The position numbers and the translations under genes were made by a program. From Candidatus Marinimicrobia bacterium CG08_land_8_20_14_0_20_45_22 (GTDB taxonomy: Bacteria > Fidelibacterota > UBA2242), in contig PEYN01000017.1 in assembly GCA_002774355.1 (NCBI GenBank), positions 1 to 33,374 on the forward strand: a stretch of DNA of 33,374 nt. The letters run 5' to 3'. The notes beneath the pieces are model-generated. The model was not told the origin of the DNA, made no database searches, and saw nothing but the letters and a program-made list of their open reading frames with translations. Within the stretch, counting starts at the first letter, position 1. The number at the start of each line of letters is the position of its first letter. Below are positions 1 to 33,374 of this stretch, in pieces.

Positions 1-752
1 ATAATGTTAATTCTATTCCCGAAATAATAGCGGCAGTTGTCGGATATGCTCAATCAAGAATGAGAAGAGACGGGATGTTCTTTCTAATCGATGTCGGTGC
101 TTCCACTGTCGATATTTCAATGTTTAATCTCTTTAAAAAAAAAGAGCAAGATAGAGTATACAGAATATTATGGGCTGATATAGGAGGATTTGGCGTTCTG
201 TCTAGGCATCTGAAAAGGTTGAAATCTCTACCTGACATTGAACAAGAAAGAATTCAAAAATTATTGCAGATTAAAGATTGCATGGACCCGATTCCAGATA
301 TTTTTGAATATATTCTAAGCGATGAAAAACCTCTCATTTCAAAGGCTGATAAAGAATTTCAATTTGACCTAAATAAATTAATTGCTGGAGTTATAACAAA
401 AGTAAAAAAAGATCAAAATCCACGCGCACAAGAATGGAAACAGGGAGTTCCAATATTTATTACTGGTGGAGGTTATGAAATAGAATATTACCGAAATACC
501 GTTATGAATAAATTTATTTATTTAGAAAATACTGGTATCAGCAGACCGGATTTTGTTGAAATACCTATACCTGTTGACTTGAAAATCGATTCCCAAGCTC
601 CTAATATTATTCGTAGATTTTCATCCGCATACGGACTAAGTTTTAGAGTTGAGGAGATTGGAGACATTAAAGGGGCATCATCAATTGAAGCAATAAGTAA
701 GATTGAAAAAAAGATTAGTTATTCTACATGGGATGATACTGAACCGGGTTGA
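1..752 (+). CDS. Hsp70/actin-like ATPase-fold protein, 3' part (5' end outside window)
   Basis: The reading frame is open from the left edge (frame of base 3) with no stop, so the gene begins upstream and about 249 C-terminal codons are visible. An internal ATG at base 60 is probably not the start, because conserved-looking sequence (IPEIIAAVVGYAQSR) precedes it. Two hallmarks of the Hsp70/actin/ParM ATPase fold can be read: a phosphate-2 type loop (DVGASTVDIS) and an adenosine-type glycine motif (FITGGGYEIEYY) roughly 110 residues later. The conserved-looking RRFSSAYGLSF stretch near the C-terminus is of a kind I associate with stand-alone Hsp70-like proteins in accessory or defence regions. 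The phosphate-1 loop would lie outside the window. It precedes a RhuM-Fic gene and an hsdM scar. Fold assignment is fairly confident; biological role is unknown. Confidence 0.6.
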   Translation, partial: NVNSIPEIIAAVVGYAQSRMRRDGMFFLIDVGASTVDISMFNLFKKKEQDRVYRILWADIGGFGVLSRHLKRLKSLPDIEQERIQKLLQIKDCMDPIPDIFEYILSDEKPLISKADKEFQFDLNKLIAGVITKVKKDQNPRAQEWKQGVPIFITGGGYEIEYYRNTVMNKFIYLENTGISRPDFVEIPIPVDLKIDSQAPNIIRRFSSAYGLSFRVEEIGDIKGASSIEAISKIEKKISYSTWDDTEPG

Positions 753-859
753 TTATGTAAGAAAACGACAGGAAAACTACTATAGAGGATAAGAGCGGAG
801 AAAAGGAGAACGAATTAATTTATTGCTTTACTGAGCTCAAAGTGAAAATCCGATCAACA

Positions 860-916
860 TTAACGCTTGTTTTGCACACAAATACGGTAAATGTTAAAGT
901 AAAATTGTTGCGTTAA
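860..916. repeat. 7-bp inverted repeat upstream of the RhuM-Fic gene
   Basis: TTAACGC at 860-866 and GCGTTAA at 910-916 are perfect reverse complements separated by 43 bases. They end just before the strong ribosome-binding site GAGGAG (921-926), which is 8 bases from the ATG at 935. The spacer is AT-rich. It could be an operator pair or a recombination remnant; a 7-bp match at this distance can also arise by chance. Confidence 0.25.
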
Positions 917-934
917 AAAAGAGGAGTTGAATAA

Positions 935-1945
935 ATGATAGAAACCAACGACAAAATCATTATTTACCAGCCGCCCGAAGGGTTGCCGGCGCTGGAAGTT
1001 CATCTCGAAGAAGAGACGGTCTGGTTGACACAAAAACAAATGGGCGATTTATTTGGGAAAAGTTATAAGACAATTTCACGACATATAAATAACATTTACC
1101 GTGAAAGCGAATTGGTCCGGAACTCAACTGTCTTGTTTTTTGAGACAGTTCAGACTGAAGGGGATCGAGAAGTTATCAGAAATCTTGAATACTTTAACCT
1201 GGATATGATTATCTCGGTTGGTTATAGGGTCAATTCAAGGCGCGGCACCCAATTCCGCATCTGGGCGACTAATGTTCTGAAACAGCATATCATTCAAGGC
1301 TATACGGTCAATGAAAAACGGTTACAGGAGGCGCGGGAAAATTTCCGGAGATTAAAAGACAGCGTTGAGATTTTCCAGCGGGTTGTGGAAAACCGGACAT
1401 TGACCGATACCGAAGCTAAGGGGATTGTACAAGTAATCCGGGATTATGCGCACGCCCTGGATATGTTGGATGGATATGATCGCCAGAATCTGACAATTCG
1501 GAATGTAAATCGGAATGAGCGTTATAAACTGGATTATGATAAGGCATGTTCAGCCTTACAGGATTTGATAGATATTGAATCCCGGAAACCGGAACGCGGC
1601 AATCTATATGGCAAAGAGCGCGGCAAGATTTTACATGGGATCATCGCTTCAGTATATCAGACTGTTGGCGGACAGGACGCTTACCCGAGCATTGAAGAAA
1701 AAGCCGCACATCTGCTCTATTTCCTGATTAAGAATCATCCTTTTATTGATGGTAATAAGCGCATTGCCGGAGCTCTGTTTCTCTGGTTTCTGGAACAGAA
1801 CCGCTGGCTTTATAATGCCGATGGTAGCAAACGGATTGCTGATAATGCTCTGACTGCACTCTGCCTGCTAGTTGCCCAAAGTGATCCGAAGGAAAAAGAC
1901 CTGATTGTTAAAGTGATCATCAACCTGATTAACAAGGATAATTAA
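935..1945 (+). CDS. RhuM-family protein with C-terminal Fic/Doc domain
   Basis: A 336-residue protein. The N-terminal part (about 1-190) matches the RhuM family pattern, with a helix-turn-helix-like stretch around WLTQKQMGDLFGKSYKTISR. The C-terminal part is a Fic/Doc domain whose core is HPFIDGNKRIAG, with the catalytic-type His at residue 268. Canonical AMPylating Fic proteins have HxFx(D/E)GNGRxxR; here Lys replaces the second Gly and the last Arg is absent, which is the Doc-like pattern. P1 Doc is a kinase of EF-Tu, so phosphotransfer is possible, but this is inference. The start is well set by GAGGAG 8 bases upstream. Such RhuM-Fic genes are often found inside type I restriction-modification loci, in agreement with the apparent hsdM remnant that begins 4 bases after this stop codon. 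No separate antitoxin gene is visible. Confidence 0.88.
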   Translation: MIETNDKIIIYQPPEGLPALEVHLEEETVWLTQKQMGDLFGKSYKTISRHINNIYRESELVRNSTVLFFETVQTEGDREVIRNLEYFNLDMIISVGYRVNSRRGTQFRIWATNVLKQHIIQGYTVNEKRLQEARENFRRLKDSVEIFQRVVENRTLTDTEAKGIVQVIRDYAHALDMLDGYDRQNLTIRNVNRNERYKLDYDKACSALQDLIDIESRKPERGNLYGKERGKILHGIIASVYQTVGGQDAYPSIEEKAAHLLYFLIKNHPFIDGNKRIAGALFLWFLEQNRWLYNADGSKRIADNALTALCLLVAQSDPKEKDLIVKVIINLINKDN

Positions 1946-1949
1946 TATT

Positions 1950-2050
1950 ATGACCGACGCTTCTTCATTAGTATCGAAACTCTGTAAGACGTCGACAATC
2001 TGCCAGAGCCGGATGAGATTGTAAATAAAATCGTCGCGATCCAGATAAAG
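1950..2050 (+). pseudogene. Probable deletion scar of a type I restriction methylase gene (hsdM)
   Basis: An ATG at 1950, 4 bases after the RhuM-Fic stop, opens a short frame reading MTDASSLVSKL. This resembles the usual N-terminus of HsdM N6-adenine methylases (typically ...SSLVSKLWNY...). The frame closes at 2022-2024. In another frame, 1991-2041 reads VDNLPEPDEIVNKIVAI, resembling the C-terminal end of HsdM (typically DNLPEPDxIAxEIV). The ends of one gene thus appear joined near 1983-1990 with about 500 central codons missing and the frame broken. Family resemblance is from memory of HsdM sequences; both fragments are short, so confidence is moderate. The position between a RhuM-Fic gene and a housekeeping gene fits a decayed restriction island. 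Confidence 0.5.
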
Positions 2051-2074
2051 CGATTGTTTTTAAGGCAAAACCAC

Positions 2075-3265
2075 TCATTCCGCCCGGCAGACGAGTCCCT
2101 TCAGGTAAGTCCCTTCGGGGAAAGCGAGCGCGGTCGGATGGTCGGGCGCCTGTGTGAGCCGTCTGATGATTTGCGCATTGCGTTTGGCGTCAAGAGCCGC
2201 GTCGGCGACGATCTTTTGAAATAGTTCCGGCGTCATCAGTCCTGAACAGGAAAATGTGAACAGAATGCCATTTTTCCGGAGAAGTTTGAACGCCAGCAGA
2301 TTGATGTCTTTGTAGCCGCGAGCGGCACGTTCGAGATTGCTTTTTGATTCGGCAAATTTAGGCGGATCAAGAACGATCAGATCGAACATTCGGTTGGCGT
2401 TCCGGTATTCGCGCAGGACTTGAAAAACGTCGCCGGCGACATTTTCAATCCGGTCGGTCGGCAATTCATTGCGTTTGGCATTTTCAAGACTGATTTCAAG
2501 CGCAGTCGCCGAGGCGTCAATGTTGGTAACATGCGCGGCGTCATTTTTGAGTGCGAATATTCCAAATCCACCGGTGTAAGAAAAGCAGTTCAACATTTCA
2601 ACATTCGATGAATATCTGCCAATAAGTTTTCGATTTTCGCGTTGATCCAAGTAGAAACCGGTTTTATGTCCGGTTTTCACATCGACGAGAAATTTCAGAC
2701 CGTTTTCCAGGATTTCGATGAGATCGGGCGGTTCGGCTCCGGCAAGAACACCGGCAACGAGCGGCAAACCTTCCTTTTCGCGGACTTCGACGTCCGAACG
2801 CTCATAGATTCCGGCATTGGGAATCAGCGTGTTCAGTTGTGCAATGATCTCATTTTTCCATTTTTCGGCTCCGGCGGTGAGAAATTGACAGACGAGAAAA
2901 CCGCCGTACTTATCGACGATTAATCCGGGCAAACCGTCGGATTCGGCGTTGACTAAACGAAAAGCCGTAGTTTCTGGATCGGCGAGGAAATCTTTACGGG
3001 AATCGATCGCGTGCTGAAGACGACCGGCGAAAAACCGTTCGTTAATTGGTTCGTCGGCATTAAATGTCCACATTCGGACGGTGATCTGTGACTGCGGGGA
3101 AAAAGCGCCGCGCCCCAGAAATCGTTTATCGGTTGAAAAAACATCAACGGTATCGCCGCTGACGGGCGAACCCGAAACGGAATGAATTGCGCCGGAAAAT
3201 ACCCATGGATGGAAACGCAGAAGCGACCGTTCGCGCCCCGTTTTTAAAATGACAGAAGTTTCCAA
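2075..3265 (-). CDS. rlmI: 23S rRNA (cytosine-C5) methyltransferase, RlmI type
   Basis: A 396-residue class I SAM-dependent methyltransferase that should place a 5-methyl group on a cytosine of 23S rRNA (C1962 in E. coli RlmI). The N-terminal 75 or so residues form a PUA RNA-binding domain beginning with LKTGRERSLLRFHPWVFSGA. The catalytic part shows KTGHKTGFYLDQREN, a SAM-binding region (NCFSYTGGFGIFAL), the motif IV block LDPPKF and the catalytic-cysteine motif FSCSG near residue 340. Length matches the family. The start codon appears to be TTG at 3265, since the conserved N-terminus begins immediately after it and no ATG is close. It lies 51 bases downstream of the antiporter gene on the same strand. 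The E. coli target site is assumed from the family. Confidence 0.9.
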   Translation of the reverse strand: METSVILKTGRERSLLRFHPWVFSGAIHSVSGSPVSGDTVDVFSTDKRFLGRGAFSPQSQITVRMWTFNADEPINERFFAGRLQHAIDSRKDFLADPETTAFRLVNAESDGLPGLIVDKYGGFLVCQFLTAGAEKWKNEIIAQLNTLIPNAGIYERSDVEVREKEGLPLVAGVLAGAEPPDLIEILENGLKFLVDVKTGHKTGFYLDQRENRKLIGRYSSNVEMLNCFSYTGGFGIFALKNDAAHVTNIDASATALEISLENAKRNELPTDRIENVAGDVFQVLREYRNANRMFDLIVLDPPKFAESKSNLERAARGYKDINLLAFKLLRKNGILFTFSCSGLMTPELFQKIVADAALDAKRNAQIIRRLTQAPDHPTALAFPEGTYLKGLVCRAE

Positions 3266-3316
3266 ATCTTTTCTCTTTGTATCTTTCCCCCAAAAACGGG
3301 GTTTAATCTTTCATAT

Positions 3317-4264
3317 TTATTTCGGCCAGAGATAGAATAGATAACCAGTGTAAACGAGTAGCAGAAGTGCGCCTTCCAATCGTTTAATTGTATAGCCTGT
3401 TCGCATCAGTGGGAGCAGGAGCACGGCGGTCATGATCATTACAAACATATCCGTCATTGCGATGCCGGTTCCGTCGATCGGATGAACCAGCGACGCGATT
3501 CCAACGATCGCCAGTAGGTTGAAAATATTCGACCCGACGATATTTCCAACCGCGATATCGGTTTCTTTACGAAAAGCGGCCACGATAGAAGTCGCCAGTT
3601 CCGGCAGACTCGTTCCGACCGAGACAATCGTCAACCCGATGACGGCTTCGCTGATACTGAGAATGCGCGCCATTCCAATGGCCCCTTTAACGAAAAAATG
3701 CGAGCCCAGAATCAACGCACCCAGACCTCCGGTGATGAAAAGGAAATCCATCGTCACGCTTCGCGTCGGTTTGGGAATGTCGTCTTCGTGGATAAATTCG
3801 ATTCCTTTTTGATATTGCTTTTTAGCGTAAATCAGGCTGAAAGTCGTGTAACCAACGATTCCCAGAAAGAGACTAAGTCCCTCCAAGCGTGTAACCTGAA
3901 AATCTAAAAAGATGATGAAGAACAGAACGGAAACACCGATCAGAATCGGCATATCGATGATAACGAGCTGACGGTGGATTTTCACCGGACAAATCAGCGC
4001 AGACAATCCCAAAATGACGGCGATGTTGAAAATATTCGAGCCGAGGACATTCCCAATGGATATCGCGCCGTGCATGTCGGTGGCGGCTTCGATAGAAACG
4101 ACTAATTCCGGGGCGCTGGTTCCAAAAGCGACAATAGTCAATCCGACGAAAAGCGGGCTGAGTCCCCAGCGGAGTGAAACCGAACTACCGCCTTTGACAA
4201 GACCTTCAGCCCCAATATAGAGCAACGCCACGCCAATAACTTGAAGCATGATGATCGTAAACAT
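3317..4264 (-). CDS. Na+/Ca2+ antiporter, CaCA family (YrbG-like)
   Basis: A 315-residue inner-membrane protein with about ten hydrophobic segments. It carries the two inverted alpha-repeats of the Ca2+/cation antiporter family: the first has GTSAPELVVS followed by GNVLGSNIFN, the second GTSLPELATS followed by GNIVGSNIFN. The acidic residues in the two GTSxPEL motifs are the ion-coordinating ones in this family. It probably expels Ca2+ (or another cation) in exchange for Na+ or H+. The ATG at 4264 is used; a second ATG five codons later is possible. It is followed on the same strand by rlmI; there is no evident functional link between them. Confidence 0.9.
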   Translation of the reverse strand: MFTIIMLQVIGVALLYIGAEGLVKGGSSVSLRWGLSPLFVGLTIVAFGTSAPELVVSIEAATDMHGAISIGNVLGSNIFNIAVILGLSALICPVKIHRQLVIIDMPILIGVSVLFFIIFLDFQVTRLEGLSLFLGIVGYTTFSLIYAKKQYQKGIEFIHEDDIPKPTRSVTMDFLFITGGLGALILGSHFFVKGAIGMARILSISEAVIGLTIVSVGTSLPELATSIVAAFRKETDIAVGNIVGSNIFNLLAIVGIASLVHPIDGTGIAMTDMFVMIMTAVLLLPLMRTGYTIKRLEGALLLLVYTGYLFYLWPK

Positions 4265-4339
4265 TTTATCTTAAAAATCCTTTCTTTCTAATATGAACTG
4301 TGTGAAGCAGTTGATTCGCTCTCGTCAGAATCAGTTTTT

Positions 4340-4612
4340 CTATTCGATCAAATGATATTTTCGAAATCCGAGTCCCAATTGTTCGGCATGTGCTAATTGC
4401 ACTGCCACAAAAAGTTTTGCACCGTTCGCGACGAATTCACTGGGTGAGATAATCTCGTCTAATCCCGCTTTTTTAAACAAGATTTTCAGGCGATTCTTCG
4501 TTCGGTCGATTGGTTCACCGCGGGTCATTTTCATGAAGTGAACTTTACTAACTAACATACTATTGACTTTCAAAATTCGTGGAAATTTAACGAAATATTC
4601 TTCGGATAACAT
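4340..4612 (-). CDS. Hypothetical small protein
   Basis: An unrecognised ORF of 90 codons from the ATG at 4612; a TTG at 4618 would add two residues. It lies upstream of the antiporter gene on the same strand, 75 bases away. The product is basic in the middle (RTKNRLKILFKKAG) and has an alanine-rich stretch near the end (KLFVAVQLAHAEQLGLG). No signal peptide, membrane segment or known motif is visible, and there is no good ribosome-binding site. It could be a real small gene, a remnant of a longer one, or a chance ORF. It fills the gap between the divergent antiporter and barrel-protein genes. Confidence 0.35.
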   Translation of the reverse strand: MLSEEYFVKFPRILKVNSMLVSKVHFMKMTRGEPIDRTKNRLKILFKKAGLDEIISPSEFVANGAKLFVAVQLAHAEQLGLGFRKYHLIE

Positions 4613-4770
4613 ATCCAAATTGGGTTGTCTTTAAAAAATACGTGTCTCGGATAATCGTCTCATTGAATATCCGCATGCCTTTTCTTAAAACCGCTTACCG
4701 CAAAAATCTTTTGGATTCTCGGATGATAATGTAAATTCAGCCGGAAATAGAGAGAAAAAGGTCAAGACCG

Positions 4771-5451
4771 ATGATGAGAACAAAAAAAATTAATTTGATA
4801 TACATGGTTCTTCTGACACTGTGTTTTGCTGGTCTGGCGGACGCACAAACTAAATTTGCGACGAAGGAAATTCACCGTCATTTTGCCGGACTAACTTTAA
4901 TCACAGCGGATCGCGGTTCCGGTGTGGGCGGATTTTACGAATGGATGTTTGGTACCTCGAACTGGATAACTATTCAAACCGATTTACTCATGGTTAAAGG
5001 CTCCGCTGATTATCCGATTTACGATTGGTATACGGGATATTATTACGAACGGACAGATAAACGCCGTCTTGTGCTCATGCCGATTTTTTTCGGATATAAA
5101 CGAATCTTGTTTGCGGATCAACTGGCAAATAATTTCCGACCATTTGTCGATTTTTCTGCTGGCCCGGTTGTGGCGTTCGATCCGCCGAACATTCCCGATT
5201 TCGTCGATAGGATGAAGCAAATCGATGTTGCTTATACCGGTGCGCTGAGAATTGGCGCGGGTGTCGATTTCGCGTACGGCCCGTCAGCGATCGTATCATT
5301 TTATTTTGGTTATGAAACGATTCGATTTTCAAAGCCGCTCGATCAGGCTGAGACTTACTACAATGAATCCAACGAGCTTGTCGTTCCGTACGCGGGTATG
5401 AAAAATTATAGCGGATTAATCGTAAAGATAGGATTTGGAAAAAAGTACTAA
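4771..5451 (+). CDS. Predicted outer-membrane beta-barrel protein, unknown function
   Basis: A 226-residue protein with a clear signal peptide: a basic start (MMRTKKIN), a hydrophobic core (LIYMVLLTLCFAGL) and a likely cut after ADA. The mature part alternates aromatic and small residues in strands ending in a glycine- and aromatic-rich C-terminus (SGLIVKIGFGKKY), as in small 8-10-strand outer-membrane barrels. Repeated Y/W/F pairs (YDWYTGYYYER) would fit membrane girdles. The exact family is not recognised. A purine-rich site AAAAAGG (4755-4761) is about 9 bases from the ATG, and a second ATG follows directly. The stop codon abuts the rsmE start with no spacer, so the two are probably cotranslated. 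Confidence 0.6.
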   Translation: MMRTKKINLIYMVLLTLCFAGLADAQTKFATKEIHRHFAGLTLITADRGSGVGGFYEWMFGTSNWITIQTDLLMVKGSADYPIYDWYTGYYYERTDKRRLVLMPIFFGYKRILFADQLANNFRPFVDFSAGPVVAFDPPNIPDFVDRMKQIDVAYTGALRIGAGVDFAYGPSAIVSFYFGYETIRFSKPLDQAETYYNESNELVVPYAGMKNYSGLIVKIGFGKKY

Positions 5452-6186
5452 ATGCATGATTTCCAATTCTATGTTCAGCCGGATGAAGTGCATGACCGGC
5501 ACGCCATTCTCAGAGGTGAAGAGCGCGACCATTGCTGTCGAGTTCTTCGGAAAAGAGTCGGCGACGTTATCTTACTTTTCGATGGAAATGGAAATCAATA
5601 TGAAGCCGAAATTTCCCTAATAAACAAAGACACAATCGAATGCTTGGTTCATCAGCAACGACCGAAACTGCGCCGAATCCTTCCTGAAATTCATCTTGGA
5701 ATTTGTCTTGTGAAAAATGCCGCATTGGACGAATTATTGACTACCGTTTCGGCGCTCGGCGTTCGTGCGATCCATCCGTTGATGACGCAACATTCGGTCA
5801 AGCAAAATGTCAACCCTGGACGGATGAGAAAAATCGTTTTAAATTCGGTCAAGCAGAGCGGATGTGGCTATTTACCGGAAGTCGGTGGACTTATCCGTCT
5901 GGCGGATTGGTTCAATATCGTGAAAGATTATGAGGTCAAACTCGTCGCCGAAAAGGATGATTCTCTTTCGTTGCCGGCGCTCGTTCCTCAACCGCATGAG
6001 ACCGATCGAATTGCGGCGCTAATCGGTCCGGAAGGCGGATTAAGCGGTGAAAAACTCGATCTTTGCCGAGCGGCGAGATTTTCGGCTGTCAATCTGTTCC
6101 CGTATCGGCTTCGGACGGAACTGGCTACGACGGTGATGATCTCTCAACTTTACCAATATTATTCACAGCAGAGAGGTTTGAAGTGA
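5452..6186 (+). CDS. rsmE: 16S rRNA m3U1498 methyltransferase, RsmE family
   Basis: A 244-residue SPOUT-class (knotted) methyltransferase expected to make N3-methyl-U1498 in 16S rRNA. The N-terminal PUA-like part has LRGEERDHCCRVLRKRVGD. The C-terminal knot has IGPEGGLS, the family SAM-binding signature, then a region usually written as GxRILRxETA which here reads LFPYRLRTELAT, so the glycine is absent and the Leu-Arg-Thr-Glu core is kept. KNAALDELLTTVSALGV also departs from the usual qKatELGV helix. Length is normal for the family. The ATG follows the preceding stop codon directly, and the end overlaps the start of the HIT gene (GTGA). Identity is good; activity may be altered by the substitutions. 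Confidence 0.85.
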   Translation: MHDFQFYVQPDEVHDRHAILRGEERDHCCRVLRKRVGDVILLFDGNGNQYEAEISLINKDTIECLVHQQRPKLRRILPEIHLGICLVKNAALDELLTTVSALGVRAIHPLMTQHSVKQNVNPGRMRKIVLNSVKQSGCGYLPEVGGLIRLADWFNIVKDYEVKLVAEKDDSLSLPALVPQPHETDRIAALIGPEGGLSGEKLDLCRAARFSAVNLFPYRLRTELATTVMISQLYQYYSQQRGLK

Positions 6187-6530
6187 ACGAAGATTGCATT
6201 TTTTGTAAAATTGCCTCCGGACAATTTGGGACGGAATTTTTATATGAATCGGACGAGATCGTTGCTTTTCGGGATATTCATCCGCGCGCGCCGATCCATT
6301 TTCTCGTCATCCCGAAGAAGCATATCCCGAAAGTCAGCGACGTCCAACCGGAAGACGAAGCGCTGATCGGGAAAATGGTTGCGGTTGCGAATATCGTTGC
6401 CAAGCAGGAAAAAATTTCTGAGTCCGGCTATCGGCTGGTTTTCAATTGTGGTCGCGATTCCGGCCAGGATGTTTTTCATATTCATCTGCACGTTCTCGGT
6501 GGAAGAAAATTAAACTGGCCGCCGGGATAG
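6183..6530 (+). CDS. HIT-family nucleotide hydrolase (HinT-like)
   Basis: A 115-residue histidine-triad protein expected to hydrolyse purine phosphoramidates such as AMP-lysine or aminoacyl-AMP. The catalytic histidine triad HIHLHVLGG lies near the C-terminus. The N-terminus carries DCIFCKIASG, whose two cysteines are common in bacterial HinT, followed by the FRDIHPRAPIHFLVIPKKHI strand. The start is the GTG at 6183, overlapping the rsmE stop codon as GTGA, with GAGAGG at 6171-6176 as its ribosome-binding site. A longer frame back to 6063 is open only because it runs through rsmE. It forms the end of the barrel-protein, rsmE, HIT unit. Confidence 0.92.
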   Translation: MNEDCIFCKIASGQFGTEFLYESDEIVAFRDIHPRAPIHFLVIPKKHIPKVSDVQPEDEALIGKMVAVANIVAKQEKISESGYRLVFNCGRDSGQDVFHIHLHVLGGRKLNWPPG

Positions 6531-6604
6531 ATCAAGATTACATCCCGTTGACGTCGGGAGAAAGTTAAATGTTGGAGGAACCAAAGCGTCATTGGAAAGA
6601 TTAA

Positions 6605-6661
6605 GTGAATGAAGATATGTTGTTTACGGAAAATCTGGACTTAAGCGCTACTAAAAGTTAG
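6605..6661 (+). other. Possible 18-codon leader ORF just before smc
   Basis: A GTG at 6605 preceded by GGAAAG opens 18 sense codons (beginning NEDMLFTENL after the initiator) and stops with TAG at 6659-6661, 5 bases before the smc ATG. Another 11-codon frame (ATG 6569, stop 6602-6604) ends directly in front of it. The smc start has no recognisable ribosome-binding site, so translation through this ORF could feed ribosomes to smc. This is an inference from spacing only; ORFs this short often occur by chance. Confidence 0.2.
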
Positions 6662-6666
6662 TCTGT

Positions 6667-9600
6667 ATGTACATTTCAAAACTGAGTTTATACGGATTTA
6701 AATCCTTTTTAAAACGCTCAGAGATCGAGTTCGGGCGCGGAATCACTTCTATCGTTGGACCGAATGGCTGTGGCAAAACGAATATTGTTGATTCCTTGCG
6801 GTGGGTAATTGGCGAACAAAAATCCAGCGTGTTGCGCGCCGACCGGAATACTGACGTGATCTTCAATGGTACATCAATGAAACGACCGCTCAATATGGCG
6901 GAAGTCTCGTTAACGATCCACGACGTCACGAGTCGAACGGCGGTCGAATTATCTGACGTGACCATCACGCGCAGGCTGTACCGGAACGGCGAGAGCGAGT
7001 ATTTTATCAATAAAAATCTTTGCCGGTTGAAAGACATCACCGACCTATTTATCGATACTGGGATGGGCGCAAATGCTTATTCCATCATCGAACTAAAAAT
7101 GATCGAAGACATTCTCAGCGAAACGCCGGAAGAACGAAAACGTCTGTTCGAGGAAGCGGCTGGCGTCAATAAATATCGAATTCAACGAAAAGCCGCCATC
7201 CGAAAATTAGAGGCGACTCGCGAGGATTTGCTGAGGTTGAACGACATTATCGCGGAAGTCGATTCGGTAGTAAAAAACCTCAAACGACAACTTCACCGAT
7301 ATGAAAAATATCAGGAAATTACACAGAATCTCATCGAATCCGAAGTCTTGTTAGCGATGCGAAAAATTCTGAATATCCGCTTGAAAAGTGAGCCGATTCA
7401 ACAAAACTTCCGGGCGAAGCAGGAATCCTTCGACCGCTGTGTTAGTGAATTGGCGATTCTGGAGCGCAATTGGAATGAAAATCAGTCGGAGATCGAAGAA
7501 AAAGAGGAAGTTCTTCAGCAACAAACAGACACCGTGAATTCACTTCGCTCAACCGGAAGTCAACTGGGAACAAGCGATTTGTTACTTAAAGAGCAACACC
7601 GAAATATCACTCAAACGGTCAGCCGGTTGTCCAACGAAATTGAAACGCATACAAAAAATATTTCCCTTGCAGAGGAGCGGAAAATCGCTCTTAAAAAACA
7701 ACAGGCGGAAACTGGCGAAAGTCTTGTGAAAAAACGGGAAGAATTCAAAAATATTTCCGAAGCGGTAGGCGCTGTTGATCAGCAATATAAAGCGATCGAA
7801 AAAGAATTACAAACTTTGCAAGACGAGCGGTATGCACTTTTTCGACAGCAAACCGAATTTTCCGTGCGGATTTCGAGTCTGAAAGAGAATATCCGGCAAC
7901 GCGGCAATGATTTGCAAGCGGTTCTAAATCGAATTGCCGAACAGGATAAGGTTGACGAACGAAGCGCAGTACAAATCGAGGAAATTCGAGGAAAAATCAG
8001 TCAATCAACTTATGAACTGGATCAGCGCAAAAATGGACTTTACCGCGAAGACGAGCGTTTTCAGGAATTATCCGATCAAGAGCAAAAACTTCGGGATGAA
8101 CTCCGGAAAGTTGAATCCGAGATGGATAAACTCTCGAACCGCATCTCGTTTTATTCCGGAATTATTCAAACGAAGGAAGGATTTGCGCCCGGTTTGCAGT
8201 TCGTACTTGATCATCTGAGCGATTTCCCCGGCATTCAGGGCGCGTTCTCCGATCTGATATCGGTTGATTCTACTTATTATCTCGCTGTCGAAACGGTCAT
8301 TAAAGATATTTCCCGACTGCTCGTTGCCGATTCGCAATCAGACGCACTTCGCGCGCTTGAAAAGTTGTCTTCTGTGGGAAAAGGAAGAGTGTCCGTCATT
8401 CCGCTCGATATTGATTTTCATAACTCTGAAAAAGAAAAATTCTCAGCCAAAGAATTTAAGCCATTGAGCCAATTTATTAAATGCGGTTCGTCGCTATCCA
8501 GATTGAAAGACTTTTTATTCGGTTCCATCTACGTCTGCAACGATGACGAATTTGAATCTCTGATCCAGGAAAAGAAATATTTGAACCTGTCGTTCATCAC
8601 ATCTCGTGGCAGGTTTCGAGATGCAAACGGCTTTTTTACAGGCGGCTCCGAGACCTCAGAATCTAGTGCGCTCGTTGGCAGAAATCAGAAATTGTATGAA
8701 TTTGAGAAAAAATACGACGCACTGAAAACAGAGAGGGAAGGAATCGTCAGTCAGATTAGCAAAATCAGTTCCGATCTTCGTCAAGTCACTGCGAACCGAA
8801 ATGCACTTAAGAGCGAAATTGCGAAATTTGAGGAAATACTTCAGAATGATGAAGAAAAACGCCGCGCCGTCGAATCGCTATTATCTCAATCAAACGGTAT
8901 CCGGAAAAATCTGAATGAAAGCAAAATCTCTATTTCAATTGCGCTGGAAAATTTTAATGAAAAATTGAAGCGTGAAAATCCCGAAAACGACTCGATTTCC
9001 ACTAAAATAACTTCCTTTGACGCGGCTATTCTTGAGAAGAAAGAAAGCCTTTCAAAAGTAAAATCTTCGCTTGATGAGCAGAACATCCGGATTCAAAATG
9101 TTCGTATTGAACTCGTCAATCTCGAAAACAATTATCGGAATCTCGTTGCCGGTTTTGAATCTGCCGACCGGTCGATTTCTAACCTCTCGAATATCCGCAA
9201 TGCCGCGATTCAGGAGAAGAATAAGGACATTCAGTCGAAGTTAGAAATTGATCTGAAAATCGAATCGAATGGCGCTGAGATAAAGAAAATTTCCGATCAC
9301 TTGACAAAAGCTGAACAATCTTTCATTGTAATTCAATCGGCACACCAGCGCTTACGATCGAATCAACAAAGTTTGAACGACAGGTCGACGGAAACTCGCC
9401 GGAACAAAGAGAATTTGTCGGAAGAATTAAAGAAAATGGAATTGGCTTTTTCCGAGTATAAAGCCGCTGACAGTGAAATTCGCTCTGTTCTTTTCGAGAA
9501 ATACAACCGAAATGTGCCGGATGAAATGCCAGACTCATTGCCAGACGAAGAGGCGCTTCGCCGCGATGTGGAACGATACAAGCGGAATCTGGAAATGATT

Positions 9601-10191
9601 GGCATGGTAAATATGGCAGTAAAGGATGAATACAAACAGGAAAACACGCGGTTCAAATTCTTATCCGAACAGCGCGACGATCTGGTCACCTCGGAGAAAG
9701 GTTTAAATGAAGTTATCCTTCAAATTGACAATGTTGCGAGGGAACAATACGTCGAGATTTTTGAAAAAATCCGCCAAAATTTTCACTCTACATTTTCCAT
9801 TTTCTTCGCAGGGGGAGAAGCGGATGTTAAATTGATCGGCGATCCCGATCCGCTGGAATCTCAGATCGAAATTTGGGCGTGTCCGAGCGGCAAAAAACTG
9901 CGATCTCTTAAAATGCTATCGGCTGGTGAGAAGGCGCTGACGGCGATCGCGTTGCTGTTTGCGATTTATCAGGTGAAGCCAAGTCCGTTTTGTATCTTGG
10001 ATGAAGTCGATGCGCCGCTAGACGATCAAAACACTTCCCGATTTACAAATGTTCTTAAAACTTTTTCGGATAAAACTCAGTTTATCATTGTTACGCATAA
10101 CAAATCGACGATGAGTATTGCCGATGTGTTATACGGCGTAACGATGGCTGAAAAAGGAGTTTCACAAATAATCTCTGCAAAATTGGAGTAA
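6667..10191 (+). CDS. smc: Chromosome segregation/condensin protein SMC
   Basis: A 1174-residue SMC ATPase, full length for the family, which compacts and segregates the chromosome together with ScpA and ScpB (not in this window). The N-terminal head has Walker A GPNGCGKTN at residues 31-39. Two long coiled-coil arms (about 170-500 and 670-1000) flank a hinge recognisable by GIQGAFSDLI and the DANGFFTGGS end. The C-terminal head has the ABC signature LSAGEK at 1084-1089 and Walker B CILDEVDAP at about 1109. The signature normally reads LSGGEK or LSGGER, so Ala replaces the second-position Gly. No ribosome-binding site is seen before the ATG. A GWxTD gene starts 3 bases after the stop. Confidence 0.96.
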   Translation: MYISKLSLYGFKSFLKRSEIEFGRGITSIVGPNGCGKTNIVDSLRWVIGEQKSSVLRADRNTDVIFNGTSMKRPLNMAEVSLTIHDVTSRTAVELSDVTITRRLYRNGESEYFINKNLCRLKDITDLFIDTGMGANAYSIIELKMIEDILSETPEERKRLFEEAAGVNKYRIQRKAAIRKLEATREDLLRLNDIIAEVDSVVKNLKRQLHRYEKYQEITQNLIESEVLLAMRKILNIRLKSEPIQQNFRAKQESFDRCVSELAILERNWNENQSEIEEKEEVLQQQTDTVNSLRSTGSQLGTSDLLLKEQHRNITQTVSRLSNEIETHTKNISLAEERKIALKKQQAETGESLVKKREEFKNISEAVGAVDQQYKAIEKELQTLQDERYALFRQQTEFSVRISSLKENIRQRGNDLQAVLNRIAEQDKVDERSAVQIEEIRGKISQSTYELDQRKNGLYREDERFQELSDQEQKLRDELRKVESEMDKLSNRISFYSGIIQTKEGFAPGLQFVLDHLSDFPGIQGAFSDLISVDSTYYLAVETVIKDISRLLVADSQSDALRALEKLSSVGKGRVSVIPLDIDFHNSEKEKFSAKEFKPLSQFIKCGSSLSRLKDFLFGSIYVCNDDEFESLIQEKKYLNLSFITSRGRFRDANGFFTGGSETSESSALVGRNQKLYEFEKKYDALKTEREGIVSQISKISSDLRQVTANRNALKSEIAKFEEILQNDEEKRRAVESLLSQSNGIRKNLNESKISISIALENFNEKLKRENPENDSISTKITSFDAAILEKKESLSKVKSSLDEQNIRIQNVRIELVNLENNYRNLVAGFESADRSISNLSNIRNAAIQEKNKDIQSKLEIDLKIESNGAEIKKISDHLTKAEQSFIVIQSAHQRLRSNQQSLNDRSTETRRNKENLSEELKKMELAFSEYKAADSEIRSVLFEKYNRNVPDEMPDSLPDEEALRRDVERYKRNLEMIGMVNMAVKDEYKQENTRFKFLSEQRDDLVTSEKGLNEVILQIDNVAREQYVEIFEKIRQNFHSTFSIFFAGGEADVKLIGDPDPLESQIEIWACPSGKKLRSLKMLSAGEKALTAIALLFAIYQVKPSPFCILDEVDAPLDDQNTSRFTNVLKTFSDKTQFIIVTHNKSTMSIADVLYGVTMAEKGVSQIISAKLE

Positions 10192-10194
10192 CCT

Positions 10195-11574
10195 ATGAAA
10201 AAATTACATATTGCTTTTTTAGCGTTCGTAATTTCGCTGTCGGCATCATTTTTCGCGTTTGCCGGTGAATACGATGTAGATTACGCGACATTCCGTGCTT
10301 CGGATGAGATGGATGTCGTCGAGGTCTATTTCATGATTCCTCGGAATTTGTTCAAATTTGTGCCGGTTGGAGACAAGTTTCAATCGACAATTTTGATTCG
10401 CGTCGCTCTGGCGCAACTGGACACCGTTGTCGCGATGGATCAGTGGATCATTATCGACCAAAAATCGGATACGGTTCGTGTGGCTACCAGTCAGAAAATA
10501 CCTGAAATCTCTACGTTGCAGGTTAAGCCGGGTGTTTATCAATTGATCACGGTTGTTGCGGATACTAACACACGAGCTAAATACAAACAGGAGATGCAGA
10601 TCAACGTTCCTGCTTATTCAGGGAAACATCTCCAGATAAGCGATATCCACTTCGGAAGCCAAATCAGCAAAACCGAGAAAAGCAACAAATTCAGTAAGTA
10701 TTTCGGCTATGACATTATTCCTAATGCTAGTTCGATCTATGGTATGAAAAGTCCGTCACTTTTTTCTTTTTGTGAAGTTTATCATTTTCAGCAAGATCCG
10801 AACTCCGCGGGGACATATAAAACCCATTATGCCGTAACCGATCTCAATCAAAAAGAAATTCTTTCGTCGGAATGGAAATCCAAGATAAAGCCTGGCGACT
10901 CTGCCGTCGAGATTAATAGGTTGAACATTGCGTCGCTGGCATCAGGATTATACAACTTGAATTTCGAATGTGTGGATGAACAATCCGGAGAAACGGCGAA
11001 CTATACAAAGCGCTTCTATATAGTCAAAGAAGAAAATCGCAATCTTTTATCAACGGCTTATGACGGAGAAATTTTAAAAAATCTGTCTGAAAAGGAATTG
11101 GATGAAAAATTTGGTCCAATGAAATATATTGCGACAGAAACAGAAATTAAAATGTACCGTAAATCTGATTTAGCCGGTAAACGGCAAATCATTGCCCGTT
11201 TCTGGGATCGGCGTGACAAAATTCCACAAACACCAATCAATGAAGCCCAACAGGAATTCGAAGATCGCCTGAAATATGCGAACGAACAATTCAGAACCGC
11301 TGGTCAGACTGGATGGAAGACAGATATGGGGCGAGTTTTTATCATTTACGGACTGCCGTCCGAAGTCGAAAGATTCCCCAGTTCATTGGAAAAGAAACCT
11401 TATCAAATCTGGTATTATCACGACATCGAAGGCGGTATTATCTTTGCTTTTGTCGATAAAACCGGATTTGGGAGTATGGAATTGGTGCATTCGACTGCCC
11501 GAAACGAACTACAAGACACCAACTGGGAAAGATGGATAACGCCGACAGCGACGGGAGACAACATTTCTTATTAA
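10195..11574 (+). CDS. Secreted GWxTD-domain protein
   Basis: A 459-residue protein with a signal peptide (MKKLHIAFLAF..., likely cut near AFAG). The C-terminal part holds the motif that names the GWxTD family, GWKTDMGRVFIIYGLP, beginning at residue 373, followed by the usual IWYYHDIEGGIIFAFVD strand pair. The N-terminal 350 residues look like beta-rich Ig-like domains. The molecular function of GWxTD proteins is not established; they are common in FCB-group and related phyla and are usually exported. TTGGAG lies 6 bases before the ATG, and the gene starts 3 bases after smc, so it is in the smc operon. The link to SMC is probably only positional. Confidence 0.88.
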   Translation: MKKLHIAFLAFVISLSASFFAFAGEYDVDYATFRASDEMDVVEVYFMIPRNLFKFVPVGDKFQSTILIRVALAQLDTVVAMDQWIIIDQKSDTVRVATSQKIPEISTLQVKPGVYQLITVVADTNTRAKYKQEMQINVPAYSGKHLQISDIHFGSQISKTEKSNKFSKYFGYDIIPNASSIYGMKSPSLFSFCEVYHFQQDPNSAGTYKTHYAVTDLNQKEILSSEWKSKIKPGDSAVEINRLNIASLASGLYNLNFECVDEQSGETANYTKRFYIVKEENRNLLSTAYDGEILKNLSEKELDEKFGPMKYIATETEIKMYRKSDLAGKRQIIARFWDRRDKIPQTPINEAQQEFEDRLKYANEQFRTAGQTGWKTDMGRVFIIYGLPSEVERFPSSLEKKPYQIWYYHDIEGGIIFAFVDKTGFGSMELVHSTARNELQDTNWERWITPTATGDNISY

Positions 11575-11622
11575 TTGTCGATTCGGGCAATTTGATAAGA
11601 AATAATCGGAGCGATTTATCGG

Positions 11623-12303
11623 ATGAACAACGTCTTTTTGGAAGCATACAGTGGCATTCTATCTCTGTTTTTTACGCCATTATGTTTGGTGTGTAATCAA
11701 CGTCTGGAAAATCACAAAGCTGTCGTTTGCGATGAATGCTGGAATAAACTTCAGCCAATCCCGCTGGGAAGGAGTATCCGTAGGAATTTCTCAGAAAATC
11801 TGGATGTTGTTATGTCGGTATTTGCTTTTGACGAACTGTTTCAAAAGATCGTACACGCTTTGAAATATCAGGGTAAACAGTCGATTGGAGTGGAACTCGG
11901 AGTTCGAATGAGTGGATTTCTTCATTTAGAAAATATTGATGTATTTTCTGCTGTTTTAACGCCAATTCCGCTTCATCCGATTAAAATGAGAGAGCGCGGG
12001 TATAATCAGTCCGATTTGATTTCAGCCGGTCTAAGTCAAGTTCTCGAGATTCCTGTTAACACGGGAATTCTTCGGCGCATTAAAAATACACAGACTCAGA
12101 CAAAACTGAATGCAATTGAGCGGAGAGAGAACATGGAGGCGGCGTTCGGAATTGGAAAACGCTTTGATAAAGATGGAATTGAGACGGTCATTTTGGTGGA
12201 CGATGTATTCACGACTGGATCGACGATGAACGCCGCGGCGCAGGTTTTACGGGAAGGTGGAATGAAAAAAATTATCGGAATTACTGCCGCGGCGGCAGAG
12301 TAA
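11623..12303 (+). CDS. ComF-family phosphoribosyltransferase-like protein
   Basis: A 226-residue ComF/GntX-type protein. The N-terminus has a four-cysteine zinc-binding site, CLVC at residues 21-24 and CDEC at 36-39. The C-terminal half is a type I phosphoribosyltransferase fold with the PRPP-binding loop VILVDDVFTTGST near residue 190 and the family motif MRERGYNQSDLI. In naturally competent bacteria ComF helps bring transforming single-stranded DNA into the cell; elsewhere the role is uncertain. It follows the GWxTD gene by 48 bases with CGGAGCG as a possible ribosome-binding site. Confidence 0.9.
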   Translation: MNNVFLEAYSGILSLFFTPLCLVCNQRLENHKAVVCDECWNKLQPIPLGRSIRRNFSENLDVVMSVFAFDELFQKIVHALKYQGKQSIGVELGVRMSGFLHLENIDVFSAVLTPIPLHPIKMRERGYNQSDLISAGLSQVLEIPVNTGILRRIKNTQTQTKLNAIERRENMEAAFGIGKRFDKDGIETVILVDDVFTTGSTMNAAAQVLREGGMKKIIGITAAAAE

Positions 12304-12317
12304 TCCCATTTTTCTAT

Positions 12318-12350
12318 AATTTTCTCTTGAATTAATTAGCAGAGAAAATT
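12318..12350. repeat. Perfect 10-bp inverted repeat between comF and pgk
   Basis: AATTTTCTCT (12318-12327) and AGAGAAAATT (12341-12350) are exact reverse complements around a 13-base loop. There is no T-run directly after either arm on the plus strand, so it is not a standard terminator, although it sits where the smc-comF transcript should end. It overlaps a possible promoter for pgk and could be a regulator site. Confidence 0.4.
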
Positions 12351-12355
12351 AAACT
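12327..12355 (+). promoter_or_regulatory. Possible sigma-70-like promoter for pgk
   Basis: TTGAAT (12327-12332) and TAAACT (12350-12355) are spaced by 17 bases and lie about 42 bases before the pgk ATG. Each box matches the consensus at four positions. The -35 box overlaps the loop side of the 10-bp inverted repeat and the -10 box begins at the end of its right arm. AT-rich intergenic DNA gives such matches readily, so support is weak. Confidence 0.3.
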
Positions 12356-12396
12356 CTTAGGTTATTTATCAACATGTAACAACTAGTAGGTGAAAT

Positions 12397-13593
12397 ATGG
12401 CAAGATTGACAATTGATGATCTCAAAGTAGAAGGCAAGCGGGTGTTGATCCGCGTCGATTTCAACGTTCCGTTGGACAAGAGTCAGAACATTACAGACGA
12501 TTTCCGAATTCGGGCGGCTTTACCGACGATCCAAAAGTTGCTCGCCGGTGGTGCGCGGGTTATTTTGATGTCGCATCTCGGCAGACCGAAAGGGAAAAAA
12601 ACGCCGGAATTTAGTCTAAAACCCGTCGCGGAACGCCTTCAGAAATATCTCAGAAACAAAGTGTATTTTTCGCCGGACTGCATCGGCATCGAAGTGAAAA
12701 GTTTGGTTAATTCGCTTCAAAACGGCGAAGTCCTGCTTTTGGAAAACCTTCGTTTTTATGCCGAAGAGGAGAAAAACGACCCCGATTTTTCCGCAAAACT
12801 TGCTGATCTGGCTGACATCTACGTCAACGACGCTTTTGGAACAAGTCACCGGGCGCATGCTTCGACGGCTGGGATTTGCCAGTATATTCCGCAAAGAGCC
12901 GCCGGATATTTATTAGAGAAGGAATTGCATTATCTTCATGATTATCTGGAAAATCCAGCGAAACCCTATACTGCGGTTTTGGGCGGTGCGAAAGTGACTG
13001 GAAAGATCGAAATCATCGAACGGTTGTTTGGGAAGGTGGATAACATCCTGATCGGTGGCGGAATGGCATACACTTTTCTAAAAGCGCTGGGTTATGAGAT
13101 CGGGAAATCGCTTCTTGAAGTAGATAAAATTGCGTTAGCAAAAGAGATACTCGAAAAAGCAAAAAAGTTCGGTTGTCAGATTATTCTTCCAAAGGATGTC
13201 GTGATTGCGGATGAGGTAAGTGAAACTGCTTCCTGCGAAGTCGTTTCGATTGATAAAATTCCAGAAGACAAGATGGGAGTTGACATTGGACCTGAGACTT
13301 CGGTTATATTTTCGGAAGTCATCGAAAAGAGCAAGACCGTTTTATGGAATGGTCCAGTTGGGGTCTTCGAAATGAAGAAATTTTCCACCGGAACCGAAAC
13401 TATCGCTCGCAAATTGGCTGAGATTACTAAAAAAGGCGCTGTTACCGTTGTTGGCGGCGGAGATTCTGCTTCAGCGATGGAGAAATTCGGATTGATGGAT
13501 AAAGTAACGCATGTTTCTACTGGCGGAGGCGCTTCGCTCGAACTTTTAAGTGGTATGGAACTGATTCCGGTAACATTAATTTCAAACAAATAA
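12397..13593 (+). CDS. pgk: Phosphoglycerate kinase
   Basis: A 398-residue glycolytic enzyme that transfers phosphate between 1,3-bisphosphoglycerate and ADP in the cytoplasm. Family motifs are all present: the N-terminal substrate site RVLIRVDFNVPLD, SHLGRPKG, the arginine-bearing LLLENLRFYAEEEKNDP, NDAFGTSHRAHAST, and the C-terminal nucleotide site with VLWNGPVGVFE and VVGGGDSASAMEKFG. Length is typical for bacteria. AGGTGA lies shortly before the ATG. The tpiA gene follows after 7 bases, so consecutive glycolytic steps are coexpressed. Confidence 0.98.
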   Translation: MARLTIDDLKVEGKRVLIRVDFNVPLDKSQNITDDFRIRAALPTIQKLLAGGARVILMSHLGRPKGKKTPEFSLKPVAERLQKYLRNKVYFSPDCIGIEVKSLVNSLQNGEVLLLENLRFYAEEEKNDPDFSAKLADLADIYVNDAFGTSHRAHASTAGICQYIPQRAAGYLLEKELHYLHDYLENPAKPYTAVLGGAKVTGKIEIIERLFGKVDNILIGGGMAYTFLKALGYEIGKSLLEVDKIALAKEILEKAKKFGCQIILPKDVVIADEVSETASCEVVSIDKIPEDKMGVDIGPETSVIFSEVIEKSKTVLWNGPVGVFEMKKFSTGTETIARKLAEITKKGAVTVVGGGDSASAMEKFGLMDKVTHVSTGGGASLELLSGMELIPVTLISNK

Positions 13594-13600
13594 AGGAACT

Positions 13601-14380
13601 ATGAAAAAATATATTGTCGCAGCAAACTGGAAAATGAATAAAGATGTTCAATCTTCAGCCGATTTTGCCGTTATCTTGTCGAAAAACCTGTTGAAACTTA
13701 AGCGAACTGATGTTATATTATGCCCGCCATTTACGTCGCTTTTTCACATCAGTGAAATGTTAAAGATCACTTCCTTAAAACTCGGCGGTCAGAATATGTA
13801 TTTCGAGAAATCCGGTGCATTCACTGGGGAAATTTCCGGAAGCATGTTGAAATCTGCAGGATGTCAATACGTGATTTTAGGGCATTCCGAAAGGCGTCAT
13901 ATCTTCAATGAATCCGACGAGTTGATTCAAAAGAAAATGACAGCCGCGCTGGAGATCGGGCTAAAACCCATTCTTTGTTTGGGCGAAAAACTCGAAGAAC
14001 GTCAAGCGGGTGCGACACATAACGTGCTTGAAAGACAGTTTAAAGGTGCGTTCTCGGCCGTTTCGGACGACCAACTGAAGTCTTGTGTGATCGCCTATGA
14101 ACCCGTTTGGGCAATCGGAACCGGAATTGTTGCAACTCCGGAACAAGCCTCGGAAGCGCATCAGTTTATCCGCCAATTGCTGAAAAATCAGTATGGTTCA
14201 GAGAATGCAGGAACGATGACGATTCTGTACGGTGGAAGTGTCAAACCGTCTAATGCGAAAACCTTAATTGAGGCAAAGGATATTGACGGTTTTTTAGTCG
14301 GCGGCGCAAGTTTGGTGGAACAGGATTTTGTCGGAATTTCCGAGATTGTTGAAAGATATTTAGTAGAGAAGGAGAAATAG
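13601..14380 (+). CDS. tpiA: Triosephosphate isomerase
   Basis: A 259-residue TIM-barrel enzyme interconverting dihydroxyacetone phosphate and glyceraldehyde 3-phosphate. The substrate residues Asn9 and Lys11 sit in AANWKMNK, the catalytic His95 in ILGHSERR and the catalytic Glu167 in AYEPVWAIGTG; the phosphate-binding glycines are in LYGGSVKP and GFLVGGASL. AAAGGA precedes the ATG closely. It is 7 bases after pgk, and its TAG stop shares one base with the secG GTG start. Confidence 0.98.
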   Translation: MKKYIVAANWKMNKDVQSSADFAVILSKNLLKLKRTDVILCPPFTSLFHISEMLKITSLKLGGQNMYFEKSGAFTGEISGSMLKSAGCQYVILGHSERRHIFNESDELIQKKMTAALEIGLKPILCLGEKLEERQAGATHNVLERQFKGAFSAVSDDQLKSCVIAYEPVWAIGTGIVATPEQASEAHQFIRQLLKNQYGSENAGTMTILYGGSVKPSNAKTLIEAKDIDGFLVGGASLVEQDFVGISEIVERYLVEKEK

Positions 14381-14736
14381 TGTATACCCTTTTTATTGTC
14401 ATTTTTGTTATTGTTTCGATTTTACTGACATTAGCGATTTTGATGCAATCCAGCAAAGGAGATGCTCTTTCTGGAACGTTTGGAAGTTTCGGCGGCTCAG
14501 GGTCTTTGTTCGGCGGTCGTGGAGCCGTAACGTTTTTATCGAAAGTGACAACAGGTCTGGCCGTTGCGTTTATGGTTCTTTCAGTCCTGATCAGTTTTCT
14601 ATCGATTCCAAAAGGCGAACCAACCAGCATCATCAAACAGGAAGCGGATAGAAAAACCGTTCCCTCTGCCACTCTCTCAGTTCCTCAGGGTAGTATGGAG
14701 CAAGGAGAAGCGCCTGTGACACCGACCGGGAATTAA
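14380..14736 (+). CDS. secG: Protein-export membrane protein SecG
   Basis: A 118-residue inner-membrane subunit of the SecYEG translocon. It shows the family layout: a first membrane helix (about residues 3-24), the cytoplasmic loop with MQSSKGDALSGTFG and a glycine-rich stretch GSLFGGRGAVTFLSK, a second helix (about 50-70), and a variable polar tail. The start is a GTG overlapping the tpiA stop (TAGTG), with GGAGAAA just before it. The downstream tRNA-Leu reproduces an arrangement also known in E. coli (secG-leuU). Confidence 0.93.
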   Translation: MYTLFIVIFVIVSILLTLAILMQSSKGDALSGTFGSFGGSGSLFGGRGAVTFLSKVTTGLAVAFMVLSVLISFLSIPKGEPTSIIKQEADRKTVPSATLSVPQGSMEQGEAPVTPTGN

Positions 14737-14770
14737 ATCGGAAGTCGATGTTCTTTCTTAATCGTCTTAA

Positions 14771-14854
14771 GCCGAGGTGGTGGAATTGGTAGACACGCAT
14801 GGTTGAGGGCCATGTGGGCGATAGCCTGTACGGGTTCGACTCCCGTCTTCGGCA
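14771..14854 (+). tRNA. tRNA-Leu (anticodon GAG)
   Basis: A full cloverleaf can be drawn. The acceptor stem is GCCGAGG (14771-14777) with CTTCGGC (14847-14853), one G-T pair, and discriminator A at 14854. The anticodon stem CATGG/CCATG (14798-14802/14810-14814) encloses the loop TTGAGGG with anticodon GAG at 14805-14807. The long class II variable arm contains GGGC/GCCT, and the T stem ACGGG/CCCGT (14830-14834/14842-14846) closes TTCGACT. The 3' CCA is not encoded. It decodes CUC and CUU leucine codons. Confidence 0.97.
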
Positions 14855-14906
14855 CTCGGTTTAGTCATGGGAAATTTTAAAACCGATGAATCAGAGAGGA
14901 AAAGCA

Positions 14907-16190
14907 ATGAAACAAGTTTTGGCAGTATTAATGGTGTTATTAGGCGCGGTGCTTGCGTTCGGTCAAGGGTCGGATGATCTGATCAAAGCGTACGATTCAC
15001 TTCAGAGAGGCGAGTATCAGACTGCTTTTGACATCTGCAAACCGATTGTCGATGCAGACCCGAATTATGCGGGCGCTAATTTCCTTTTGGGAAAGATTTA
15101 CTATGGAATGGGCGATCTAGATAATGCTAAAATCTATGTCGATAAGGCAATCGAGTTAGATCGCGCCAACATGGAATATCGCGACGTCAGAAACACGATG
15201 GCGGCGTTTATCAGTAAACTTTCGGAAGCCTCGCGACTCGTCGCGAGCGCCGACTATCAAGGCGCCAAAAAGTTATATCTGGAGATTATTAAAGAGAATA
15301 AAAGTTTTGCTGAAGCCTATTATTCGCTCGGCGTCGTATTTGTCAGACTTCAAGATTACTCCAGTGCCGCCGAGTATATGAACAAAGCAATTCAGATGAA
15401 ACCTTCGGAAGAAAAATATAAGAAAAATTTCCAAAGCCTTATCTCACAGGTTTTATCCGAAGGTGCACAACTGATGCAGAGGAAAAATTACCCCGGAGCG
15501 CTTGAAAAATTTCAGCAAGCCGCTAGTCTCGATTCTAACGATTATCGTTCTTACTATCTTAGCGCAGTCATTAACCTCGATGAAAAGAACTACACAAAAG
15601 CGCAAGGATTAATTAGTAAGTGTATCGAGAAGAATCCAAATAACCCCAAGGCTTTTTTAGTATTGGGCAAAGCGCAGACGAAACTAAATAATATTCCAGA
15701 AGCGCTTAAATCTTTCGAGATGGCGACAAATATCGATTCGCAATACTTGGACGGATGGATCAACATCGGTCAGATTTATTACCAGTTAAAGGATTTTTCA
15801 AATGCGATTCCCGCGTTAAATAAAGTCATTGAGATCAATGTAGATTACGAAACGGCTTATGAATTGTTGGGCGCTATCTACATCGAAATGAACAATTATA
15901 AGGACGCAATAACTGTGTTGTCCAAAGCAGTCCAACTCGATTCTAAGAGTACAACCAGTTGGCTCAGGCTTGCAACAGCTCAGAATAAACTCGGACAGTG
16001 TGAAGAGGCAAAAGTGTCTGCGAATAATGCCCTTAAACTCAAAGTCAACTGGGCGCCGGCACTGATCGAATTAGGAATTTCCGAAAGGTGTCTGGGAAAC
16101 AGGTCTGCCGCCAAACAAGCCTTTCAACTTGCTGGTAAGGATTTGAAATGGAAGAGCGTCGCCGAGTTCGAACTCAAGACGGTTCAGTAA
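14907..16190 (+). CDS. Exported tetratricopeptide-repeat protein
   Basis: A 427-residue protein from the ATG at 14907. That start is preferred over the ATG at 14886 because GAGAGGAAA lies at the right distance before it and because it places the signal peptide (MKQVLAVLMVLLGAVLAFGQ) at the N-terminus. The rest is an almost unbroken array of about eleven TPR helix pairs, recognisable by repeated A-x-x-x-Y-x-x-A-I-x-L-x-P patterns such as YYSLGVVFVRLQDYSSAAEY. TPR arrays are protein-docking scaffolds; the partner is unknown. It is likely periplasmic. A strong terminator lies 23 bases after the stop, so this ends a transcription unit. Confidence 0.9.
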   Translation: MKQVLAVLMVLLGAVLAFGQGSDDLIKAYDSLQRGEYQTAFDICKPIVDADPNYAGANFLLGKIYYGMGDLDNAKIYVDKAIELDRANMEYRDVRNTMAAFISKLSEASRLVASADYQGAKKLYLEIIKENKSFAEAYYSLGVVFVRLQDYSSAAEYMNKAIQMKPSEEKYKKNFQSLISQVLSEGAQLMQRKNYPGALEKFQQAASLDSNDYRSYYLSAVINLDEKNYTKAQGLISKCIEKNPNNPKAFLVLGKAQTKLNNIPEALKSFEMATNIDSQYLDGWINIGQIYYQLKDFSNAIPALNKVIEINVDYETAYELLGAIYIEMNNYKDAITVLSKAVQLDSKSTTSWLRLATAQNKLGQCEEAKVSANNALKLKVNWAPALIELGISERCLGNRSAAKQAFQLAGKDLKWKSVAEFELKTVQ

Positions 16191-16212
16191 AATATTCGGG
16201 GAATTTGTTAGG

Positions 16213-16243
16213 AAAAGGGTGGGGAATGACCTCGCCCTTTTTC
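16213..16243 (+). terminator. Rho-independent terminator after the TPR gene
   Basis: AAAAGGGTGGGG (16213-16224) pairs with CCTCGCCCTTTT (16230-16241) over 12 positions with two G-T pairs, closing a 5-base AATGA loop. The 3' arm runs into a stretch of five Ts. Its position, 23 bases past the TPR stop and before a new gene with its own possible promoter, fits termination. Confidence 0.85.
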
Positions 16244-16261
16244 ATTTATTGGCGTATGACG

Positions 16262-16290
16262 TTGCAAACGAACGGAAATCTTCCTATTTT
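16262..16290 (+). promoter_or_regulatory. Possible promoter for the HAD-to-recN operon
   Basis: TTGCAA (16262-16267) and TATTTT (16285-16290) are spaced by 17 bases, directly downstream of the terminator and 15 bases before the HAD start codon. Each box matches four consensus positions. The location just after a terminator raises its plausibility. Confidence 0.35.
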
Positions 16291-16305
16291 ACTCAGTGAG
16301 GTTAT

Positions 16306-16992
16306 ATGATTCGAGTAGTTATTTTCGATTTGGATAATACACTGCTGGACTTCATGCGGATGAAGGAGGGGAGCATTTCGGCGGCCATCGATGCGATGCG
16401 CGATGCCGGGCTGAATCTTCCGCCTTCAGAAATTCGTAATGGAATTGAAGCCGTTTATCGTGAAAAGGGAATCGAGTACCAGAATGTTTTCGATGATTTT
16501 TTAACTTGCGCACTGGGGTCTATCAACTATAAAATATTGGCGGCGGGAATTTTCGCGTATCGGCATGCGAAGGAAGGATACCTAATAACCTATCCATTTG
16601 TTCATCAAACCGTGATTGAACTGACAAGGATGGGGCTTCGGTTAGCGGTCATTTCAGACGCACCGCGAAGAGAAGCGTGGCTGAGAATTTACGCGACTAA
16701 TCTCCAGCATTACTTCGATCTCGTTCTGACCTATGAAGATACTCATGAACGTAAGCCGCACCCGAAACCATTTTTATTGGCTTTAAAAAAGTTAAATGTT
16801 GAACCGGGGGAGGCGATCATGGTCGGCGACTGGGCAGAACGCGACATGGTTGGCGCAAAAAAGGTGGGAATGAAAACTGTTTTTGCGCGCTACGGCGACA
16901 CAATGAACACGCTTCATTCAGGGGCAGATTATGAGATTGATGCTGTCTCGGATTTAATTGGCATTGTTAAAAAGGAAAATGGACTTGATTAA
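16306..16992 (+). CDS. HAD-superfamily phosphatase
   Basis: A 228-residue haloacid-dehalogenase-type hydrolase. Motif I is FDLDNTLLD with the nucleophile Asp8 and acid/base Asp10, motif II is the serine in VISDAP, motif III the lysine in HERKPHPKPF, and motif IV the acidic GDWAERD. A helical cap lies between motifs I and II (about residues 16-90), so it is a C1-cap enzyme acting on a small phosphorylated molecule. The substrate cannot be told from sequence. The last 14 bases overlap acpS in another frame, which implies cotranslation. Confidence 0.88.
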   Translation: MIRVVIFDLDNTLLDFMRMKEGSISAAIDAMRDAGLNLPPSEIRNGIEAVYREKGIEYQNVFDDFLTCALGSINYKILAAGIFAYRHAKEGYLITYPFVHQTVIELTRMGLRLAVISDAPRREAWLRIYATNLQHYFDLVLTYEDTHERKPHPKPFLLALKKLNVEPGEAIMVGDWAERDMVGAKKVGMKTVFARYGDTMNTLHSGADYEIDAVSDLIGIVKKENGLD

Positions 16993-17353
16993 AATTGGGA
17001 CCGATATAATCGAAGTCGAACGTATTCGACAATCGATCGAACGTTATGGTGACCGGTTTCTTGTCAGGATTTTTTCTCCAGAAGAAATTAATTATTGCCG
17101 AAGTCATGCGATTCCCGAACAGCATTTTGCAGGTAAATTCGCCGCCAAAGAATCTGTCCAAAAAGCATTACTCAGCATCAATCCGACGTTAATCGTCTGG
17201 CCGAATCAGATCGAGATTATCAACGACGAGTCCGGAAGTCCGCATGTTCGGTTGATCAGTTCGCTAGGCAAAATCTGTCAATCTTACGTTATCGAAATTT
17301 CCGTCTCGCATGTCAAGGAATTTGCTACAGCAACAGCCATCGTGATGATATGA
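16979..17353 (+). CDS. acpS: Holo-[acyl-carrier-protein] synthase
   Basis: A 124-residue 4'-phosphopantetheinyl transferase that moves the phosphopantetheine arm from CoA to apo-ACP for fatty acid synthesis. The Mg2+-binding aspartate is Asp9 in KIGTDIIEVERI and the second metal ligand is the glutamate in FAGKFAAKESVQKAL; ISVSHVKEFATA is the usual C-terminal strand. The ATG at 16979 follows AAAAAGGA and fits the family N-terminus better than an upstream in-frame start at 16958. Its stop overlaps the next start as ATGA. Confidence 0.93.
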   Translation: MDLIKIGTDIIEVERIRQSIERYGDRFLVRIFSPEEINYCRSHAIPEQHFAGKFAAKESVQKALLSINPTLIVWPNQIEIINDESGSPHVRLISSLGKICQSYVIEISVSHVKEFATATAIVMI

Positions 17354-18909
17354 AAGAATTTGTTCTAAATAACCAAGAATCTCATCAAATTAACCGATTT
17401 GCGATCGAAAAACTCGGCATTTCCGGGCGGGAGTTAATGTGGAAAGCCGGTGGATTCGTTTCGCTCAAAGCCAAGAAAATCCTGAAAGATGTTCCGAACA
17501 GTCGCATCGATTTCTTTTGTGGCGTTGGAAATAACGGAGGGGACGGATTTGCTGCGGCTGGCAATCTGTCCGATTGGGGCGCCAATGTGTTTTGTTGGCT
17601 TTTGGGTGACGATGAAAAAATTAAAGGCGACGCGGCATTTTTTTACGATCAGTGTATCAATAAAGGAGTCCCAATCCGTAAAATAGCGACGAATGAAGAT
17701 ATTCTGGAACTCGATGAATTGGCAGAGACGGAACTGATTGTCGATGCCATTTTCGGGACTGGCTTCAAAGGAGATATTCCAGAAATAATCAGTAAAGTCA
17801 TTCAGAAAATATCCGAATCGAATCAACCCGTTTTGTCGGTCGATATTCCTTCTGGTGTTAACGGCGACACCGGGCAAGTCGGGAACTGCGCTGTGAATGC
17901 GGATTGGACGATCACAATGGGATTTCTCAAACGCGGATTGCTATTTTATCCGGGGAAAAAGTACGCGGGTGAAGTGTTTGTCGTCGATCTGAATTATCCG
18001 AAGAAATCGTTCGAAATTTTTCCAAACGAGACCTTTTTAATAAGCCGAAATCAGGTTAAAAATATTCTACCGCTCATTCCGGAAGACACTTACAAACATC
18101 GACAGGGAAAAGCGCTCATTATTGCCGGATCGCCGGGGATGACGGGTGCGGCGACGCTTGCAGGGATGGCGACTTTACGAGGCGGTGCCGGATTGGTCGT
18201 CGTGGCTGTTCCCGAGAGTTTGAATCCAATTATGGAAGTGAAATTGACGGAAGCTATGACCATTCCCGTTCCGGAATCCAGCGATCACACTTTCAATGTT
18301 AGTTCTTTGGATTCTCTTAAAGCGCGAATTGAGTGGAGCGACGTTGTCGCTTTCGGCCCGGGCGTATCGACGCATTCCGAGGTCATCGAATTTGGAAAGA
18401 AATTATTGGTCGCTTCGAAGAAGCCGCTGATTGTCGATGCTGACGGATTGCGTATTTTTAAAGATGATTTGGATCAAATTCGCAAAATCGACGATCTCAT
18501 TTTGACGCCGCATCACGGAGAATTTTCAATGATTACCGGCATTCCGGTTCAGAAAATTGCGGAAAGAACCATCGATATTGCCCGTCAATTTGCGATGAAA
18601 TATTCCTGCACGCTGGTTCTCAAGGGAGCGCCAACGGTTATTGCAGACAGGAATGGCGCAGTGGCAATCAATCCTACTGGGAACGCCGCGCTGGCAACGG
18701 GCGGAACCGGAGATGTCTTGACCGGTTTGATTACCGCCTTCCGCGCTCAAGGAATTTCTTCGTTTGATGCTTCGATTGCGGCAGTTTCGATTCATGGTAC
18801 CGCCGGAGACCTCGGGAAAATTCGGTATGGTACTCGTTCCTTTATTGCCGGAGACCTGTTTGAGTTCATTCCAAAAGTATTAAAAAAATTGGAGCGGCTT
18901 TCTGGATGA
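17350..18909 (+). CDS. nnrDE: Bifunctional NAD(P)HX epimerase / ADP-dependent NAD(P)HX dehydratase
   Basis: A 519-residue fusion that repairs hydrated, inactive NADH and NADPH. The N-terminal epimerase (about 1-215, YjeF_N) has GVGNNGGDGF at residues 58-67 and SVDIPSGVNGDTGQ. The C-terminal dehydratase (about 230-515, ribokinase-like) has GSPGMTGAATLAGMATLRGGAG and the ATP/ADP-site motif ATGGTGDVLTG with Asp455. The fusion is the usual bacterial form. It starts with ATGA overlapping the acpS stop and ends with the same overlap with the VanZ-like gene. Pairing with acpS is a widespread gene order. Confidence 0.95.
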   Translation: MKEFVLNNQESHQINRFAIEKLGISGRELMWKAGGFVSLKAKKILKDVPNSRIDFFCGVGNNGGDGFAAAGNLSDWGANVFCWLLGDDEKIKGDAAFFYDQCINKGVPIRKIATNEDILELDELAETELIVDAIFGTGFKGDIPEIISKVIQKISESNQPVLSVDIPSGVNGDTGQVGNCAVNADWTITMGFLKRGLLFYPGKKYAGEVFVVDLNYPKKSFEIFPNETFLISRNQVKNILPLIPEDTYKHRQGKALIIAGSPGMTGAATLAGMATLRGGAGLVVVAVPESLNPIMEVKLTEAMTIPVPESSDHTFNVSSLDSLKARIEWSDVVAFGPGVSTHSEVIEFGKKLLVASKKPLIVDADGLRIFKDDLDQIRKIDDLILTPHHGEFSMITGIPVQKIAERTIDIARQFAMKYSCTLVLKGAPTVIADRNGAVAINPTGNAALATGGTGDVLTGLITAFRAQGISSFDASIAAVSIHGTAGDLGKIRYGTRSFIAGDLFEFIPKVLKKLERLSG

Positions 18910-19301
18910 CAAGACTTTGGCTCAAGATTCCGGCTATTCTATATTCATTGGTGATTTTTTTACTGTCGTCCATGCCGCAAGAAAATGTCATACGGGTTGA
19001 CATCTGGAATTTCGATAAAGTGGAGCACCTTATTGAATACGGCATTTTCGGAATCTTCCTCATGTTAGCTTTTGCCAATTTTCAATCTGAAAAAGTTGCA
19101 CGAAACGCCGTTTGGATCAGTCTCATCATCGGTATTTTATATGCCGGTACAGATGAAATTCACCAACTTTACGTTCCGGGAAGATTTTGCAGTGTATATG
19201 ATCTGATCGCCGATACGATTGGGATTGCACTCGGCGCTTATTATTTTTCTAAAAGCAGATGGATTGCTCGGATGAGGAATCGGCTGGATAGTTACAGATA
19301 A
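18906..19301 (+). CDS. VanZ-like membrane protein
   Basis: A 131-residue protein with about four hydrophobic helices. It carries the VanZ-family pattern: SMPQ near the end of the first helix, DKVEHLIEYGIFG, TDEIHQLYVPGR and YDLIADTIGIALG. The name comes from a teicoplanin-resistance gene, but most family members have no known function and resistance should not be assumed. The start overlaps the preceding stop (ATGA), and recN begins 40 bases later. Confidence 0.85.
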   Translation: MTRLWLKIPAILYSLVIFLLSSMPQENVIRVDIWNFDKVEHLIEYGIFGIFLMLAFANFQSEKVARNAVWISLIIGILYAGTDEIHQLYVPGRFCSVYDLIADTIGIALGAYYFSKSRWIARMRNRLDSYR

Positions 19302-19341
19302 TTTTCCGGATGATTGGAGCGAAACAGACAGGAAAAGTAAT

Positions 19342-21042
19342 ATGAGGTTGCTACGGCTTAAAATCGAGAACTTTGCGATTATCAAGCAGATCGATATAGA
19401 ATTCAAATCCGGTTTCACCGTGATGACTGGAGAAACCGGCGCGGGAAAATCCATTATCATTGAGGCGCTGAACCTTGCGCTAGGTGATAAAGCTTCTCAG
19501 ACGGTTATTCGGTCGGGTGAAGAATTCGCTTCCGTTGAGTGTGTGTTCCAGCTCGATCGGAAAAATCCACGGCTGGTCGCCTTTTTTCAGTCAAAAAAAA
19601 TCGATACGGAGCGGGAAAGCCTGATATTGCGCCGGGAGATCTCCTATACTGGACGATCAAAAGCCTGGATCAACGGCAAATCCTTTCCAGTTTCTCTTCT
19701 CAAGGAAATCGGCGATCGTTTAGTCGATTTGCACGGTCAGCATGATCATCAATCGCTTTTGAACGAAGAAACACACATTGACTTTTTGGATTCTTATGGG
19801 AATTATGCCGAATTATTGACTGAGGTAAAATCCTGCTGGCAACATCTGCGGTTGGTTCAAGATTCGTTAAATATTCTCGAACAGCGGAGGAAAATCAACC
19901 ACGAAAAGCGGGAATTGTGGGAATTTCAGATAGATGAAATTCAGAAGGTTGATCCGAAATCCGGCGAGTTCGAGGAATTGACGCAAACGAAAACGCTTCT
20001 GGAAAACGCCGAAAAAATTCATGGCATCGCAGAAGAACTTACAAATGCTTTGTACGAAAATGATGCTTCGCTTTACCATCGGATTGTTGAGGTCGAAAAA
20101 AAACTCGGCAATCTGTGTCGGCTTTCTCCGATGTTTGTCAATTACCTTACCAAACTTGAAGAATCGCAGTATCTGTTTCAGGAAATCTCGAATCAATTAA
20201 CCAATTTTGCGAGCGGTCTTCAGTATGATCCGCTTCAATTGGAAAAGATCAACCAGCGTCTCTATTCTTTACAGCAGTTGATGAGAAAATACGGTCCCGG
20301 TTTGGATGATGTCATGGCATACGCCGAACAAGTTAGGAAAAATCTGGCCGAAGACGACGGATCAGATATTGAATTGGCAAGGTTGACGAAAGAAGTTAAA
20401 GCCGCTACCGAAAATTATATGGCGTCGGCAAACCGATTATCGGAAAGACGTAAGGAAGAGTCAATTCATTTGGAATCAAAACTCGATTCGGCATTAAATC
20501 GGCTCGGAATTAAAGGAAGCCTGTTCAAGGTACAAATCGATCCGATTTGTGAAGTGATTGAACGAACAGTCAGCGAACCATCTAATCATTTTATGGGAGA
20601 AAAGGGAATCGATCATGTCGTCTTCCATATTTGTACGAATCCCGGCGAACCGCTCAGACCGTTGGCGGATATTGTATCTGGTGGAGAAGTTTCCCGGATC
20701 ATGCTTGGATTAAAGTCGATTCTGGCTGGACGTGACCAAATACCGGTTTTGATTTTTGATGAAATCGATACGGGAATTTCTGGTCGTATTGCGCGGATTG
20801 TCGGTGAGGAACTTCGGGAATTGGCGAAATTTCACCAAATCATCTGCATCACGCACCTCCCACAAATTGCAGGGCTGGGATTGGACCATTTGAGCGTTCA
20901 AAAAATTACAGATAATGGAAGAAGTGCAACTCAAATTATTCGATTGTCACATGGCGAACGGATAAAGGAAATTGCCACGATGATTGGTGGGAAATCCATC
21001 AGTCAAACCACGCTCCGTCAAGCGGAAGAACTTTTGTCTTAG
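19342..21042 (+). CDS. recN: DNA repair protein RecN
   Basis: A 566-residue SMC-like ATPase acting in recombinational repair of double-strand breaks. The N-terminal head has Walker A GETGAGKS at residues 30-37, preceded by the family's LLRLKIENFAIIKQ. A short coiled coil (about 160-350) separates it from the C-terminal head with the signature SGGE (446-449), Walker B LIFDEIDTG (Asp473, Glu474) and ITHLPQIAGLG. Length is normal. AGGAAAA precedes the ATG. It ends 8 bases from the convergent CDF gene with no terminator visible between them. Confidence 0.96.
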   Translation: MRLLRLKIENFAIIKQIDIEFKSGFTVMTGETGAGKSIIIEALNLALGDKASQTVIRSGEEFASVECVFQLDRKNPRLVAFFQSKKIDTERESLILRREISYTGRSKAWINGKSFPVSLLKEIGDRLVDLHGQHDHQSLLNEETHIDFLDSYGNYAELLTEVKSCWQHLRLVQDSLNILEQRRKINHEKRELWEFQIDEIQKVDPKSGEFEELTQTKTLLENAEKIHGIAEELTNALYENDASLYHRIVEVEKKLGNLCRLSPMFVNYLTKLEESQYLFQEISNQLTNFASGLQYDPLQLEKINQRLYSLQQLMRKYGPGLDDVMAYAEQVRKNLAEDDGSDIELARLTKEVKAATENYMASANRLSERRKEESIHLESKLDSALNRLGIKGSLFKVQIDPICEVIERTVSEPSNHFMGEKGIDHVVFHICTNPGEPLRPLADIVSGGEVSRIMLGLKSILAGRDQIPVLIFDEIDTGISGRIARIVGEELRELAKFHQIICITHLPQIAGLGLDHLSVQKITDNGRSATQIIRLSHGERIKEIATMIGGKSISQTTLRQAEELLS

Positions 21043-21050
21043 AAATAAAT

Positions 21051-21965
21051 CTACCTGTCTTCATCAATTAAAATATTTGGTTCGGTGTGTACGGAAATGA
21101 AGGTTTCCGTGCCATATCGGTTTTTAATACGTTTTTCGACATCGGTAGCGATTTCGTGTGCCGCACAAATGCTAAGATTTTGATCGACGTAAATATGAAT
21201 ATCAATGGCAATGTTATATCCGATTTTTCGAGTTCGCAGATCGTGAGGTTTGATAACCCCCGGGCAATTCGAAATGATCTCGATGATTTCATTTTCAACA
21301 GAATCGTCCAGCGACTCTTCGGATAATTCACGGAGGCTTACGACTGTGATAGAGTATGCAACTTTGATGATGAAAAAACTGACAATAACGGCGGCAATTG
21401 GGTCCAGAATTCGCCAACGTTCTCCTAAAAGGATCGCGCCACCAATGCCGATTGTCGTACCGATTGATGAAAACGCATCTGAGCGATGATGCCATGCATT
21501 GACGACGACAGCCTGACTTGAAATCTCTTTACCGACCTTGATCGTGTACCGATATAAGCATTCTTTGAAGATTACAGATGTAATCGCCGCGATCAGAGCA
21601 ATATTTCCCGGTTTTTCAAGCAGAGAGCCGGAAAGGTTAAAAAAAATTTTCTTCCCACCTTGCCAGAAAATGCCAACTCCAACGATTAAAAGCGCCAGGC
21701 CGATGAAGGCTGTGGCCAGAGTTTCGAATTTACCATGTCCGTAATCGTGTTCGTGATCGATCGATCTCCGAATGATTCGAAAACTTATCAATACGACAAT
21801 ATCCGTTATAAAATCGGATAAAGAATGAACGGCATCTGCAATCATAGCGCCGCTTTGTCCTATAATTCCGGCAACCATTTTGAGGGCTGTTAAAAGTAAA
21901 TTTGTGAAAAAGCCGATCCATGTAACCCTGTTGGCTTTCGCGGCGCGAACATCATTAGAATTCAT
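21051..21965 (-). CDS. Cation diffusion facilitator (CDF) metal exporter
   Basis: A 304-residue inner-membrane exporter of divalent metals such as Zn2+, Fe2+ or Mn2+ in exchange for protons. About six membrane helices carry the metal-site motifs IADAVHSLSDFITD (helix 2) and NAWHHRSDAFSS (helix 5); a cytoplasmic ferredoxin-like domain follows from about residue 205, with HDLRTRKIGYNIAIDIHIYVD. The ATG at 21965 is chosen because GGGGGAG lies 8 bases upstream; an in-frame TTG two codons earlier would be too close to it. Metal specificity cannot be assigned by eye. Confidence 0.92.
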   Translation of the reverse strand: MNSNDVRAAKANRVTWIGFFTNLLLTALKMVAGIIGQSGAMIADAVHSLSDFITDIVVLISFRIIRRSIDHEHDYGHGKFETLATAFIGLALLIVGVGIFWQGGKKIFFNLSGSLLEKPGNIALIAAITSVIFKECLYRYTIKVGKEISSQAVVVNAWHHRSDAFSSIGTTIGIGGAILLGERWRILDPIAAVIVSFFIIKVAYSITVVSLRELSEESLDDSVENEIIEIISNCPGVIKPHDLRTRKIGYNIAIDIHIYVDQNLSICAAHEIATDVEKRIKNRYGTETFISVHTEPNILIDEDR

Positions 21966-22064
21966 ACTCAAAACTCCCCCAAAAAATTTCCTTCATTGTT
22001 AAGAAATAAATCAAGATAAACGATTGGATTGAAAGGAAACGTTTTGTGCCATTTTTTTTTAGTT

Positions 22065-22089
22065 CCTAAACCATACACCCCGGTTTGGG
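22065..22089. repeat. Hairpin in the CDF-amylase intergenic region
   Basis: The divergent gap 21966-22275 holds no gene that I can support. CCTAAACC (22065-22072) pairs with GGTTTGGG (22082-22089) over 8 positions with one T-G pair and a 9-base loop. It is preceded on the plus strand by a run of nine Ts and has no T-run after it on either strand, so it is not a terminator. The rest of the gap is AT-rich and holds the amylase promoter. Confidence 0.35.
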
Positions 22090-22208
22090 AAAACGCTGTC
22101 AGAAAACAGTGCAGCAAATTTTAAGCAATAATCGAATGGAAGTAAAGAAAAATGTCGTGGAATTTGTCTCACCTATGAAAATAGCTATAATTAAATCCGT
22201 AGAAAAAT

Positions 22209-22223
22209 TTTGTTGACAACAAA
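22209..22223. promoter_or_regulatory. Palindromic operator candidate over the amylase -35 box
   Basis: TTTGTTGACAACAAA is a perfect 7-bp inverted repeat around a central A. It contains the whole -35 hexamer TTGACA of the adjacent promoter, so a protein bound here would block RNA polymerase. The cognate regulator is not in the window and the site does not obviously match a LacI- or GntR-type consensus. It would govern the amylase/receptor operon. Confidence 0.45.
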
Positions 22224-22241
22224 TTTTAGAAGCGATATATT
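22213..22241 (+). promoter_or_regulatory. Sigma-70-like promoter of the amylase/receptor operon
   Basis: A perfect TTGACA (22213-22218), a 17-base spacer and TATATT (22236-22241, five of six consensus bases) form the best promoter match found in the window. Transcription would begin near 22248, giving a leader of about 28 bases before the GH13 start. No strong ribosome-binding site follows. Confidence 0.6.
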
Positions 22242-22275
22242 CAAATGTGAATAGTAACTCAGTTTTGAACTACAA

Positions 22276-24141
22276 ATGATGAATGTGCGCGAAAAAAGGT
22301 CTCCCGAATTCTGTGGTGGTTTCGAATTTCGTGTCTTTTTTCTACTGATGGCAATCCTTTTTTATCTGAATCCAGAGGATTTATATTCGGGAGATAAAAG
22401 TCCTGAGTGGGCAAAAACTGCGATTTGGTATCAGATATTCCCGGAACGATTTCGGAATGGAGATACAAAAAATGATCCGACTGTCGAAACGCTTGAAGGA
22501 ACCTGGCCATACGATCACCAGATCGATTGGCGAATTATGCCGTGGACATCAGATTGGTACAAATTACAGCCGTGGGAAGAGAAAAATGCCCACGGTTTTT
22601 ATTACAATGCTCAAACGCGTCGGTATGGCGGAGATATTCAGGGAATTTTAGATGAACTCGATTATTTACAAGACCTCGGCATCACGGCGATCTATTTAAA
22701 TCCGATTTTTGAATCGGCGTCAGCTCACAAATACGGCGCAACGAGGTATCATCACATCGACAATAACTTTGGACCGGATCCAACAGGCGATTTGTCGATT
22801 TGGAAAATAGAAAATCCGGGCGATCCATCAACTTGGAAATGGACTGCGGCCGATAAATTATTCCTGAAACTCGTTCAGGAAGTGCATGCCCGCAAAATGA
22901 AGATAATCATCGATGGGGTGTTCAATCATGTTGGTATTCCGTTTTGGGCATTCCAGGATGTCAGAAGAAATGGAAAAGCCAGCCGATACGCTGACTGGTT
23001 CGTAATCAAATCCTTTGACGACCCAAAAACCAGCCGGGATGAATTTGAATATCAAGGGTGGTATGGAGTCACTGATTTACCGGAAGTATGGGAAGATGCA
23101 AACGGACCGGCACAAGGTTTTCGGGATCACATTCAGGCGGTCGTAAAAAGATGGGGTGATCCCAATGGCGATGGTGATCCGTCGGATGGAATCGATGGCT
23201 GGCGTTTGGATGTGGCTGAGATGGTCAGCAAATCTTTCTGGCGTGATTTCCGGAGATGGGTAAAATCAGTTAATCCGGAAGCATACCTTACCGGTGAGAT
23301 ATGGTGGGAGGATTTTCCCAATAATAAAATGTTCGATGCATCGCCCTGGCTTCAGGGCGATATTTTCGACGGTGTGATGAATTACCGTTTCGGGGATGCG
23401 ATGCTCAAGGGCTTTGTTGATAAAAAGATGCATGCGAATCCGACCGGCCTGGATCAGTTATTGGGCGATATCCGCAATAAATATCCGTTGCCGGCTCAGT
23501 ATCAATTGATGAATATCATGGGCAGTCATGATAACGAGCGCTTTGCCAGCCTGCTAATAAATCCCGATCGGTGGATCGACCATGGCGGAAATCTGGGTTA
23601 TAATAAGGATTTCAAGGTTAATCGTCCATCTGAATCAGACCGTGAGGTGCAGAAAGCGATCCTTGTATTTCAATTTACGTACATCGGCGCTCCATATATT
23701 TATTATGGTGATGAGGTTGGGATGTGGGGAGCCGATGATCCCGATAATCGAAAGCCGATGGTCTGGTCTGATTTGAGCTATGAAACCGAGACGGCTCATC
23801 CATTCAACATGAAAAGGTCAGCGGATTTGGTCGAGGTAGATCAGGAACTGTTCGACTTTTACAAATCTGTGATTCTTCTACGCAAGGAACACGAGAGTCT
23901 GCGCCAAGGACTTTATCGTACAGTGGCTCTTGACGATAAAAATAATTTATTTACTTTTGAAAGGTGTAGTAAAGAAGAGACAATAAGAGTGATTTTTAAT
24001 CTTTCAGATAAAGTGCAAAAAATTGATTGTAGAATTCTATTTCCAAAGAGTGAAAAGTGGAAAGTTCTTTTTGGAAATGCCGCATTTGATGATCCATTAC
24101 AGCCGAAATCTGCCAGAATATTTATAAAAGAGATGAAATAA
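22276..24141 (+). CDS. Secreted GH13 alpha-amylase family enzyme (neopullulanase/cyclomaltodextrinase-like)
   Basis: A 621-residue glycoside hydrolase that should cleave alpha-1,4-glucosidic bonds of starch or maltodextrin. A hydrophobic segment (VFFLLMAILFYL, about residues 18-32) suggests a signal peptide or anchor. The (beta/alpha)8 barrel has the conserved regions: DGVFNH (Asp213, His218), GWRLDVAE with nucleophile Asp312, TGEIWW with acid/base Glu341, and GSHDNERF with the transition-state Asp419. An acidic loop (NGDGDPSDGIDG) precedes the nucleophile strand, as in many neopullulanase-type members, and may bind Ca2+. A beta-sandwich C-domain follows from about residue 530. It leads a long operon; the parvulin-like gene starts 13 bases later. 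Exact specificity is not decided by sequence. Confidence 0.92.
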   Translation: MMNVREKRSPEFCGGFEFRVFFLLMAILFYLNPEDLYSGDKSPEWAKTAIWYQIFPERFRNGDTKNDPTVETLEGTWPYDHQIDWRIMPWTSDWYKLQPWEEKNAHGFYYNAQTRRYGGDIQGILDELDYLQDLGITAIYLNPIFESASAHKYGATRYHHIDNNFGPDPTGDLSIWKIENPGDPSTWKWTAADKLFLKLVQEVHARKMKIIIDGVFNHVGIPFWAFQDVRRNGKASRYADWFVIKSFDDPKTSRDEFEYQGWYGVTDLPEVWEDANGPAQGFRDHIQAVVKRWGDPNGDGDPSDGIDGWRLDVAEMVSKSFWRDFRRWVKSVNPEAYLTGEIWWEDFPNNKMFDASPWLQGDIFDGVMNYRFGDAMLKGFVDKKMHANPTGLDQLLGDIRNKYPLPAQYQLMNIMGSHDNERFASLLINPDRWIDHGGNLGYNKDFKVNRPSESDREVQKAILVFQFTYIGAPYIYYGDEVGMWGADDPDNRKPMVWSDLSYETETAHPFNMKRSADLVEVDQELFDFYKSVILLRKEHESLRQGLYRTVALDDKNNLFTFERCSKEETIRVIFNLSDKVQKIDCRILFPKSEKWKVLFGNAAFDDPLQPKSARIFIKEMK

Positions 24142-24154
24142 GTAAGTAGTTTTA

Positions 24155-25861
24155 ATGAAATATCTTTTACATAGTGTTTCGATCAATCGACCCTTAGTGT
24201 TGATTGTATTGTTAGTATTTGGATCATGGGTTCTTGGGTTTGCAGATAACAAAAAAGTCCTTGCCGTTTATAATGGTGGTTCTGTCAGCATTGATGAATT
24301 TTTAAATAATTACAGGAATTATTTAAAAATTACCGGTATCAAGGATAACATGATCAGCAGGAAACTAATTTTGGATAGTGTTATCAATGAGAAAATAGTG
24401 CTTGCTGAATTTAAAAATGCAAAAATGGAACATGAGGCTGTTTATATCGAAGAACAAAATCTTATTTATGACCAACTTTTATTAAATAGTTACTTCGAGA
24501 AAGAAATTCTTCCGAAGATACAATTTAACAATGCTCAATTATCAAACTATTTTACGATGGAAAATACATTGTATCATATCAAACAAATTTTCACAGGAAG
24601 TTATGATACTGCGATCGTTTATTATCAATTATTAAACTCAGGTATATCCATTGAAGCGCTAGTTAACCGGATGAAAATACCGGAAGTGAAATATGATTTA
24701 GGGTTTGTTTTAATAAACGATGTTCACCCGCAATTTCGTGAAATTATCCAGAGGCTTCAGCCAGGTGAAATCAGTATGCCTTTAAAGGGTCAGTATGGGT
24801 ATACGGTTTTAAAACTGGAAGAAAAACGCGTAAGACCTCTTCTGACAGAATATGAATTTGCCAAACAGAGAAAATTTTTGTCTGAAAAGTTGGCGGTGGA
24901 ATATAAGGATTCCTTAAGGCATGAGTATGTAAAAAAGCTAGCGGAGGGACTTGAGGTTGAATGGTATGAAGAAAAACTCCCTGATTTACTCCATATAATG
25001 ATGAGCGCTAGAGAGAAAAGTGATTTGCCAATTCACCATGATACTCGTGGGATTTTCAGTGATCCGGTATGCAGTGTAAGGAATAACAAATACAATTACT
25101 TTACTCTTTTACCATATATTTTAAAGTCCAGAAATGAACATTTGAAATCTGTCAGAGATATAGAAAGTTTGAAAGATTTCATTACTGGAATTATTGTGCG
25201 TGAACAAACATTAACCGCAGCGCGAGCGATGAAAATTGAAAAGGATAATGATTTCCGGCAATTGTACGCGAAAAAAGTTTCAAAATTAAAAATTGATACT
25301 TGGATAAAAAGTTTTACTGATACTATTCTCTTTTCTGATATGGATTATGGATATTATTATGATAAAAACAAGACAGAATTTATACTTCCGATTCGAAGGA
25401 GTGTATTTGAAATATGTGCACCAAATAAAGATGCTGCTGATGAATGTTTCCAAAGAATAAAAAAGGGCGAACAATTCGGGAGTATTGCTAGTGAATTCTG
25501 TCAGTTTCACCAAAATAAGACGTCAGATGGATATCTTGGAATCCTCACGTCCGGAGAACTTGGTAAGTTTGGACCTACTATATTTTCTGCTACATTGGGT
25601 TTGGTTGTCGGGCCATATCAGTTTGAGGATGCTTATTATTTATTTCTTGCGACAGAAGAATATCCTAGCCGGGCTTTAGGTCTGCAAGAGGTAAAGCCGA
25701 TCATTGAAAAAAAATATCGTGAGGATTTAGTTCACAGTAAAATGAAGCGATATTTCGATAAAAAAGTGAAAGAATATAACGTAAAGAAGAATCTGCCAAT
25801 ACTTAAATCAATTCAATACCAAGATAGTAGTAGTAAAAGAGGAATTGTCGCCAATGAGTAA
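24155..25861 (+). CDS. Parvulin-like peptidyl-prolyl isomerase / periplasmic chaperone
   Basis: A 568-residue exported protein, with a hydrophobic signal segment (PLVLIVLLVFGSWVLGFA). A SurA-like N-terminal chaperone region (about 30-130) is followed by two divergent parvulin (PpiC-type) regions. The first, at about 140-230, includes YHIKQIFTG and LQPGEISMPLKGQYGYTVLKL; the second, at about 410-510, includes GEQFGSIASEFCQF, GYLGILTSGELG and VGPYQFEDAYYLFLA. Both have lost parts of the usual motif, so it may act more as a chaperone than an isomerase. It could fold the barrel proteins encoded downstream. Base composition here is more AT-rich than in the housekeeping region. Its end overlaps the receptor start by 8 bases. 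Confidence 0.75.
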   Translation: MKYLLHSVSINRPLVLIVLLVFGSWVLGFADNKKVLAVYNGGSVSIDEFLNNYRNYLKITGIKDNMISRKLILDSVINEKIVLAEFKNAKMEHEAVYIEEQNLIYDQLLLNSYFEKEILPKIQFNNAQLSNYFTMENTLYHIKQIFTGSYDTAIVYYQLLNSGISIEALVNRMKIPEVKYDLGFVLINDVHPQFREIIQRLQPGEISMPLKGQYGYTVLKLEEKRVRPLLTEYEFAKQRKFLSEKLAVEYKDSLRHEYVKKLAEGLEVEWYEEKLPDLLHIMMSAREKSDLPIHHDTRGIFSDPVCSVRNNKYNYFTLLPYILKSRNEHLKSVRDIESLKDFITGIIVREQTLTAARAMKIEKDNDFRQLYAKKVSKLKIDTWIKSFTDTILFSDMDYGYYYDKNKTEFILPIRRSVFEICAPNKDAADECFQRIKKGEQFGSIASEFCQFHQNKTSDGYLGILTSGELGKFGPTIFSATLGLVVGPYQFEDAYYLFLATEEYPSRALGLQEVKPIIEKKYREDLVHSKMKRYFDKKVKEYNVKKNLPILKSIQYQDSSSKRGIVANE

Positions 25862-28529
25862 ACTACGAATTACTGTGTTGTCACTATTTCTTCAGTCTGT
25901 CCTATTCGGAGGTGTAACTGGGAAGATTTCAGGAACTATTGTTGAGAAGGAGGGTCGTAAGCCGCTTATTGGATGTAATATTATTATAGAAGGCACTTAT
26001 CTCGGAGCAGCATCTTCAGCGGACGGTGATTTCATAATCCTTAATATCCCTCCGGGTTACTATAATATTCAAGCAACAATGATAGGATATGCTCCGCTTA
26101 AAATTGAGAATATTGCCGTATCGGTCGATCAAACTACAACAGTTTATATCGAAATGAATATTGAATCAATTCAAGGACAAACTGTTTTGGTGGTTTATGA
26201 TCGTCCAGACGTACAAGCCGATCGTACTTCAACTCAAGTTCACATCTCTGAAGATGTGATTCGAGATATGCCTATTCAGGAAGTCAGTGAATTAGTTGAA
26301 ATTCAATCCGGGATAACAAAGGATGCCGGTGGTGGATTACATATTAGAGGAGGACGAGGTAGCGAAGTCGTATATTGGATTGATGGAGTGCCAGTGACTG
26401 ATAGTTATGATGGCAGCGCAATTGTCGAGGTGGATAAAAATGCAATTCAGGAATTGCAACTGGTGAGTGGTACTTTTAATGCCGAATATGGCCAAGCAAT
26501 GTCGGGAATTATTAATATTGTAACTCAGACCGGAAGTGAAAAATTTCATGCTTCTATCGATGCCAGTAGTGGTGGATATTGGGCAAGTTCTGACGATATG
26601 TTTATTGGTCTTGATAAATACAATCCATTAATGACACAAAATGTTTCCGGTTCGTTTAGTGGCCCATTACTTTCCAAAAACCTTCGATTTTACCTTTCAG
26701 GAAGGAAATATTATAGTGATGGATGGTTAAATGGATATAACTATTATACACCAACAGGGACCTCCGGTGATAGCAGTATTGAAAATATGAACTGGCAAGA
26801 TAAATATTCTCTCAATGGGAAAATATCCTATTATTTAACTCATAATATCAACGTGCATTTTAATGCACTTTTAAATGAAAGAGATTACCAGGACTATGAT
26901 CACTTCTATAGATGGAATCCCAAAGGAAATCCCTATCGCTATGATAATGGTCAAAACTACTCGATTACATTGAACCATACATTAAGTTCTAAATCATTTT
27001 ATACGGTGAAAGCGTCATCAGCCTACTCCGAGTATAAACAGTACTTATATGAGGATCCATTGGATAGCCGTTATGTCCATCCTGATAGTCTTAATGTTTC
27101 CAGTTATACATATGTTACCAGCGGAACAAACTTGTATCATTACTATCGAAGTACAAATACTGCGTTGATAAAATTTGATTTAACATCACAAATGACCAAA
27201 CGTCATCTGGTAAAGATAGGGGCTGAGTGCCGATCACATGATATTGAGCAGGAAGATTATACCATAACCTATAAGACTGATAGCCAAAATATCGAAATTG
27301 AACCTTTTGAACCTGATACTTTAGGGACACATACTTCATCACACGGTTATTATCGAGAAAAACCAGAAGAATTCAGTATTTATGCCCAGGATAAACTCGA
27401 ATATCAAAACCTGATCGTAAATATTGGCCTGAGATTTGATTATTTTAACTCGAACGGACATGTATTGGCCGATCCCGAAGATCCGAATATATATTCACCG
27501 TTTAAACAAGAACACATAAATATGACTATGGCAGAGCGCGAAGCAGTCTGGTATGAAAAGGTTAAGCCAAAAACCAGTATCAGCCCACGTTTAGGATTAG
27601 CGTTTCCGATTACCGATCAAGGCGTCATTCACTTTTCCTACGGCCATTTTTTTCAAATTCCTTCATTCCAATATCTGTACAATAGTGGTATTAAAGTTGC
27701 TACTAGCGGGGGTACTTACGGACCCTATGGAAACGCTGATCTGGAACCACAGCAAACAATCATGTACGAACTTGGGTTGCAACAACAATTAATGAAAGAT
27801 CTTTCTATTGATGCTACCATGTTTTATCGGGACATACGTAATTGGGTAAGTACAAGTACTGCAATTTCCACAACAATTCCCGGAGTGACCTATGTCCAAT
27901 TTATTAACAGAGATTACGCCAATGCCCGTGGAGTCGTATTGTCATTAAAGTATAATTTAAATACTTTACTCTATGCAAATATGGAATATACTTATCAAAT
28001 TGCCGAAGGTTCGAATTCCGATCCGGGTGATGAATATAACTCTCTGTTAAACAATGAAGAGCCAACCCGGTATATCACACCACTTAATTGGGATCAGAGG
28101 CATACATTAAATGGATCTATTACTTATAACTATAATCATTGGAATATAGCCTGGATTGCATCTTATGGATCTGGCTATCCCTATACTCCGTCGATCGGTA
28201 TTTCGACCCGGACAGGATTAAATGCCAGTTCAATAATGCCCTCAAACAGCCGGCGTAAACCAACGACTTTTGAGATAAATTTTAGGATAAATTATACAAT
28301 TAAATTCGGCAAATATGACGTATCATTTTACAGTAACGTAAATAATATTCTGGATACCAGAAATGCCACCAATGTTTTTTCAGATACAGGTGAACCGGAT
28401 TACACAAATAGTATTGCTAATGTCGGTAGTGATGAAAATCGAACCAACACAGTTGAAGAATATATAATTTATCCCCATTGGTATAGTGTGCCACGGGAGA
28501 TATTATTTGGTATTAAACTATCATTATAG
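25854..28529 (+). CDS. TonB-dependent outer-membrane receptor with carboxypeptidase-regulatory-like N-domain
   Basis: An 891-residue outer-membrane transporter from the ATG at 25854; AAGAGGA upstream suits this ATG better than the TTG three codons earlier. After the signal peptide (LRITVLSLFLQSVLFGG) comes a carboxypeptidase-regulatory-like beta-sandwich (GKISGTIVEKEGRKPLIGCN to about residue 100), then a possible TonB box (TVLVVYDRP). The plug domain (about 120-230) has LHIRGGRGSEVVYWIDGVPV and FNAEYGQAMSGIINIVTQTG, and a roughly 22-strand barrel runs to the end. It resembles SusC/RagA-like receptors but no SusD-like lipoprotein follows; the next gene encodes a giant secreted protein instead. 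The neighbouring amylase suggests oligosaccharide uptake, which is an inference. Confidence 0.9.
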   Translation: MSKLRITVLSLFLQSVLFGGVTGKISGTIVEKEGRKPLIGCNIIIEGTYLGAASSADGDFIILNIPPGYYNIQATMIGYAPLKIENIAVSVDQTTTVYIEMNIESIQGQTVLVVYDRPDVQADRTSTQVHISEDVIRDMPIQEVSELVEIQSGITKDAGGGLHIRGGRGSEVVYWIDGVPVTDSYDGSAIVEVDKNAIQELQLVSGTFNAEYGQAMSGIINIVTQTGSEKFHASIDASSGGYWASSDDMFIGLDKYNPLMTQNVSGSFSGPLLSKNLRFYLSGRKYYSDGWLNGYNYYTPTGTSGDSSIENMNWQDKYSLNGKISYYLTHNINVHFNALLNERDYQDYDHFYRWNPKGNPYRYDNGQNYSITLNHTLSSKSFYTVKASSAYSEYKQYLYEDPLDSRYVHPDSLNVSSYTYVTSGTNLYHYYRSTNTALIKFDLTSQMTKRHLVKIGAECRSHDIEQEDYTITYKTDSQNIEIEPFEPDTLGTHTSSHGYYREKPEEFSIYAQDKLEYQNLIVNIGLRFDYFNSNGHVLADPEDPNIYSPFKQEHINMTMAEREAVWYEKVKPKTSISPRLGLAFPITDQGVIHFSYGHFFQIPSFQYLYNSGIKVATSGGTYGPYGNADLEPQQTIMYELGLQQQLMKDLSIDATMFYRDIRNWVSTSTAISTTIPGVTYVQFINRDYANARGVVLSLKYNLNTLLYANMEYTYQIAEGSNSDPGDEYNSLLNNEEPTRYITPLNWDQRHTLNGSITYNYNHWNIAWIASYGSGYPYTPSIGISTRTGLNASSIMPSNSRRKPTTFEINFRINYTIKFGKYDVSFYSNVNNILDTRNATNVFSDTGEPDYTNSIANVGSDENRTNTVEEYIIYPHWYSVPREILFGIKLSL

Positions 28530-28539
28530 GGGATTGCCA

Positions 28540-31500
28540 ATGAAAATTCAACGAACGATAATATTTTTAATCTTTCTAGTACAATTCTGCTTGGCTTATG
28601 TGCCGTCAACCCACAGGGGTAATCCAATTTATGAGAGGAAGACCGAGATAGATGGCAATCTTGTCCGGGCAAGTATATTTAATTATGCATTCGCGGGTCG
28701 TACCAGTGGAAGTGAACCTAACCACATTCCTTTTGAATGGCCTAAGAACACTCGTCAAGAATATATGGCAATTGTAGCGGCCTTTGTTGGCGCTGAAGTA
28801 AAAACCGAAGATGGGACTACTCAAAAAATTGTCATTACTCCCCATTATCGTACAGATCCTAATACTGGATCATCTTGGAATTTCGAACCCGTACCAGGAT
28901 TTCTCAACGAAAATTCCGATTTGATTGCTAAAAGCACTGTCGAAAATTCTTGGCCGTTGTATTGGCCTGATCGTATGAATGATACTTCAGATCCAGGCTG
29001 GATCGGCTCGTGGAACGGCTATTTTGGTAAAAATCAATTCAATGCCGATCAGGAAATCTATTATGAATGTTCCGATGACATATATAATCGTTTTAACTAT
29101 TTTCCCGATACTACAGATCTTAGTCGGCGTGGCCTCGGACTATTAATGAAAGTACGTGTGATGGCGTGGTCACAAATTTTAGTAAACGACGATGTGTTTA
29201 TTCTCCATGAAGTCATTAACGATGGAACTAAAAAATTAGAAAAAACAGTATTTTCAATTTGGTTGGCTGATATGGTTGGCGGTGATGGCGATACCGGTGA
29301 TGACCATCCCTCATTTGATATGTTGACAGATGTGGCCTGGTGTATGGATGCTTATCCTTACGTGGGCAATGACGATTTCGGCGATACGCCGGTTGGAGTT
29401 GTGGCTACTGCTTTCCTGGAAACCCCTGGAAATGGTGTGGATGGGATTGATAATGACGGTGATGCTGATTCCCATCCGGAGTTATTGTCGGAATGGTCAA
29501 ATTATGAGAACCTTGTCCCGTTATTTACCAGCGACGATTTCAATACGACAACTCTTTCGAACGGAACAAAGCTGGTGCTTATTGATGAGAATTACTCCAG
29601 GCATATTATAAGATTCCCGGGAATAGATACGACGGTAATATCCCAGGGAATTTCCTATAATTTGACAAATGGTATGATCCTCGAGGAAAATATTGATAAT
29701 TTAATCGATGATGATCTGGATGGTCTAATCGATGAAAATATTGATCTGCATTTAGATCGTTTGACAGTCGGCGGAGTAATACCGGTCCGCCACATTAACT
29801 ACAAGGCGTTTAATATCGGTGATACAATCAAACGCGGTTTATTGGTAGCCGGAGACACGGTGACCTATCGACAAGCCACAGTAGCCCCCATGATCGACGA
29901 GACTCGTTCGGATTGTGTGGATAATGATCGGGATTGGAGCGCAATTACTGATGACAATGGACTCGACGGTAAAGCGTACTCAGGGGACACAGGGGAGAAC
30001 GATAATGCGCCAACTTCCGGATATGGTACCGGATTAACCGGCGAACCGAATATCGATTTGACTGACGTTTCCGAATCAGATCAGATCGGCCTGACTTCGG
30101 CAGCCTATATTGCTTCTGCCGAAAACACTACCGGTTATGCTGATAATAAGATGTGGCGTGAATTTCTTACACCCGGAAAATTTTTCGATCCTACAACTGA
30201 ATTAGAGGGTGACTATAATCTTCATATCAGTTCCGGATATTTTCCGCTGGAAGTCGGTCAGACGGAGAGGATCTCCATTTCTGTCAACCTTGGTGTCGAT
30301 CAGACAGATGCTCTCAGAAATAAAGATGTTGCCCAAAAGACTTATGATATGGACTATCAATTTGCGAAGGCTCCGCGGGCGCCAACAGTGACTGCGGTAG
30401 CCGGAGATGGAAAAGTAACAATTTATTGGGATGATCTTGCCGAGCAATCATACGATAATTATATGGCTGATTTAGGAGCTAACGGTTATGATTTCGAAGG
30501 TTATCGAATTTACCGCTCCACTGATCCGGCATTTTCCGATCAATATCTGATCACAGACACAGATGGGGTACTGACTTATTACAAACCGGTTGCCCAATTT
30601 GACCTCGATAATGGTATACAGCGAGTGGATTCTTCATTAGATATAAATGGCATCAAATATGATCTGGGCGATGATACCGGAATCCAACATACTTATGTCG
30701 ATGAAAATGTCCAGAACGGACAACGATATTTTTATGCCGTGACCTCGTATGACGCCGGCGGGTACAGTATGGGAATTGCGCCGTCGGAATGTCCCATATA
30801 TGTACAGCTCCTGTCAGACGGTAGTGTTGAGACTGGGATTAATGTCGCTGAAGTAACTCCTTCACCTAATCCGGCTGGCTATGTCGAACCCGAAATTGCC
30901 ATCGAACATCTTTCGGGCTCGAGTTCAAGTCGAATTAACCTTGAAATAATTGATCAAATGGCGTTGAAAGACCGAAATGTATATCAAATAACTTTTGAAG
31001 ACACGACCAAGAAAGCCTCAAAACGAATCTACGAGGATACCTTAACCACTAAAAATTTCACCCTTGTGAATGTTACTGACATCGCTGAACCCGATACGCT
31101 GATTGATCATTCTACAAAAATTCATACCGGTGATGAACATCTTGTTATAGATGGTTTTCAGATCTCGTTTAATCTTGAATCGGTGATTGAATTAAACAGT
31201 AGTTTGTCGAAGTGGAATGGTGGCGATACCATGATTTTTGCACCGATATTTATGCGCTGGGAGGATATCGGCAAGGTAGGATATCGAAAACCGTCAGATT
31301 ATCGTTTGACCATCGGTGATGTTGGTTTGGGGAAAAGTACCCAGATGAAAGTTGCCGGGGGAGTGGTTACCCTGCCCGCGATAAATGTAAATTTCAAAAT
31401 TGAAAATATAACGGAGAATAAAGTACTGGATTTCGGCTTTTGGGAACTTGATACAACCGGAGGAACAGGAAAGTTAACCTCAAATCTCGATGAATCGGAT

Positions 31501-32040
31501 ATTATAATCTTATTGGAAGATAAAATAAGTACCAGTGGTGATACGACCAGTGTATATACTTGGCAATTCAAAATGAAGCATCTCATTCCCGATTCATTAA
31601 AACGGCATCCGCGATCAGGTGATGTGGTCGATCTTATCGTAAAGAAACCGTTCCTCGGTGATGATTTATTTGAATTCACAATATATGGTCCGGAAATCAG
31701 TAAAAAAGCAGTCAAGTCTGATATTAAACAAATCAAAGTAGTTCCAAATCCTTATATCGGGGCCAATACCTGGGAGACGAAGAATCCTTATGATTCAGGT
31801 CGAGGTCCTAGAGTTATTCATTTTAACCATGTTCCGATGGATTGCGAAATCACGATCTTGAACATAGCAGGTGAAATCGTTGATCAATTTGAAGTGCATA
31901 ATGCTATTGACGACGGTATTGCCGAATGGGATTTATTATCGAAGGATAATTTGTCTATTTCATACGGACTTTATCTCTATCATGTAAAAGATCTGTTAAG
32001 CAATGCGGTACAAACCGGGAAATTTGCGGTTATTAAATAG
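28540..32040 (+). CDS. Giant secreted protein with acidic repeats, FnIII domain and C-terminal sorting-like domain
   Basis: A 1166-residue protein. The ATG at 28540 follows AGGGGA and begins the signal peptide (MKIQRTIIFLIFLVQFCLA); an upstream in-frame ATG at 28486 runs inside the receptor gene. The N-terminal half is of a type I associate with FCB-lineage proteins (GNLVRASIFNYAFAGRT, IPFEWPKNTRQEY). Acidic D-rich loops that may bind Ca2+ occur at about 301-310 (DGIDNDGDAD), 389-399 (IDDDLDGLIDE) and 458-465 (DCVDNDRD). A fibronectin type III-like region lies at about 611-755 (VTIYWDDLAE, RYFYAVTSYDAGG). From about 1060 the C-terminus, with VPNPY at 1068 and ending YGLYLYHVK...GKFAVIK, resembles type IX secretion or FlgD-like sorting domains. 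The function is unknown; surface exposure beside the receptor is likely. Confidence 0.75.
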   Translation: MKIQRTIIFLIFLVQFCLAYVPSTHRGNPIYERKTEIDGNLVRASIFNYAFAGRTSGSEPNHIPFEWPKNTRQEYMAIVAAFVGAEVKTEDGTTQKIVITPHYRTDPNTGSSWNFEPVPGFLNENSDLIAKSTVENSWPLYWPDRMNDTSDPGWIGSWNGYFGKNQFNADQEIYYECSDDIYNRFNYFPDTTDLSRRGLGLLMKVRVMAWSQILVNDDVFILHEVINDGTKKLEKTVFSIWLADMVGGDGDTGDDHPSFDMLTDVAWCMDAYPYVGNDDFGDTPVGVVATAFLETPGNGVDGIDNDGDADSHPELLSEWSNYENLVPLFTSDDFNTTTLSNGTKLVLIDENYSRHIIRFPGIDTTVISQGISYNLTNGMILEENIDNLIDDDLDGLIDENIDLHLDRLTVGGVIPVRHINYKAFNIGDTIKRGLLVAGDTVTYRQATVAPMIDETRSDCVDNDRDWSAITDDNGLDGKAYSGDTGENDNAPTSGYGTGLTGEPNIDLTDVSESDQIGLTSAAYIASAENTTGYADNKMWREFLTPGKFFDPTTELEGDYNLHISSGYFPLEVGQTERISISVNLGVDQTDALRNKDVAQKTYDMDYQFAKAPRAPTVTAVAGDGKVTIYWDDLAEQSYDNYMADLGANGYDFEGYRIYRSTDPAFSDQYLITDTDGVLTYYKPVAQFDLDNGIQRVDSSLDINGIKYDLGDDTGIQHTYVDENVQNGQRYFYAVTSYDAGGYSMGIAPSECPIYVQLLSDGSVETGINVAEVTPSPNPAGYVEPEIAIEHLSGSSSSRINLEIIDQMALKDRNVYQITFEDTTKKASKRIYEDTLTTKNFTLVNVTDIAEPDTLIDHSTKIHTGDEHLVIDGFQISFNLESVIELNSSLSKWNGGDTMIFAPIFMRWEDIGKVGYRKPSDYRLTIGDVGLGKSTQMKVAGGVVTLPAINVNFKIENITENKVLDFGFWELDTTGGTGKLTSNLDESDIIILLEDKISTSGDTTSVYTWQFKMKHLIPDSLKRHPRSGDVVDLIVKKPFLGDDLFEFTIYGPEISKKAVKSDIKQIKVVPNPYIGANTWETKNPYDSGRGPRVIHFNHVPMDCEITILNIAGEIVDQFEVHNAIDDGIAEWDLLSKDNLSISYGLYLYHVKDLLSNAVQTGKFAVIK

Positions 32041-32048
32041 GTGATGGA

Positions 32049-33059
32049 ATGGGGAAAAAAATAATAGTATTGATTGTTTTTATTTGCAATGTAATGTTAG
32101 CTCAATCAATATCGAAGGTTGGAACATCATCCGCTAAGTTTTTAAATGTTCCAGTTGATGCTTGGGGAACTGGCCGAGGGGGGGCGGTTGTCGCTGGATT
32201 TAAAGATGCGTCAACTCTTTTTTGGAATCCGGCAACGATCACGTTTCTTGATAGAATGTCAACTCATTTCAGTTATACGAAATGGTTTGAGGATATCAGT
32301 TTCAACTACATCGCAGCAGTAATTCCATTTCGAACGGGTACCTTTGGTGTCAATGCAACATTTTATCAAACAAATCCGATTGAGGTGACAACAGAGCTTT
32401 ATCAGGATGGTACTGGAGAATATTATTCGGTGAGTAGCAATGCCATCGGCCTAGCCTATGCCCGAAATCTTACTGATAAATTTGCGATCGGCGCCAACGC
32501 AAAATATATTATTGAAAATATTTATCATTGTTCTGCTACTGGTTTAGCATTGGATATTGGCGGCCACTATGTAACTCCTTGGAAAGGGCTTCGGCTTGGT
32601 TTTTCGATAAATAATTTTGGTACAAAGATGCAAATGACCGGAGAAGATTTACTGATCACTACTGACCCAGATCCTTCCAATAGCGGTAATAACGACAATA
32701 TCAATGCTTATTACGCTACAGATAAATTTGATTTGCCTTTATCAATGACGATTGGAATGGCTTGGGATTTAAACTTTTTGAAAAAAAATAAACTTACTCT
32801 GGAGATAGATGGCATTTATCCGAGTGATAACTATGCAAGCGTCAATACCGGGATAGAGATGTCGATGTTTAATGATATTATTCATTTACGTTCGGGAATA
32901 AGTGATCTGTTTATGAAATCGGAAGAACCACAATATTCATTTGGCGGAGGTATCCGTTGCCCAATTCTCGGGCAGATGGTTCTAAATGTTGATTATTCAT
33001 ATCAATTGCATGAATACTTCAATAAAAATGAACATTTTTCTATATCAATTACATATTAA
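32049..33059 (+). CDS. PorV/PorQ-family (UPF0164) outer-membrane protein
   Basis: A 336-residue protein with a signal peptide (MGKKIIVLIVFICNVMLAQS) and the family N-terminus: SAKFLNVPVDAWGTGRGGA, then ASTLFWNPATI, as in FadL-like barrels of the PorV group. Later strands (FAIGANAKYIIENIYH, GLRLGFSINNFGTKMQM) are typical. In type IX secretion PorV receives cargo bearing C-terminal sorting domains at the outer membrane, which fits the preceding gene, 8 bases upstream. Whether a full type IX system exists cannot be seen here. It may also be a general FCB barrel of unknown function. Confidence 0.83.
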   Translation: MGKKIIVLIVFICNVMLAQSISKVGTSSAKFLNVPVDAWGTGRGGAVVAGFKDASTLFWNPATITFLDRMSTHFSYTKWFEDISFNYIAAVIPFRTGTFGVNATFYQTNPIEVTTELYQDGTGEYYSVSSNAIGLAYARNLTDKFAIGANAKYIIENIYHCSATGLALDIGGHYVTPWKGLRLGFSINNFGTKMQMTGEDLLITTDPDPSNSGNNDNINAYYATDKFDLPLSMTIGMAWDLNFLKKNKLTLEIDGIYPSDNYASVNTGIEMSMFNDIIHLRSGISDLFMKSEEPQYSFGGGIRCPILGQMVLNVDYSYQLHEYFNKNEHFSISITY

Positions 33060-33118
33060 TATTGAGGATTAAAGAAAGTAAGTAAATGTCGTTTCTAACA
33101 AAAAAAAGGAGAATCATC

Positions 33119-33374
33119 ATGAAAAAAGCTACGAGTGTGGTGGTCGCATTACTAATGATGTTATCATTCGGTTTTGCGGCTAATGTGACCTTTAAGGTTC
33201 ACATGGAGTATCAGGTAGCACAGGGGAATTTCAATCCTGTAACTGATACTGTGGATGTCATTGGCGGTTTTACCAGTGGATGGAGTACTTATGTGCAACT
33301 GACCGATGACGATCATAATAATGTCTGGGAAGGTACCCTGACTATTGCCGAGGGTGATTATGGATTCAAATTCC
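33119..33374 (+). CDS. Secreted protein, starch-binding-like N-domain (3' end outside window)
   Basis: The first 85 codons of a gene that runs off the right edge. AAGGAG at 33107-33112 is 6 bases before the ATG. A signal peptide (MKKATSVVVALLMMLSFGFA) leads into a beta-rich domain whose layout resembles carbohydrate-binding Ig-like modules of extracellular FCB proteins: NVTFKVHMEYQV, GNFNPVTDTVDVIGGF, GWSTYVQLTDDDHNNVWEGT, EGDYGFKF. Resemblance is to the CBM20/CBM48-like or SusE/SusF-type folds; exact family is uncertain. It follows the PorV-like gene by 59 bases. Its location in an amylase operon supports glucan binding. Confidence 0.65.
   Translation, partial: MKKATSVVVALLMMLSFGFAANVTFKVHMEYQVAQGNFNPVTDTVDVIGGFTSGWSTYVQLTDDDHNNVWEGTLTIAEGDYGFKF

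Follow-up and report, generated by a model that had tools for sequence, protein, structure and literature searches.

Glycan uptake in the FCB group is usually predicted from SusCD pairs, and phyla without SusD therefore appear to be poor users of glycans. Outside the Bacteroidota, TonB-dependent receptors that take up glycans without SusD are established. PorV has the FadL fold. In the type IX secretion system (T9SS), the C-terminal domains (CTDs) of PorU and PorZ are unprocessed and remain bound to PorV and PorQ (PMC10202324). The operon considered here touches on both systems. I read it, with a probability of roughly 0.58, as a SusD-free alpha-glucan uptake locus, in which a giant secreted protein docked in its own PorV-like barrel would be the receptor's capture partner and would functionally replace SusD.

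The window, that is, the whole stretch of DNA analysed, is an entire contig of 33,374 nucleotides, so nothing to the right of position 33,374 can be read at this locus. It contains six plus-strand genes, separated by gaps of 13, -8, 10, 8 and 59 bases as the first-pass annotation had described, with these features:

22213..22241, + strand: promoter of sigma-70 type, TTGACA-N17-TATATT, about 35 bases 5' of the first gene, a candidate by consensus match only
22276..24141, + strand: gene for a GH13 enzyme of the neopullulanase / cyclomaltodextrinase / maltogenic amylase group (Pfam/NCBIfam and motifs)
24155..25861, + strand: gene for an exported chaperone, a SurA/PrsA-like prolyl isomerase of PPIC type that has two rotamase stretches
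25854..28529, + strand: gene for a TonB-dependent receptor, cassette member 1 (N-terminal CarboxypepD_reg, plug, barrel)
28540..32040, + strand: gene for the giant secreted protein, cassette member 2 (1166 aa, Sec signal peptide, no lipobox)
29890..31029, + strand: part of the giant with the strongest conservation (residues about 451-830), with an acidic ESDQIGL segment and a fibronectin-III-like stretch, EGYRIYR ... YFYAV
31729..32037, + strand: VVPNPY domain at the C-terminus of the giant, a homologue of T9SS CTDs, the nearest being those of PorU and PorZ
32049..33059, + strand: gene for an outer-membrane barrel of the PorV/PorQ family, cassette member 3, among the cassette-linked paralogues
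33119..33374, + strand: start of a gene for a secreted starch-binding protein of CBM48/CBM20 type, cut by the contig end

The promoter proposed before the first gene has a score of 11 of 12, higher than any other site in the region, although promoter-like sites as a class barely exceed chance there (48 found vs 41 expected). Matches in Pfam and NCBIfam uphold the identities proposed for the GH13, PPIC rotamase, TonB receptor, PorV/PorQ-family and CBM48-like genes, the last from its fragment. The GH13 product (183 bits) has a hydrophobic N-terminus and the motifs GWRLDVAE, GEIW and HDNE. As in SusCD-type loci, the operon carries both a glycan enzyme (GH13) and a glycan-binding protein (CBM48).

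The label "SusC-like", given earlier to the receptor, has to be given up, for no SusC/RagA-type model matched it. Its matched domains are TonB barrel, plug and CarbopepD_reg, and from its sequence it appears to be a generic TonB receptor of the CarbopepD_reg type rather than a member of the SusC family. Among NCBIfam models at E<=1 (the SusC models being assumed to be in the library), it matched only those of siderophore/PQQ-type receptors, at 13-46 bits, and its likeness by sequence to solved receptors is confined to the plug region. It falls in a receptor clade whose 8 members all occur together with GH13 or GH31 enzymes. An alpha-glucan label placed on the receptor tree needs 5 changes, as against 13.4 when shuffled (0/500), and the window's subclade is consistently tied to alpha-glucan enzymes.

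SusD is absent rather than out of view. The SusD models PF07980, PF14322 and PF12771 found no match, either in the host's own genome or across its family (16 genomes). The closest syntenic locus, L046, whose giant is 76% identical to that of the window, extends past the point where the window ends: the equivalent of the PorV-like gene is followed by an 850-aa CBM48/CBM20 protein (L046:14546-17098), which is the orthologue of the window's cut gene and bears a type A T9SS CTD, and then by a second receptor and giant. SusD was not found there either. A SusD gene beyond the right edge, which the first-pass annotation had wished to see checked, can thus be set aside, since SusD is missing both genome-wide and in the syntenic relative. 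I also rejected the idea that the giant is itself a diverged SusD, since no SusD match appeared in Pfam, NCBIfam or a profile search of the PDB.

The giant as a whole has no match in Pfam or NCBIfam and no recognised carbohydrate-binding domain. Its conserved core is common to cassettes in very different contexts and may therefore be structural rather than glycan-binding. AlphaFold, run on shallow alignments of the window and L046 sequences, gave a pLDDT of 25 for the whole giant (3 sequences) and 42 for the CTD (2 sequences), neither a usable model; the Ig-like fold of the CTD is predicted from sequence profiles. The giant nonetheless has the two marks of T9SS cargo, a Sec signal peptide (read from the sequence) and a C-terminal Ig-like sorting domain (from profiles). 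The CTD matches type A CTDs by profile (probability 98, E 1.6e-13), and its best matches in the PDB are PorU (6za2) and PorZ (5m11). Among 31 related CTDs, the PorZ model matches 29, the PorU model 22 and TIGR04183 16 (the last at E<=0.01), mostly under the curated cut-offs. For the window giant's own CTD there was no match to a curated model at the cut-offs applied, TIGR04183 and PF18962 of type A included. Nor is it of type B, as defined by a PF13585/TIGR04131 CTD with a PorP/SprF partner: PF13585 matches 4 of 29 giants weakly (best 7e-4), and the partner is of the PorV family. Judged by these profiles, the giant bears a CTD of T9SS type, with PorU and PorZ as its nearest counterparts. With the PorV-like gene an integral part, the cassette thus consists of a receptor, a presumably T9SS-exported partner and that partner's dedicated barrel.

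The trio recurs in related genomes as a conserved unit, in the fixed order of TonB-dependent receptor, giant and PorV/PorQ-family barrel. Across 84 loci, each giant with a visible neighbour sits in a cassette. The upstream neighbour (89 visible) is a receptor in 80 cases, another giant in 6 and a PorV in 3; the downstream neighbour (88 visible) is a PorV in 70, a PPIase in 12 (followed by PorV in 9) and a giant in 6. A homologue of the giant is found in 187 of the 245 genomes of the host phylum. The genome collection scan returned L046 alone, so for occurrence beyond the phylum the plasmid collection is the only source. There, a Rhodothermus marinus plasmid carries the whole cassette, with RMAR_RS14120 as its receptor; a scan of viral contigs found no further relatives. 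I found no description in the literature of the trio or of the VPNPY domain. Distances among receptors correlate with those among giants at r=0.93 (permutation maximum 0.12), and within GH13 loci the correlation is about 0.95 among members of the trio but only 0.18-0.23 between them and GH13. Such correlations speak of inheritance as a unit, not of contact.

Contact is indeed what the best surviving alternative does without. The giant might be a surface glycan-binding or structural protein, akin to SusE/F or to adhesins, exported and anchored by way of its PorV partner and co-regulated with a receptor that works alone, as in Gammaproteobacteria. Linkage of CTD and PorV would account for export and anchoring with no help from the receptor, SusD-less glycan receptors have their precedents outside the Bacteroidota, and one orphan VPNPY protein (L143_10, at G000:C119) has neither a receptor nor an adjacent PorV. 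This account is unlikely, however, given that the receptor lies immediately upstream of so many giants, whatever the substrate context, and that the shorter VPNPY proteins of the host's own genome (620-1319 aa) also follow a receptor. The reading of the giant as capture partner is the one I retain. Of the earlier proposal that the giant takes SusD's place, its position beside the receptor stands as a conserved feature; the SusD role itself is a prediction, with no detectable relation to SusD behind it.

Around the cassette, nutrient genes predominate: sugar ABC transporters, SSF symporters, LacI/TrmB regulators, glycoside hydrolases and phosphorylases. Carbohydrate genes lie near it in 35 of 52 trio windows, as against 1 of 20 control windows. 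CBM48/CBM20, SSF and TrmB genes follow the cassette in relatives of the window locus, and other copies lie beside GH94, GH130, GH29, GH9 or sugar ABC genes. Some copies lack any obvious carbohydrate gene and lie instead with PhoD/FAD oxidoreductase/MFS genes or, in Rhodothermus, with peptidoglycan recognition. The trio is therefore general and not confined to alpha-glucan loci. What remains of the alternative glucan-uptake system first proposed is the absence of SusD, the conserved trio, the carbohydrate enrichment and the alpha-glucan link of the subclade; the SusC identity of the receptor and a trio special to glucan do not remain. The mostly nutrient-related neighbourhoods make it improbable that assembly or export of the giant is the main task of receptor and barrel, with the glycan enzymes as passengers, as does the receptor's retention of its TonB plug. 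That idea draws on the frequency of PPIases in the cassette and on the Bacteroidota BAM complex, in which BamG, a barrel of FadL type, occurs together with a surface lipoprotein and a protein of PPI fold (PMC12611786).

The PorV-like protein belongs by NF033709 to the PorV/PorQ family (167 bits, cut-off 90), as first proposed. It is not a clear orthologue of either, since it falls below the equivalog cut-offs for both PorV (71, cut-off 250) and PorQ (87, cut-off 220). Nor is it the genome's general T9SS PorV: the trio PorVs form a moderately supported cluster, apart from the PorV-family genes that lie elsewhere than in trio loci, and about 9 paralogues lie in receptor loci. The genome does contain two parts of the T9SS machinery, the SprA translocon (a frame of 2114 aa with an SprA_N match of 120 bits) and C25 peptidases of the PorU fold (seven matches, best 293 bits). 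A PorV-family gene lies next downstream of 87 of 95 VPNPY-domain proteins, as compared with 4 of 92 ordinary type A cargo proteins. This specificity for one CTD class, together with PorV of the SprA complex as nearest solved relative, makes it very improbable that the barrel is a FadL-type channel for small substrates, linked to the CTD indirectly, as its weak Toluene_X/FadL match in Pfam and the breadth of the FadL fold, which takes in BamG (PMC12611786) besides PorV, might suggest.

In the SusD-free uptake locus that I favor, the secreted starch-binding protein would collect alpha-glucan at the cell surface. The giant would be exported to the surface by the T9SS, and its PorU/PorZ-like CTD would escape cleavage and remain seated in the PorV-like barrel that the following gene encodes, which would hold the giant beside the receptor. 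There it would be the receptor's partner outside the cell and capture substrate for it, a function that SusD has elsewhere. Maltodextrin would enter through the receptor and be broken down by the GH13 enzyme, and the parvulin-like chaperone may aid the folding of outer-membrane parts.

I would extend this tentatively, at a little under even odds, to the view that a phylum mostly without SusD relies on the cassette as its chief machine for glycan uptake, and that Rhodothermota have it too. If the cassette is an uptake machine, receptor-VPNPY-PorV triplets could serve as a search marker, with the substrate read from neighboring enzymes. Nutrient uptake would be coupled directly and mechanically to type IX secretion, and dedicated shuttle barrels, so far associated with type B cargo and PorP/SprF, would extend to PorV paralogues with PorU/PorZ-like domains. 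The role of the cassette is testable, since it also occurs in a cultured thermophile, Rhodothermus marinus.

Several known systems resemble the cassette in part. BtuB-BtuG, the pedal-bin B12 uptake system of Bacteroides (PMC10404256), likewise encodes a TonB receptor with a non-SusD extracellular partner, but BtuG is a lipoprotein lid, with no PorV and no T9SS. SusCD and SusCDEF of the Bacteroidota share with the window a single operon containing a CarboxypepD_reg TonB-dependent receptor, a GH13 neopullulanase-type enzyme and a starch-binding protein; the window operon differs in lacking SusD and SusE/F, in a receptor unmatched by SusC/RagA models, and in a partner that is not a lipoprotein and has a T9SS-type CTD and a PorV-family barrel to itself. 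Cargo with a type B CTD and dedicated PorP/SprF shuttles, such as SprB-SprF (PMC12618676, PMC9143113), also presents a large surface protein whose CTD class is paired with a dedicated barrel directly downstream, in many paralogous pairs per genome. In the cassette, however, the barrel is of the PorV/PorQ family, the CTD is PorU/PorZ-like and the fixed set includes a TonB receptor as its third part. Finally, the giant's CTD is homologous to the two uncleaved, PorV/PorQ-bound CTDs of the T9SS attachment complex, in PorU-PorV and PorZ-PorQ (PMC10202324), but the giant is neither a sortase nor an LPS carrier, the barrels are a separate set of paralogues, and the operons are nutrient loci.

The six plus-strand genes described in the first-pass annotation, with gaps of 13, -8, 10, 8 and 59 bases between them, are present in the window, where the features of the receptor-giant-PorV cassette (the trio) are as follows:

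22213-22241, TTGACA-17-TATATT, promoter-like site
25854-28529 (+), TonB-dependent receptor (CarboxypepD_reg, plug and barrel)
28540-32040 (+), giant, a secreted protein of 1166 residues
31729-32037 (+), C-terminal VPNPY domain of the giant
32049-33059 (+), barrel of the PorV/PorQ family

Before the cassette come a GH13 enzyme of the neopullulanase/cyclomaltodextrinase/maltogenic amylase group and a PPIase (PPIC rotamase, in two stretches), and the last gene is a CBM48-like fragment. The giant matches nothing in Pfam or NCBIfam. The promoter, which had been called strong, has a good sigma-70 consensus and is the best of its region, but it is no more than plausible, since promoter-like sites as a class are scarcely above shuffles there. 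The genome is a 2.63-Mb draft in 213 contigs, 97% complete, and the window is one entire contig, which leaves no sequence to read beyond its right end.

SusD is missing, as had been noted: PF07980, PF14322 and PF12771 find no match in this genome or across its family (16 genomes), and PF07980 matches at E<=1e-10 in 31 of the 245 genomes searched in the phylum. A relative of the giant is encoded in 187 of those 245 (79 of the 94 of high quality), and many of the listed genomes without one are small (0.4-1.0 Mb).

The proposed search of relatives for the trio found it repeatedly. I labeled genes by iterated profiles in 84 loci, comprising the window, other copies in its genome, the closest syntenic locus (L046) and loci from relatives, with 95 giants in all. 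Upstream of the giant (89 visible cases) lies a receptor in 80, another giant in 6 and a PorV gene in 3; downstream (88 visible) lies PorV in 70, a PPIase in 12 (followed by PorV in 9) and a giant in 6. Among giants with a neighbor in view, none has an unrelated gene directly beside it on either side. L046, from the nearest named relative, has the order GH13, PPIase, receptor, giant, PorV and a CBM48/CBM20 protein with a type A T9SS domain, after which come another receptor and another giant. In variant cassettes (L078, L079, L081 and L070, L127), either two giants in tandem precede a single PorV or the PorV gene separates receptor and giant.

Distances within the 60 complete trios correlate pairwise at 0.93 (receptor-giant), 0.85 (giant-PorV) and 0.88 (receptor-PorV), against a permutation maximum of 0.12, which is evidence of common inheritance rather than contact. 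In loci with GH13, trio members correlate with each other at about 0.95 and with GH13 at only about 0.2 (the nearest GH13 is possibly non-orthologous in some), and so the trio is the inherited unit, while the enzymes come and go. The open-access literature searched contains no description of this trio or of a VPNPY domain.

The same genome has receptor-VPNPY-PorV trios on contigs C17 (the window), C143, C33, C118, C158, C72 and C60, two halves of what may be another on C74 and C105, and on C124 a receptor and PorV lacking the middle protein.

Neighbors of trios in the same genome
C74/C105: LacI, GH94
C158: GH9, YdjC
C72: sugar-type ABC system
C118: GHL10, SSF

The shorter VPNPY proteins of this genome share with the giants the C-terminal domain and short core pieces. 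The ends of C74 and C105 (G000:C74:1-2364 and G000:C105:3742-5235; L044, L045) each carry part of one giant gene; the two parts are very similar without being identical, and may represent strain variants of a single locus that the assembly broke up, or else a recent duplication. The only orphan found in the genome is a 694-residue VPNPY protein on C119 (G000:C119; L143_10, L143:14162-16246), with neither PorV nor receptor adjacent.

The surroundings are largely those of carbohydrate use. When the count is limited to scanned families, a carbohydrate gene is present in 40 of the 59 loci whose run includes two or more other genes, and a carbohydrate enzyme in 28 of them. Carbohydrate genes occur in 35/52 trio windows and 1/20 control windows (Fisher p=2e-6; controls were systematic windows taken from a subset of these genomes, and the window's own locus was left out), a contrast somewhat inflated because trio loci were the source of the reference set. 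The contexts include GH13, GH31, GH94, GH130, GH29, glucoamylase-like, CBM9 and CBM20/48 genes, as well as GlcNAc 2-epimerase, LacI, TrmB and ABC/SSF transporters. Exceptions are L105 and L107 (PhoD/FAD oxidoreductase/MFS), L111 and L113 (M3 peptidase, opposite strand) and the trio of Rhodothermus. An alpha-glucan is a well-supported guess for the substrate of the window's copy, because its receptor belongs to a clade of 8 (99% SH-aLRT) all of which have GH13 or GH31 nearby, and because the GH13/GH31 label requires 5 changes on the receptor tree, compared to 13.4 when shuffled (0 of 500 shuffles).

The plasmid collection contains one relative, in Rhodothermus marinus DSM 4252 (Rhodothermota), on pRMAR01:

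RMAR_RS14120, receptor, 973 bits against the profile of trio receptors
RMAR_RS14115, hypothetical protein (giant), 1091 bits; VPNPY domain, 129 bits
RMAR_RS14110, PorV/PorQ family, 390 bits

This trio in a cultured bacterium (L170:10804-17946, NC_013502.1) has as neighbors a serine hydrolase and a protein of the peptidoglycan-recognition family; the plasmid also bears type III-A and I-U CRISPR genes. Electroporation works in R. marinus, and targeted disruptions have been obtained in it (PMC8614978).

Of 90 giants longer than 800 residues, 86 have PNPY or PNPW close to the C-terminus and none has the NPFN usual for type A T9SS cargo. Comparison of profiles shows the VPNPY domain to be a homologue of type A CTDs (probability 98, E 1.6e-13). 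Closest to it are the PorZ CTD (29/31 sequences, best 2.8e-9) and the PorU CTD (22/31), with TIGR04183 behind (16/31); in a full-length giant, the match to PorZ lies at the end of that model (667-757 of 757). In the PDB, the profile matches PorU 6za2 (E 0.0028) and PorZ 5m11 (0.016) best. The PorU domain is not removed and remains bound to PorV, and that of PorZ is retained for PorQ binding (reviewed in PMC10202324). In alignment A2, two giants contain PF07494 (two-component-regulator propeller repeats) and two match the phage tail tube model NF052337.

A PorV-family gene stands next or second after 87 of 95 VPNPY proteins, as compared to 4 of 92 type A cargo proteins, in a set selected via the giant; in loci of the window's genome, mostly selected via PorV matches, the counts are 8/9 and 3/10. 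PorV paralogues of trio loci form a cluster of moderate support (80-91) that is separate from the PorV-family genes elsewhere, including those of the SprA region. Among solved structures, PorV in the SprA translocon complex is the nearest relative of the window's barrel, and the genome has SprA and C25 peptidases. Nearly 20 PorV-family matches occur in its 2.6 Mb, about 9 within receptor loci. Three secreted proteins flanking trios (L043:3-1322, L044:5071-6837, L046:14546-17098), one of them with CBM48/CBM20, have ordinary type A domains and no PorV of their own.

I suggest that the giant would be exported via the T9SS, its C-terminal domain remaining docked in the neighboring PorV-like barrel, and that it may touch the receptor and bind glucan. 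Its most conserved parts (roughly residues 451-830, plus the C-terminal domain) are common to cassettes of differing context, and glycan specificity, if any, should therefore sit in the variable parts or the receptor. The closest working precedent for such a pairing of cargo and barrel is provided by type B domains, whose dedicated PorP/SprF barrels are established to be encoded directly downstream of the cargo (PMC12618676, PMC9143113).
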